In this document: positions 1 through 56,032 of the stretch, piece after piece | How positions within the stretch are numbered: the stretch's first letter is position 1 | Layout of the letters: every line of letters starts with the position of its first letter | Position numbers and translations under genes: made by a program | The notes under the pieces: generated by a model | Database searches by the model: none | Told to the model about the DNA's origin: nothing | The model's input: only the letters and a program-made list of their open reading frames with translations | Assembly (NCBI GenBank): GCA_030530875.1 | Contig: JAUMUD010000012.1 | Span: 1 to 56,032 of the forward strand | Direction of reading: 5' to 3' | Length of the DNA stretch: 56,032 nt | DNA from: Corynebacterium sp. | GTDB lineage: Bacteria; Actinomycetota; Actinomycetes; Mycobacteriales; Mycobacteriaceae

Positions 1-3
1 TTG

Positions 4-86
4 TGGGCGAAGGGGGACTTGAACCCCCACGTCCCGAAGGACACTGGCACCTGAAGCCAGCGCGTCTGCCATTCCGCCACTCGCCC
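4..86 (-). tRNA. tRNA-Leu (anticodon CAG)
   Basis: The reverse strand folds as an 83-nt class II tRNA. The acceptor stem pairs GGGCGAG with TTCGCCC, the T-loop reads GGTTCAAGTCC, and there is a long variable arm. The anticodon stem CTGGC/GCCAG closes the loop TTCAGGT, giving anticodon CAG (Leu, CUG codons). The discriminator base is A, and CCA is not encoded. Confidence 0.93.
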
Positions 87-195
87 GAGTGGATGACGTC
101 CGTGAACGTGCTTGACTATCATATATCACGCATTCCGAAAATAACAAATCGGCAGCATGCACGGGGTGAATACCCACTTTTTAGGCAATGGGAAT

Positions 196-201
196 TATAC
201 T
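196..201 (+). promoter_or_regulatory. Candidate -10 element upstream of fhaA
   Basis: TATACT lies 38 bases before the fhaA start, in the AT-richer gap after the tRNA. No convincing -35 was seen, so this is a weak call resting on the -10 match and position. Confidence 0.35.
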
Positions 202-238
202 AGGGGGATATGTTGTGGAAAGAAGGTGAGAAGTTCCA

Positions 239-1123
239 ATGTCCCTAGGAGATTCCTTTATGGGAAAGATGGCGAAACTCGACAGTTCCCTGCAGAGGGG
301 CTTGGATAATGGCTTCGCCTTCGTCTTCGGTGGCCGTGTTGTGCCCGCCGAGCTTGAAGAGATGCTCAAGCAGGAAGCCGCAGATCACTGCGTGCGCACC
401 TACGAGGGCACCATTGAGGCACCTCATCTTTTCCGCATCGAGCTGAGCCCTAAAGACTTCAGGAACCTCAGCCAGAACCCGGCCCTGCCGCAGAACCTTG
501 CTGACCTCATGACGCGCTATATCCGCAATAAAGGGTGGACTGTTAGCAGTGCCGTGATTGTTCAGCTGGAGCTCGACGGTGGCCTCCGCACGGGCCAACT
601 CAAGCCCCATACCAGCCTTGAATCAAACCCACTCGACCAATCCGGCTTCTTTCCAGCCGATGCCGTTAATATGCCTGTCCCCACCCCCGAGGAACAACCA
701 CAGGATCTAACGGAGAACACACAGGAACCCGAGGTAGAGATGAATATTCCGCAGTCCAACAGCCACGCAGCAACGGAGTTTATTGCGGCCCAGCCAAAGG
801 CCCCACACGGTGGGCTGACCAATACGCACGGCCCAACCATCACCCTACTGCTGCAGGACGGCTCCAGCCGAACCTACCTCGTCCAGCAAGGCCGTAACCT
901 CATCGGTCGCGGCAATGACGTGGATTTCCGCCTCCCAGACACCGGTGTCTCCCGCCACCACCTCGAAATCAACTGGGACGGCCGGGACGCGGTTCTCACT
1001 GACCTCAACTCCACCAACGGAACCCTGGTCAATGACATGCCCGTGGAAAACTGGCTCCTAGCTGATGGTGATGTAATTACCATCGGACATTCATATATTG
1101 AAGTTAGAATTACTGGAAAATAA
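239..1123 (+). CDS. fhaA: FhaA, DUF3662 and FHA domain protein
   Basis: First gene of the phosphosignalling operon. Residues 1-125 form the DUF3662 domain found in FhaA. A polar linker of about 75 residues follows. The C-terminus (about 200-294) is a forkhead-associated domain with the phosphothreonine-binding pattern GRGN, VSRHH and NSTNGT. In mycobacteria FhaA is phosphorylated by PknB and binds the kinase-like domain of MurJ to restrain peptidoglycan synthesis; a matching MurJ with such a domain lies at 40075-43068. At 294 residues it is shorter than the roughly 530-residue M. tuberculosis protein, the difference being the linker. The start follows a GAAGGTGAG ribosome-binding site. Confidence 0.93.
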   Translation: MSLGDSFMGKMAKLDSSLQRGLDNGFAFVFGGRVVPAELEEMLKQEAADHCVRTYEGTIEAPHLFRIELSPKDFRNLSQNPALPQNLADLMTRYIRNKGWTVSSAVIVQLELDGGLRTGQLKPHTSLESNPLDQSGFFPADAVNMPVPTPEEQPQDLTENTQEPEVEMNIPQSNSHAATEFIAAQPKAPHGGLTNTHGPTITLLLQDGSSRTYLVQQGRNLIGRGNDVDFRLPDTGVSRHHLEINWDGRDAVLTDLNSTNGTLVNDMPVENWLLADGDVITIGHSYIEVRITGK

Positions 1124-1138
1124 GCCGAGGGATACTGC

Positions 1139-1591
1139 ATGAGCGACGCGCTACTACTCACTTTCCGCATTGGACTGCTCGTCCTGCTGTGGATTTTTAT
1201 TCTGTTGTCCCTGAATATTCTCCGCCGCGATAATAACAAGGTTGCGGGAGTAACTCGTCGCGGTGGCAAACGCCGCGCTCACGGCAAGCAGGATAAGAAC
1301 ACCACCATCCTGCAAATCATGGATGGCCCAATGATGGGTTCCTCCATGGACATCAGCGCCCTGGAAGAGGTCACCATTGGCCGCAGTCCAGATTGCACCT
1401 TCATTGTGCGCGATGATTATGCATCCTCACGCCACGCCCGCCTCTTTAAGCGCGGCAATGACTGGTTCGTCGAAGATCTCGAGAGCCGCAATGGCACCTA
1501 TGTTGGTGATTATCGCATCGACCAGCCAGAACGCGTAGGCACAGGCACAGATATTAAAATTGGCAGCACGACCCTGCGCCTGAACCCATAA
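1139..1591 (+). CDS. fhaB: FhaB, membrane-anchored FHA domain protein
   Basis: 150 residues. One transmembrane helix (about 5-26) is followed by a basic linker and a single FHA domain (about 60-148) with IGRSPDC, SSRHA and SRNGTYV, the conserved phosphothreonine pocket. The mycobacterial orthologue (FhaB/FipA) is a PknA/PknB substrate that acts at the division site. It starts 15 bases after fhaA, with GAGGG upstream, and is followed 14 bases later by pstP, so it is mid-operon. Confidence 0.93.
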   Translation: MSDALLLTFRIGLLVLLWIFILLSLNILRRDNNKVAGVTRRGGKRRAHGKQDKNTTILQIMDGPMMGSSMDISALEEVTIGRSPDCTFIVRDDYASSRHARLFKRGNDWFVEDLESRNGTYVGDYRIDQPERVGTGTDIKIGSTTLRLNP

Positions 1592-1605
1592 TTTAAGGTT
1601 TCACC

Positions 1606-3090
1606 ATGCTTAATTTTGATTTTGCAACAGCATCCGACAGAGGCCTCGTTCGCAAGAATAACGAGGATTCTGCCTACGCCGGCCCGCATCTCCTTGCGCT
1701 TGCCGACGGCATGGGCGGGCACGCCGCCGGTGAGGTTGCCTCGCAGCTGATGATCAATAGCATTAAGCAGCTCGACGGCGGTGTGGAAACCCTCCAAAGC
1801 TTCGGCGCGGATTCCGTCCTTGGCCTTATGGCCGAGGTTGCCGCCCAGGCCAATAAGGCCATTGCTGATGGCGTGCGCGAAAATCCGGACACCGACGGCA
1901 TGGGCACCACCCTTACTACCCTGCTGCTTCACTCCACCGACCAGGGCACGGAACTCGGCATGTGCCATGTGGGTGACAGCCGCGCCTACCGCGTACGCGA
2001 AGGCAAGCTTGAGCAGATCACTGTGGACGACACCTTCGTCCAGTCCCTGGTCAATGAGGGCAAGCTGGATCCTTCGGAGGTCTCCACGCACCCTCAGCGC
2101 TCCCTGATTTTGAAGGCCTATACTGGCCGCCCAGTGGAGCCAACCCTGCGCATGGTCGACGTGCGCCCAGGCGACCGCTTCCTGCTCTGCTCCGATGGTC
2201 TGAGCGACCCAGTGAGCTTCGAGACCATCCAGGAAACCCTACCAAAGGGCACCCCTGCCGATGCCGCCCGCCAGCTCATTAGCCTCGCCCTTCGTGGCGG
2301 TGGCCCTGATAATGTGACCGTGGTTGTGGCCGATGTGAAGGAAGGCGTTGTAGAAAAGCCATCGCAGCTCGCTGGCGCGATCAATGGCGATCAGCCTGAG
2401 GATCCTCGCCCGGATACTGCTGCTGGCCGCGCTGCCATGGTGCAGGTGCGCAACTCGGTGGCTGCCCGCTCCCCGCAGGCAGTCGGCGCCCCTGTGGAGC
2501 CTATCGACGAAAAAAAGTCCAAGCGTGGACTCATTATTTCTCTGTGCATTCTTGCCATTTTGGTGATTATTATCGGTGGCGCCTACCCAGCTACCAACGC
2601 CTATGCCAAAAATAAGTACTATCTGAGCACCGATTCTGGCCAGATTGTGATTATGAACGGCCTGAACCACAAGCTTGGTTCTTGGTCCTTTACCCACCTG
2701 TATCAGAAGGCCTGCCTGAATGCTTCGGGCGATATCAAGGTCATTGATGCTGATAGTGAGAACACTTCTGCCGGTTGTTCCCCATTTTCCTATTCGGATC
2801 TGAATGCTGAGGGCAGGAAGAATTTTGATTCCTCCGGCAGCTATACCTATGACGGGGTTGTGGAAAAGCTTCGAGAGCTTGGCGCCCAGACCCTGCCAAT
2901 CTGTGTGGTTCGTCAGTCCACCAATGCCCTTGATGGACATGAGACCACCCAGGGCACAAGCCCCGAGGATCTCATGACCCCAGGTGTGTCCTGCCGCATT
3001 GATCTGACCGAACCATCCGCAACCCCAAGCCCTGAGACGTCCGCTCCTGAGACCTCGACCGCTGCGGTGAGCACGGAGGTGAAGGCATGA
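1606..3090 (+). CDS. pstP: PstP, PP2C-type Ser/Thr phosphatase
   Basis: Dephosphorylates PknA, PknB and their substrates. The N-terminal PP2C domain (about 1-240) has the metal-binding motifs KNNEDS, ADGMGGH, GDSR, CSDGLSD and GGPDN. A linker leads to one transmembrane helix (about 306-328) and an extracellular domain of about 165 residues ending in a Ser/Thr/Pro-rich tail. This is the usual PstP architecture, with the catalytic domain in the cytoplasm. Its last codons overlap rodA (ATGA), which implies translational coupling. Confidence 0.95.
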   Translation: MLNFDFATASDRGLVRKNNEDSAYAGPHLLALADGMGGHAAGEVASQLMINSIKQLDGGVETLQSFGADSVLGLMAEVAAQANKAIADGVRENPDTDGMGTTLTTLLLHSTDQGTELGMCHVGDSRAYRVREGKLEQITVDDTFVQSLVNEGKLDPSEVSTHPQRSLILKAYTGRPVEPTLRMVDVRPGDRFLLCSDGLSDPVSFETIQETLPKGTPADAARQLISLALRGGGPDNVTVVVADVKEGVVEKPSQLAGAINGDQPEDPRPDTAAGRAAMVQVRNSVAARSPQAVGAPVEPIDEKKSKRGLIISLCILAILVIIIGGAYPATNAYAKNKYYLSTDSGQIVIMNGLNHKLGSWSFTHLYQKACLNASGDIKVIDADSENTSAGCSPFSYSDLNAEGRKNFDSSGSYTYDGVVEKLRELGAQTLPICVVRQSTNALDGHETTQGTSPEDLMTPGVSCRIDLTEPSATPSPETSAPETSTAAVSTEVKA

Positions 3091-4388
3091 GCGTAATGGA
3101 GCGCTTGAAAGCGCGTCGGCGTGAAGCCATTCTCCTTCTCGTAGCTGCTATCTTCGTGGCCGTCACCCTGGTGAATTTGGAAATGTCCGCCAATACGGGC
3201 TTTGACCTTCACCTGGGCCAGGTCATGATTGGTTTTGTGGTGGTCTGCTTGATTGCCCACCTGGCTTTGTGCTGGTTGGTACCGCTGGCCGACCAGATTA
3301 TCCTGCCAGTGGTGGCGGGCCTCAATGGTCTTGGCCTTATTATGATTTACCGCCTTGACCTGGACAATAACTCCAATATGGCCAGCCGTCAGGTCATGTG
3401 GTCCCTCATCGGTGTGGTGCTGATGATTCTTACCCTGGTGGTGATTAAGGACCACAGGAGCCTGAGTAAATACTCCTATATCCTTGGCCTTTTGGGTCTG
3501 ATTCTTCTAGCCCTGCCAATGGTCTGGCCAATCAAGGTGGATGCCGATGCCAATATTTGGATTAGCATCGGTAGTTTTTCCATTCAGCCTTCGGAATTCT
3601 CCAAGATTCTGCTGCTGCTCTTCTTCGCGCAGCTCCTGGTGACCAAGCGCGCACTATTTACCGTGGCGGGTTATCGCTTCCTGGGCATGGAATTCCCACG
3701 ACTTCGTGACCTTGGCCCAGTGCTGGCCGTCTGGTTTGTGGCCCTGGTGATTATGGCCGGTGAGAATGACTTCGGCCCAGCCCTGCTGCTTTTTGGCACG
3801 GTGCTTGGCATGATTTATCTTACGACGGGCCGTGCCTCCTGGCTGCTCATTGGCGTAGTTCTGGTAGCCATCGGTGGTACTGGTGTCTACCAGGTGTCCT
3901 CCAAGATCCAAGCCCGTGTGGAAAACTTCATCGACCCAATCTCCAATTACCACGGCTCCGGCTACCAGCTCTCCCAGGCCCTGTTCGGCATGAGCTGGGG
4001 TGGCATTACCGGCACTGGCCTTGGCCAGGGCTACCCATACACCGTGCCAGTTGCCCACTCGGACTTTATCCTGGCCGCCATTGGTGAGGAACTGGGCCTC
4101 ATTGGTCTTTCCGGTGTGCTGATTCTCTTCGCTATCTTCATTCAGCGTGGTATGCGCACCGCCCTTATCACCAAGGACTCCTATGGCAAGCTGGTCGCCT
4201 CCGGGCTTTCGCTTACCATGGCAATCCAGATTTTCGTCGTGGTTGGTGGTATTTCAGCCCTCATGCCAATGTCGGGTCTGACTACCCCATTCATGTCCCA
4301 GGGTGGCTCCTCCTTGATGGCGAACTACATCTTGGTCGGTATTATTCTTCGAATTTCCAATACAGCACATAAGGAGATGGTGGCATAA
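3087..4388 (+). CDS. rodA: RodA, SEDS peptidoglycan glycosyltransferase
   Basis: 433 residues, polytopic, FtsW/RodA/SpoVE family. The SEDS pattern is visible: an N-terminal series of membrane helices, then QPSEFSK, a charged loop, GENDFGPA, and near the C-terminus FILAAIGEELG and the Ser/Gly-rich MSQGGSS stretch. SEDS proteins polymerise glycan from lipid II together with a class B penicillin-binding protein, here the adjacent PbpA. The start overlaps pstP by four bases and the stop overlaps the pbpA start. Confidence 0.95.
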   Translation: MSVMERLKARRREAILLLVAAIFVAVTLVNLEMSANTGFDLHLGQVMIGFVVVCLIAHLALCWLVPLADQIILPVVAGLNGLGLIMIYRLDLDNNSNMASRQVMWSLIGVVLMILTLVVIKDHRSLSKYSYILGLLGLILLALPMVWPIKVDADANIWISIGSFSIQPSEFSKILLLLFFAQLLVTKRALFTVAGYRFLGMEFPRLRDLGPVLAVWFVALVIMAGENDFGPALLLFGTVLGMIYLTTGRASWLLIGVVLVAIGGTGVYQVSSKIQARVENFIDPISNYHGSGYQLSQALFGMSWGGITGTGLGQGYPYTVPVAHSDFILAAIGEELGLIGLSGVLILFAIFIQRGMRTALITKDSYGKLVASGLSLTMAIQIFVVVGGISALMPMSGLTTPFMSQGGSSLMANYILVGIILRISNTAHKEMVA

Positions 4389-5830
4389 TGAATCGCTCTA
4401 TTCGTTTCGCATCCATCTTTGCGCTCCTGCTGACCGTCATCCTCATTATCAACCTCACTGTGGTTATGGTCTTTAGCGAGGATAAGTACGCCAAGAATGC
4501 CTTGGACCGTCGCCAGTACTACAAGATGGCCTCCATCGCGCGTGGCTCCATTTTGGCTTCCGACGGCACCGTGCTCGCCCACTCCATTCAGGGCACCGAT
4601 GGCTTCTATTCCCGCGAATATGTAGACACCCCAATCCAGTGGGGCCCAGTTGAGGGCTTTCTCTCCGATATTTATGGCGCTGCCGGTCTTGAGCAGGGCT
4701 ATAATTCTGTCCTCGATGGTTCGGATGCTTCCCTCTTCAAGGAACACTGGATGGATACTCTGCTGGGTAAGGCCACTGCAGGCACGAACATCCAGCTGAG
4801 CCTCATTCCTTCTGTACAAAAGGTCGCCTATGAGGGCCTGGCCTCCAAGGGCTATGAGGGTGCCGTGGTGGCAATTCAGCCATCCACCGGCGCTATTCTT
4901 GCCATGGCCTCGACCCCATCCTATGACCCGGCTTTGATTTCGAATAATAATACGGCCGAGTCCACCTGGGCCCAGTACCTGGCTGATTCGGGCAGCCCGC
5001 TGCTCAACCACGCCACCCAGGATCCGCTCCCACCGGGATCCACCTTCAAGGTGATCACCACCGCAGCGGCCCTGGCTAATGGTGTCACCCCGGATACCAC
5101 GGGTACGGCGGCAAGCCAGATTACCCTGCCGGATTCCACCACTACCCTGGAAAACTATGGTGGTGAGCACTGCGGTTCGGGTTCCACTGCGACCCTGACC
5201 ACCGCCTTTGGCCTGTCCTGTAATACCTATTTCGCTGAGCTTGGTGCCAAGCTCGGTGCGGATGCCCTGAATAAGGCAGCCTCTGATTTTGGTATTTCGG
5301 ATACCTATGATCTCGGAATTCCAATGACCGCGGGTACTGTGGGTAATCTTAGCGACGCCGCCGCCCGCGCCCAGTCCTCCATCGGCCAGCGCGATGTGAC
5401 CATGTCGGTTTTGGAAAATGCCGTGGTGGCTGCAACTGTGGCCAATGGTGGCAAGCGCATGAAGCCATATATTGTGGCCAGTGTGCAGGGTGTAAAGACC
5501 ACCAGCCCAACGGAGATTAACCAGGCCATTAGTCCAGAAAATGCGAAGACCTTGACCCAGCTCATGATTACCTCGGAGAGGTGGACCTCCGGCTATGCCG
5601 GCGCGGATATTGCCTCTAAGACGGGTACTGCTGAGCATGGTGAGGATAGTCGTAATTCCAATCCACACGCCTGGTATATTGCCTTCGGCCCAAGTTCCAA
5701 TGCGGATGTGGCCGTGGCTGTGGTTGTGAAAAATGGTGGTAATCGTGGCCAGGCGGCAACCGGTGGTTCGGTGGCTGCCCCAATTGGTCGTGCTGTAATC
5801 GCTGCTGCTGAAGCGGCCCTGAAAAAGTAG
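4388..5830 (+). CDS. pbpA: PbpA, class B penicillin-binding protein
   Basis: 480 residues. An N-terminal signal anchor (about 5-27) is followed by the dimerisation domain and a transpeptidase domain. The catalytic motifs are present: SxxK as STFK near residue 218, SxN as SCN near 277, and KTGT near 411. It cross-links peptidoglycan as the partner of RodA. The start shares an A with the rodA stop (TAATG). The length and order match PbpA of the Mycobacteriales. Confidence 0.95.
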   Translation: MNRSIRFASIFALLLTVILIINLTVVMVFSEDKYAKNALDRRQYYKMASIARGSILASDGTVLAHSIQGTDGFYSREYVDTPIQWGPVEGFLSDIYGAAGLEQGYNSVLDGSDASLFKEHWMDTLLGKATAGTNIQLSLIPSVQKVAYEGLASKGYEGAVVAIQPSTGAILAMASTPSYDPALISNNNTAESTWAQYLADSGSPLLNHATQDPLPPGSTFKVITTAAALANGVTPDTTGTAASQITLPDSTTTLENYGGEHCGSGSTATLTTAFGLSCNTYFAELGAKLGADALNKAASDFGISDTYDLGIPMTAGTVGNLSDAAARAQSSIGQRDVTMSVLENAVVAATVANGGKRMKPYIVASVQGVKTTSPTEINQAISPENAKTLTQLMITSERWTSGYAGADIASKTGTAEHGEDSRNSNPHAWYIAFGPSSNADVAVAVVVKNGGNRGQAATGGSVAAPIGRAVIAAAEAALKK

Positions 5831-5838
5831 GAGTTTGA

Positions 5839-7263
5839 ATGAATCAGGAAGAACTTCAGGCTCTCATCGGGCCGGACTATAAGCTCCAATGGGTAATTGG
5901 CAATGGTGGCATGTCCACTGTGTGGCTTGCCGACGACCTTCGCTACAACCGCGCTGTGGCCATCAAGGTGCTGCGCCCAGAGTTTAGCGATAATCGCGAA
6001 TTTCTGGACCGGTTCCGCAATGAGGCCAGTGCTGCCGAAACCATCCACTCCCCAAATGTGGTGGAGACCTATGACTACCAGGAGCTAGACTCCGGCACGG
6101 GTCATTTCTGCTTTATCGCCATGGAATATATTGAAGGCGAATCTTTGGCAGATTTGCTGGAGCGCAATGGCGCAGTGCCAGAAGAAATTGCCCTGGACTA
6201 TTTGGAGCAGGCCGCTAATGGTCTGGCTGCTATTCATAATCGTGGTTTTGTGCACCGCGATATTAAGCCAGGCAATTTGATGGTGGCCAATAATGGCGTG
6301 GTCAAAATTACGGACTTTGGTATTGCCAAGGCTGCCGCTGCCGTGCCACTGACTCGCACCGGCATGGTGGTGGGTACCGCCCAATATGTTTCCCCTGAGC
6401 AGGCCCAGGGTTTGGAAGTCACATCTAGCTCGGACGTCTATTCCTTGGGTGTGGTGGGCTATGAGATGCTCACTGGGCATCGCCCATTTAGTGGGGATAG
6501 TTCGGTCTCGGTGGCTATTGCGCATATTAATGATGCCCCACCACCAATGGGCACCAATATCAGTGCCCAGGCTAGGGAACTGATTGGGATTATGCTTCGC
6601 AAGGATCCGGCTAGGCGCTATGCCACTGGCCAGGAACTTGCCCAGGCAATTTCGGCTGTACGTTTTGGTGGCCGCCCACCACAGCCAAGTAATGCTGCCC
6701 CGGTGACGGAATATATTGAACCCGCCACGCGAATCGTGCCTCCAATGAATTCCGCGTTACCGCAGAATTCATTGCCGAATGAAGCGGAAGAAGCTACAAA
6801 ATCAAACCGCAATAAGATCCTGGGATGGGTAATTGTGGTTCTGGTCGTTCTGGTGGCCGTGATCTTTGCCCTGATTAGGCTCAGCTCCGGCAAGGAAAGT
6901 AGTACCGAGAATCAGCAGATTACTGTGGTCTCCGAGACCAGCTACAGTGCCCCAAGCCAGACCACGGAGCAGCGTTTCACCAGGCCAACAGAGCCAACCC
7001 GCAGCATTGAGCGCCCACAGCGCCCAGATGATTCGGATAGGCCAAGCTCAAGCCCGGCAAGTAGCACTGCCCAAACAAGCAGCGAGATTGCCACGGTGAC
7101 TGTTACAGTAGAACCAACTACTAGCGCTTCGCTACCAACCAGGGCCGAAAGTACGACCAGCGCTGCACAACGAAGCACGGTGGCGTCGACAAGCAAGGAA
7201 AGTAGTGTGGCTAGTGCCCCAACCACTCAAGCTCATCAAACCACGGAGGGATCCAATCAATGA
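5839..7263 (+). CDS. pknA: PknA, receptor-type Ser/Thr protein kinase
   Basis: Kinase domain at residues 1-275 with the glycine loop GNGGMS, VAIKVL, catalytic loop HRDIKPGN, DFG and the APE-like SPEQ. A proline-containing juxtamembrane linker, one transmembrane helix (about 326-349) and a tail of about 125 residues rich in Ser and Thr follow; there are no PASTA repeats, which separates it from PknB. Known substrates in relatives include cell-division and cell-shape proteins. It is coupled to pknB by an ATGA overlap and begins 8 bases after pbpA. Confidence 0.94.
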   Translation: MNQEELQALIGPDYKLQWVIGNGGMSTVWLADDLRYNRAVAIKVLRPEFSDNREFLDRFRNEASAAETIHSPNVVETYDYQELDSGTGHFCFIAMEYIEGESLADLLERNGAVPEEIALDYLEQAANGLAAIHNRGFVHRDIKPGNLMVANNGVVKITDFGIAKAAAAVPLTRTGMVVGTAQYVSPEQAQGLEVTSSSDVYSLGVVGYEMLTGHRPFSGDSSVSVAIAHINDAPPPMGTNISAQARELIGIMLRKDPARRYATGQELAQAISAVRFGGRPPQPSNAAPVTEYIEPATRIVPPMNSALPQNSLPNEAEEATKSNRNKILGWVIVVLVVLVAVIFALIRLSSGKESSTENQQITVVSETSYSAPSQTTEQRFTRPTEPTRSIERPQRPDDSDRPSSSPASSTAQTSSEIATVTVTVEPTTSASLPTRAESTTSAAQRSTVASTSKESSVASAPTTQAHQTTEGSNQ

Positions 7264-9299
7264 TGCTCGCAGATCGCTTTGAATTAGGCGAAATTATTGG
7301 GCGTGGCGGTATGGCCGATGTCTATGCCGGCACGGATACCCTCATTGGGCGTGAGGTTGCGATTAAGATTATGCGTCCGGAATTGGCCCGTGACCATAAT
7401 TTTTATGAGCGCTTCCGTAAGGAGGGGCAGAATGCCGGTAAGCTGAATCATCCTGCCATTGTGCAGATTTATGATACTGGCGATACCGAGATGAATGGCA
7501 TTAAGGTGCCATATATTGTCATGGAGCGTGTCCATGGCAGGACTTTGCGTGAGATTATTCGTGAAGATGGGGTGATGACCCCGCAGAATGCTGCGCGAAT
7601 TCTGATGCCAGTGTGCGATGCGCTGCAGGCTAGCCATGATGCGGGCATTATTCACCGCGATATTAAGCCGGCCAATATTATGATCACCAACACTGGTGAT
7701 GTGAAGGTGATGGACTTTGGTATTGCCCGTGCGTTGAGTGATACGACTAGCGCGATGACGCAGACTGCGGCGGTGATTGGCACTGCACAGTATCTTTCCC
7801 CGGAGCAGGCGCGTGGTAAGAAGGCCGCCCCAAGTTCCGATGTATATGCCCTGGGCTGTGTTTTCTATGAGATGATTACGGCCAAGGCGCCATTCCAGGG
7901 TGAGACGCCTTTTGAGGTTGCCTACCAGCATGTGCATGAGGATCCGATTCGTCCTTCCGAATATATTGGTGGTTTGACCCCAACCAGTGCGACCAATGTG
8001 GACGCGGTGGTATTGACGGCTTTGGCTAAAAACCCTGAGGATCGGTATCATTCGGCCGCGGAATTTGCGGCGGACTTGGATCGTCTGAGCCGCAATGCTG
8101 TTACTGAGGCTGCGCGTATGCATCTCACCGATGCGCCGGCGGGTGCCCATGGGGCGCCTGGGGCCGATGCCTCCGCCACCGAGGTGACCACGCATTTGGA
8201 GCCGGTGCCGGCAACGGAGGTTATTAACGCAGCACCGCGTTCGGGTCGCTATTCGACTGCTACTAACGCGGCTGCGGCTGCAGGCGCGGCGAACGCGGGC
8301 GCGGTTCCTGCTGGTGGGTACAACCGCCATAATGAGCCGGTAAATTATGAGGAGCATCGTCGTTGGCCGACCTGGCTGGGCGTGCTTGTGGGTCTCGTGA
8401 TTGTCGTGGTTATTGGCGTTTTTGCCTATACGCGCTTTACGGGCAGCCCGATTGTGAGCACAAATAGGACCGCTTCGAATGTGACCATCCCAACGGTGGC
8501 AAATCTTACCGAGCAGGATGCGACGAATACTCTTCAGACCCTTGGTTTGAAGGTCAATGTCACCCAGCAGTCCAGTGCCACTGTGGCCAAGGGCAATGTC
8601 ATTAGTGTCAGCCCGGATACGGGATCATCCGTGCCGGCAAATAGCACCGTGACCTTGACTGTGTCCACGGGCCGTGAGGTTACTGAGGTTCCTGACTTGA
8701 GCGGCAAGACCACCGCCGAAGCCCAGCAGATTTTGTCGGATGCGGGGTTGAGCTTGGATACGTCGGTACGCCAAGATAGCTCGGACACCGTGGAAGCTGG
8801 AAAGATTATGGAGCAGAGCCCAACCAGTGGCTCGCAGGTATCCAAGGGCAGCAAGGTGACTGTGACGGTGTCCACGGGTGTGAGCACCGTGCGTGTGCCG
8901 GTGATTAGTGGTCTGCAGTGGAGTCAGGCGCAGGGTAATCTGACCAGCCTGGGTATTAATCCGACTGTTCAGTATGTGGATAATACTGCAGCCTCGGGCA
9001 CGGTGATTAGCGTGACCGGTGAAGGTACTACGGTGCCAAAGGACGCCCAGATTGTGGTTCAGGTTTCGCGCGGAAATATGATTTCCATGCCGAATATCAC
9101 TGGTATGACCACAACCCAGGCGCTTTCGGTTCTGCGCAGTGCCGGCTGGCAGGGCACAGAGTCGAACCTGGTAGTCACTCAGGTCACCACCCCAAGTCTG
9201 CTGGACCAAGGTCATATTCAGGGCCAAAGCCCAGCACAGGGCGAGAATATTCTCGTCAATGGGTCGGTGAATGTAAATGTCTACACCTTCGGGTTCTAG
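7260..9299 (+). CDS. pknB: PknB, PASTA-domain Ser/Thr protein kinase
   Basis: Kinase domain at residues 1-275 (GRGGMADVY, HRDIKPAN, DFG, SPEQARG), an Ala-rich juxtamembrane region, a transmembrane helix (about 371-393) and four extracellular PASTA repeats starting near residues 407, 471, 541 and 604. PASTA repeats sense muropeptides or lipid II. PknB controls FhaA, CwlM and MurJ in relatives, and all three are encoded in this window. A second ATG one codon inside may be the real start. The gene closes the operon ahead of a strong terminator. Confidence 0.95.
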   Translation: MMLADRFELGEIIGRGGMADVYAGTDTLIGREVAIKIMRPELARDHNFYERFRKEGQNAGKLNHPAIVQIYDTGDTEMNGIKVPYIVMERVHGRTLREIIREDGVMTPQNAARILMPVCDALQASHDAGIIHRDIKPANIMITNTGDVKVMDFGIARALSDTTSAMTQTAAVIGTAQYLSPEQARGKKAAPSSDVYALGCVFYEMITAKAPFQGETPFEVAYQHVHEDPIRPSEYIGGLTPTSATNVDAVVLTALAKNPEDRYHSAAEFAADLDRLSRNAVTEAARMHLTDAPAGAHGAPGADASATEVTTHLEPVPATEVINAAPRSGRYSTATNAAAAAGAANAGAVPAGGYNRHNEPVNYEEHRRWPTWLGVLVGLVIVVVIGVFAYTRFTGSPIVSTNRTASNVTIPTVANLTEQDATNTLQTLGLKVNVTQQSSATVAKGNVISVSPDTGSSVPANSTVTLTVSTGREVTEVPDLSGKTTAEAQQILSDAGLSLDTSVRQDSSDTVEAGKIMEQSPTSGSQVSKGSKVTVTVSTGVSTVRVPVISGLQWSQAQGNLTSLGINPTVQYVDNTAASGTVISVTGEGTTVPKDAQIVVQVSRGNMISMPNITGMTTTQALSVLRSAGWQGTESNLVVTQVTTPSLLDQGHIQGQSPAQGENILVNGSVNVNVYTFGF

Positions 9300-9306
9300 A
9301 TGAGTT

Positions 9307-9336
9307 GGAGGATTCCTTCGGGGGTCCTCCTTTTTT
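9307..9336 (+). terminator. Terminator of the fhaA-pknB operon
   Basis: A perfect 10-bp stem (GGAGGATTCC with GGGGTCCTCC, two G-T pairs) capped by the stable TTCG tetraloop and followed by six T. It sits 8 bases after the pknB stop. Its T-run overlaps the stop codon of the convergent gene. Confidence 0.92.
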
Positions 9337-10093
9337 ATGCGGCAAGGTGCTCAAAGCCGGCGGCCTTGAGAATGGTGCCAAGCCAACCGCGGCGGGGGTT
9401 ATCTGCAAGCACGCGGGGGTTATCCGTGACCACAAGGCAGTTTTCCACCTCACGCTTCTCCAGCAAAGTGGAGAGCTCGGAGCTGCTGAGGCTTAGCTGC
9501 GCATTGGTCTGTGCTTCGGTGAGATTATCCTCGCTCATGCTGATGACCAGCATGGTGGCTGCGGATTCGGTCCAGTGGCTAAGCAGCTGGGCAAAGGCGC
9601 GGCCGAGCAGTTGGCGGTCGGTCTCCTTGGGCTTACGCACCAGACTTTCGTGAATATTGCGCAGGGCCGCAATAAAAGGCACGGCGCTTGGTTTATCCAC
9701 GCGGGCATTGATGCGCACCATTGGGGATCCGGGGCGGGTGACCACCATCGCCTCGGGTTGCGGCGGGTTGAAAACCTGCGGGGGCGAAATCGGGTTTTGC
9801 ACATAGGCGGCAAAATCGGTGATCCCGAGTTTCTTCATGCGGCGCAGCATGGTCGCAATCTCATCAATGGATAGGTCCTGGGCGCTGCGGATGGCTGCTT
9901 CGGTTTCGGGATCTTGGAGGGCCTTACCGACGCATAAATACGAAGAGATTCTCTTTTTGCCCAGCGGGGTTGCCTCCCGAAGGCGACGGGTGGGGGTTTG
10001 TCTCGATGGATTTTCCTGGAGTACTCGCCAGAATTCCTTGGCCCCATCGAGTTCGGCCTCGTGAATTCTTCGGGCGATTCGTGTTAGTGTCAT
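9335..10093 (-). CDS. Unrecognised protein, convergent to pknB
   Basis: 252 residues with ordinary codon use for the window; not recognised. The N-terminal 100 residues are basic and helical, with a segment GKKRISSYLCVGKAL and then repeated acidic helices (DPETEAAIRSAQDLSIDEI) that loosely recall the DUF222 proteins of actinobacteria, but no HNH nuclease motif follows. The middle has RINARVDKPSAVPFI; the C-terminus is mixed alpha/beta. No signal peptide or membrane segment was seen. In M. tuberculosis trpG/pabA lies at this position between pknB and crgA; this protein is unrelated to it. Function unknown. Confidence 0.75.
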   Translation of the reverse strand: MTLTRIARRIHEAELDGAKEFWRVLQENPSRQTPTRRLREATPLGKKRISSYLCVGKALQDPETEAAIRSAQDLSIDEIATMLRRMKKLGITDFAAYVQNPISPPQVFNPPQPEAMVVTRPGSPMVRINARVDKPSAVPFIAALRNIHESLVRKPKETDRQLLGRAFAQLLSHWTESAATMLVISMSEDNLTEAQTNAQLSLSSSELSTLLEKREVENCLVVTDNPRVLADNPRRGWLGTILKAAGFEHLAA

Positions 10094-10286
10094 GGCTTCA
10101 GCTTAGGGAGGAAAATTGGGCCTTCGATGAGTATCTTTGGCCAGCCTGTGGAATCCACAGTTTGATAGAGTGAATGTTATCTAAGGGCACTTTTCTGTGG
10201 TATGGGGCCGGGTTCTAATGGTAAATTCGCTCGAAATTTGAGATAATGGGGAGAAAACATACTCGAGGAAAGTTAGGTGGAATTAG

Positions 10287-10556
10287 ATGCCGAAGTCAAA
10301 GGTGACGAAGAGCGCCACCCCGGCTCCTTCCGCAGCTTCCACAAGCCGCATTCCGGTGAAGATTAACTCCACCGGTACCCCAATGTGGTACAAGATCATT
10401 ATGTTTGGCCTTATGGTCCTCGGTCTTCTGTGGTTGGTTGTGAACTACTTGGCTGGTCCGCAGATTCCATTCATGCGTGAATTGAATCAGTGGAACTACG
10501 CCATTGGTTTTGGTCTATTCATCCTTGGTTTGGTGATGACCACCGGCTGGCGCTAA
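10287..10556 (+). CDS. crgA: CrgA, cell division membrane protein
   Basis: 89 residues: a Lys/Ser/Ala-rich cytoplasmic N-terminus, two transmembrane helices (about 34-52 and 68-85) and the signature spacing with WYK before helix one and NYAIGFG in helix two. CrgA of actinobacteria bridges FtsZ, FtsQ, FtsI and other septal proteins, and its place near pknB is conserved. A GGTGG site lies 7 bases before the ATG. A strong terminator follows. Confidence 0.93.
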
Positions 10557-10569
10557 AGCCTGCAGGTTA

Positions 10570-10599
10570 GCCCGCTCCGAAAGGAGCGGGCATTTTTTT
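10570..10599 (+). terminator. Terminator of crgA
   Basis: A perfect 9-bp stem GCCCGCTCC/GGAGCGGGC with a GAAA tetraloop, then A and seven T. The last T bases are also the first bases of a DnaA box at 10598. Confidence 0.93.
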
Positions 10600-11571
10600 A
10601 TCCACAGTTTCCACAGGTTTATCCACAGGCTAGAAATTTTTGTAATTACAAAAATTTTTCCGGGCTTCGATCGAGTTTATCCACAGGCCCCTGTGGATAC
10701 TGTGGATAGAGCCATTGTTGCAGGTTATTGGGGGTAAATTTCCCGGAGTGCGGTTTTAGGGTGCAAACACAAGTTAATTACAAGAATTTTTGGGGCTCTG
10801 ATCTGCGATTTTTTGTAATTATGGCGATGAACTGGACTTTTTTAATAATATGCGGGGCCGGGGACTCGTCGGATTTTCCGACAAGATCACAAATTTCACT
10901 AATTCACATCCACCCTGTGAATTGCTGTGGATAAAGTGTAATTACAAAGCTCAGCGCGGGTGAATCCGAGTTTTCACAGCTGTTAATTTTGCAAATCTGT
11001 GCGGTTTTTGGCCACCCCCGATCCCAAAATTGTAATTACAAAAATGATTCAATCCTCGCAGGTCGTCATTTTTGGCATTTTTGATTCACAGTATCCACAG
11101 GTGCCTGTGGATAGAAGGTCCATGAAAGGGCCAAAATCACCAGCATAAACAGTTTTATCCACAGGGAGAAATGTACGTTTACCTGCGATAATGTCGTTTC
11201 TCCACAGATCAATTCACAATTCTGTGATCAATGAGGTTTGCGCTTCACACCCAAAGTTAATTACATCTTTGTAATTAAGCCCGGGTTTTCCACATTCTGT
11301 GATCAATTTTATCCACAGTCTGTGGATAACCCTGTGGATAATGACAAGAATCGGTCTGTGATCAGAGGCTGTGGAAGAAAATTGAAGAGCAGCGAAAGGC
11401 GGATTGAACTTTGGGTTTGAGCGAATTTTTGTGATTTATCCACAGCCTGTGGAAAAAACTGTGGATAAAGTGAATGACAAAAAATTATCCCCAGGCCCGG
11501 TGGATAAATCCATGAGCCTGGGGTCTAATAATTTTTGAGGTGATCCTAAATTTAGAGGAAACTGTGGATAA
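10598..11571. other. DnaA-box cluster, origin-like non-coding block
   Basis: About 950 bp without a credible gene between crgA and the rhomboid gene. Exact TTATCCACA boxes lie at 10598, 10619, 10677, 11155, 11309 and 11436 on the plus strand, and at 10926, 11321, 11333, 11460 and 11563 on the minus strand (lower coordinate given). One-mismatch boxes are at 10692, 10701, 11091, 11106, 11485 and 11499. Pairs face each other (10677/10692, 11309/11321, 11436/11460). Between them are AT-rich tracts (10634-10657, 10836-10852), three exact TGTAATTACA palindromes and three CTGTGATCA motifs. Box density, mixed orientation and AT-rich stretches are the usual marks of an origin or a DnaA-titration locus. 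Which one it is cannot be told from sequence alone. Confidence 0.85.
10634..10657. repeat. 24-bp palindrome centred on TGTAATTACA
   Basis: A perfect palindrome of 24 bp with core TGTAATTACA, flanked by T5 and A5 runs. The same 10-bp core recurs at 10937-10946, 11031-11040 and 28974-28983. Related GTTAATTACA half-matches occur at 10773, 11256 and 39998. It could be a regulator site or an unwinding element. Confidence 0.7.
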
Positions 11572-12235
11572 GACCGGGTTGTGAATAGACCAACCACAGC
11601 ATCACAATAATTAAGGCAATCAGCATAAAATACAGAACGCGTTTGAGGAAGCGAAGGGAGCGTCGAATAGCTAGGAGTAGGACCACGCCGATGCCGAAGC
11701 CGCCCATGTGCCCAGCCCAGGAAACACCGGGGCTAATGAAGGAAAAGGCCACGTTAATGAGCACATAAATAATAGGCGCGCGAAGATCCATGCGCTTGAG
11801 GGCCGCAACACCAATTAGCAGGACCATGAGGCTAAAGATAGCGCCCGAGGCACCCACAGTGGGCACATAGGGCTGTAGATAAGAAACCAGCGCGGAGGAA
11901 CCAAGGCCGCCGGTAAAGAAAGTCCCCGTAAAAATAGCGTGGCCGAGGCTGCGCTCAATCTCACGGCCAATGAGAAAGAGCATGACCGTATTCACAATGA
12001 GATGATCCGCGCCCTGATGGAGGAAGAGAGTGCCGATGGAGCGCAGCGGACCCAGCGGCGAACTTTCCATTGCCGGCATGGAGAGGACCATATGCTCGGC
12101 GAGGCTGGAATTTTGGAGATTATCCACAAAACTATGGGATTGGAGGGCAGTAATTAAATAAGTGACAATAATCAGCAGGCAGATGATGGTGGTTGCGGGT
12201 GCCTGGCGGTAAAGAATTTTCAAAGTTTTAGTCAT
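11552..12235 (-). CDS. Rhomboid family intramembrane serine protease
   Basis: 227 residues from the ATG at 12235. A longer reading from 12313 would run through the ppiA terminator and into ppiA, so it was not used. There are six or so membrane helices. The catalytic serine is in GASGAIFS, the histidine in SWAGHMGGFG, and the conserved Asn is in HLIVNT, so the Ser-His dyad looks intact. It cleaves membrane proteins; the substrate is unknown. No good ribosome-binding site was seen before the start, which follows the ppiA terminator by six bases. The last codons (LIHSF) are written by an exact DnaA box. Confidence 0.88.
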   Translation of the reverse strand: MTKTLKILYRQAPATTIICLLIIVTYLITALQSHSFVDNLQNSSLAEHMVLSMPAMESSPLGPLRSIGTLFLHQGADHLIVNTVMLFLIGREIERSLGHAIFTGTFFTGGLGSSALVSYLQPYVPTVGASGAIFSLMVLLIGVAALKRMDLRAPIIYVLINVAFSFISPGVSWAGHMGGFGIGVVLLLAIRRSLRFLKRVLYFMLIALIIVMLWLVYSQPGLIHSFL

Positions 12236-12240
12236 GATAG

Positions 12241-12268
12241 AAAAAACCCGCACCATTAAGGCGCGGGT
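12241..12268 (-). terminator. Terminator of ppiA
   Basis: On the minus strand ACCCGCGCC and GGTGCGGGT form a 9-bp stem with one G-T pair and a 5-base loop, followed by six T. It lies between ppiA and the rhomboid start, so the rhomboid gene may depend on read-through or on its own promoter. Confidence 0.88.
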
Positions 12269-12284
12269 GTGGGTGAAGGAGGCC

Positions 12285-12812
12285 TTAAGCCTCTTTGATC
12301 TCGATGGACTCAATAACTACTGGGTCAACCGGACGGTCGAAGCGATCCGTTGGGGTGGCGGCAATAGCATCCACAACCTTCTGGGACTCAGGGTCCGTAA
12401 CCTCACCGAAGATGGTGTGGTGATTGTTGAGGTGTGGGGTTGGGGCCACAGTAATGAAGAACTGGGAGCCGTTGGTATTTGGGCCCGCATTGGCCATGGC
12501 CAGCAGATATGGGGTGCCGAAGTTGAGCTCTGGGTGAAACTCATCCTCGAAGGAGTAACCTGGGCCGCCACGGCCGGTACCGGTTGGGTCACCGCCCTGA
12601 ATCATAAAGCCATCAATGACGCGGTGGAAAATAGCACCGTCATAGAATGGGCCCTCGGCGGTCTCCTTGGCATTCTGGGTGAAGTAGTCCTTCGTGCCCT
12701 GGGCAAGACCAATGAAATTAGCCACGGTCACTGGTGCATGGTTACCAAAGAGGTCGATGGAAATATCACCTCGGTTGGTATGCATGATCGCAGTAGCAGT
12801 CTTTTTCGTCAT
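12285..12812 (-). CDS. ppiA: PpiA, cyclophilin-type peptidyl-prolyl isomerase
   Basis: 175 residues from the ATG at 12812. The cyclophilin fold is clear: [14 protein letters not shown] contains the catalytic Arg, FEDE and [10 protein letters not shown] follow, then HHTIFGEV. It catalyses cis-trans isomerisation of prolyl bonds in the cytoplasm, as no signal peptide is present. The start was chosen because a TATGAT -10 lies 7 bases upstream, consistent with a leaderless transcript; a start four codons earlier (12824) lies inside that promoter. It sits between the CwsA-like gene and crgA as in mycobacteria. Confidence 0.93.
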
Positions 12813-12825
12813 GACGACTATCATA
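12813..12825 (-). promoter_or_regulatory. Leaderless promoter of ppiA
   Basis: On the minus strand TATGAT (825 to 820) is followed by seven bases and then the ATG, so transcription would begin at the start codon. There is no Shine-Dalgarno sequence. The site is also part of a near-perfect palindrome GACTAT-C-ATAGTC that could be an operator. Confidence 0.5.
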
Positions 12826-12883
12826 GTCTACATAAGGGTATTTATGCACCCGAAGAAATGTGAATCAAGGAGGATTGTCCCTG

Positions 12884-13351
12884 ATGGTAGTAAAAACTGC
12901 TCTGCGTATTGTGCCTGCTTCTTTCCGCCTGGGCCGTTCGGTCCTGCGAATGCGCAAGGATCATCATTTGAAAAAGCTGGCAAAGGGTCTCGATCCTGAG
13001 TTCAAGGCGGTAGAATCTAATATTGGTGACCTTACTAGTCGTGCGCTCAAGAAGCTCAATGCTTCAACGGAAAAATCAACCGCTCTGGTAGCCGCGCTAC
13101 CAGCAGCTATCTCTAAGGAGGAAACCGTGGCTAAGAAATCTCGTTGCCACTCCAAGTGCAACCACAAGGCATGCAAGCTCGTGAAGCGTCTTGTGTTCTT
13201 CGGTGCCCTTGCCGCTGGCGCCTACTATGTCTCCCAGAAGCTTTTTGGCAAGCCAACCCAGTTCCCACCAGCCAATGACAACCAGGTCACTGGTGAGGAC
13301 AATCCTGGTGGCGGCAACTACGTCTTCAACACCAGCACCCAGCCTGAGTAA
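12884..13351 (+). CDS. CwsA-like membrane protein
   Basis: 155 residues from the ATG at 12884, which follows AAGGAGG by 10 bases; a GTG start at 12860 would put that site inside the gene. The N-terminal half is basic and helical. Then comes a Cys/His cluster CHSKCNHKAC, one transmembrane helix (about 103-120) and a polar Gly/Asn-rich tail. Position (between gyrA/tRNAs and ppiA) and layout match CwsA of mycobacteria, a small membrane protein tied to CrgA and peptidoglycan synthesis. Sequence similarity visible by eye is limited, so the name is by context. Confidence 0.65.
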   Translation: MVVKTALRIVPASFRLGRSVLRMRKDHHLKKLAKGLDPEFKAVESNIGDLTSRALKKLNASTEKSTALVAALPAAISKEETVAKKSRCHSKCNHKACKLVKRLVFFGALAAGAYYVSQKLFGKPTQFPPANDNQVTGEDNPGGGNYVFNTSTQPE

Positions 13352-13368
13352 TTTTCCAGGCACTGCTC

Positions 13369-13403
13369 GCCGGCCTTCCGCAACACGCGGGGTCGGCTTT
13401 TTT
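13369..13403 (+). terminator. Terminator after the CwsA-like gene
   Basis: A two-part stem: outer GCCGGCC/GGTCGGC (one G-T) and inner CCGC/GCGG, with loop AACAC, followed by six T. Confidence 0.88.
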
Positions 13404-13607
13404 CATACGTGGAATATTTCTCCCACTACTTGTTGCACACACTCTTGCATGTTTCGACGCCCCCGCAAGAAAAGGAACTGGTTCACACAGTACAGGGTTG
13501 AAGCAGATCGGATCACCCCGAAAATAGGTTATGCATAATCTACAGAAAGATGGAATAAACGCAGGGATTTGGCTGTTGTATGTTTTAAGGAATACTAGTA
13601 CGTAAGA

Positions 13608-13613
13608 TATAAT
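13608..13613 (+). promoter_or_regulatory. -10 element upstream of the secreted protease
   Basis: A consensus TATAAT hexamer 62 bases before the protease ATG, in the 320-base gap after the CwsA-like terminator. No clear -35 was seen. The rest of the gap shows no gene. Confidence 0.55.
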
Positions 13614-13674
13614 GAGGGTGAATTGCAGAAGCTCTGGACCGCAGAAACAAAAGGAGGCACGTATTAAAACTCTA

Positions 13675-14595
13675 ATGCGTTGCACTGCCATGCTTTCTGC
13701 GACTGTTTTGGCAGCTGCTTCTATTCTCAGCCCACTGGAAATTTCCACAGCAGCAGAAAACCCGGATTTCAGGGTTAATAATGCTGATGAATTTGATTCG
13801 GCGCAGCCCTCGGGTGCTGTTCCAACCTGGTATGCGCAGTTTTTTGGTGGCTCCGCGGCCTTCTGTACCGGCTCCCTAATTGCAGAGAGTTGGGTGCTCA
13901 CAGCTAAGCACTGTGAGGGCAATGTGACTAAGTCCATCAACTATAACTTTGCATCTATCAAGTTCGGTCCGGATCTTTCTGTTTCCCGTACCCCTGATGC
14001 CATGGTGGAGATCGACGGTGCCGATATTATGCTCGTGCACCTGAGTTCCCCAGTCACGGGTATGGGCATTGCCAATTTTGCCAATTGGGATGACTATACG
14101 GATGCCACGAAGACTCACTACGGTGTGGAAAAACTGAAACTTCCAACTAAATATATGACCACCTATTCCTTCGGTGCGGGTGGTTATGCCAATACCAAGG
14201 CGATCAATAAGGTTTTTGGTCAGCCAGTTGAACGCAGCAGTGATAAATGGACGGTGAAGTTCTCCTTCGCCTCCAACGATGGTAAGACCAATGTCTATAC
14301 GGGCTTCCAGGTCAAATCGGTTGATAGTAATACCTATAAGGCCGGTGACTCCGGTGGTCCTACCATTGATGCGGCTGGCACCATTATGGGCATTATGGCC
14401 GGCGGTGGTGGCAAGGACTCCTCGGATAAAGCTACCATCTCCATTATTCAGACGGACCAGTACAATGCCATCCAGGACGTGCTCAGCGGTAAGACGGCCT
14501 ATACGGTACTGACCACGGCCGCAGCTGCGAATAATACTGCGGATCCAAACCAGGTCGTTCCACCGCCAAGGAGCGGTAGTTCCCTCTTCGGTTAA
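13675..14595 (+). CDS. Secreted trypsin-like serine protease
   Basis: 306 residues with a signal peptide (hydrophobic core to about residue 20, probable cleavage after an Ala-Ala near 25). The S1 family triad is present: His in LTAKHC (about residue 77), Asp in DIMLVHL (about 118) and Ser in GDSGGPT (about 225). The two Cys of the His loop (FCTG and KHC) can form the standard disulfide. The C-terminus is Pro-rich with no sorting signal, so the enzyme is probably released. The strong AAGGAGG at 13651 is 17 bases from this ATG; an ATT codon at 13663 would sit at ideal spacing and cannot be excluded as the start. A monocistronic unit. Confidence 0.88.
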   Translation: MRCTAMLSATVLAAASILSPLEISTAAENPDFRVNNADEFDSAQPSGAVPTWYAQFFGGSAAFCTGSLIAESWVLTAKHCEGNVTKSINYNFASIKFGPDLSVSRTPDAMVEIDGADIMLVHLSSPVTGMGIANFANWDDYTDATKTHYGVEKLKLPTKYMTTYSFGAGGYANTKAINKVFGQPVERSSDKWTVKFSFASNDGKTNVYTGFQVKSVDSNTYKAGDSGGPTIDAAGTIMGIMAGGGGKDSSDKATISIIQTDQYNAIQDVLSGKTAYTVLTTAAAANNTADPNQVVPPPRSGSSLFG

Positions 14596-14600
14596 GCCTC

Positions 14601-14632
14601 ACACCCCAGAGATTCTCTGGGGTGTATTTCTT
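14601..14632 (+). terminator. Terminator of the protease gene
   Basis: A perfect 11-bp stem ACACCCCAGAG/CTCTGGGGTGT with a three-base loop, followed by ATTTCTTT. Confidence 0.88.
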
Positions 14633-14657
14633 TGGCCTGAGTTTGTGCGGACATAGC

Positions 14658-14690
14658 AAAAAAGCTCCTCCGGCCTAAACCGAAGGAGCT
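14658..14690 (-). terminator. Terminator of the tRNA-Ile/tRNA-Ala unit
   Basis: On the minus strand an 11-bp stem (AGCTCCTTCGG with CCGGAGGAGCT, one T-G pair), loop TTTAGG, then six T. It lies 7 bases after the tRNA-Ala end. Confidence 0.88.
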
Positions 14691-14696
14691 TATCTG

Positions 14697-14769
14697 TGGA
14701 GCATAGGAGAATCGAACTCCTGACCCTCTGCTTGCAAAGCAGATGCTCTACCAACTGAGCTAATGCCCC
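14697..14769 (-). tRNA. tRNA-Ala (anticodon TGC)
   Basis: 73-nt cloverleaf with acceptor GGGGCAT/ATGCTCC, D-arm GCTCAGTTGGTAGAGC, anticodon loop TTTGCAA (TGC) and T-loop GTTCGATTC. CCA is not encoded. Transcribed after gyrA-DUF3566 as in mycobacteria. Confidence 0.96.
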
Positions 14770-14818
14770 GTGCAACGAGATTTAACTTTACTCTCTTTCG
14801 AGAATTTTGTCAAATCCG

Positions 14819-14892
14819 TGGGCCTAGCAAGACTCGAACTTGCGACCTCTTCATTATCAGTGAAGCGCTCTAACCACCTGAGCTATAGGCCC
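14819..14892 (-). tRNA. tRNA-Ile (anticodon GAT)
   Basis: 74-nt cloverleaf with acceptor GGGCCTA/TAGGCCC, anticodon loop CTGATAA (GAT) and T-loop GTTCGAGTC. It lies 49 bases upstream of tRNA-Ala and is probably co-transcribed with it. Confidence 0.96.
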
Positions 14893-15000
14893 TTTGGACA
14901 AGCAATTACATTACAGGACTTCCAGAAAATCACCAAATCCGCAGGTTAATGCCAGTGCGCGGCAAGCATGGTTAAGGGCTCATAGTTGTCACACCGGGCT

Positions 15001-15037
15001 AAAAAAATTCCTCCTGTGGTCTTTACCACGGGAGGAA
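15001..15037 (-). terminator. Terminator of gyrA-DUF3566
   Basis: On the minus strand a 13-bp stem (TTCCTCCCGTGGT with ACCACAGGAGGAA, one mismatch) with loop AAAG and seven T. It separates the gyrA unit from the tRNAs. Confidence 0.9.
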
Positions 15038-15044
15038 AATTTTT

Positions 15045-15392
15045 CTAGTTGCGGTGTTCTTCGAGGACGACAACCACGCCGCCGAAGATACTCACCAGAG
15101 AGTTATAGATGAGCGCCACTAGAGGGCTAAGAATAATCACGCAGAGGGCGAGCAGAAGCCCCAGACCACCGGCCACACTGATGACAGTGCCGTAGCCGAT
15201 GACGGCGTCGCCACCGACCGAACCAATGAGGCTATTAATCTTATCCCAGATGCCCACAGCCGACATGGCAAAGTAGAGCAGGGTTACGCAGAGAATCCAC
15301 GCAGCCAGGCCCACAATGGACAAAGTCAGCGCCACACGGAAAACCGAGCCAGGGGCGATATGGCGGACAACAACGCGGGAACGCAGTGCCAT
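15045..15392 (-). CDS. DUF3566 transmembrane protein
   Basis: 115 residues with two transmembrane helices (about 19-45 and 67-93) and the family's start RSRVVVRHIAPGSVFR, which matches DUF3566 proteins encoded directly after gyrA in the Mycobacteriales. The ATG shares a base with the gyrA stop (TAATG), so the two are translationally coupled. Molecular role not established; the coupling suggests a membrane partner produced with gyrase. Confidence 0.88.
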   Translation of the reverse strand: MALRSRVVVRHIAPGSVFRVALTLSIVGLAAWILCVTLLYFAMSAVGIWDKINSLIGSVGGDAVIGYGTVISVAGGLGLLLALCVIILSPLVALIYNSLVSIFGGVVVVLEEHRN

Positions 15393-17935
15393 TAGGCCTC
15401 ACCATCCTCATTCAGAAGATTAGGCTCCTGGTCCTCCTGTGGACCGGCAGCGGCACCAGCGGCCTCTTCCTCGCCCTCATTTTCCACATTGCGGTCAATG
15501 GCGAGCAAATCAACACCATCTTCAAGGTTCACGAGACGGACACCCATGGTCTGGCGGGAGGAAGGACGGATCTGGTTGACCTCAGTACGGATCACACCGC
15601 CAGCAGAGGTGATGGCGAAGATCTCATCATCATCGTCGATAGGAATAGCGGAGATGAGCTTGCCGCGCTTCGGGTTGTACTTGAAGGTGACCACACCAAG
15701 ACCGCCACGGCCCTGGGTTGGGTACTCCTCCATGGCAGTGCGCTTACCGTAACCACCGGAAGTAGCAACAAGCAGATAGTCGCCATCGCGCACCACGCAC
15801 ATAGTAAGCAGTGCATCATCGCCCCTAAAGCGCATGCCCTTCACGCCGGCAGTGGCACGACCCATTGGGCGCAGGCTTTCATCATCAGCCTTGAAGCGGA
15901 TGGACTGGCCTTCCTCAGAGACGAGCAGCAGCTCATCCTCAGCATGGCAGAGCGCCGCACCAATCAAGGAATCGCCCTCATTGAGGTTAATGGCGATAAG
16001 ACCACCGGAACGGGCGGAATTATAGTCGGCCAGGCGGCTCTTCTTCACGCGACCAAACTTGGTGGCCAGAACCAGATATTCCTCATCCTCATAGGTCTGG
16101 ATCTGAATAATGGAGGCAATCTGCTCACCTGGCTGGAATTCGAGCAGGTTAGCCACGTGCTGGCCACGGGCGGTACGGCTTGCCTCCGGAAGCTCATAGG
16201 CCTTGAGGCGATAAACGCGACCGAAGTTAGTGAAGAAGAGAATCCAGTCGTGAGTGGAGCAGACGAAGAAGTGACGAACCACGTCGTCCTGCTTGAGCTC
16301 GGCACCGCGAACACCCTTACCGCCACGCTTCTGGTTGCGGTAGAGGTCGACCTTGGTGCGCTTGGCATAGCCAGTGGAAGTAATGGTGACCACGACATTT
16401 TCGCGGGCGATGAGGTCCTCTTCGGTCACATCGCCGGAGGCAGCCACAATCTGGGTGCGGCGGTCATCGCCATACTTCTCCACAATCTCAGCAAGCTCAT
16501 CGTGAACAATCTGACGCTGGCGCTCTGGGCGGGCCAGGATGTCCTTCAGATCGGCAATGAGTTCTTCAATCTCAGCCAATTCATCAATAATCTTCTGGCG
16601 CTCGAGGGCGGCCAGACGACGCAGCTGCATGGCGAGAATGGCATCGGCTTGGACTTCGTCGACGTCGAGAAGCTCCATGAGGCCAGTGCGAGCCTCATCG
16701 ACCGTTGGGGAGCGGCGGATGAGTGCGATGACCTCGTCGAGCATATCCAGGGCCTTGACCAAACCGCGCAGGATATGGGCGCGCTTCTCGGCCTCGTCGA
16801 GGCGGAACTGGGTGCGGCGCACGATGACGTCAATCTGGTGATCGACATAGTGGCTAATCATCTGGTCGAGGCGCAGGGTGCGTGGCACGCCGTCGACAAT
16901 GGCCAGCATATTGACACCGAAATTGGTCTGGAGCTGGGAGTGCTTGTAGAGATTATTGAGCACAACGCGCGGCACAGCATCGCGCTTGAGGGTCACGACA
17001 ATGCGCATGCCGACGCGGTCGGAGGACTCATCCTCAATCTTGGAAATGCCACTGAGCTTGCCATCGCGGACCTGCTCGGCGATATTGGAAATGAGATTAT
17101 CAGGGTTGACCTGGTAAGGAAGCTCGGTGATCACGATGATCTGGCGGCCGTTTTCTTCCTCGATGCTGGTCACACCGCGCATGCGGACAGAACCGCGGCC
17201 GGTGGAATAGGCGTCCTTGATGCCCTGGTCGCCAACAATGAGGCCGGCAGTTGGGAAATCTGGACCCTTGACATAGTTCATGCAGGCCTCAAGGGCCTCA
17301 GCCTCGGTGGCCTGTGGGTGCTCGAGCATCCAGTAGATGGCCTCGGCGAGTTCGCACAGGTTATGTGGCGGAATATTGGTGGCCATACCCACAGCGATAC
17401 CGCCGGAGCCATTCATCAGAAGATTAGGCACGCGGGATGGCAGGATGGTTGGTTCCTGGGTCTTACCATCATAGTTTGGCTGGAAATCCACGGTATTTTC
17501 GCGAATATCGCGCACCATTTCCATGGCCAGTGGGGTCAGGCGGCACTCGGTATAACGCATAGCAGCCGGGCCGTCATTACCGCGGGAACCGAAGTTACCC
17601 TGGCCATCGACCATTGGGTAGCGCATGGACCATGGCTGGGCCATACGAACCAGGGTGTCATAGATGGCGCTGTCGCCGTGTGGGTGGAAGTGACCCATGG
17701 TATCGGCCACTGGGCGGGCGGACTTAACATAGCCGCGCTCCGGACGGTAGCCGGAGTTGAACATTGCGTAGAGGATGCGGCGGTGCACTGGCTTGAGGCC
17801 ATCGCGGACCTCTGGCAGGGCACGGCCGACAATCACGGACATGGCGTAGTCGATATAGCTCGACTGCATCTCCTCATTAATATCAATAGGAGTTACGCGG
17901 TCAAAGAGGGTGTCACCACCATTATTCTCGCTCAC
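15392..17935 (-). CDS. gyrA: DNA gyrase subunit A
   Basis: 847 residues. The breakage-reunion domain has the catalytic Tyr128 in AAMRYTE. The quinolone-determining positions read [11 protein letters not shown], with Ser89 and Asp93 at the places of E. coli Ser83 and Asp87, the form associated with susceptibility. The C-terminal DNA-wrapping domain carries a GyrA box (QKRGGKG) and repeated beta-pinwheel blades. There is no intein. It makes negative supercoils with GyrB (21021-23042). It starts at GTG with AAGAAAGG 7 bases upstream. The C-terminus is acidic, ending in [14 protein letters not shown]. Confidence 0.97.
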
Positions 17936-18035
17936 AAAAAGCCTTTCTTATGGGCTACAAATACCCAACCATTTTACCAGGAAAAACGCGCCTGCGCGCC
18001 TGTGAGGGCCGAATTGACGCCCCAAAGTTTGACTT

Positions 18036-18054
18036 TGATACCATAGTGATACCA
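18036..18054 (+). promoter_or_regulatory. Operator-like direct repeat before the RHH gene
   Basis: Two direct copies of TGATACCA (18036-18043 and 18047-18054) are 11 bp apart centre to centre, one helical turn. This spacing is typical of adjacent ribbon-helix-helix dimers. The repeat lies downstream of TTGACT (18029) and just before the ribosome-binding site, so binding would block the gene's own expression; it is also in the gyrA upstream region. Confidence 0.55.
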
Positions 18055-18070
18055 AAGAGGAGGAGTATAA

Positions 18071-18280
18071 ATGGCTATGACTTTGCGCCTGAGTGCGGCA
18101 GAGGACCAAATTTTGAATTTTTTGGCTGAAAGCCAAGGAGTGAGCAAGCAGCAGGCGGTGATTAACGCCATTGTTGAGGCCGCCACCAAGCGCAGCCATG
18201 ACGCCACCATTGTTGAGGCTGCCCGGCAATTGCTGCCGGAGTTTGCTGCGATGGAAAAGCGCGTGCAGCGGGGATTCTGA
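18071..18280 (+). CDS. Ribbon-helix-helix (CopG-like) regulator, probable antitoxin
   Basis: 69 residues. It begins with the RHH strand MTLRLSAAED and continues with helix Q-ILNFLAESQG and the turn VSKQQAVINAIVEAA, the usual CopG/Arc arrangement. GAGGAGG is 8 bases from the first ATG. The stop overlaps the next start (TGATG), and direct repeats precede it, both usual for type II antitoxins. The partner is not a recognised toxin, so the pairing is inference. Confidence 0.75.
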   Translation: MAMTLRLSAAEDQILNFLAESQGVSKQQAVINAIVEAATKRSHDATIVEAARQLLPEFAAMEKRVQRGF

Positions 18281-18531
18281 TGAATCCGGAGGCTCTGCTG
18301 CGCATTGCGGATGAATTCTGCACGGTTCGGCGTACACATATTCAGTCCTTCCCCGCCCTGGTGGCTCTCTCCTCACTTTTTGGCGCTTCCATCTCCGGCG
18401 TCCCTCTCTATCGCAATGACCAGGAGCGCGCAGTGACTATCAAAAATGCCACGACTAAACTCGCCCCACTGGCTGGGCACAATACTGATTTTGGGGAGTT
18501 CTTGGCCGAACTCTCGCGGCGGCTGGACTAG
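18280..18531 (+). CDS. Small protein coupled to the RHH gene, possible toxin
   Basis: 83 residues, translationally coupled to the RHH gene by a one-base overlap. It starts LLRIADEFCTVRRTHIQSF and is mostly helical. It has no HPFxDGNKR Fic/Doc motif, no RelE-like basic core and no PIN acidic residues. It could be a fragment of a Doc-like toxin, a new small toxin or a second regulator. Function unknown. Confidence 0.55.
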   Translation: MNPEALLRIADEFCTVRRTHIQSFPALVALSSLFGASISGVPLYRNDQERAVTIKNATTKLAPLAGHNTDFGEFLAELSRRLD

Positions 18532-19114
18532 AGCCATACCGCATAAAGCCAAAAAACTGCGCCCACTCCTGGGCTTTTAGATAAAAACTCGAAATTTCAC
18601 CCAAAAGCCCAGGAGCGGACTCGAAAACTTTGGGAGCACCAAAGCGATGAACCGGTGCTGTAGTGAGCGGATTCCTGCTGTCATAGCTATGAGCCTGATA
18701 TCGCCACTTAGAGAAAGCTGTAGGAAACACCCCTAACTGAAACCTCGTCGAGCTTTCCCTGAGCGCTAACTGTGAGCGGCGAAGTGGTTAACTTTCTGGT
18801 GGGACTACCCCTCATTCGCCATACCTTCGGCCAAGCGAAAAATTGAAAATTTCCCCTCTTTCGCCTGGTCGGGATCCAAAATTTTTCTCTTTTCAATCAA
18901 GACTCACAGGAACCATTCAGAAACGAGAGGTAGCAAAAGTCCGAACAGGACAAGCACAAGGCGGTAGTGCATTTACCCACCCTACCCATGCGAAATGTGC
19001 TTTTAAAACAACAAATGAAAATTCTTGGAATTTCCTTAAATTTATCGAAATTAGCTGTGGATATATACGTTTTAAACTTAAATCTTCGCTCTACCAGTAG
19101 TTTCTTTTGTTGCC
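18532..19114. other. Non-coding stretch between gyrA and the GA-module gene
   Basis: About 580 bases with no credible gene in six frames. It holds the fullest copy of the dispersed repeat (18567-18614), then AT-richer sequence from about 18830. A lone TGTGGATAT, one base from a DnaA box, is at 19056. Nothing else recognised. Confidence 0.6.
18567..18614. repeat. Dispersed palindromic repeat, copy A (complete)
   Basis: 48 bp bounded by inverted 12-mers TCCTGGGCTTTT (18567-18578) and AAAAGCCCAGGA (18603-18614) around an AT-rich centre containing CTCGAAATTTCAC. Copy B at 20771-20818 differs at only three or four positions. Single arms occur at 20944, 23549 and 39903. Confidence 0.8.
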
Positions 19115-19143
19115 TTGTCAACAATCTGACCCGAGTGTAATGT
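19115..19143 (+). promoter_or_regulatory. Candidate promoter of the GA-module gene
   Basis: TTGTCA (19115-19120) and TAATGT (19138-19143) are separated by 17 bp, giving a start about 47 bases before the ATG. AAAGGA precedes the ATG. Confidence 0.45.
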
Positions 19144-19196
19144 TTTATCCATCAGTTCCGATATAAACCGCTTTTACCCGAAAGGACTTACCCACT

Positions 19197-19511
19197 ATGA
19201 TTAAGACTCGTTTTTCTAAGATTGCTCTTTCCGGCGCTCTCGCTTTCGCTGCCCTGGGCGGTGTAAGTGTTGCGGCTCATGCAGATGAGGTCGCTGCAGT
19301 TTCCGTTAACCCAGTGGATGCTGCTCGTGCTCAGGCCGTTAACACCATCGATGATCTTGACGACCTCCCAGGCTATAAGACCACCGACTATATCAAGCAG
19401 GTCAATGAAGCCACCACCGTGGAGAAGATTAACGCCATTGTCTACGATGCAAGTGCTACCAATGACCGTATCGCTCTGAACTATAACTCTGACGGCACCC
19501 CAAATATCTAA
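19197..19511 (+). CDS. Small secreted protein with a GA-like three-helix module
   Basis: 104 residues. A signal peptide ends at AAHA-DE (about residue 29). The mature chain is essentially one module: ARAQAVNTIDDL, then LPGYKTTDYIKQV, then EATTVEKINAIV. This spacing resembles GA modules, the three-helix albumin-binding domains of surface proteins from streptococci and Finegoldia, especially the final TVEKINAI helix. There is no LPXTG, membrane anchor or lipobox, so it is either released or held non-covalently. Albumin binding is inference from the pattern. Confidence 0.7.
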   Translation: MIKTRFSKIALSGALAFAALGGVSVAAHADEVAAVSVNPVDAARAQAVNTIDDLDDLPGYKTTDYIKQVNEATTVEKINAIVYDASATNDRIALNYNSDGTPNI

Positions 19512-20172
19512 GTCCTACCAATAGCCCCCTTTCTTCATCCATACCTTTCAGCTTAAAACCGAATTTTTGACAGTTCTTTCTTCCCCAAAAGAACTCCCAA
19601 CCGCGTTACAGCTTTCCCTGGATTCATGATAAATTCGTGAGTAATCCGGGGTTGATTGCTATCTGGACTCCCATAAAGAGCCTTTTTCCCAGAAAAAATA
19701 CGCCTTCATTCAAAAGAAAGCCAAAGGCTTGATGTTGTTTTGAATTTCGTCGAGACGCTTCTTTGTTGGCAGGATTTTTTAAAAGTAGAATTTTCGCTTT
19801 TTCTCTATTTTTCCTGGTGTCCTACTAATTTTTCAGTGTTTTCTTTTCGATCTGCTTCCGGGATCACTACTCCCCCTCATCTTTATATTCACAGGCTGGG
19901 ATTCTGCCCTTAGTTTTTAGAATTTTTTAAGCCCGTATTTCCGCAGGTTATGGGCCTAGTTGAGCACACAAGCACAAATCCCTGAAGGGTCTCTGAACGC
20001 GCTTTTCTCACAGGATCCGCCTTCCTTTCATGCTCTGGCCTGTAGTTTTGTTGCTTTTACCAGCACGTATCACATTGGATTTCCCTGTGACTGCTACCCC
20101 GTTTTTACTTCTCATTTGCCCTGGTCATAGCATGATTCTCGTCAACAGACGGAAAACAGAAAGGATTTGAAG
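19512..20172. other. Non-coding stretch between two small secreted genes
   Basis: About 660 bases rich in pyrimidine runs on the plus strand. No open frame of note, no repeat and no clear terminator after the upstream gene were seen. It may carry a long 5' leader for the gene at 20173, or be the remains of a lost gene. Confidence 0.5.
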
Positions 20173-20688
20173 ATGCGTATCGTACGTACTTCCACCAAGC
20201 TTGCTCTCTCCGGTGTAGCTGCTGCTGCACTGCTCTCCACCTCTATGGTTGCTGCACATGCGGAAACCGCAAGCACCACCACTGATACCGCAACCACCAG
20301 CACCACTACCCAGAATGTTCCTCAGGGTGCACCTCAGGGCGCTCCACAGGGTCAGGGTCAGCAGGCTCAGCGTGGTCAGCGTGGTGGCCAGGCTCCTCAG
20401 GGCCAGGCTCCAAAGGGCGACCAGTCCACCTCTGAGTCCACCTCCGAGACCACTTCTGATGAGGGTGCTCCGCAGGCACCTCAGGGGCAGCAGGGCCAGG
20501 GCAACTTCGGTCCACAGGGTCAGAACGGCCAGCAGCCGGGCCAGCCAGGTCAGGCACCTCAGGGTCAGCAGAGCGAGGGTCTCGAGGGTGTCTCCGCTGA
20601 CACCGCTCTGAGCGTCATCGCTGCACTGCTCAAGAAGCTCTTCAGCTTCGACTTCCTGAGCGCCATCTTCAGCACACTGCAGGGCTAA
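20173..20688 (+). CDS. Secreted Gln/Gly/Pro-rich low-complexity protein
   Basis: 171 residues from the ATG at 20173, 7 bases after AAGGA; an in-frame TTG six bases earlier is less likely. A signal peptide (cleavage after AAHA, about residue 29) is followed by a Ser/Thr region and about 80 residues built from repeats of PQG, GQ and QGQ. The last 30 residues change character to a hydrophobic, amphipathic stretch (ALSVIAALLKKLFSF). No known domain. The signal peptide resembles that of the GA-module protein upstream. It may be a surface or matrix protein with a membrane-active end. Confidence 0.75.
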   Translation: MRIVRTSTKLALSGVAAAALLSTSMVAAHAETASTTTDTATTSTTTQNVPQGAPQGAPQGQGQQAQRGQRGGQAPQGQAPKGDQSTSESTSETTSDEGAPQAPQGQQGQGNFGPQGQNGQQPGQPGQAPQGQQSEGLEGVSADTALSVIAALLKKLFSFDFLSAIFSTLQG

Positions 20689-20731
20689 TTCTTCCACCTC
20701 TACGAGGGGTCAACTATCATTCGCGCGGAGG

Positions 20732-20762
20732 CCGGCAAGAGTCATTCTCTTGCCGGTTTTTT
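20732..20762 (+). terminator. Terminator of the Gln/Gly-rich protein gene
   Basis: A perfect 10-bp stem CCGGCAAGAG/CTCTTGCCGG with a five-base loop and six T. Confidence 0.92.
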
Positions 20763-20770
20763 CGATCCTT

Positions 20771-20818
20771 TCCTTGGGTTTTAGATAAAAACTCGAAATT
20801 TCACTCAAAAGCCCAGGA
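20771..20818. repeat. Dispersed palindromic repeat, copy B
   Basis: Nearly identical to copy A over 48 bp. The right arm AAAAGCCCAGGA is exact; the left arm has two changes (TCCTTGGGTTTT), which weakens the palindrome. Confidence 0.8.
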
Positions 20819-20943
20819 ACGAAGGCAATATTTTTACCTTGAGTAGCCCCTCCACTCTGCCAAATTTTTAGAGCGCCGAAATACGCGCTACTAGCAGCAA
20901 CGCCTAAACAAGACGCACACCAAATCCGAGTTTTTGAGGTGGA

Positions 20944-20965
20944 TCCTGGGCTTTTAGGTAAAAAG
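20944..20965. repeat. Dispersed repeat, copy C (left arm only)
   Basis: TCCTGGGCTTTT is exact and followed by AGGTAAAAA, matching copy A for about 20 bases. It lies inverted relative to the right arm of copy B, 126 bases away. The gap between them (20819-20943) shows no gene. Confidence 0.65.
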
Positions 20966-20967
20966 AC

Positions 20968-21000
20968 GAAAAAATGCCCCGCGCCTTGTGGCAGCGGGGC
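20968..21000 (-). terminator. Terminator of gyrB
   Basis: On the minus strand a 7-bp stem GCCCCGC/GCGGGGC with an 11-base loop, followed by A and six T. Confidence 0.85.
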
Positions 21001-21020
21001 TTGGTTGCTTTTTGCGTTGC

Positions 21021-23075
<2,055 letters not shown>

Positions 23076-23121
23076 CTATAATCTCTTCAATCTTACACGG
23101 TTTTGGTGCTCTTTTGTGTTT

Positions 23122-23766
23122 TCACCACGTATCGCGCGGGCCACGCCCCGGAATGCGCCGTGGCCCGGAATGCCAGCCAGGCGCCTTGGGGCCAGTGATG
23201 TGGAGGCTCGCAACAATATCGGGTCCAACCACGGAGGCAATTTTTTGCAAAATGCTGCGTTGATTGGTGCGAAGCGTAGTCGCCCAGGCAGTAGTATCGC
23301 AGGTGATATAGAGGGTTTTTTCCTTATAGGCCTCGACGGTGGTGTGCTGAGCCACGGCCGGCCCCACCAACTCCGCCCATTGGCTAATAATGGTGGCGGC
23401 GGAAAGCTCGGTGCGCCAGCCACGGGTGCGGATTTCCTTCTTTAGGACATCACCAAGACTGGAGGGAAGAAAATCCACGCGGCGGCGTGCACGACCATCA
23501 AGCCCGGTGGACCTGGTGGGGATGTTATAGCGCTTTTTTTGAGTAAGTTCCTGGGCTTTTGAGGAAAATTCTGAATTTTCGGCCTCGCGCTCGAGTTCCT
23601 TATCGACAGCCGCATCGGGATCCAGACCCCGCCCACGCCGGCGTCGCTCAGTGCCCTTGGGTAGCTTCGACCCGTGCTTTTTGGCATAGCGGGCGGCACT
23701 GGAGCGCATGCCAAACCAGGCGGCATCCACCGCATCCTCATAGGGCTCAAATTCAGGATCACTCAT
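23122..23766 (-). CDS. DUF721 (DciA-like) protein
   Basis: 214 residues from the ATG at 23766, which overlaps the end of recF by 8 bases; an upstream extension would run inside recF. The N-terminus is acidic then basic (TERRRRGRG). The conserved part is C-terminal (about 110-190): SLGDVLKKEI, ISQWAELVGPAVAQHT and ITCDTTAWATTLR. Proteins of this family, encoded after recF in actinobacteria, include the helicase loader DciA that works with DnaB at initiation. A single arm of the dispersed repeat is inside the coding sequence and encodes SSKAQE. Confidence 0.85.
   Translation of the reverse strand: MSDPEFEPYEDAVDAAWFGMRSSAARYAKKHGSKLPKGTERRRRGRGLDPDAAVDKELEREAENSEFSSKAQELTQKKRYNIPTRSTGLDGRARRRVDFLPSSLGDVLKKEIRTRGWRTELSAATIISQWAELVGPAVAQHTTVEAYKEKTLYITCDTTAWATTLRTNQRSILQKIASVVGPDIVASLHITGPKAPGWHSGPRRIPGRGPRDTW
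23549..23560. repeat. Dispersed repeat, copy D (arm inside the DUF721 gene)
   Basis: Exact TCCTGGGCTTTT within the DUF721 coding sequence, in the variable linker before the conserved domain. Similarity to copy A continues weakly for about 20 bases. Confidence 0.55.
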
Positions 23767-24922
23767 TGCTCTGCTCCGAATCGAGCAGCGAGACGCGGGC
23801 ATGCTCATCGCCCTCAGGATCAGGGATGGCGCGCACATGGTGGATGGTGGCCTGGTTCAAAAACTCCTCTGGCAGGTCCTCATTCACGGCCGCGGTGATG
23901 AGCACTTGCTCGGCAGTGGCGATGATTGTGGTGAGGGCTTGTCGACGCTTCGCATCCAGTTCCGCAAAAACATCATCAAGGATAAGGATGGGATCTGTGC
24001 CATCTTCACGCAATAAATAGAAAGTGGCGATTTTTAGTGCCAGGGCAAAGGACCAGGTTTCGCCATGGGAGGCAAAGCCCTTGGCAGGCTGGGATCCGAG
24101 GATGAGTTCGAGGTCATCACGGTGGGGACCAATGAGGCTTTGACCACGGTCGACCTCCTTTTGGCGGTTTTCTTTTAGGGCCTCGAGAAGGAGGGATTCG
24201 ATGGAGCGGAGGTACTCATTATCCAGATCCTCGCTATAGGGAATTTCCACGGTTGGGCGGTATTCCACTGTGGCCGGGCGTGATTCAGGGGCAAGCTCGC
24301 GGTAGGCCTGGGAGATGAAGGGGGCGAGTTCGTGGGTGAGGTGGCGTCGAAAAGCCATAAGGATGGCGCCAGTATGGGCCAGTTGGGCATCCCAAATATC
24401 CAGAGTATCCAGGGCTACGCGTGCTTTGAGCACGGCATTTCGCTGGCGGATGATTTTTTCATACTCGGCCTTGATGGCCAGAAACTGGGGCCTGCGGTAG
24501 GCGATAATCTCGTCGAGGTAGCGGCGGCGCTGGGCGGGCTCGCCCCGAACCAGGGCGAGATCCTCGGGAGCAAAAAGCACGGTTTTGACTATTCCTAGCA
24601 GCTCGCGGGGAGTTTTGCAGCGGGCGCGATTAATCTGCGCCTGGTTGGCTTTGCCCTGGTTAATGAGCAGATGAGTGGTGAGTTCTCGTTGATTATTTAC
24701 CGCATGGGTGCTGATTTTGGCAGCAGTCTTGCCCTCACGAATAAGAGGCGCGTCTGTGGACACACGGTGGGAGGAGAGGGTGGCGGTATAGCAAATGGCC
24801 TCGACAATATTGGTTTTGCCCTGGCCATTGGAGCCAATAAAGGCGGTCACGCCCTGGCCCATCTCCACATGTAGAGAAGGCCAGGAGCGAAAATCCACCA
24901 AATCAACGGAAGAAAGATACAT
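23759..24922 (-). CDS. recF: RecF, recombination mediator ATPase
   Basis: 387 residues, ABC-type SMC-like ATPase. Walker A is GSNGQGKTN (about 30-38) and Walker B LILDDVFAELD lies near 310-320, with the LIGPHRDDLE segment in between. It loads RecA at single-strand gaps and helps stalled forks. It lies 4 bases after dnaN and overlaps the DUF721 gene, so it is in the dnaN operon. Confidence 0.96.
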   Translation of the reverse strand: MYLSSVDLVDFRSWPSLHVEMGQGVTAFIGSNGQGKTNIVEAICYTATLSSHRVSTDAPLIREGKTAAKISTHAVNNQRELTTHLLINQGKANQAQINRARCKTPRELLGIVKTVLFAPEDLALVRGEPAQRRRYLDEIIAYRRPQFLAIKAEYEKIIRQRNAVLKARVALDTLDIWDAQLAHTGAILMAFRRHLTHELAPFISQAYRELAPESRPATVEYRPTVEIPYSEDLDNEYLRSIESLLLEALKENRQKEVDRGQSLIGPHRDDLELILGSQPAKGFASHGETWSFALALKIATFYLLREDGTDPILILDDVFAELDAKRRQALTTIIATAEQVLITAAVNEDLPEEFLNQATIHHVRAIPDPEGDEHARVSLLDSEQSNE

Positions 24923-24926
24923 GCGT

Positions 24927-26108
24927 CTAGCTGGTGAGACGGACTGGCATCAGAAGGTAGATGAAGTCCGAATCGAAGTGGTCAAAATTGCCATCGGCAT
25001 CAGGGCTTGGCAGATCCTGGTCGCCTGGGATCATGACTGCTGGGCGGGTGGACTCGGTAAAGCCGAGGATGACGGAGTCGGAGTCCATGGTGGAGAGACC
25101 ATCCTTGAAGTAGACCGAGTTGAAGGCGGTCTTGATTGGGAGGCCTTCGAGCTGAGCATCGATAGTTTCCACGGAGCTACCGGCTTCATGGGAATCAGTG
25201 GAGAGGCTCAGCACCCCATTTTCGCAGTCAAAGCGGACTGCACCATTGCGGCCACCGACCAAGGAGACGCGTCGAATAGCTGCCTGGAGCTGGCTGATGG
25301 TGAGGCGAACCACGGTGGTGTAGGTCGGTGGGAGCAGGCTCTCGGTCTTAGGGAAATTGGTGTCGAGCATCTTGGTGGTGGAGCGGCGGTTATTGGCCTG
25401 CACACCAAAGAGGCCAGCCTTGTCGATTTCCCCATTAGAACCAGCGCAGAGGGTGATTTCGGCATCGAGGCCGGAGTCCACAATGCGGGTAAATTCTTGG
25501 AGCTTTGCTGCAGGAATGAGCAAATTTCCTTCAATTTCAGGATTCTTTGGGTTCCACTCGAGCTTGCGCACTGCGAGGCGGAAGCGGTCGGTGGCAGCCA
25601 GCGTAATCTCCTTGCCCTTGATGGTCATATTCACACCGGTGAGCATTGGGAGGTTATCATCGCGGGTTGCTGCTGGGGCGACCTGGCCCACGGAGTCCAC
25701 GAAGGTGGAGGCATTGATGGTGCCGATGACCTCTGGGAAATCAGGCAGTGCTGGGTAGTCATCCACGGACAGTGTTGGGAGCTCGAATCGGGAATTGAGC
25801 GATTCGACGACCACAGTGGAGTCGGTGGCCTTGAAGCTAATCTCATCACCTGGGAGGTTGGCGCAGATTTCAGCCATGAGCTTACCGGCAATGGCCACGG
25901 TGCCCTCGGCAGTCACATTGGCATTGACAGTGACGTGGGTAAAGACCTCGAAGTCATAGCCGCAGATGCTGAGCTGCCCACCCGAGGCTTCGATAACCAT
26001 TCCGCGCAGAACAGGCAGTGAAGGCTTATTAGGCAGGCTTCGCGCCACCCAGCTAACTGCGCTGGTCAGTTCATCTTTTGCCACCTCGAAGGCAACTTCT
26101 GATGCCAT
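24927..26108 (-). CDS. dnaN: DnaN, DNA polymerase III sliding clamp
   Basis: 393 residues with three clamp domains; typical features are TVAIAGKLMAEI, LPALPDFPE-like turns and the C-terminal YLLMPVRL that forms the partner-binding pocket edge. The dimer encircles DNA and tethers the polymerase. It is separated from dnaA by 445 bp and followed at once by recF. Confidence 0.97.
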   Translation of the reverse strand: MASEVAFEVAKDELTSAVSWVARSLPNKPSLPVLRGMVIEASGGQLSICGYDFEVFTHVTVNANVTAEGTVAIAGKLMAEICANLPGDEISFKATDSTVVVESLNSRFELPTLSVDDYPALPDFPEVIGTINASTFVDSVGQVAPAATRDDNLPMLTGVNMTIKGKEITLAATDRFRLAVRKLEWNPKNPEIEGNLLIPAAKLQEFTRIVDSGLDAEITLCAGSNGEIDKAGLFGVQANNRRSTTKMLDTNFPKTESLLPPTYTTVVRLTISQLQAAIRRVSLVGGRNGAVRFDCENGVLSLSTDSHEAGSSVETIDAQLEGLPIKTAFNSVYFKDGLSTMDSDSVILGFTESTRPAVMIPGDQDLPSPDADGNFDHFDSDFIYLLMPVRLTS

Positions 26109-26511
26109 GAAGACAGTCCTTTCCCATAGGTCGATTTATGTAATTTCAAAAGTACAAGGTTTATGGGAATTTTTCCATATGGGCAGATTTTTGTAATTTC
26201 GGGTGCCCTATTTCTACTTTAGATCTCTTGGTAAATTACCTTAGTAGTAGGAGTAACCGCTGTGGAAACTGTGGATAAACATGTATTTTCGCAGCAAAAT
26301 CGGGGTTTCGGGGCTGTGAATAGATCTGTGGATGGAGTGTTAAGAAAACTTGTAATTTGTGGATGAATTTTGCGCAGTCTTAATTACACACATGTGATTC
26401 ACAGATCCTGGGGCCTCTATGAACAAAAATTGGGCCTTTGATCACAGATCCACTAACAAGCTGAGCTGCGAAATTACAAAAATTGGCTTTTTTGTGAAGT
26501 CCGTTACATGC
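26109..26511. other. dnaA-dnaN intergenic region, conventional origin position
   Basis: About 400 non-coding bases. It has one exact DnaA box (26270-26278, minus orientation) and weaker TGTGGATGG (26327) and TGTGGATGA (26358). A TGATCACAG (26439-26447) and several TGTAATT-type stretches link it to the block at 10.6-11.6 kb. In actinobacteria this gap is the usual oriC, but its box content here is poor. It must also hold the dnaN promoter. Confidence 0.6.
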
Positions 26512-26536
26512 AAAAAAGCCCGCGCTATGCGCGGGC
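26512..26536 (-). terminator. Terminator of dnaA
   Basis: On the minus strand a perfect 8-bp stem GCCCGCGC/GCGCGGGC with a three-base loop, followed by six T. Confidence 0.92.
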
Positions 26537-26553
26537 CGTCGATAAGCAAAAAT

Positions 26554-28665
26554 TTAGAAGCGTGGCTCGGAGGAGGGGTCCTCATCGATCTGTGGGGGCT
26601 TCTGCGGGGCCGGATTGACCACCTCACTTGGGGGCGGCGGGCTCGGCTCCTCCGTGTCCTCCAGATAGGGATCCGGCGTGTACTGCTCACGGTAGAACTC
26701 AGCCGGGGCCGGGGAGGATGGGCGATTCTTGCGCTTGATTGGCAGCGCATCGGCATCCGGAGGGGGCATTTTATCACTGCGAATGAGATCCGTGATCGCA
26801 TCCACCTCGCTCTTGAGCAGCGGATCATTCTTAATCGCCGTGCGGATCTTGCGATCAGCGTAGAGGACCGTGGAATGATCCTTGCCGCCGAAGGAATCAC
26901 CAATATGCGGCAGGGAAAGATCGGTGAGCTCACGGGCCAAATGCATGGCAATCTGGCGCGCGTGGGTGACCTTGCGGGTCTTATCCTTGGAGAGCAAGGA
27001 CGCTGTCTCGATGCCAAAATACCTGGCAGTGAGGTTGACAATCATCTCAAGGGTGACTGGCTTCTCTCCGCTTTCTGGGATGATGCGGGCCAGGGCCTTT
27101 TGGACAAAATCCACCTCAAGGCGTGGAATATTCTCAATGGAGGCCGTCATCACAATGGACTTTGCGCCACCAAGAAGCTCGCGCACGGAACTGGAATAGT
27201 GCTGCGCAATAAGTTCAAGGGCGGCGGAATCCACGTCCATGCCATCAATTTGCTGGAATTCGGCGCGCAAAACCGCGATTCGGGTTTCCAAATCTGGCAC
27301 TGCGACATCCAGCGTGAGGCCCGCCTTGAAGCGGGTGATGAGGCGATTATTGAGTGTGGCAAGCCTATCAGGATGACGATCGGAGGTCATCACAATCTGC
27401 TTACCTGCAATAATCAGGGAATTGATGGTGTGGAAGAACTCTTCCTGCGTGGAGATTTTATTCTCCAGGAACTGCACATCATCAATGAGCAGCAGGTCCA
27501 AATTGCGATAGCGGTTCTTAAATCGCGGATCACCAATGGCATTAATGAAGTCATTGGTGAACTCCTCCATGGTGATGTAGAGGATATTCGCCGATGGGCG
27601 CAGGAAGCGGTAGTAATTGCCAATGGCGTGCAAAAGGTGCGTTTTGCCAAGGCCTGAATTACCCCAAATGAAGACTGGCTGGTATTCACCAGGATGATCT
27701 ACGACCTGGATACAAGAAGCCCAGACGAGCTTATTATCGCGGCCGTGGATGAAGTTATTGAAGGTATAGCGCGAATTCAGGCGGCTCTTTGGATCTACTT
27801 CCGGTTCCCGGTTGGTACTGGCTGGGCCGGAATTGACAAGCACGGAGCCATTGCCATCACGGCTGACCTTCTGTGGCGCCGGATTCGTCTTTGGCGTACG
27901 ACCAGGCAGAATGAAGGTATCATCGCCATCCTGTGGCATCGGCACCGGCGAGTTATAGTCCATCTGCTGTGGGGCTTCCGGTTCGGAAGTAGGCTGCCCA
28001 GTAGGCAGTTCAGCGGAATTTTCCTGCGTTGGGGCAGGGTAATTCGGCGAACTTGGATTCGCCTCAGGGGTAAACGCAGCCTGTGGGTTTGGTGTAGTGG
28101 CCTGTGAAAGCTCGGAAGCAAATTTCTCAGGTGGCATTACTTCTGGGGCTGGCTGGTTTGGATCTAGCTGTTGCTCACGTCGAATCTGCTCACGCAGAAT
28201 GCGCTCCTTGAGCTCCTGGCCGGAGCGGATCTTTGGATCCTCGCTGTAATGAGCGGGCTGCTCATATGGGGCTGGGGAGTAATTCTGCTCAGGCTGAGGC
28301 TGTGGTTGCGGATCCGGCACAGCTGGGTGCTGTGGTTCTGGCTTCTGGGTATTTGCGCTGGCGTGTACCGAGTGGCTCCCATCAGGGGAAATAATATAGA
28401 GGGTCACACCAGGACCAAAGAAGGCTGCTGAAGCGGTAGCTAGCAGCTCGAGATAATTGGTGGAAAGGAGTCCGTAGACCGCGTCCGTTGCGCAGGTCAA
28501 ACGAAGATCCGATTCACCGAAAATCTCAAGGGTGCCCAGTGATAGGAAGGCACGATCGGAAGGGTTAATAGCCGGAAAATTATTATTCGGATCAGCCCCA
28601 ATCTGGGCGGCAACCGAAATAATCTCACGCCAGAGATGTCCCATGGTTTCGGCATCGGCGGGCAC
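26554..28665 (-). CDS. dnaA: DnaA, chromosomal replication initiator
   Basis: 703 residues, well above the 450-525 usual for DnaA. Domain I is 1-100; a Pro/Gln/Glu-rich domain II runs about 101-295; AAA+ domain III (297-510) has Walker A GNSGLGKT (335-342) and Walker B LLLIDDV (391-397); domain IV (about 530-630) has the box-binding signature GGKDHSTV (593-600), with Lys where most DnaA have Arg. A further tail of about 73 residues rich in Pro, Glu and Asp follows domain IV, where most DnaA proteins end. It starts at GTG, 6 bases after GGGAGG. Confidence 0.97.
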   Translation of the reverse strand: MPADAETMGHLWREIISVAAQIGADPNNNFPAINPSDRAFLSLGTLEIFGESDLRLTCATDAVYGLLSTNYLELLATASAAFFGPGVTLYIISPDGSHSVHASANTQKPEPQHPAVPDPQPQPQPEQNYSPAPYEQPAHYSEDPKIRSGQELKERILREQIRREQQLDPNQPAPEVMPPEKFASELSQATTPNPQAAFTPEANPSSPNYPAPTQENSAELPTGQPTSEPEAPQQMDYNSPVPMPQDGDDTFILPGRTPKTNPAPQKVSRDGNGSVLVNSGPASTNREPEVDPKSRLNSRYTFNNFIHGRDNKLVWASCIQVVDHPGEYQPVFIWGNSGLGKTHLLHAIGNYYRFLRPSANILYITMEEFTNDFINAIGDPRFKNRYRNLDLLLIDDVQFLENKISTQEEFFHTINSLIIAGKQIVMTSDRHPDRLATLNNRLITRFKAGLTLDVAVPDLETRIAVLRAEFQQIDGMDVDSAALELIAQHYSSSVRELLGGAKSIVMTASIENIPRLEVDFVQKALARIIPESGEKPVTLEMIVNLTARYFGIETASLLSKDKTRKVTHARQIAMHLARELTDLSLPHIGDSFGGKDHSTVLYADRKIRTAIKNDPLLKSEVDAITDLIRSDKMPPPDADALPIKRKNRPSSPAPAEFYREQYTPDPYLEDTEEPSPPPPSEVVNPAPQKPPQIDEDPSSEPRF

Positions 28666-28723
28666 GTATAACCTCCCAATAAAACGTCAAAAGATCAGTA
28701 GGGACTGATAGCAACAACTATCT

Positions 28724-28750
28724 ACTATAGTTCACCGCCGGCATGCCCAA
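28724..28750 (-). promoter_or_regulatory. Candidate dnaA promoter
   Basis: On the minus strand TATAGT (729 to 724) is preceded 15 bp upstream by TTGGGC (750 to 745). It lies about 60 bases before the GTG. Weak -35 and short spacer, so tentative. Confidence 0.35.
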
Positions 28751-29388
28751 TACGAACATGGCCGTATAACAGATCTGGCGGATGGTGAAAACAGTGATAA
28801 TGAATCTAGTCGCTGTATTACTTAATATTCAAACCCACGTACATTCGGATATAGCCCAGGAGAGAATTTTTACCCCCATTTTTAGTATCTTCAAGCCCCG
28901 AAAAATTCAGTGTCACGTGACAAAACACTTTTCAAGAGTGCTGGTGAGCAAAATAATGAAAAAATTACAGCTTTGTAATTACAATCTTGTAATTAATCCT
29001 GTGTGGGGGTAAGGGAGTTTATCGAAACAAGCAATCGGACTGAGCCAAATTTCTTAGACGAATGTCTACGATTTTTGTTTGGCCTGCAATTTTCTGAGCG
29101 TGTCGATTTGAGATCTGGGCCTCTTTCCCGTAATCTAGTTGAGTCTACGCATACACAGGAGTCGAGTATCTTCTGATACGGCGACTTTTTAGGGTGTATG
29201 CACTGCGTTGGCCTCTCCTGGCCGCTATCTCGGGTTAGCCGATTTTTATCGCACCAGCATGCTGGTGGGGTGATTTTTTGCGCCTTGGATCGGGAGGAAG
29301 TTTTGCCCTCGCATTTGTACATCGTCAATAAGGCGTGGCTCTCAACCCTCTGAGACCCGCCACTATCTGAAAGTAGGAGTGTTCTACC
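28751..29388. other. dnaA-rpmH intergenic region
   Basis: About 640 non-coding bases between divergent dnaA and rpmH. It has no DnaA box. It does have an exact TTGTAATTACAA (28973-28984) with partial copies on both sides (28962, 28987), a TGTCACGTGACA palindrome (28911-28922) and a perfect 16-bp palindrome CACCAGCATGCTGGTG (29252-29267) followed by a T-run, which may be an attenuator in the rpmH leader. Confidence 0.55.
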
Positions 29389-29532
29389 GTGGCAAAGGGT
29401 AAGCGGACGTTCCAGCCGAACAACCGTCGTCGCGCACGCGTTCACGGCTTCCGTGCTCGCATGCGTACCCGTGCAGGTCGCGCTATCGTGTCTGCACGTC
29501 GTCGTAAGGGCCGTGCTTCTCTGACCGCTTAA
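29389..29532 (+). CDS. rpmH: Ribosomal protein L34
   Basis: 47 residues, read directly as [20 protein letters not shown] and so on to ASLTA; strongly basic, the L34 pattern. It starts at GTG, 8 bases after AGGAG. First gene of the rpmH-rnpA-yidD-yidC group divergent from dnaA. Confidence 0.96.
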
Positions 29533-29564
29533 TTGCGGTTGGAGCCACCAGCTAGGAGTGCGTA

Positions 29565-29927
29565 ATGCTTCCGCGACAGCATAAGCTCAGCGGCACTGAG
29601 GCTTTTACCTCGACTACCCGTAACGGGAAGAAAGCGCGTACTTCCAGCATGCTGGTGAGTGCCTATATTCCTAAAGCCGAAGCGTCGATCGTCACTTGGG
29701 GCGGTCCACGCTTCGGCTTTGTTATATCAAAAAAGGTGGGCAATTCCGTGGTTCGCCATGGTCTGGCCCGCAAGTTTCGGCATATTTGTCGTAAACACGT
29801 GGACATTCTCCCCAAAGAATGTTCAGTGGTAATCCGTGCATTACCACGGGCAGCGGAGGCCAGCTCCCAGGATCTGGAAGCTGACTTCCTTCAGGCTTTA
29901 AATAAACTAGGGTTCGCACATGATTAA
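29565..29927 (+). CDS. rnpA: RnpA, ribonuclease P protein component
   Basis: 120 residues. The start LPRQHKLS and the RNR-type motif region (VVRHGLARKFRH) identify the RNase P protein, although the usual RNRVKR reads NSVVRHGLARK here. It supports the catalytic RNA in 5' processing of tRNA. AGGAG precedes the ATG, and its end overlaps yidD by 8 bases. Confidence 0.93.
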   Translation: MLPRQHKLSGTEAFTSTTRNGKKARTSSMLVSAYIPKAEASIVTWGGPRFGFVISKKVGNSVVRHGLARKFRHICRKHVDILPKECSVVIRALPRAAEASSQDLEADFLQALNKLGFAHD

Positions 29928-30147
29928 GAAGGCAGCGATAGGCCTGATTCGGCTATATCAGGTTTATATTTCGCCACTTAAGATGGGCGGATCATGTAGA
30001 TTTGAACCTACATGCAGTAATTATGCTCTGCAGGCTATCTCTGAGCGGGGTGTGCTTGTGGGCATAGTTCTCAGTTTGGTCCGAATAGCGAAATGTGGGC
30101 CGTGGCATCCGGGCGGATTTGATCCTGTTCCACACGGTACGCACTAA
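29920..30147 (+). CDS. yidD: YidD, membrane protein insertion efficiency factor
   Basis: 75 residues. The family signature is complete: LIRLYQVYISPL, CRFEPTCSNYALQAI and a C-terminal GGFDPVP. The short amphipathic protein helps YidC insert inner-membrane proteins. It overlaps rnpA and lies 19 bases before yidC. Confidence 0.95.
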   Translation: MIKKAAIGLIRLYQVYISPLKMGGSCRFEPTCSNYALQAISERGVLVGIVLSLVRIAKCGPWHPGGFDPVPHGTH

Positions 30148-30166
30148 TTGAGGAGTAACTACCACT

Positions 30167-31231
30167 GTGCTTAACTTTATTTATTGGCCAATCTCGGCCG
30201 TGCTGTGGTTTTGGCATAAAGTCTTCGGCACCGTGTTTGGTTCAGGTTCCGGCCTTTCGTGGATTCTTGCGATTGTGTTCCTGACCTTCACTGTGAAGGC
30301 CATCATGCTCAAACCGACGGTCTCCCAGATGCGCTCCATGCGCAAGATGCGCGATATGCAGCCGCGCATGCAGGAGATCCGCGATAAGTATAAGAACGAC
30401 CAGATGAAGCAGACCGAGGAAATGCGTAAGCTTCAGAGGGAAATGGGTGTGAATCCACTCGCTGGCTGCTTGCCAGTTATGATTCAGGCCCCAGTCTTCA
30501 TTGGTCTGTTCCACGTGCTGCGTTCCTTCAACCGTACCGGTAGTGGCCATGGCGCCCTGGGCATGAGCGTTGAGCAGAACCGTGAGACTGCGAACTATAT
30601 CTTCAATGCTGCTGATGTTCAGTCCTTCCTGGATGCTCATATCTTCGGTGTTCCAATTTCGGCATATATCTCCATGCCGCAGGATATGTACAAGGCATTC
30701 GGTGATACGGACCTCACGAAGGCAAAGATTGCCGTTGTGGCCATTCCGCTGATTATCATCATCGCTGTGGCGACGCACTTCAACGCTAGGTTCTCCCTGA
30801 ACCGCCAGAAGGACCGTCAGGATAGTGGTAAGGATAAGGCACCTGATGCAGGTACCATGGCCGGCCAGATGCAGTCCATGAATAAGCTGATGCTCTGGGT
30901 CTTCCCAGCCACCATCTTTATCACAGGTATGCTGTGGCACATCGGTCTTCTCTTCTACATGTTCTCCAATAACCTCTGGACCTTCTTCCAGCAGCGTTGG
31001 CTCTTCCGCAAGATGGATGCCGAGGAGGAGGCTGAACTGCAGGCCAAGCGCGATGCTAAGCGCGCTACCGCTCCAAAGCCAGGCCAGAAGCCAATCCGCA
31101 ATAAGAAGGGTCAGGCTCAGCAGGCACCGGCTCAGCAGACTGAGGAACCAAAGGAAGAGGCCACCAATTCTGAGGCTTCCACTGAGAGTTCTAAGTCAAG
31201 TAAGCAAAATAAGAAAAAGAAGAAGAAATAG
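30167..31231 (+). CDS. yidC: YidC/Oxa1 membrane protein insertase
   Basis: 354 residues from GTG after GAGGAG. Five core membrane helices in the order of actinobacterial YidC: a first helix WILAIVFLTFTVKAI with the amphipathic loop MRSMRKMRDMQPRMQEI, then GVNPLAGCLPVMIQAPVFIG, and two C-terminal helices. The tail is basic and Lys-rich. It inserts membrane proteins alone or with Sec. A terminator follows, so rsmG is a separate unit. The jag/R3H gene that follows yidC in mycobacteria is absent. Confidence 0.95.
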   Translation: MLNFIYWPISAVLWFWHKVFGTVFGSGSGLSWILAIVFLTFTVKAIMLKPTVSQMRSMRKMRDMQPRMQEIRDKYKNDQMKQTEEMRKLQREMGVNPLAGCLPVMIQAPVFIGLFHVLRSFNRTGSGHGALGMSVEQNRETANYIFNAADVQSFLDAHIFGVPISAYISMPQDMYKAFGDTDLTKAKIAVVAIPLIIIIAVATHFNARFSLNRQKDRQDSGKDKAPDAGTMAGQMQSMNKLMLWVFPATIFITGMLWHIGLLFYMFSNNLWTFFQQRWLFRKMDAEEEAELQAKRDAKRATAPKPGQKPIRNKKGQAQQAPAQQTEEPKEEATNSEASTESSKSSKQNKKKKKK

Positions 31232-31240
31232 CTTCTTTGG

Positions 31241-31269
31241 AACCCGCCGATTATATCGGTGGGTTTTTT
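31241..31269 (+). terminator. Terminator after yidC
   Basis: 11-bp stem AACCCGCCGAT/ATCGGTGGGTT with one G-T pair, a three-base loop and a run of six T. Confidence 0.9.
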
Positions 31270-31308
31270 CTTTGCCTCATTCCGGTGGTGTCCCAATCCT
31301 CGGGTACA

Positions 31309-31968
31309 ATGTTTCACGTGAAACCATCCAATATCCCCACTCCACCGCCCGAGGTTGCCGCTGTTTTTGGTGACCGTTCCGAACTCGCTATTGCCTATTG
31401 TGAATCCCTGGCCACTGATGGTCATATTCGTGGCTTTATGGGCCCTAGGGAGATCCCTCGTCTGTGGGAGAGGCATATCCTAAACTGCGCGGTTCTCGGC
31501 CGTGCTTTTGATGAAGGAATTCGCGTGGCGGATGTTGGTAGCGGTGCCGGCCTTCCTGGCATCCCCCTTGCTATTGCACGCCCGGATCTGGAATTTATCC
31601 TCATTGAGCCATTGCTCAAGCGCTCCACTTATCTCCAGGAAGTCAAGGAGCTTCTGAAGCTTGATAATGTGACTGTGATCCGTGGCCGCGCTGAGGAAAA
31701 GCCAGTGCGTCAGGCCATTGGCAAGGGCGTTGATATTGTAACCAGTCGTGCCGTTGCGCCACTGGGGAAGCTCGCTGGTTGGTCTCTGCCATTGGTCCGA
31801 AAGGGTGGCGCCATGATGGCCATGAAAGGTAGCAGCGCGCAGGAAGAAATTGACCGCGATAAAGACCAGATTCGCGCAGCTGGTGGCGGTAAAGCAGAGA
31901 TCTTCACAGTGGGTGATGATGTGCTTGAAATTCCTACTACCGTAGTGAAAATTCCTCGGGTGAAATAG
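31309..31968 (+). CDS. rsmG: RsmG, 16S rRNA (guanine-N7) methyltransferase
   Basis: 219 residues from the ATG at 31309. The SAM-binding motif VADVGSGAGLPGIPLAI is followed by FILIEPLLKR and the conserved SRAVAPL. It methylates G527 of 16S rRNA (E. coli numbering); loss gives low-level streptomycin resistance in other bacteria. The start codon overlaps a parS site, whose bases encode FHVK. An earlier in-frame start (31237) would lie inside the yidC terminator. No strong ribosome-binding site precedes the ATG. Confidence 0.93.
   Translation: MFHVKPSNIPTPPPEVAAVFGDRSELAIAYCESLATDGHIRGFMGPREIPRLWERHILNCAVLGRAFDEGIRVADVGSGAGLPGIPLAIARPDLEFILIEPLLKRSTYLQEVKELLKLDNVTVIRGRAEEKPVRQAIGKGVDIVTSRAVAPLGKLAGWSLPLVRKGGAMMAMKGSSAQEEIDRDKDQIRAAGGGKAEIFTVGDDVLEIPTTVVKIPRVK
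31310..31325. promoter_or_regulatory. parS site 1
   Basis: TGTTTCACGTGAAACC matches the parS consensus TGTTTCACGTGAAACA at 15 of 16 positions. It overlaps the rsmG start codon. ParB (32966-34141) should bind it. Confidence 0.93.
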
Positions 31969-32019
31969 CGCTCTAAAGAAGATAGAATAGGAAGAACGAA
32001 ACGAGAACCAGGGGGATGA

Positions 32020-32976
32020 ATGTCCGAAACTAATTGGGAAGATACCCCAATCGCTGCTGCGGCGCGTCGTGCTGCCCAGCTCCAGACCCCTAATGCATTG
32101 AGCCTTCCTCATCCGGAGAAGCCTCGCTGCATTACTGTGGCTAATCAAAAGGGCGGCGTGGGTAAGACCACCACTGCCGTCAATATGGCTGCCGCACTCT
32201 CTCTGTGTGGCCTCAAGGTCTTGGTTGTGGATCTGGATCCACAGGGTAATGCCTCTACTGCCCTGGGGGCTGAACACCGCGTGGGTACCCTCTCTAGCTA
32301 TGAGGTGCTCCTGGGTGAGGCTACCCCTGAGGAGGCCGTGCAGGCTTCCTTCAATGAGAATCTCTTCTGTATTCCTGCCACCATCGACTTGGCCGGTGCA
32401 GAAATTGAATTGGTCAATATGGTGCGCCGTGAGTACCGTCTCCACGATGCCCTTACTAGCTTCATTGAGGACAATAACTTCGACTATGTCTTCATTGACT
32501 GCCCACCATCCCTGGGCCTGCTCACCATTAATGCAATGACTGCTGTGAGTGAGATCCTCATTCCAATTCAGTGCGAATACTACGCCCTGGAGGGTGTGGG
32601 CCAGCTGCTCAATAACATCAAGATGATCCATGAGCACCTGAACTCTGAGCTTCATATCTCTGGCATTCTGCTCACCATGTATGACGGCCGCACTAAGCTC
32701 GCCGAGCAGGTGACTGAGGAGGTCCGCCACCATTTTGGTGCTGTGGTACTTAACAATGTGATCCCACGCTCCGTTAAGGTCTCTGAGGCTCCTGGCTATG
32801 GCCAGTCCGTGCTTCAGTATGATCCGGGTTCCCGTGGTGCCCTTGCCTATTTGGATGCCACCGTGGAATTCAATAATCGTGGTGACTACCCTGCTGATGG
32901 TTCCATGGACGTGATTGGCGTTCCACCACAGCAGGCAAATGCTCAGAGCAATACGGAGGTAACTGATGGCGAATAA
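32020..32976 (+). CDS. parA: ParA, chromosome partitioning ATPase
   Basis: 318 residues, deviant Walker-type ATPase: KGGVGKTTT (Walker A with the signature Lys), DLDPQGNAST and FIDCPPSLG. A 35-residue N-terminal extension carries an Ala/Arg-rich segment. With ParB it segregates origins; in corynebacteria it also links to the polar scaffold. GGGGG lies 5 bases before the ATG. Its end overlaps parB by 11 bases. Confidence 0.96.
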   Translation: MSETNWEDTPIAAAARRAAQLQTPNALSLPHPEKPRCITVANQKGGVGKTTTAVNMAAALSLCGLKVLVVDLDPQGNASTALGAEHRVGTLSSYEVLLGEATPEEAVQASFNENLFCIPATIDLAGAEIELVNMVRREYRLHDALTSFIEDNNFDYVFIDCPPSLGLLTINAMTAVSEILIPIQCEYYALEGVGQLLNNIKMIHEHLNSELHISGILLTMYDGRTKLAEQVTEEVRHHFGAVVLNNVIPRSVKVSEAPGYGQSVLQYDPGSRGALAYLDATVEFNNRGDYPADGSMDVIGVPPQQANAQSNTEVTDGE

Positions 32977-34141
32977 GAAGAAGACTCGTTCCGGCGGCCT
33001 CGGGCGTGGCCTGGAGTCCCTCATTAATGGTTCCGGCGGTGGTCCTGCTGCCCGCAACCTTCCTCCGCATAACCGTCCTCCACGTAGCCTTGAAGAGGCC
33101 AGCGCCCGTGAGATCGCCGATATCAAGGCTGAGGCCGAACTCACCCGCGAGCAAAATAAGCGTCTTGATGATGCAATGAACGCTCGCTTCGTTGAGCCAA
33201 CTCGTGCTGCCCTGAACCGTAAGGCTGGTTCGGTTAGCCGCTCGAGCCTCGGTGAGCGTGCCGCTGATATCATGTTTGGCTCCGGCCCAATCCCTGATGC
33301 GGATAAGAAGGCCATCGAGACCTATGGTGCCACCTATCGTGAACTCGACGTGGACACCATCATGCCGAACCACCGTCAGCCGCGTATGGAATTTGATGAG
33401 CGCGCCATGGAAGAGCTCGAGACCTCCATCAAGCTCTTTGGCGTGATGCAGCCTATCGTGGTCCGCCCAGTCAAGGACGGGGAGAAGCCATTCGAGCTCA
33501 TTATGGGTGAGCGCCGTCTGCGTGCTTCCAAGGCTGTGGGCCTCAAGGAGATCCCAGCCATTATCCGTGTGGTGGATGATGCCGATATGCTCCGCGATGC
33601 TCTGCTGGAGAATATCCACCGTGAGGATCTCAATGCCATTGAAGAGGCCTTCGCCTATCAGCAGCTGCTGGAGGAGTTCGGCGTCTCCCAGGCTGAGCTC
33701 GCTGAGCGCATTGGTCGTGGCCGCTCCACCATCACCAACTGTCTCCGCTTGCTGGATCTCCCCGCTGTGGTTCAGAACAAGCTCGCCGCCAATGTCATTA
33801 GCTCTGGTCATGCCCGCTCCATTCTGAGCATCAAGGTTCCGGATAATGAGGATCTCACCAATGAACTTCGCGTGAAGTTCGCCGACAAGATCGTCAATGA
33901 GGATCTGAGTGTGCGTGATGCCGAGCGCGCCGCTGCGAGCTTCGCCGCTGAGCAGCGTCCTGCTCGTCCAAAGAAACAGCCCACTCCCCTGCCTGAGTTT
34001 TATGCCACCCCGGCCGAAACTCTGTCGGACCGTCTGGATACCAAGGTCTCGGTCACGGTCAATAAGAAGAACCGCGGCAAGATTGTGGTTGAATTCGGTT
34101 CGCAGGATGACTTCGAGCGAATCATCAAATTGCTTAAGTAG
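32966..34141 (+). CDS. parB: ParB, CTP-dependent parS-binding protein
   Basis: 391 residues. A long basic N-terminal region is followed by the CTP-binding domain with GERRLRASKAVGL, then the helix-turn-helix QAELAERIGRGRSTITNCLR that reads parS, and a C-terminal dimerisation domain ending in FERIIKLL. The stop codon's last base is the first base of a parS site, so the ParB gene ends on its own target. Four more parS sites are in this window. Confidence 0.96.
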   Translation: MANKKKTRSGGLGRGLESLINGSGGGPAARNLPPHNRPPRSLEEASAREIADIKAEAELTREQNKRLDDAMNARFVEPTRAALNRKAGSVSRSSLGERAADIMFGSGPIPDADKKAIETYGATYRELDVDTIMPNHRQPRMEFDERAMEELETSIKLFGVMQPIVVRPVKDGEKPFELIMGERRLRASKAVGLKEIPAIIRVVDDADMLRDALLENIHREDLNAIEEAFAYQQLLEEFGVSQAELAERIGRGRSTITNCLRLLDLPAVVQNKLAANVISSGHARSILSIKVPDNEDLTNELRVKFADKIVNEDLSVRDAERAAASFAAEQRPARPKKQPTPLPEFYATPAETLSDRLDTKVSVTVNKKNRGKIVVEFGSQDDFERIIKLLK

Positions 34142-34156
34142 GTTTCACGTGAAACA
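34141..34156. promoter_or_regulatory. parS site 2
   Basis: GGTTTCACGTGAAACA, 15 of 16 to consensus, abutting the parB stop codon. Confidence 0.93.
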
Positions 34157-34157
34157 T

Positions 34158-34191
34158 GCCCCATGGCTTCAAGCCGTGGGGCCTCTTTTTT
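34158..34191 (+). terminator. Terminator of parAB
   Basis: A 10-bp stem (GCCCCATGGC paired with GCCGTGGGGC, one G-T) with a short loop, then CTCTTTTTT. It starts two bases after parS site 2. Confidence 0.88.
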
Positions 34192-34378
34192 GACTTCATA
34201 GGAAGAAGATCTGCTCGCGAAGGATCGACCGATTAATGCCTTCTACGAGCCAATATGCAATTCGATTCTTTGCGTGCAACATCGTGATTAGGTTTTCTAT
34301 GCAACCGTAAATTAGAATAAGGGTAACACATGACTTAGACCTTCATTTGGTAACTACGACCCTCGGATGGGAGCCACC

Positions 34379-35272
34379 ATGTCTAAGAAAATATGCGCTA
34401 TTCTTGGCGCTTCTGCCTTTCTAAGTTCAGGGCTTATTGCACTGGGTGCCGCGCCTGCGCACGCCGTGCAAATCAGCTATGACGGCTATCACTGTGTGAT
34501 GACCGATCAATTTAAGCTGCCTGATGTCCTCCAATCGGAATATGACGCAGTAGCTAAGGCTCAGGAGCAGTTCATCCAGAATCTCGTGGATAAGGGCTAC
34601 ACCATCATGAATGCGGATGGCACAGTCTATCGCGGTGATGCACAAGCTCCGGATGTAAAGAAGTTCCATTTCCCTGAGCCAAGTTCTCGTTCCTACCCGC
34701 TTAAATCTTTCTACTCCTTCGAGGGAACACCGGAAGAGTACAAGATTAGGTATCAGCCTTATCTTGATATGGGTACTGATATTTCAGCGAGGGAACAGTT
34801 GGAAAAGGAGTTCTTCGATTCCGCTGGTTATATCCCGAATGTGGATGCTGACTATATTGCTTTTGCCAAGAAGTTTGGGCTCTCCCCTGGTGAGTTCGAC
34901 TTTGCGGTGAAGACTGCAGGATTCCGTTTCCCTGGTCAACCTTCCAAGTGGGAACAGCGAAATACTGATCTTGCAGAATCCTTTACCGAGGATCTTCTCA
35001 AGGCGAATCTTGCTTATGGCAAGGCCTATAGCGAAATTCAGACCGACTATGAGGCTCAGTGTGCACTAGCCGCCGGTGTGGATCTGCAGGCTGTGGAGAA
35101 TCTCTATACCCTGCGCAAGGTGAATCCACTGGTGAGTGCCACGGCTTCACTTCCTGGTCGGCCGATTGGAACGTGGTGGACTTTCCTGAAGTCTATCCTG
35201 ATGATCCCGGTTATACCGTTCATCTATTTTTGGAATGTCCTAAAGGACATGTACCAACCACTAAGCAGCTAA
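34379..35272 (+). CDS. Exported protein of unknown family, paralogue 1
   Basis: 297 residues from the ATG at 34379 (GGGAG 5 bases upstream). A signal peptide (to about AHA, residue 29) is followed by a largely helical, charged ectodomain with two Cys (YHCVMTD and AQCALAAG) and a C-terminal hydrophobic segment (about 265-285) that could anchor it, then a short polar end in LSS. Paralogous to the next gene, sharing VDKGY, the second-Cys motif and AVxNxxxLxK. Not a family known to me. It sits between parB and cwlM, where corynebacteria I know have no such genes. Confidence 0.85.
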   Translation: MSKKICAILGASAFLSSGLIALGAAPAHAVQISYDGYHCVMTDQFKLPDVLQSEYDAVAKAQEQFIQNLVDKGYTIMNADGTVYRGDAQAPDVKKFHFPEPSSRSYPLKSFYSFEGTPEEYKIRYQPYLDMGTDISAREQLEKEFFDSAGYIPNVDADYIAFAKKFGLSPGEFDFAVKTAGFRFPGQPSKWEQRNTDLAESFTEDLLKANLAYGKAYSEIQTDYEAQCALAAGVDLQAVENLYTLRKVNPLVSATASLPGRPIGTWWTFLKSILMIPVIPFIYFWNVLKDMYQPLSS

Positions 35273-35303
35273 CCGCTGCTGTGTAAGAAAAGAGTTAACA
35301 ATT

Positions 35304-36218
35304 ATGGTGAAAATGCGAAAGACCGCTGTGATGTTGAGCGCTATCGCGTTGTGCGCTTCTGGTCTTGTAACTCTCGCTAGCCCAGCCCGTGCTGACTTAT
35401 CCGCTTCCAACGCTGAATGGTCCGGCAATACATGTACGACAAGTGATCTCAATCAGGAGCTCACTGCCCTGCAGCCACTCTTCGAAAAGGTAACGGAGGC
35501 TCGTACGGCCTTTGAGCAGAATGCTGTGGATAAGGGCTACGCCATTGTCGATAAAGACCGGAAATTGGTGAAGGGTTCTGCTGATGTCTCTGCGGATAAG
35601 CAGATCTATGAGCCAGTCTTCGTGAGCAAGGAATATCCGCTCAGCGAGGATATGAAGCGCGAAACCATCGACAAGGACTTCCTCAAGGAAAGCATCCAAA
35701 AGTACGGCAATATCCAAGATATTGACGCTAGGGCTAAGGAAACTCAGGCGAATTATGACGACTTGAGTTACATAACTGGCATTGTCAGTGATGACTACAA
35801 GGCCAAGGCAAAGGAGCTCGGCGTATCCGTTGGTGCCCTGTATAACGTGCTGCAGGACTATAACAACTACTACGTTGATCCTCATGCACAGAACCGTGAG
35901 GCAAGCCAGAATTCCCTTCTGGACGCACTCACTCCGGATCTCATTCAAAGCAGTCTTACCTACATCAAGAAGGTAGACGAGATTCGTGCCAATTTGATTG
36001 GCAGCTGTGCTCTTGCGATTGGTGCGGACTCTAAGGCCGTTGACAACTATGTGCGCCTTCAGAAGATTCAATGGGCGGACTTCATCTTCAATGGACCAAT
36101 TATTGAGAAAACTCCGCTGTGGCGACTGGTCATTGGCGTGCCATATATGATCATCTCTACACTGCTCTTCTTCCTCACTTACCCATTCACGTACGTGGGA
36201 AGCAAGCTCAGTAGCTAG
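35304..36218 (+). CDS. Exported protein of unknown family, paralogue 2
   Basis: 304 residues (a start at 35313 is also possible). Same plan as its upstream neighbour, 31 bases away: signal peptide ending SPARA, Cys pair (NTCTTSD and GSCALAIG), VDKGYAIVDKD near residue 75, a helical middle with SVGALYNVLQDYNN, and a C-terminal hydrophobic segment ending in SKLSS. The conserved Cys pair suggests one disulfide joining the two ends of the ectodomain. The pair looks like a tandem duplication that has since diverged. Function unknown. Confidence 0.85.
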   Translation: MVKMRKTAVMLSAIALCASGLVTLASPARADLSASNAEWSGNTCTTSDLNQELTALQPLFEKVTEARTAFEQNAVDKGYAIVDKDRKLVKGSADVSADKQIYEPVFVSKEYPLSEDMKRETIDKDFLKESIQKYGNIQDIDARAKETQANYDDLSYITGIVSDDYKAKAKELGVSVGALYNVLQDYNNYYVDPHAQNREASQNSLLDALTPDLIQSSLTYIKKVDEIRANLIGSCALAIGADSKAVDNYVRLQKIQWADFIFNGPIIEKTPLWRLVIGVPYMIISTLLFFLTYPFTYVGSKLSS

Positions 36219-36222
36219 CACA

Positions 36223-36259
36223 AAGGCCACTATCCGACTCAGGATAGTGGCCTTCTTTT
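36223..36259. terminator. Terminator between the paralogue pair and cwlM
   Basis: A perfect 13-bp stem AAGGCCACTATCC/GGATAGTGGCCTT with a six-base loop and CTTTT on the plus strand. It can also stop the convergent cwlM transcript, though the T-run on that side is short. Confidence 0.88.
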
Positions 36260-36271
36260 ATGCTTAGGGTT

Positions 36272-37438
36272 TTAAAGAAGCTCTTCGCGGAGCAACTCGG
36301 AGAAGGTGAAGGTACCCGTCTGGCGGTCATCATTATCCAGCAGATAGAGACGCTTCACGGCGACCACAATGGCCTCAGCGATGGTGGCACGCTTGGTTGG
36401 ATCCGTGAGTGTTTCGACATCATGAGGATTGGTCAGATAGCCAAGCACGACCTCCACAGTAGGCATGGTGGTCAGACGTAGCAGGTCCCAGGTGCGGGCA
36501 TGGTTGCCGCAGTTGAGCATATCGGTGCGGGCAGCAATCTCACGCTGAATATAGCCAGAGAGCATCTCACCGGTAAGACTGGAGCTACCAAACTCGGAAC
36601 CGAAGTAGAAGCTGGCGACACCATTGGCCTTGTCATTGCGGTAATGATCGGCCTGTAGGGAAATCATCAGGTCTGCACCAAAGGCATTGGCGATCTCCGC
36701 GCGCTCCTGATAGGAAGGGTTACCCATGCGTGGGCGGGAGATGATGGTCTCCATTCCGGCAGCCACCATGGAGCCCTCAATACGAGTAGCGAGATCCCAG
36801 AGGATCTCCTCTTCGGTGATGGAACCAAATGGGCCAGCCACAGTCATACCCTGGTTCTTACCGCCGAGGGCAGGGTCAATGACCACACGCTTACCAGCCA
36901 GACGAGGACCAGCAAGGCGCACCTGCTCACGCTCACGGATAGCCAAGGTCGAACCACCGGTAATACGGCGACCAAGATAGCTAAGGGAACGCAGAGTATT
37001 TGGACCACAGATGCCATCCACATTGAGGCCCATATTCATCTGATAGGTGCGAAGGGCCTCGGCAGTATCTGGACCAAAGTGGCCATCAATGCGGTTGGAG
37101 TAGAAACCGAGCTCATGGAGCTGGTCTTGGAGCTGAACTACGTCATCGCCAGTCAGTACATTGCCTGGTTGGTAGCTCAAAACACGTGCACCGAGGATAT
37201 AAGAAGCCTCACGGAGTACACGTAGGGTGGGTTCGGTAATGACGCCATCGGGAAGAACACCGCGGGACTGCTGGAAAGCCTGCAGGGCTTGGGCCAGTTC
37301 CTCATCAAAGTAGGTGTCTTCCGGAGAGTAGGCATCGCCCACTCCCCTGCCATTATTAAGAAAGCCCAGTTTGGTCAGGGTTTGGCGCACTTCCGCGATA
37401 CGCGGGCTACGATCCCCGACACTTAAAACTTCGGCCAC
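36272..37438 (-). CDS. cwlM: CwlM, amidase-like regulator with peptidoglycan-binding repeats
   Basis: 388 residues: two peptidoglycan-binding repeats (about 5-78 and 95-155) and an amidase_3-like domain (183-365). There is no signal peptide, so it is cytoplasmic. The expected zinc motif DPGHGG reads DPALGG (189-194), SxHAN reads SLQAD (260-264), and the usual LVEGF-type Glu is displaced (TVEVVLGY). It is therefore probably not an active amidase. In mycobacteria CwlM is a PknB substrate that activates MurA and also contacts MurJ; the same role fits here. GTG start after AGAGG. Confidence 0.92.
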   Translation of the reverse strand: MAEVLSVGDRSPRIAEVRQTLTKLGFLNNGRGVGDAYSPEDTYFDEELAQALQAFQQSRGVLPDGVITEPTLRVLREASYILGARVLSYQPGNVLTGDDVVQLQDQLHELGFYSNRIDGHFGPDTAEALRTYQMNMGLNVDGICGPNTLRSLSYLGRRITGGSTLAIREREQVRLAGPRLAGKRVVIDPALGGKNQGMTVAGPFGSITEEEILWDLATRIEGSMVAAGMETIISRPRMGNPSYQERAEIANAFGADLMISLQADHYRNDKANGVASFYFGSEFGSSSLTGEMLSGYIQREIAARTDMLNCGNHARTWDLLRLTTMPTVEVVLGYLTNPHDVETLTDPTKRATIAEAIVVAVKRLYLLDNDDRQTGTFTFSELLREELL

Positions 37439-37542
37439 TAGCTACCTCTTGAACCTCTCGTGAAGTTAAATCGACTAAAGTACTAGTCTACCAGCGAAAC
37501 ACCACAAAAATATGGCGCATCACCGAAAATTAGGTATGAAAA

Positions 37543-37866
37543 TTAGGTATATTGCTGAAGTTTTTCAACAAGAGCGACCTTTGGCAGGCCACCAACCACA
37601 GAATCTACTTCCTTGCCGCCGTTGAAAATCTTCAGGGTTGGGATGGACTGGATACCGAACATGGCAGCAAGGCCACGCTCCTCATCCACATTGACCTTGT
37701 AGATAGCGGCCTTGTCACCCATGGTCTCAGCAACCTCATCAATGATTGGGGCGATCTTGCGGCATGGACCGCACCACTCAGCCCAAAAATCAATGAGGAC
37801 TGGCTTATCAGAATCAATAACCAGATTGCGGAACTGAGCCTGGGTCAATGGCTGTGCATTACTCAT
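37543..37866 (-). CDS. trxA: Thioredoxin
   Basis: 107 residues from the ATG at 37866 (AAAGGAAA upstream); a longer frame to 38019 runs inside trxB. The active site is WCGPC within FWAEWCGPCRK, and the cis-Pro turn IQSIPT is present. It is reduced by TrxB, encoded 28 bases upstream in the same operon. Confidence 0.96.
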   Translation of the reverse strand: MSNAQPLTQAQFRNLVIDSDKPVLIDFWAEWCGPCRKIAPIIDEVAETMGDKAAIYKVNVDEERGLAAMFGIQSIPTLKIFNGGKEVDSVVGGLPKVALVEKLQQYT

Positions 37867-37894
37867 TGGGGTTTCCTTTCGCTTTTCTTTCGAC

Positions 37895-38821
37895 TTAGGC
37901 CTGTTCGGCCAGGTAGTGCTCGGCATCAATAGCAGCGGATGCACCAGAGGCAGCTGCCGTAATAGCCTGCTGGTAAATTGGGTCAGCCAAGTCACCACAG
38001 GCAAAGACACCAGGAACATTGGTATTGGTACGAGGAGAACTGGTCACAATGAAGCCACCCTCATCCAAGAAGACCTGATCCTTGACCAACTCGGAACGAG
38101 GGTCAAGACCAATGGCCACGAACATTGCAGTCACATCAAGGGTGCTCTTCTCGCCGCTGACAGTATCGGTCAGCTCAAGGCCGGTCACCTTATCCTCGCC
38201 AAGAACATGGCTCACAACCTTGTTGGTGAGGAAGCGGATCTTCTCATTGGACTTGGCGCGGTCGAGCATAATGCGGGATGCGCGGAAGCCTTCACGGCGG
38301 TGAATGATGGTCACAGACTTTGCGAACTTGGTCAGGAAGATAGCTTCCTCCATGGCGGAGTCACCGCCACCAACTACAGCAATGTCGTGGTCCTTAAAGA
38401 AGAAACCATCACAGGTGGCGCAGGCGGAAACGCCACGGCCGAGCAGTTCCTGCTCACCAGGGGCACCAATATAACGAGGTGCTGCACCCATGGCAAGAAT
38501 GACTGCCTTGGCGTGGTATTCCTGATCCTCAGCCCAGACCTTCTTGATATCACCCTCGAGGTCAATCTTCTCAACCAACTCAGGGCGTAGATCTGCACCG
38601 AAGCGCTCAGCCTGAGCACGCATATCCTCCATCAAGTCTGGGCCCATGATGCCCTCCTTGAAACCTGGATAATTCTCGACCTCGGTCGTGGTCATCAGCG
38701 AGCCACCATATTCGATACCCTCGAAAACCAGTGGCTTCAACTCTGCGCGAGCAGCATAAATAGCTGCGGTATAACCAGCTGGGCCTGAGCCGACAATAAT
38801 CAGGTCATGAATTTCGGACAT
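37895..38821 (-). CDS. trxB: Thioredoxin reductase
   Basis: 308 residues from the ATG at 38821, preceded by AGGAGA. FAD-binding [14 protein letters not shown] at the N-terminus, redox-active CATC (about residues 136-139), NADPH-binding [10 protein letters not shown], and the C-terminal [10 protein letters not shown]. It reduces TrxA with NADPH. It follows the SigM-like gene with a 65-base gap. Confidence 0.96.
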
Positions 38822-38886
38822 GTTTCTCCTCACATAGGCTTCTGTTCGTCAAAGTTCAACGCCCAAGGACGACGAACAATTCCCTC

Positions 38887-39798
38887 TCATTCTACCGAGA
38901 TTCGTGAAAGTCCTAGCTGTGGATCGGTGAACTCATCTGCATATGAGGCCGTTCGTTGAGGCGCGAGCTTCCTCCTTCCAACTGGGTGTCCATAATGGAG
39001 AAACTCGAAAAGATATTTCTTGCCTTGGACATAGTGAGTCTTTGATTGTTTGGCCACCATGGGAAGCCCGCGCTGTTCTACTTCCCCACGCTCGGCTAGA
39101 CGGGCGGAGGTCCTAAAATCAGCGGGCACGCGCAGCATGAGGATCTCGAGATATTCCGAGTCGGCCTCAATATGCAAGATGGTTGCGCAGTCATGACTCG
39201 TCGGTTCTAGGCCGCCCTCTTCTTGCCCAAAGAGGAAGAGGAGGCACTTCTGCAGGGTTAAAGCAATATCCACTGCTTTGTGTTTGCCGCAGCTATAGAT
39301 CCATGTAGCCAAGGAGGATTCCTGACGGAAGTCCGCCAGGGTGATCCACACACGCAAATAGACTTCCTGCGCCACATCATCTTGCTCATACTCATTGAGG
39401 TCATAGCTGCGACTGACTTTGAAGAGAATGCCAGAAAATCGGGCATGAATCTCTTCAAAGGCAGTAGCATCGCCATGTCGATGGCGCTCAATGAGCTCGG
39501 CTTCACTCAGCATGGCAGCGGGGATGGTTTCTTTGCGTTCCACGGCACGGTCTTGGCGTTCCTGGTATCGACCACGAGCCGGTCGGTCCATACCCTCATG
39601 GGTTCCCTGGATACGTGCCGGGGAAAGCTTGAAGGCTGCATCAGCAGAAGGAGCCGCCGGCTCATGCCTGGGTAAGAGCGGGACTCGTCCTCCACTTGTC
39701 TGCGAACCAAGATCCTGGGGACCACGTCGACGGCGTTGCTGTTGCGGAATCCACGCGGTGGGATTCTGCTCTTTCTGATGGTGGGTTGTTGGAAACAT
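38887..39798 (-). CDS. ECF sigma factor, SigM-like
   Basis: 303 residues, longer than the roughly 200 usual. About 95 N-terminal residues are Arg/Gln/Pro-rich with no known match. Sigma region 2 follows (about 97-180): AFEEIHARFSGILFKVS, EQDDVAQEVYLRVW, FRQESSLATWIYS. Region 4 is divergent and short (GLPMVAKQSKTHYVQGKKYL). Position next to trxB-trxA-cwlM and murJ matches SigM, an oxidative-stress sigma factor in corynebacteria. The N-terminal start at 39798 has GGAG 7 bases upstream; a start at 39513 would give a normal-length protein but has a poor site. No RsmA-type anti-sigma gene lies next to it. Confidence 0.8.
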   Translation of the reverse strand: MFPTTHHQKEQNPTAWIPQQQRRRRGPQDLGSQTSGGRVPLLPRHEPAAPSADAAFKLSPARIQGTHEGMDRPARGRYQERQDRAVERKETIPAAMLSEAELIERHRHGDATAFEEIHARFSGILFKVSRSYDLNEYEQDDVAQEVYLRVWITLADFRQESSLATWIYSCGKHKAVDIALTLQKCLLFLFGQEEGGLEPTSHDCATILHIEADSEYLEILMLRVPADFRTSARLAERGEVEQRGLPMVAKQSKTHYVQGKKYLFEFLHYGHPVGRRKLAPQRTASYADEFTDPQLGLSRISVE

Positions 39799-39902
39799 CG
39801 TAATGCTCCGGGGGTACTACGCGAACAAATAACTCTGCCCGTGGCCTGCACGGGTGCACTCAGTGTCTACAAAAGGTGATTGTGACAGGAGTGAATTGGG
39901 CT

Positions 39903-39914
39903 AAAAGCCCAGGA
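39903..39914. repeat. Dispersed repeat, copy E (single arm)
   Basis: Exact AAAAGCCCAGGA, part of a short local palindrome TGGGCT-AAA-AGCCCA, in the 276-base gap between the SigM-like gene and murJ. The same gap holds a GTTAATTACAAGAAT 15-mer (39998-40012) that is also present at 10773. Confidence 0.65.
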
Positions 39915-40019
39915 AAGCTCAGAGCTTGGTTATGCGGTGAAATTTGACGGCTGGGCATATGCCCAGGTTGATATAGGTGGCGAACTTGCGCACTGAGGTT
40001 AATTACAAGAATGTGATTA

Positions 40020-40055
40020 CAAAAAAGTTCCTCCCCTGCAGTGCGGGGAGGAACT
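40020..40055 (-). terminator. Terminator of murJ
   Basis: On the minus strand an 11-bp perfect stem AGTTCCTCCCC/GGGGAGGAACT with an eight-base loop and six T. Confidence 0.9.
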
Positions 40056-40074
40056 AGGAAATTATTTTTCTCGC

Positions 40075-43068
40075 CTAGCGGGCTGGTGTCTCAGTGACTA
40101 CCGGAGCCGGCGGGAGATTGGTATCGGCTGTAGGGTTCACATCCGTGCCATTTGGATTATTAACATCATTGGCCCCTGGTGGGAAACCAGGAAAAGCTGG
40201 TTCCGTTGGGCGCGTGGTTGGGTTATCCGTAATGGCTGGAATGACATTGGACTGAACCGGTGCATTGCGGCGATGCTGACCCAAACCACCAACAATGGTA
40301 AGGGCGGCAATGGCGGCAATAATCACGGCAACCACGGAGGCAATAGCAATCAGAACCTTCATCTGACTGGAATAGCCACGGCCACCGAAACCACCACTGG
40401 TACCCGGCACCACTGGGGTTGGCTGAGCTTCCTCATCAATGGCAAGCTGTTCACCCTCACTACCCGTAGCGGCCAGACGATGAGCCAAATCCTGGGCACT
40501 AATGGCATGTGGATCCTCAAGGCAGAGATTCTCCAAGGACTCAACCTTATGAGGGCTGGTACCAAGCAGAGTCTTGAGCGCTTGGAGGCAGACCTCAATA
40601 TCGCGCTCATAACTAGCACCAGGAAGCACAGCTGGGAAGGCCAGCACGGCATTACCGTTGGTATCAATACGGATCTGGGAAATATCCGCCATACCCAAAG
40701 GCACACGGGCAGACTCCGCAGTAGCAGCGGCAGCAGCCAGAGAGGCCACAGCCAGCGCGGCCGATTGAGGTTCCGCAGCGGGGACGTCGCTAAGCGCCAC
40801 ACCAGGAACCCAGTCGGCGACAATCAAGCAGCCAGCGCGGTAAGTGGAAAGGCGCATGTTCGGCGCGAGGCCCTTGATGCCGGCCGTCGAGAGGCCAGCA
40901 ATGCGGCGACTGCGACGGGCAACCTCAGAGGCGATGCCAGCAGCTGTTGCGGGAGCGACTGGATTCTCGCGAGTGCCCTCGGTGTCCACGAAGGTCAGTG
41001 CCACTTCCCTGCCGGTGGACTGTTCAATGGCCTGCCAGAAAGTAGCGCCAGGGATGGAGCCGTGGTTCTTGAGCAGACGGAAGGAGCCATTGGCAATTGG
41101 CGCACCAGGAACCAGGCGCGGTGGGCGCACCATACCAGCAGACATTGGAGGCAGTGGCAAAACCGTAATGGCCTCCTCGCTGATCTGCAGATGCATGGAG
41201 ACCTCGGTTGGGGTGCTGACAGGGGTCGGAGCTTCGGTCTTGATGAACTTGCGCAGACCCGGAATGCGATTACCCACAGCGCTAAGGCTACGGAGCTCCT
41301 CAAGCTTGGAGCGGGAGAGCACAAGACCAGTAACAATCAGGAAGACTACACCATCGACTGCCACGCGGAAGATAAAGACCACCGAACCAAGAATGTGCAG
41401 CTCTGGGCGCATAATCACATGCGCAAGGGCCATATCCACGTAGTAGGCGACAAATGCACCAACAACGGAAGCGCCCACAGTCCAGGCGGTAGTGTGCAGA
41501 ATGCTCGGGGCCTGAAGCTTGCCCAGCTTGCGGCGAAGAAGCAGCGCACCAATGCAAGCACCAGCCACAAAACCAAAACCATTAGCGGTACCAAGCAGCA
41601 CCACCACATCACGCGGGGAGGCAGCAATGCGGGTGGCCAGGAAGCTAAGAATCACCTTGGTTGTGGTGATACCAGCGATGATGAAGGTTGGGGTCCAGGC
41701 CTCCTCGCGAGCGTAGAACACGCGCAGGTGCAGAAGCACCAAAGCATAAGGGATGAGCGTGAAGGCGGAGAAGCTCAGAGTCGTGCCGAGCAGATCGGCG
41801 GACTGGCGGTCGAAGGCACCATAGGCGAAGAGTGCATTGGCGATCTCCACACCGAAGACGGTCATGAAGATAATGATCGGAATGAGCGCCAAGAAGGTGA
41901 TCTTGGTTGCCATGGTCAGATCATTAACCACGCCCTTGTGGTCGCCATTGGCGGCCGCGCGGGATAGACGAGGCATGAGAGCCGTGAGCAGCGTGACGCC
42001 AATAATGCCATAAGGCACCTGGAGGAAGAGCCAGGCCTGCTGATAGATCATTGGGGCAGTTGGGTCGCTGCTCGATGCAATACGAGTGGTCAAAATATAG
42101 CCCGCCTGGGAGATGCCCACATAGATCACAATGGCGATGGCCATTCCGGTGAACTGCTTGAGGCGTGCATCAATACCCCATAGTGGGCGCAGATCAATAT
42201 TCTGCTTCTTGAGGTATGGAAGCATAATGAGGGCCTGGACAACCACACCAAGGGTGGTACCAAGACCAAGCAAAAGCACATGTGGATCCAGCAGGCTGAC
42301 CTGCTCATCCGGGTGGAAACCACCAGGTAGGAGCCAATATATGCCCAGTACCGCAATAACCACTATGTTATTGAGCACCGGGGCCCAGGCACCTGGTTTG
42401 AACACACCCTTGGTATTGAGAATCGCCATAAAGAGGGCGAAAACACCATAGAAAAGAATCTGCGGGAGCAAGAAGTAGGCGAATGCCGTGGATTGTGAAA
42501 TATTGACCTTGCCCTCAGCGCCCAGCGAGAGTCTTGTGAGGAATGGTGCTGCCGCCACAGCAATAATGGTGACGAACAGAAGGAGGCTCACGGAAAGTGT
42601 CAACAGTCGGCGGATAAAGGCGGCACCCCTATCGGGGTCCTCCTTCTCCGCGCGGACCAGAACTGGCACCACCAAAGAGGTGAGCACCGCACCGAGCACA
42701 ATTTCCGTAATGAGATTCGGCAAAGTATTGGCCGTATTAAAGGCCGAGCCGACTGCCGGTCCAAGGGAGGAACCGATCATCACATTGCGGACAAAGCCGG
42801 TAATACGGCTGAGCATCGTGGCCACAGCCATGGAACCACCGGCGCGGACGACCGACTGTGCGGAATCCTCCTCCGGCTGCTCCTCCTTGACTGGGGCTGT
42901 AGGCTTCTTACCCAATGCGCTTTGGGCGGCCCTGGTGGCCTCCCTATTGGCTGAAGCCGCCTTACTCCTGAACGTCGTGGGTATCGGGGACGGTGGCGTG
43001 GGCGGGACGATTCGTCCGCGAAGGCCCTTGCCTTGGCCCTTTTCCTTATCCGTTTCTTGGGAATTCAC
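40075..43068 (-). CDS. murJ: MurJ, lipid II flippase with kinase-like domain
   Basis: 997 residues. After a disordered N-terminus (about 1-75), an MOP-superfamily flippase core of about 14 helices runs to about 590 (MLSRITGFVRNVMIGSSLG is the family start). A cytoplasmic kinase-like domain follows (about 655-890; FRLLKNHGSIPGATFWQA), without HRD or DFG motifs, so a pseudokinase. Then one more membrane helix and an Asn/Pro/Thr-rich extracellular tail. In mycobacteria the pseudokinase is phosphorylated by PknB and bound by FhaA, which is encoded at the other end of the window. GTG start with no good ribosome-binding site, 53 bases after the DUF6049 gene. Confidence 0.94.
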   Translation of the reverse strand: MNSQETDKEKGQGKGLRGRIVPPTPPSPIPTTFRSKAASANREATRAAQSALGKKPTAPVKEEQPEEDSAQSVVRAGGSMAVATMLSRITGFVRNVMIGSSLGPAVGSAFNTANTLPNLITEIVLGAVLTSLVVPVLVRAEKEDPDRGAAFIRRLLTLSVSLLLFVTIIAVAAAPFLTRLSLGAEGKVNISQSTAFAYFLLPQILFYGVFALFMAILNTKGVFKPGAWAPVLNNIVVIAVLGIYWLLPGGFHPDEQVSLLDPHVLLLGLGTTLGVVVQALIMLPYLKKQNIDLRPLWGIDARLKQFTGMAIAIVIYVGISQAGYILTTRIASSSDPTAPMIYQQAWLFLQVPYGIIGVTLLTALMPRLSRAAANGDHKGVVNDLTMATKITFLALIPIIIFMTVFGVEIANALFAYGAFDRQSADLLGTTLSFSAFTLIPYALVLLHLRVFYAREEAWTPTFIIAGITTTKVILSFLATRIAASPRDVVVLLGTANGFGFVAGACIGALLLRRKLGKLQAPSILHTTAWTVGASVVGAFVAYYVDMALAHVIMRPELHILGSVVFIFRVAVDGVVFLIVTGLVLSRSKLEELRSLSAVGNRIPGLRKFIKTEAPTPVSTPTEVSMHLQISEEAITVLPLPPMSAGMVRPPRLVPGAPIANGSFRLLKNHGSIPGATFWQAIEQSTGREVALTFVDTEGTRENPVAPATAAGIASEVARRSRRIAGLSTAGIKGLAPNMRLSTYRAGCLIVADWVPGVALSDVPAAEPQSAALAVASLAAAAATAESARVPLGMADISQIRIDTNGNAVLAFPAVLPGASYERDIEVCLQALKTLLGTSPHKVESLENLCLEDPHAISAQDLAHRLAATGSEGEQLAIDEEAQPTPVVPGTSGGFGGRGYSSQMKVLIAIASVVAVIIAAIAALTIVGGLGQHRRNAPVQSNVIPAITDNPTTRPTEPAFPGFPPGANDVNNPNGTDVNPTADTNLPPAPVVTETPAR

Positions 43069-43121
43069 AGATCAATTTATACCAGCTGTAACTGGCAGTG
43101 GGCACTATCCTCGCTGGATAT

Positions 43122-45758
43122 TTAGCGATTATGGCGGCCACGGTTCCTGCGGCGACGCAGGATCAAACGACTAATAAAGACACCAATGAGCAAAACACTC
43201 ACACCGAGTGCGGCCGACCATTTGGTGAAACCGGAGCGGGTTTGGACAGCAATATCCACCGAACTAGAAATCTGCGAACCGTCCTCGGTAGCAAGCCAGA
43301 CACGAAGATTGGTCAGATTCTCATCGGAGGCAATATTGGCCGTCATGGAAATGGTGATGGAACCACGGGCCGGGATACGGGTATTGCTTGGCACATCCAA
43401 GGTATCCCCATCCGGGGCCGAATAGCCCAGTGTCGCATTCAGTGGCAGTGGTAGGCCATTGCGCGCCACAATCAGCAGTGGCGAATTCGGCGAAGTGCGG
43501 GTATATACATTGCCTGGTGGCAAGAGAGTGATAGCACTGCGGAGGTTGCGGAGCATATCGCGGTTACCATTCAGAATGGTGTCCGCCTCAAAGGTGGCGG
43601 CAAGATAGGTGCCCATGGAACGGCGCTGCACACCAGTTAGGGATCGCAGCAGATCTTCCATCAGTGGCTCCGTATAGCGGAAGCGCGTGAGTGCAATCTG
43701 TGGATCATTGGTGAGGATCCGTGTGAGGTCTTCGGTATAGTTCGCCTGCTGCTTGGCGCGCAGGGCCTCAGTATCCGTGATCTCGGCCGGGTCGGAATAT
43801 TCCGTGCCGGTGGTCGATGGGCCCTCTGGTGGGGTGGCGTCCTGAATGATGGAAGTCAGGCTCACTGGGTAAGCCTGCTTGCTCTCCAGAAGATCCCCAA
43901 CGGTATTGACGATTTGCTGGGAGCCCTCTGCCCCGTCCAAATAATGTGGCGGATTCACAATCACCGTATTGGTATTAAGACCTGTGAGGTAATTGGATAC
44001 GGCAAGGCGCAAGGAGGCTGAGGCATCCTGGGCGCGGGCGGTGGCCGAATCAATGGCGTAATCGAAGCGGGCGTCTGGGTTACTATAGCCCGTGGTCTGT
44101 GGGTCGGTGCCCACAGTGGCCAAGGTGGCGGCAAGCGAACCCTGGAAGCTCACACCAACCACGGAGCCATTATAAAGACGGGAATAAATGCCCTTATTGA
44201 CCTGACCCTGGATAGTATTATCCGCCACAAGTACACGCACTGGGTTCGCGGCCGATCCCGTGGAGGAGGTTTCCTCGGGCAGCTGCGAATCATTCAAGGC
44301 ATCACCAGCGGTGCCATGATCTTGCTTACCTTGCCAGGAATTTTCCACCGCCTGTTCCACGGTGGTGTGATTATCCGCCAGGGTTAAAGCCGAGGCAGTC
44401 TTTTCGGTGACATAGCCGGATTCGGGCAGGACCACATTGCTCAGTGGGGTCACATTGAGAATCTGGGAAATAATCTCATTTCCGCGTGCGACTGCTTCAC
44501 GCATCAGCCACTGATTGCCGGTGCGGTTCACTGCGGATAGCTCACTATCGGCCCATGGCAGGGCAACAACGCAGGTGCCCGGCTGGCTCACGATATGCTG
44601 AAGCTTCTGCATCCATTCGGATGCACTCTGCTGCCCCGTTCCCGGATCTAAGCTCTCCGTATCATTGTGTTTGGTCCAGGAATCACGAAGGCGCAATGGC
44701 TGGGATACAGGATTTGGGCGCTGATTGTCCACAAAGTAGCCACGGCTCATGCGTGACACAGTATTGAGCAAATCCGGATCAATGGCAATACAGGTTGCCT
44801 GGGATAAATTCGGATGGGCAGTCAGCGCCGAAGTATATTGGTCCAGCAGATTATAAAGGCGTCCACCATTGGCCAACTCATCGGCCAAAGTGTCCTTGGA
44901 CAAAATCAGTGGCGCTTCACCCGGTGCCTCACCGGTCTCACCGGCAAGCACATTGGTCCGACCAGTTAGCGGCCAAATCAAAGTAATGGGCGCACCATTT
45001 GGCTGAGGCGAAGCAGGATTATTTTCCCCGGCCGGCGTTTCAGATTCAGTGGTGCTGGAAGACGTCGCACTGCTTGAAGACGGTGACGTCGAGGAAGCAT
45101 TATTCGATTCGCCCGAAGAATCTGAATTAGCGGAAGCATCCGCTGCCGAAGGTGCCGTGGAATTCACGATGGGCAGCAGGAAGCGCTCACTATCCAGGGT
45201 CTGTGCACTGCCCGTGCCAATGGTGCCAGTGATGCTAACCATCACTGGGTACACTGCCGGGTCATTCATCCGCAGGGCCGGATCATTTGGATTGAAGGCC
45301 ACGGATACTGTGGCATCCTGCGCCGGATCAATGGTGATATTGAGCGGGCGGTAATTAGTACCGTTCTGGAATTCTGTATCATCCATCGCCAGTGCCGTGC
45401 GGGCAAGGGCGGTCGTGCCCACTGGTTCCGCACGGAAAACACGGGCATTAAGATTCCGCACTGTGCTCGTGGATGAGTTATGGATCTTCACGGTGACCGT
45501 CACCGTATCGGTCGGGCTTGCCGTATTGCCATTACCCGCCGGCATGGAAATGGACGAAATGTCGATGGTCACGGGACCAGTGCCATCCGTCGGGCGGATA
45601 TTAGGGTTCATCCAGGAGGAAGCCACCTCACTTGAGGTTGGGTCCTGCGGGGTTGGTACGGCATGGGCGACTGGTGGGCTCAGCAGAATAATGCTGCCCA
45701 ACATACCTAGGCACGCGCGCGTAATATGACGCACATTGGAATTACGGCGCGCACTCAT
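43122..45758 (-). CDS. DUF6049 family exported protein
   Basis: 878 residues: signal peptide (about 1-33, ending AHA), a large extracellular region with a fibronectin-like N-terminal part ([16 protein letters not shown]) and a Ser-rich low-complexity segment near 215-245, then a single C-terminal membrane helix and a very basic end ([12 protein letters not shown]). This family is encoded between the Nudix gene and murJ in the Mycobacteriales. Molecular role not known; context points to the cell envelope. It overlaps the Nudix gene by four bases (ATGA). Confidence 0.87.
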
Positions 45759-46669
45759 CGTGGGGTCACCCGCCCTGCGGCCTTTTCCTGGCGTGCGAAC
45801 TGTGGCAGTTTTTCAAGGGCGGTGCGGGCAAGCTTACGCTCATCGGCATAGGCCAACTTTGAGGTCAGTTCTGTGACTGGGAACCACGCAACCTCAGTTA
45901 CTTCTGGATCCTCATCATTGAAGACACCATCTTGGTAGCGCAGCAAATAGTGATAGACACTCTTGTGAATGCGCACCCCATCGGATACGAACCAATAATC
46001 AATGCTGCCAATGCGGGTAAAGACCGTACCATGAATGCCGGTCTCTTCCCAGACCTCACGCTCGGCGGTGCGGGCGTACTTCTCCCCTTGCTCCACGTGT
46101 CCCTTTGGCATGGACCACAAAAGACGACCGCGTCGATCCACACGACCAATCAGTGCCGCATAGATGCGATCAAGATCGACCTCGCCCTTGGCATTGACTG
46201 CTTCTGCCAAGCCGGAAATCACCATGCCGCCGGCACTGGTCTCATTGCTGACCGGCATGCGTGGCTGACGGCGCTTGGCCCCATTCTGTGGGCGGGCTTT
46301 ATTATTGCGCTTCTGCCCCTGCGGATTGCGGCGGCGGTTACGGTTATTACTATTCCGATTATTGCCGCGCTTGGAATTGCGGTTGCCACCCTTGTTGCCA
46401 GATGCAGAATTATTTCCGGCATTGTTTCCCGCGTTAGTATTTGCCGGGTTCTTACTCTGTGCTGCTTTATTCTGCTGCCCCTGATTGCCTTGGGCATTCT
46501 TATTATTGTTGCGGTTGGAACGGTGGCGGTTACGGTTATTATTGCTGCCATTGCCGCTTGGGCGGTTCTGGTTTGACTGGCCCTGGGCACGGCGATGTGA
46601 CCGCTGACGGTTACCATCGTGCGGTTGTTGCGTGCGGCGGGAATTCGCCTCAGATGAAGAGCTAGTCAT
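45755..46669 (-). CDS. Nudix hydrolase with Asn/Arg/Gly-rich N-terminus
   Basis: 304 residues. The Nudix box is exact, from GHVEQGE to REVWEETGI (near residues 195-217), in a domain covering about 145-300. It matches the MutT-like gene found with murJ in mycobacteria. The first 135 residues are low-complexity Asn, Arg, Gly, Gln and Lys (for example [13 protein letters not shown]), an RGG-like composition that suggests nucleic-acid binding. Substrate not known; nucleotide or capped-RNA substrates are possible. Confidence 0.88.
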
Positions 46670-46862
46670 AGTAGATACAGGTATCTATGGTACCGCATAG
46701 GTATAAGAAAATAGGCATAGTCTTAGGCCGGTGGCAATAGCCGTGATTAATGGCCTTATTGTCTATTGTTGTTAGCGGTGCATAAACGGTAGAATTGCCT
46801 AGATAAATAGATTAGAAGCAGTAATTAAGCCAAAAGCATAGCGAAGTAGTTAAGGATAAAAA

Positions 46863-48293
46863 TTGGCAGTTGAAGTCGAGGATATGAAGGCCGCGATCGC
46901 GGAATATAATTCCACGCTTATTCCACTGGCGGAGGCCTTTAATGAATCGGGCCACTCCCTGTATCTTGTGGGTGGTTCGGTTCGTGATGCCCTGCTTGGT
47001 GTGCTCGGCCATGATCTTGACTTCTGCACTGATGCCCGCCCGGAGGTTATCTACGAGATTCTCGACAAGTGCTGCGAGACTGTATGGGATACCGGCATTC
47101 GGTTTGGCACTGTCTCTGCTTCCTTCAATGGCCAGATTATTGAGATCACCACTTTTCGTGCCGATGAATATGACGGTGAGACCCGCAAGCCGGTAGTCTC
47201 CTTCGGCGATAACTTGGATGGGGATCTGGTCCGCCGTGACTTCACCGTCAATGCCATGGCTCTTGAATTGCGCGCCGATGGCAACCACGAGTTCCACGAT
47301 CCGCTCGCCGGTCTGGTCGCCATGGATGATGGTCAGTTGGATACGCCATGCGAGCCAGATATTTCCTTCCATGATGATCCGCTTCGTATTCTTCGCGCGG
47401 CTCGCTTTGTTGCCCAGTTGGACTTCCGTGTTTCCGATCGAGTCTTTGAAGCCATGACTTCTATGGCTGAGGAACTCAAGCGCATTAGCGCGGAGCGCGT
47501 CCGTCAGGAATTGGATAAGTTGATGCTCAGTCCTTATCCATGGAAGGGCATTGATCTTCTGTGTGCCACGGGAGTGGCCGATGTGATCTTCCCGGAGATT
47601 CCCGCTTTGAAGCTTGCGCCGGATGAGCACTTCCGCCACAAGGATGTGTACCAGCATTCCTTGAAGGTGCTTCAGCAGGCCATGGAACAGGAGCCCGCCG
47701 GTGAGCCGGATCTGGTTCTTCGTTGGGCTGCCCTACTCCACGACATTGGTAAGCCAAGCACCCGTGATGTTCGTGCGGATGGTGGCGTGACTTTCTATAA
47801 TCACGCCGCTGTTGGCGCCAAGCTGGCCAAGAAGCGCATGCGTGCATTGACCTATTCCAATCAGATGATTAAGGATGTGGCCAATCTAATCTTCCTTCAT
47901 ATGCGCTTCTATGGTTACTCGGAAGGCGAGTGGACTGATTCTGCAGTGCGCCGTTATGTGGCTGATGCCGGTCCACAATTGGATCAGCTCAATAAGCTCA
48001 CCCGCGCGGACTGCACCACCCGCAATCAGCGCAAGGCTAATCGCCTCCGCCGAGCCATGGATCAACTTGAGGAGCGCATTGTTGAGCTCAAGAAGCAGGA
48101 GGATTTGGCGAAGGTCCGCCCGGCCTTGGATGGTAATGCCATTATGGAAATTCTGAACCTGAAGCCGGGCCCAATGGTGGGCAAGGCATGGAATTACCTC
48201 AAGGACTTGCGTCTGGAATATGGTCCAATGGACCATGATGAATCCGTAGCCCGCCTGAAGGCCTGGGCCGCTGAGAATGGTATTGAAGCCTAG
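46863..48293 (+). CDS. pcnA: CCA tRNA nucleotidyltransferase / poly(A) polymerase family
   Basis: 476 residues from a TTG start (AAGGA about 8 bases upstream; a later ATG at 46884 has poor spacing). The head has GGSVRDALLG and DLDFCTDARPE with catalytic carboxylates, then RRDFTVNAMA and the basic RILRAARFVAQ. A C-terminal HD domain (LLHDIGKP) is present. Because CCA is not encoded in the three tRNAs seen here, CCA addition is its likely job. Divergent from the Nudix gene. Confidence 0.93.
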   Translation: MAVEVEDMKAAIAEYNSTLIPLAEAFNESGHSLYLVGGSVRDALLGVLGHDLDFCTDARPEVIYEILDKCCETVWDTGIRFGTVSASFNGQIIEITTFRADEYDGETRKPVVSFGDNLDGDLVRRDFTVNAMALELRADGNHEFHDPLAGLVAMDDGQLDTPCEPDISFHDDPLRILRAARFVAQLDFRVSDRVFEAMTSMAEELKRISAERVRQELDKLMLSPYPWKGIDLLCATGVADVIFPEIPALKLAPDEHFRHKDVYQHSLKVLQQAMEQEPAGEPDLVLRWAALLHDIGKPSTRDVRADGGVTFYNHAAVGAKLAKKRMRALTYSNQMIKDVANLIFLHMRFYGYSEGEWTDSAVRRYVADAGPQLDQLNKLTRADCTTRNQRKANRLRRAMDQLEERIVELKKQEDLAKVRPALDGNAIMEILNLKPGPMVGKAWNYLKDLRLEYGPMDHDESVARLKAWAAENGIEA

Positions 48294-48297
48294 TGAT

Positions 48298-48313
48298 GGT
48301 TTCACGTGAAACA
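48298..48313. promoter_or_regulatory. parS site 3
   Basis: GGTTTCACGTGAAACA, 15 of 16 to consensus, between the pcnA stop and the yqgE start. Confidence 0.93.
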
Positions 48314-48326
48314 TTGAAAGAGAACT

Positions 48327-48956
48327 ATGTATAGTGATCGTCTTTTTACTGGCATGGATCAGCGTGATGTTGAGCCCGGCGTACTACTTCTTAGTGCCCC
48401 GCTGCCCGAGGGTATGGAGGAGCGCGTCATTGGCGAATCCGGTGGCAAGACTTCAACCCTGCGCGCACCAATGATGGTGCTTCAGTATCAGCCACCTTTC
48501 TGCACCATGATCCGTCTGGATCAGCGCACTGATGAAGCAGCCATCACTCTGCTGCCAAAGTGGATGGAATTTATCTCCAAGCCTCAGGTGGTCTATCGCG
48601 GTGGTGAAGACTTCACCAATGGCGTCCGTATTGTTGGTGCCCTTCGTCCGGGTGCTCCTACCCCGGAGGGCTCTGTTCGTATTGGTGATCACTTTGTGGT
48701 CGTGGATACTAGCAAGGGGCCAAGCCAGGAACATATTGATGCCCTTGAGGGTGTGCGTGTTTTCCGTGGTGTGGTCACCATCTATACCAAGGACCTTGAG
48801 GAGCAAATTGCTAATGGCGAGTGGTATGTAACTACTCTTCTTAATTCCGATATCCTCGCTCCCGGCAGCGCCGATATTTGGGGTGATGCTATGCGCCGTC
48901 AAGACTTCCCACTGCCGCTCTTTGCTACCTATCCTAAAGACCTCAACGATGCCTGA
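48327..48956 (+). CDS. YqgE/AlgH family protein
   Basis: 209 residues. Typical YqgE features: an N-terminal EPGVLLLSAPL, VVYRGGE, and the C-terminal IANGEWYVTTLLNSDI and ATYPKD. The family is widespread and its biochemical role is not settled. The start follows parS site 3 by 13 bases, and its end overlaps azlC by 8 bases. Confidence 0.88.
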   Translation: MYSDRLFTGMDQRDVEPGVLLLSAPLPEGMEERVIGESGGKTSTLRAPMMVLQYQPPFCTMIRLDQRTDEAAITLLPKWMEFISKPQVVYRGGEDFTNGVRIVGALRPGAPTPEGSVRIGDHFVVVDTSKGPSQEHIDALEGVRVFRGVVTIYTKDLEEQIANGEWYVTTLLNSDILAPGSADIWGDAMRRQDFPLPLFATYPKDLNDA

Positions 48957-49692
48957 TCAGTCTAAGTCCTCTACTCAATCTGATTTCGGCTTTGTTGCCC
49001 GTGCTTGTGTGAGCCCCCTCGTGGGGCTCATCCCTTTGGGTCTGGCCTTCGGTCTTGTGGTTCATGCCGCCGGCTTTGGTTGGTGGTGGACCCCGGTCTT
49101 CTCCATTCTGGTTTATGCCGGATCCATGGAATACCTCACGGTCGGTTTTGTTAGCACCGGTGTGGGTCCAATCAGTGCCGCCCTTGCGGCCTTCGTGGTG
49201 AACTTCCGCCATATCTTCTATGGCCTCACTGCCCCACTGGAGCGCGTCTCCAATCCGGTTGCTCGTGCCTATGCGGTCTACTCTTTGACGGATGAGGCCT
49301 ATGCCACTTACTCCGGTTCAGAGGCTAAGGACTCTTCGGCATGGACAGGTCGCCGTGTGCTTTTCCTCCACATTGCCCTTCAAGCCTCGTGGGTGATCCC
49401 CGGAATCATCGGCGCCCTCTTTGGTACTGCCCTCCCGGATTCCGTGCGCGGTATGGACTTTGCCCTAACTGCTCTCTTTGCCGTTCTTGGTTATGAGGCC
49501 TTCCGCTCCATTCCAAGTAATGCCGGCAAGGCGCTCGGTGCGGCGCTCATTTGTGGTGCCATTGGTTCTTTCTTTAGTTTGAACTTCATGTTGATTATCG
49601 CGCTCTGCCTTTACTTCATTCTCTTGGTTTTGGCATTCCGTCGAAGCCGCAATGTTTCACGTGAAACATTGGAGGAACCACGCAATGACTAA
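48949..49692 (+). CDS. AzlC family amino-acid exporter, large subunit
   Basis: 247 residues, about seven membrane helices; LIPLGLAFGLVVHAAGF, YAGSMEYLTV and VNFRHIFYGL are AzlC hallmarks. With AzlD it forms a branched-chain amino-acid exporter; the corynebacterial BrnFE pair is of this type. The start lies within the end of yqgE. Its C-terminal NVSRET is encoded by parS site 4. It overlaps azlD by 8 bases. Confidence 0.9.
   Translation: MPDQSKSSTQSDFGFVARACVSPLVGLIPLGLAFGLVVHAAGFGWWWTPVFSILVYAGSMEYLTVGFVSTGVGPISAALAAFVVNFRHIFYGLTAPLERVSNPVARAYAVYSLTDEAYATYSGSEAKDSSAWTGRRVLFLHIALQASWVIPGIIGALFGTALPDSVRGMDFALTALFAVLGYEAFRSIPSNAGKALGAALICGAIGSFFSLNFMLIIALCLYFILLVLAFRRSRNVSRETLEEPRND
49653..49668. 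promoter_or_regulatory. parS site 4 (perfect)
   Basis: TGTTTCACGTGAAACA, an exact match to the parS consensus, inside the 3' end of azlC and just before the azlD ribosome-binding site. Confidence 0.96.
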
Positions 49693-50038
49693 TTACGGAC
49701 TCCCCGAGGGTATTGGCCTTGGCTACTTCCTTGCGGTCCTCATTGCCATTGGTGTGGTGACTGTGCTTCTTCGTGCAGTGCCCTTTGTGGCGACGAGGCA
49801 TATGAGGAATAACTTCTTTCTCCGGTTCCTTGGCATTTATATGCCAGTGGGCATTATGAGCATTTTGGTCATCTATACCCTGCTCTCCACGTACCGGAAT
49901 CATGGTCACCTGCTGGCGCTCTATGGAGTGATTTCTTTGACGGTTACTTTGCTCCTCCAACACTGGCGGCGCAATTCGCTTCTCTCCATCTTCGGCGGGA
50001 CCATCCTCTATATGATTCTCTGCTCTTTCTTCGCATAA
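49685..50038 (+). CDS. AzlD family amino-acid exporter, small subunit
   Basis: 117 residues, four membrane helices, with LLRAVPFVATRHMR as the AzlD signature. The ATG at 49685 follows GGAGG by 9 bases; an upstream in-frame start would be inside parS site 4. Partner of the AzlC protein. Confidence 0.9.
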   Translation: MTNYGLPEGIGLGYFLAVLIAIGVVTVLLRAVPFVATRHMRNNFFLRFLGIYMPVGIMSILVIYTLLSTYRNHGHLLALYGVISLTVTLLLQHWRRNSLLSIFGGTILYMILCSFFA

Positions 50039-50040
50039 AG

Positions 50041-50077
50041 AAATGCTCCAGTTCAATTTTGAACTGGAGCATTTTTC
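50041..50077. terminator. Bidirectional terminator after azlD
   Basis: A perfect 16-bp inverted repeat (AAATGCTCCAGTTCAA and its complement) with a two-base centre, followed by TTC. It ends one base before the convergent DUF6881-like gene, so it serves both. Confidence 0.9.
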
Positions 50078-50416
50078 TTAATCTCGAAGCTCTGGAAAGA
50101 GCGCTTGGGCCTCAACCCAACTTGCTTCAAAGTCCTCTGGGCTAATCATCTCGGCCGTAATATCCGGGAACTGATCATAGAGATCCGGATGAGGAACCTG
50201 TGGCTGTGGTGGCAGGGAAAGCTCGGTGGAAGCACCTGGCTTCAAGCCACCCGAGATGCTGCTGCCATCGGCGAATTCAATGAAGCGGATAATCTCGCAT
50301 GGATCTTCGCTGCCACCCAGTGGGCGAAGTTCAGCGAACTGAAGCATATTGATGCCTGCTTCAGGGATGACCATATTGAGACTAACGTACAGATTCTGAT
50401 TCGTGTTCTGACTCAT
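50078..50416 (-). CDS. Small DUF6881-like protein
   Basis: 112 residues from the ATG at 50416. The spacing of CEIIRFIEFADG, TELSLPPQP, QFPDITAEMI and SPEDFEASW resembles DUF6881 proteins, small soluble proteins of unknown role. It overlaps the end of the symporter gene by 35 bases, which suggests co-transcription. The match is by eye and modest. Confidence 0.6.
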   Translation of the reverse strand: MSQNTNQNLYVSLNMVIPEAGINMLQFAELRPLGGSEDPCEIIRFIEFADGSSISGGLKPGASTELSLPPQPQVPHPDLYDQFPDITAEMISPEDFEASWVEAQALFPELRD

Positions 50417-51371
50417 TAGCAATATTCTTTCGTGCATAGCGGACAGCAACCTGACTACACATAATCAACTGAGTGCTGTGGAAGAGCATCAGCGGGAGAA
50501 TGAGCAGACCTAGGTTGGCGGAACCAAAGAGGACAATGGCCATTGGAAGACCGGAGGCCAAGGACTTCTTCGTACCGCAGAACTGGATGACAATCACGTC
50601 CTTGATTGGGAACTTCAGCTTAGCACCAACGAAGCGGGTTAGCCAGAGCATGAAGGCCACGAAGACGATGATGAAGATTAGCAGGGAGATAATCTGACTG
50701 ACCTTCACGCTGGACCAAATGTGCTCATTACGTGCTTCAGAGAAAGCGGTATAGACCACAATTACGATGGTGCCGCGGTCGACTACCTTGGTAGCCTTTT
50801 TGGCAGCAAAGTTCTTAATCCATCGGTGCAGAATCTGACCCAGGATGAATGGGATCAGAAGCTGAACCACAATATCAATGAAGGTACTTGCATTCACTTC
50901 CATATGGCCGGTGGCACGAGTCATCAGTGCCGCAGCCAGAAGTGGAGTAATGAAGACGCCAAGAATATTTGAGGTTGTGGCACTCACAATGGCGGCCGGG
51001 ACATTACCGCCGGCAATACCTGTGAGTGCAATAGAGGCCTGAACCGTCGACGGCACCAAAGTCAGGTAGAGAATGCCGGAGTAAATATCAGCGCCGAAGA
51101 GCCACTGCAGTGGGTGCAGGGCCAGACCAATAATCGGGAAAATAATGAAGGTGAAGCAGAGAATCAGAAGATTAAGCTTCCAGTTCTTCAGGCCTTCAAG
51201 GGTCTCATGGGTTTCAAGGCGGGCGCCATAAAAGAAGAAGAGAAGGGCGACCACAATTTTCACTGCCCAGTTGGCAATGGTGAGGCCTTGGCCATGAGCC
51301 GGGATTGCTGAGCCGATAATAGCGGCACAGACAATCATATAAATTAGGGGATCTAGTGGTAGACGTTTCAC
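50382..51371 (-). CDS. Bile acid:sodium symporter family (SBF-like) transporter
   Basis: 329 residues, about nine or ten membrane helices. LVPSTVQASIALTGIAGGN and the later QFCGTKKSLASGLPMA are typical of the YfeH-type SBF family. Substrate not known; organic anions or a keto-acid are possible. The GTG start lies inside parS site 5. Confidence 0.88.
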   Translation of the reverse strand: MKRLPLDPLIYMIVCAAIIGSAIPAHGQGLTIANWAVKIVVALLFFFYGARLETHETLEGLKNWKLNLLILCFTFIIFPIIGLALHPLQWLFGADIYSGILYLTLVPSTVQASIALTGIAGGNVPAAIVSATTSNILGVFITPLLAAALMTRATGHMEVNASTFIDIVVQLLIPFILGQILHRWIKNFAAKKATKVVDRGTIVIVVYTAFSEARNEHIWSSVKVSQIISLLIFIIVFVAFMLWLTRFVGAKLKFPIKDVIVIQFCGTKKSLASGLPMAIVLFGSANLGLLILPLMLFHSTQLIMCSQVAVRYARKNIANESEHESESVR

Positions 51372-51379
51372 GTGAAACC
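51364..51379. promoter_or_regulatory. parS site 5
   Basis: CGTTTCACGTGAAACC, 14 of 16 to consensus with the 14-bp core palindrome intact. It contains the symporter start codon. Confidence 0.88.
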
Positions 51380-51382
51380 AAC

Positions 51383-51778
51383 CTAGGAGGAAGCGGTGAG
51401 GGTGGTGCCCTCATTGCTCAGGGTGGCGCCACTCAGTGGGTCACGGGCTGGACCAGAAACTACAGAACCATCAGAGATGTCGAAGATGGAATCATGCTTA
51501 GGGCAGATCACATGGCTGCCATCAACCTTATTGATCTTGGCACCCTGGTGGGGGCAGGTAGTGGAATAGGCCTTATAGGTGCCCTTTTCAGGCTGAGCAA
51601 AAATAAAATCGCCGACAATAATTGCGGATCCGACTGGCACATCGGAGGCATCTGTACTTGCAGACTTGCTGGAACCACCCGCAGAGCAGGCGGCCAACAA
51701 ACCGGCAAAACTCGTTGCACTAGCAACCAAGAAGAGCCGGCGAGAACAAGTCTTTTCACTGAGATTTTTGATATCCAT
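51383..51778 (-). CDS. Rieske [2Fe-2S] lipoprotein
   Basis: 131 residues from the ATG at 51778. The signal has a twin Arg (SRRLFLVA) and a lipobox (LLAAC), so Tat export and lipid attachment are likely. The Rieske ligands are CPHQG and CPKHD, 16 residues apart, as in small ferredoxin-like Rieske proteins. The partner is not evident; it is divergent from the old yellow enzyme gene. The reading frame could begin at 51802, but that would overlap the other gene's promoter. Confidence 0.88.
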   Translation of the reverse strand: MDIKNLSEKTCSRRLFLVASATSFAGLLAACSAGGSSKSASTDASDVPVGSAIIVGDFIFAQPEKGTYKAYSTTCPHQGAKINKVDGSHVICPKHDSIFDISDGSVVSGPARDPLSGATLSNEGTTLTASS

Positions 51779-51803
51779 AGTATCCAATCGTACTTCAATC
51801 AAC

Positions 51804-51815
51804 TAGAATTGGGGC
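51804..51815 (+). promoter_or_regulatory. Leaderless promoter of the old yellow enzyme gene
   Basis: TAGAAT (51804-51809) is followed by six bases and then the ATG at 51816, so transcription would begin at or next to the start codon. Confidence 0.5.
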
Positions 51816-52844
51816 ATGAATGTTCAACTTTTGCAGCCAATTAAGATAAAAGAACTTGTGGTTCCTAACCGTATGTGGGTGCCACCAATGTGCCAGTATC
51901 AGGCCACCGATGGCTTGGCCAATGATTGGCATCTCATGCACTATGGTGCCTTGGCCGCTGGTGGCTTCGGCATGATCATCGTTGAGGCCACTGGCGTCCT
52001 ACCCGAGGGTCGTATTACCGATCATTGCCTTGGCTTGTGGAATGATGAGCAGATTGCACCACTGCGCCGAATTGTAGATTTTGCCCATGCACAGGGTGCC
52101 CGCATCGCCATTCAGCTAGGTCACTCCGGCCGTAAGCATACTGGTTCCCATGAACCAGTGGCGCCCTCCCCTATCGCCTATCCTGATGATCATTATCGCG
52201 TCCCACGGGAGCTGAGCCTTGAGGAGATCAAGGCCATTCCACAGGCCTTTGCTGATGCAGCACGCCGTGCCATGGAGGCCGGTTTTGATACTGTGGAAAT
52301 CCATGCGGCCCATGGTTATCTACTCTCCGAGTTCCTCTCCCCCGGCTGCAATGAGCGCACCGATGAGTATGGTGGTTCCTTGGAAAACCGTGCCCGCCTT
52401 CTCACTGAAGTAGTGGATGCTGTGCGCGCCGTTCTGCCAGATACCACTCCCCTACTGCTGCGCATTAACGGCAGTGACTGGGTGGAGAATGGCATTACTC
52501 CGGAAGAAGCCCGCACTGTGGTCGAAGGTCTCCCTGTGGACTTTGTGGATGTTACTTCCGGTGGCACCTACCCTGCTGTGATCCCTGTTGGTCGTGGCTA
52601 CCAGATCCCATTTAGTGAAACTGTGCGTCAGGCCGGCCACCCGGTTGGCGGTGTGGGGCTGATTCAGGAAGCGGAATATGCCGAGTCCCTTCTTAGTTCG
52701 GATCGCGTGGATGTGGTCTTCATTGGTCGCGCCTCATTGCGGGATCCGCACTGGGCCAATAACGCACTTTTCGCCCTTGGTGTGCCCGCCAATGAACTTC
52801 CAGTGAGCCCAAGTTATGTTCGTGGCTATATTGAGAAGTTCTAA
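51816..52844 (+). CDS. Old yellow enzyme family NADH:flavin oxidoreductase
   Basis: 342 residues, YqjM-like. The start of the barrel has VVPNRMWVPPMCQY with the regulatory Cys. QLGHSGRK, HAAHGYLLSEFLSP and NERTDEYGGSLENR are the flavin-binding and catalytic signatures. FMN-dependent, reduces activated C=C bonds; the natural substrate is unknown. A monocistronic unit with a bidirectional terminator. Confidence 0.94.
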   Translation: MNVQLLQPIKIKELVVPNRMWVPPMCQYQATDGLANDWHLMHYGALAAGGFGMIIVEATGVLPEGRITDHCLGLWNDEQIAPLRRIVDFAHAQGARIAIQLGHSGRKHTGSHEPVAPSPIAYPDDHYRVPRELSLEEIKAIPQAFADAARRAMEAGFDTVEIHAAHGYLLSEFLSPGCNERTDEYGGSLENRARLLTEVVDAVRAVLPDTTPLLLRINGSDWVENGITPEEARTVVEGLPVDFVDVTSGGTYPAVIPVGRGYQIPFSETVRQAGHPVGGVGLIQEAEYAESLLSSDRVDVVFIGRASLRDPHWANNALFALGVPANELPVSPSYVRGYIEKF

Positions 52845-52864
52845 ATTAATTCCGTACTTGTGAC

Positions 52865-52912
52865 AAAAAAACCTCCAACCCAGAAGTTATCAGGGTTGGA
52901 GGTTATTTTTTT
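52865..52912. terminator. Bidirectional terminator between the OYE gene and trpA
   Basis: A perfect 12-bp stem AACCTCCAACCC/GGGTTGGAGGTT with an 11-base loop, flanked by A-runs and T-runs so it works on both strands. Confidence 0.93.
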
Positions 52913-52918
52913 GAAATT

Positions 52919-53746
52919 TTACTTTGTTGCAGCCTTCATTGCTTCAACAAATTCACGAAGCTCAACAAGGAGGGCTTCCTTCTCGTCCACGCCCTTGTTG
53001 GCCTTGTCGTAGTGCTTCTCCACAATCTTGGTCACAGCCGAACCGGAGATGGCACCGGCGGCGCCGGCTGCAATGGCATCACGCACATGCTGTGGTTGGG
53101 AGATGCCGAAGCCGAGGAGCACTGGTGCCCCACCAAATTGCGTCACCTTAGCCACCACATCAGAGAGGCCATCAGTTTCCGAGGCACGGTCGGCGCCGGT
53201 CACACCAACGCGGGAAACCGCATAGATATAGCCGCGGGAATTAGCGGCCACACCCTCAAGGGTTTCAGCGGAGGCATGAGGTGGTGCAATGAAGATTGGG
53301 TCCACACCGGCAGCCACAGCAGCAGCAATAAATGGCTCACCCTCACGGACGGGAACATCCGGGATCAGCACAGAATCGGCCCCGGCAGCAGCCACATCGG
53401 CATAGAATTGCTCCAAGCCACGGGCAAAGGCCACATTGCCATAGATGAGCAGACCAATTGGCAGATCCGGGTGCTTAGCGCGAATATTCTTCACCACACC
53501 TAGGGCATCATCCACAGAAACATTGGCAGCAAGGGCGCGCAGGTGCGCTTCCTGAATGGTGAGGCCATCAGCCACAGGATCCGAGAATGGAACACCAAGT
53601 TCAAGGGCATCGGCGCCACCGGCAATGAGGGCTTCAATAATGTCCTCAGAGTCCTGAGGGTTAGGGTCACCGAGCATCACGAAGGGAACAAAAGCACCCT
53701 CATTATTGGCCTTCAGGCGGTCAAAAAGTGCAGGATAACGGCTCAT
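52919..53746 (-). CDS. trpA: Tryptophan synthase alpha subunit
   Basis: 275 residues, a TIM barrel with the catalytic Glu and Asp in LELGVPFSDPVADG. It cleaves indole-3-glycerol phosphate and passes indole to TrpB. It follows trpB by 12 bases, last in the trp operon. Confidence 0.96.
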   Translation of the reverse strand: MSRYPALFDRLKANNEGAFVPFVMLGDPNPQDSEDIIEALIAGGADALELGVPFSDPVADGLTIQEAHLRALAANVSVDDALGVVKNIRAKHPDLPIGLLIYGNVAFARGLEQFYADVAAAGADSVLIPDVPVREGEPFIAAAVAAGVDPIFIAPPHASAETLEGVAANSRGYIYAVSRVGVTGADRASETDGLSDVVAKVTQFGGAPVLLGFGISQPQHVRDAIAAGAAGAISGSAVTKIVEKHYDKANKGVDEKEALLVELREFVEAMKAATK

Positions 53747-53758
53747 TTTCTATCCCTT

Positions 53759-54991
53759 CTAGGAGTTCTTCTTATCGCGGTTGCTGCCGGTATATACCCA
53801 ATCCGGGTGCTCTTCCAGGGTGCGGCGCACATGGTCAACGTCCTTATCGCCACGGCCGGAAAGGCTCACCACAATGGTGATTGGCTCAGTGGCACTTTCC
53901 GCACGCTTCAGGGCATAGGCCAGCGCATGGGAGGACTCGAGAGCAGGAATAATACCCTCATGGCGGGAGAGCATTTGGAAGGCACGTAGCGCCTCAGCAT
54001 CGGTAATGCCCACATACTTGGCACGGCCAGACTTGTGCAGATAGGCATGCTGGGGGCCCACGCCAGGATAGTCCAGACCAGCGGAAATCGAATAAGATTC
54101 CTCAACCTGACCATCGGAGGTGCGCATGAGATACGAACGGGCACCGTGCAGGATACCCACCTTGCCCTCATGAATTGGGGCGCCATGCTTGCCGGAATCC
54201 AGGCCCTCACCAGCAGGTTCCACACCAACCAGCTCAACACTTGGTTCATCAATAAATTCAGCAAACATGCCGATAGCATTGGAGCCACCACCAACACAGG
54301 CTGTTACCACATCAGGCAACTTACCAGTGCGTTCCAGGATCTGCTTCTTCGCTTCCTGGGAAATCACACGGTGGAATTCACGCACAATAGTGGGGAATGG
54401 GTGTGGACCAGCAGCAGTACCCAGCAGATAGTGGGACTCATGGAAGGTCGCAGTCCAGTCACGCAGAGCCTCATTGACCGCATCCTTCAAAGTACCGGAA
54501 CCGGCAGTCACGGAAACCACCTTGGCACCCATCAGTTCCATGCGGTAAACATTTGGCTGCTGGCGGCGCACGTCCTCAGCACCCATATAAATCACGCACT
54601 CAAGACCCAACAAAGCACAGGCCAAAGCGGTGGCAGTACCATGCTGACCGGCACCAGTTTCGGCAATAATGCGGGTCTTACCCATGCGCTTTGCCAATAG
54701 CGCCTGACCAATCACCTGATTAGTCTTATGCGCACCACCATGGACCAAATCCTCACGCTTCAAGAAAATTCGCGCAGGACCACTCAAAGGCAGATTCTGA
54801 CACTCCGTCAATGGGGTTGGACGGCCCAAATAATCACGCAGATAACCAGCCAATTCCGCCTTGAATGATTCATCATTCATGGCCTCAACAAAGGCGGCCT
54901 CCAGTTGATCCAAAGCAGGAATCAGCAGCTCAGGCACATACTGGCCGCCGAATTCACCAAAATATGCTGGCAACAAAGTCTTTTTCGCCAT
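53759..54991 (-). CDS. trpB: Tryptophan synthase beta subunit
   Basis: 410 residues from the ATG at 54991, after AAGGTGA. PLP is bound by the Lys in HGGAHKTNQ; the phosphate loop is GGGSNAIG. It joins indole to serine. It lies 12 bases after trpCF. Confidence 0.96.
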
Positions 54992-55003
54992 AATCACTCA
55001 CCT

Positions 55004-56032
55004 TTAAATATGAAAAGTACGAATTTTCTTAGAACATTCACGAAGCTTCACTGCATCCTTAATCCCAGGTGCCCGTTCCACACCTGAATTAAGGTCCACA
55101 CCAGCCAGCTTTTGCTTAGCGACGACCCTCAAAGCGCCCTCAATATTTTCCTCATTGAGGCCACCCGCCAAAAGGGTACGGGATAGCTGCTCATCACTGA
55201 GGGGGAGCTTCTCAATAGTGCGCCAATCAAAGGCCTGGCCGCTACCGCCCTGCCCCTTATCCAGCACATATCGGTCAGCCTCCGGGATCGTGGCCGGTGG
55301 ATTATCCGCATTAATTGCGAGCCAGAATTCTTTATCCTCTGGAATGGCTGGAGGTTCGTTCAGCTCAGCGTGGATCTGATAGGCCACAATGCGTGGATCC
55401 GCAGGGATATTTCTCATCGAATCCAGATTGCGAATAACAGCAACATACTTAAGACCAGGTTCCGCATCCATGATCTCCACGGCCTTGTCCTTGTCAATGA
55501 ACCGTGGGCTGGCCTCTTCAAAAATCAATCCACCATAGGTAGCGCCTAGTGCGCGGGCAGCCTGGGCGGAAGTACCCTGCGTGAGGCCACAGACCTTGAG
55601 ATCACCAAAGAGGAGCTTACGGCAGGCCTCATCCACATCAGGGCTGCCGGTGAGCTGCGATCCAACCAAGAAAGCATCAGAATGCGCAGCCAATTCCACC
55701 ACAGTGCCATGATCACGAATACCGGATTCAGAAACCAGCAAAGCACCTTCCGGAAGCAGCTTCGCGAGCTTGGCAGAGCGGCTCAGATCAATAGTCAGGT
55801 CATGGAGGTTACGGTGATTAATACCGATGATCTTAGCACCAAGCTTTTCCGCGCGGGCCATTTCCTCCTCATCAATAACCTCAGTGAGAATATCGAGATT
55901 ATAGGATTTGGCCAGTTCAGCGAGCTCAGTATATTCTTCATCGCTGAGCACGCTCAGCATAAGCAAAATGGCATCGGCCCCGTAGTGGCGGGCGGCACGC
56001 ACCTGCACGGGGTCAATAATAAAGTCCTTGCA
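55004..56032 (-). CDS. trpC: TrpCF fusion, partial at window edge
   Basis: Runs off the right end; the frame continues as CKDFIIDP up to the last base, so about 342 residues are seen and the N-terminus is missing. The N-terminal part is indole-3-glycerol-phosphate synthase (INHRNLHDLTIDL, LVSESGI), the C-terminal part phosphoribosylanthranilate isomerase (KVCGLTQGTSAQAA, then GVDLNSGVE). The fusion is seen in corynebacteria and enterobacteria. First of trpCF-trpB-trpA in the window. Confidence 0.95.
   Translation of the reverse strand, partial: CKDFIIDPVQVRAARHYGADAILLMLSVLSDEEYTELAELAKSYNLDILTEVIDEEEMARAEKLGAKIIGINHRNLHDLTIDLSRSAKLAKLLPEGALLVSESGIRDHGTVVELAAHSDAFLVGSQLTGSPDVDEACRKLLFGDLKVCGLTQGTSAQAARALGATYGGLIFEEASPRFIDKDKAVEIMDAEPGLKYVAVIRNLDSMRNIPADPRIVAYQIHAELNEPPAIPEDKEFWLAINADNPPATIPEADRYVLDKGQGGSGQAFDWRTIEKLPLSDEQLSRTLLAGGLNEENIEGALRVVAKQKLAGVDLNSGVERAPGIKDAVKLRECSKKIRTFHI

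Follow-up and report, generated by a model that had tools for sequence, protein, structure and literature searches.

Escherichia coli times DnaA-dependent initiation of replication partly through DARS and datA; by what means Actinobacteria keep DnaA from triggering initiation prematurely or late is, to our knowledge, still open. DARS releases ADP from ADP-DnaA, and datA promotes the hydrolysis of DnaA-ATP. In the excerpts of two sources, box I of DARS lies opposite to boxes II and III, and the head-to-head pair of boxes I and II is given as characteristic (PMC5742627, PMC10380432). The excerpted part of the latter also states that datA needs an IHF site at fixed spacing to its essential boxes (PMC10380432). 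Clusters of DnaA boxes have been reported, according to partial texts, in Streptomyces coelicolor (Smulczyk-Krawczyszyn 2006) and Bacillus subtilis (Okumura 2012). In the E. coli sequences themselves, DARS1 read TTATCCACT-5-TGTGGATAA-3-TGTGTATTA, with the same box order as the crgA-side triplets described below, and the DARS2 region displayed two weaker triplets with 5/3 spacing upstream of mutH; the datA region was also scanned for DnaA boxes. DnaA-box control loci are a known kind, of which the crgA-side locus described here is a candidate member.

The window, i.e., the whole stretch of 56,032 nucleotides analysed here, belongs to a Corynebacterium draft genome (G000) of 2.19 Mb in 67 contigs, 93.9% complete. 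An earlier note on this DNA had pointed to a dense DnaA-box block between crgA and a rhomboid gene (Table 1). With TTATCCACA on either strand taken as the exact box, a recount retrieved the 11 exact boxes that had been claimed, in both orientations, and raised the one-mismatch boxes from six to nine over the same interval. AT-rich sequence and palindromes were found as described (block G+C of 0.41, with repeats as well), and the location between the two genes held, except that the last exact box (11563-11571) fell inside the 3' end of the rhomboid open reading frame. The window encompassed 16 exact boxes against a mean of 0.44 in whole-window dinucleotide shuffles, and shuffles of the block only gave a mean of 0.01 and a maximum of 1 (n = 500). 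Genome-wide there were 84 exact boxes, 39 forward and 45 reverse. The block has 11 of them, and the other 73 listed reach at most three per 1-kb stretch (contig C17).

Table 1. Coordinates of the features of the window discussed in the text
Feature	Position	Strand	Description
crgA	10287..10556	+	NCBIfam NF001194, 130.9 bits (cut-off 102); conserved left neighbour
Terminator-like stem and T-run	10570..10601	+	Stem 10570-10591, 9-bp, tail ATTTTTTTAT; behind crgA, reaches the first box
DnaA-box block	10598..11571	both	11 exact and 9 one-mismatch boxes in 974 bp
Palindrome ATTACAN4TGTAAT	11260..11275	both	0 mismatches; motif preceding box I of the conserved element
DnaA-box triplet (+,-,-)	11309..11341	+	TTATCCACA-gtc-TGTGGATAA-ccc-TGTGGATAA; 3-bp spacers, 0 mismatches; DARS-core-like order
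Second triplet (+,-,-)	11436..11468	+	1 mismatch, 3-bp spacers; shares positions with the best R1 match of the window, a weak one
Rhomboid protease gene	11552..12313	-	Right neighbour, convergent with crgA; matched rhomboid families of NCBIfam below cut-off
dnaA-dnaN gap, most likely oriC	26109..26553	-	Box 26270-26278, then TTACTCCTACTACTA; exact palindrome 26383-26398
Two overlapping exact ATTACAN4TGTAAT	28964..28993		Starts 28964 and 28978; about 0.3 kb upstream of the dnaA open reading frame start

By family search, the block was flanked on the left by genes for a PP2C phosphatase, pknB and crgA, and on the right by those for the rhomboid protein, a peptidyl-prolyl isomerase, gyrA, gyrB, recF, dnaN, dnaA, yidC, a parA-like gene and parB, some of these matches falling below curated cut-offs. 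Relatives of the rhomboid open reading frame adjoined the element in other genomes as well (tblastn).

Both triplets of the block displayed the DARS box order. The likeness to the DARS1 and DARS2 cores lies in three boxes with box I opposite to II and III, boxes I and II head-to-head, in a non-coding location outside oriC. Spacers differed, being 3/3 in the block and 3/3 or 1/4 in its relatives, so that the 5 and 3 bp of E. coli were found in neither; module I of the crgA-side element (see below) moreover has a palindrome before box I, and the element lies near the origin. With datA the block shares the traits of an origin-proximal, non-coding DnaA-box site: it is a cluster outside oriC, about 15 kb from the dnaA-dnaN gap, and datA, by the partial account available, doubles early after initiation. 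The likeness to DARS concerns the box order, and that to datA the boxes and their location; DARS2 additionally has IHF and Fis sites.

The earlier note had proposed to look in related genomes for a conserved block between crgA and the rhomboid gene; a box cluster was present there in many Corynebacterium. The crgA-downstream regions listed comprised 64 distinct ones, and 40 distinct regions (under a slightly different duplicate filter) contained three or more boxes in the 1.5 kb next to crgA. In many Corynebacterium the box order was fixed, box I standing head-to-head with box II and boxes II and III in tandem. Two modules were seen in many of the regions: module II, TTATCCACA-ggc-TGTGGATAA-ctc-TGTGGA.. 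(boxes +,-,-, with 3 bp in both spacers), and, about 125-220 bp further on, module I, AATTACAnnnnTGTag-TTATCCACA-n-TGTGGATAA-nnnn-TGTGGATAA, with spacers of 1 and 4 (2 and 3 in some). The element was inverted relative to crgA in some genomes, and several species lacked a box cluster over the 1.5 kb adjoining crgA, the R1 profile (see below) placing the element further off in some of them.

The triplet pattern TTATCCACA-N3-TGTGGATAA-N3-TGTGGATAA, allowing up to 3 mismatches, occurred at 49 places in 41 of 121 Corynebacterium genomes, and nowhere when reversed as a control; the other 80 genomes had no match at this threshold. Most places (42 of 49, in 38 genomes) were downstream of crgA, within 25 kb. 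The remaining seven were found in G122, G058, G125:C4 (2.6 kb before dnaN), G000:C17, G103:C21 (two) and G137, where crgA was not found. In G122 (C1:2446481-2446513, the distance spanning the contig end of a contig assumed to be circular) and G058 (C1:1401803-1401835), the triplet preceded dnaN by about 2.8 kb, as though the module had been relocated, and at most one one-mismatch box occurred within 1.6 kb after crgA. The place in G000:C17 (11188-11220, or L324:3188-3220) is a further DARS-like triplet, TTATCCACA-ggt-TGTGGATAA-acc-TGTGGATAG, on another contig of the genome that holds the window, with more boxes within 0.5 kb and in a stretch without long open reading frames; the two overlapping triplets of G103:C21 (90980-91024), also away from crgA, are possibly its counterpart.

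In the sister genome G103, a box cluster with module-II triplets was found beside the rhomboid gene (C40:55.2-56.1 kb), 2.6 kb from crgA. It gave short alignments only with the block of the window (the best 84 bp at 83%), GyrA being 96% identical between the two; the boxes have been kept while the spacers between them turned over. The stretch between crgA and this cluster (G103:C40:52570-55200, L181) comprised several reading frames repeating a similar peptide string, possibly a repeat array.

R1, a sequence-only profile of module I (29 sequences, 60 positions), was built from a hand-picked set of which 24 were corynebacterial and five came from Rhodococcoides, Prescottella and Nocardia; near-duplicates and poor matches, among others L021, L065, L085, L088, L125, L126, L130 and L139, were not used. 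Since crgA-side, mostly corynebacterial sequences went into R1, the result that 120 of 121 Corynebacterium genomes matched at E<=0.1 (weak and gap matches included) is partly circular, whereas most of the other genomes of the order and class were independent of the training. Counting partial, weak and oriC matches, 160 of 200 genomes of the order matched at E<=0.1 and 145 of 246 genomes of the class at E<=0.001, the other 101 of the class having no match at the latter threshold. Within a genus subset of 77 genomes (best listed R1 match at E<=9.2e-9), the best match was on the contig of crgA in 75, always on the downstream side of the gene, with 33 within 1 kb, 55 within 3 kb and 72 within 12 kb; six of the 75 ran on the other strand from crgA. 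Measured over the 66 genomes of the genus with both on the same contig, the match was a median of 24.9 kb from dnaN. This count includes two matches in the gap itself; the best matches of G159 (one of the 75) and G100 were in the dnaA-dnaN gap rather than on the crgA side. Many genomes had a second, weaker R1 match in the gap, which indicates that the crgA-side element and the gap share a part.

Among the best-scoring loci of about 3 kb, crgA was present in 29 of 30 for the order and 21 of 21 for the class. The 30 best R1 loci of the genus displayed the rhomboid gene in all 30, ppiA in 29 and crgA in 14. A typical distant locus read ATTACACGCGTGTAA-TTTTCCCCA-g-TGGGGATAA-ctcc-TGTGGATAA, keeping the palindrome and box III, with boxes I and II off the DnaA consensus (e.g., TCATCCCCA, TTTTCCCCA and TGGGGATAA), which makes DnaA binding there less certain. 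In the window, R1 reached only 22.6 bits (11429-11468) and no good module I was present, so that what ties the block to the canonical element is its position and the two module-II triplets (0 and 1 mismatches). Module I in its canonical form has apparently decayed in this lineage and the boxes have multiplied into a dense array, which fits a titration role.

The palindrome that precedes module I, ATTACAN4TGTRAT, was exact at five places of the window: in the block (11260), in the dnaA-dnaN gap (26383), twice upstream of dnaA (28964 and 28978) and at 40002-40017; with up to one mismatch it had 11 matches against a mean of 0.29 in shuffles. It was rare in ten genomes searched whole (0 to 9 exact copies per strand), with zero in the control. 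It occurred in the dnaA-dnaN gap of six of the ten (G000, G089, G090, G127, G135 and G162), as the sole site in G090, G127 and G162, and was absent from G049 and G108; the one copy of G130 was elsewhere than the gap, and one of the two of G103 was in the crgA-side cluster. It was imperfect at many crgA-side elements, and inexact there in most of the ten genomes. These sites suggest a partner protein common to them, and the palindrome could be its binding site, comparable to those of IHF and Fis. MtrA was considered as the binder; its reported motif, in the excerpted text, is a direct repeat (PMC6265350), not obviously the same. Other exact copies in G000 were at C28:40170-40199, C54:8696-8711 and C65:43946-43961, and no box clusters were found near these three.

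We consider it probable (about three in four), from sequence comparison, that the block is the form taken in this genome by a DnaA-assembly site which lies near the origin, outside oriC, and regulates DnaA. Of the roles that the earlier note had offered, titration or reactivation of DnaA gains support from the box architecture and from the conservation beside crgA in the best-scoring loci of the order and class. DnaA would bind the triplets, meeting head-to-head on boxes I and II and being joined by DnaA on box III, as proposed for the E. coli DARS core, and a partner protein would bind the palindrome. The site, mostly 15-55 kb from dnaN in relatives, would double soon after initiation and would then alter the supply of initiation-competent DnaA; such early copying is what suggests a dosage control of DnaA. 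As to the kind of control, the box geometry makes DARS-like reactivation likelier than a datA-like role; the location, together with the clusters reported in the partial texts on S. coelicolor and B. subtilis, makes datA-like titration or inactivation slightly likelier.

The earlier note had also suggested that the block could be the true oriC. Initiation in this lineage would then have shifted by about 15 kb from the dnaA-dnaN gap to the crgA side. The block is indeed the densest exact-box cluster of the draft genome. The gap has the one exact box that had been claimed (26270-26278) plus a single one-mismatch box (26358-26366), fewer than most of the corynebacterial gaps counted. Skew in the window does not contradict such a shift; the skew of a genome's own sequence was uninformative as an origin test both here and in the sister G103. 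The DnaA-trio, a series of repeats adjoining a DnaA box, is the unwinding element of oriC, and in the gap TTATCCACA is followed, after a short spacer, by the trio-like series TTACTCCTACTACTA. A looser trio pattern had falsely matched GATACTGTGG within box repeats and was replaced by a stricter one of our own, which matched in the gap of the window and had no match in the block. Of 67 dnaA-dnaN gaps in relatives, this self-devised pattern matched beside a box in 36 and missed 31; a few of the 67 are not genuine gaps, their loci covering dnaN only in part. Among crgA regions with at least three boxes it matched in 0 of 35. The crgA-side element and the corynebacterial oriC are alike in DnaA boxes, in the palindrome in several genomes and in partial R1 similarity, and differ in these repeats.

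Skew in two relatives bears on the same question. The cumulative G-C curve of G049, which is noisy, stands at 1742 in the bin of dnaN and at 2851 in that of the element. The curve of G154, also noisy, passes -1841 at the element and turns at -2918, immediately ahead of the dnaN bin, although it dips slightly lower (-3005) some 20 kb beyond. In both curves the stretch from dnaN to the element has the sign expected for an origin at dnaN, which fits an origin nearer dnaN than the element. Relatives, moreover, carry boxes at both the gap and the crgA side, and the gap of the window retains box, trio-like repeats and palindrome. The block is probably not oriC, given these repeats and the turn of the noisy curves, and we regard a shifted origin as quite unlikely. 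Partial texts place the predicted oriC of C. urealyticum between dnaA and dnaN (PMC4460590) and use cg0002 as origin marker in C. glutamicum (PMC5461407), the crgA side being addressed in neither excerpt. An auxiliary part of a split origin, in which DnaA on the block would loop to DnaA at dnaA-dnaN and aid unwinding, would account for the palindrome and the R1-like part common to gap and element, and is unlikely all the same: bipartite origins are separated by up to about 2 kb in the excerpted source (PMC4285127), far below the 14-139 kb between dnaN and the element matches outside the gap, of which many are shifted by kilobases, and 6 of 75 elements run on the other strand from crgA.

Together, boxes I and II make up an inverted repeat, and in many genomes the element comes shortly after crgA, as would be expected of an RNA or transcription feature such as hairpins of a crgA 3' untranslated region, a terminator or DnaA-regulated promoters. 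We give this reading very little weight, as a separate terminator-like stem ends at the block edge (a consensus match only, with 1 in the region against 2.4 in shuffles of it), crgA and the rhomboid gene are convergent here, and the third, tandem box is left unexplained. Inverted or kilobase-distant elements in some genomes argue against it as well, and the region had no Rfam family at gathering score and one promoter-like site against a mean of 2.8 in shuffles (sigma-70 consensus only).

Returning to a site that regulates DnaA outside oriC, we tentatively extend it, with rather less than even confidence, to an ancient crgA-side control locus shared by Actinobacteria. Its head-to-head and tandem boxes would reset DnaA together with the partner at the palindrome, and the same partner would mark oriC and, in this genome, the upstream region of dnaA. 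They would form a single circuit, analogous to DARS and datA with IHF and Fis but evolved apart from them. With a candidate control site at a constant place next to crgA in many members of the class, the timing of initiation becomes a testable question in tractable actinobacteria, and the palindrome (ATTACACGCGTGTAAT) offers a bait for a candidate replication regulator.

The 145 genomes of the class with an R1 match (E<=0.001) included none of family f33 g78, whose genomes are Streptomyces-like in that they are rich in chaplin genes (21 with matches). In all 14 f33 g78 genomes taken, the first 260 bp after crgA contained both TTATCCACA and TGTGGATAA boxes, and six f31/f51 genomes had fewer or no such boxes there, except G522. 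In the study of Smulczyk-Krawczyszyn, the S. coelicolor clusters are reportedly called H69, H24 and D78 after cosmids; we take cosmid H69 to be the one that carries crgA, and the Streptomyces counterpart of the crgA-side element may already have been published as the H69 cluster. No description of the crgA-side locus was found among the open-licence literature matches listed, which does not prove its absence in print.

Two minor observations concern the neighbourhood of dnaA. The overlapping palindromes upstream of the gene are perhaps a dnaA operator. The DnaN of the window (24927-26108) was 85% identical to that of the sister G103 and at most 50% identical to those of the other Corynebacterium genomes compared, in contrast to GyrA, which was 77-86% identical to those of other named Corynebacterium.
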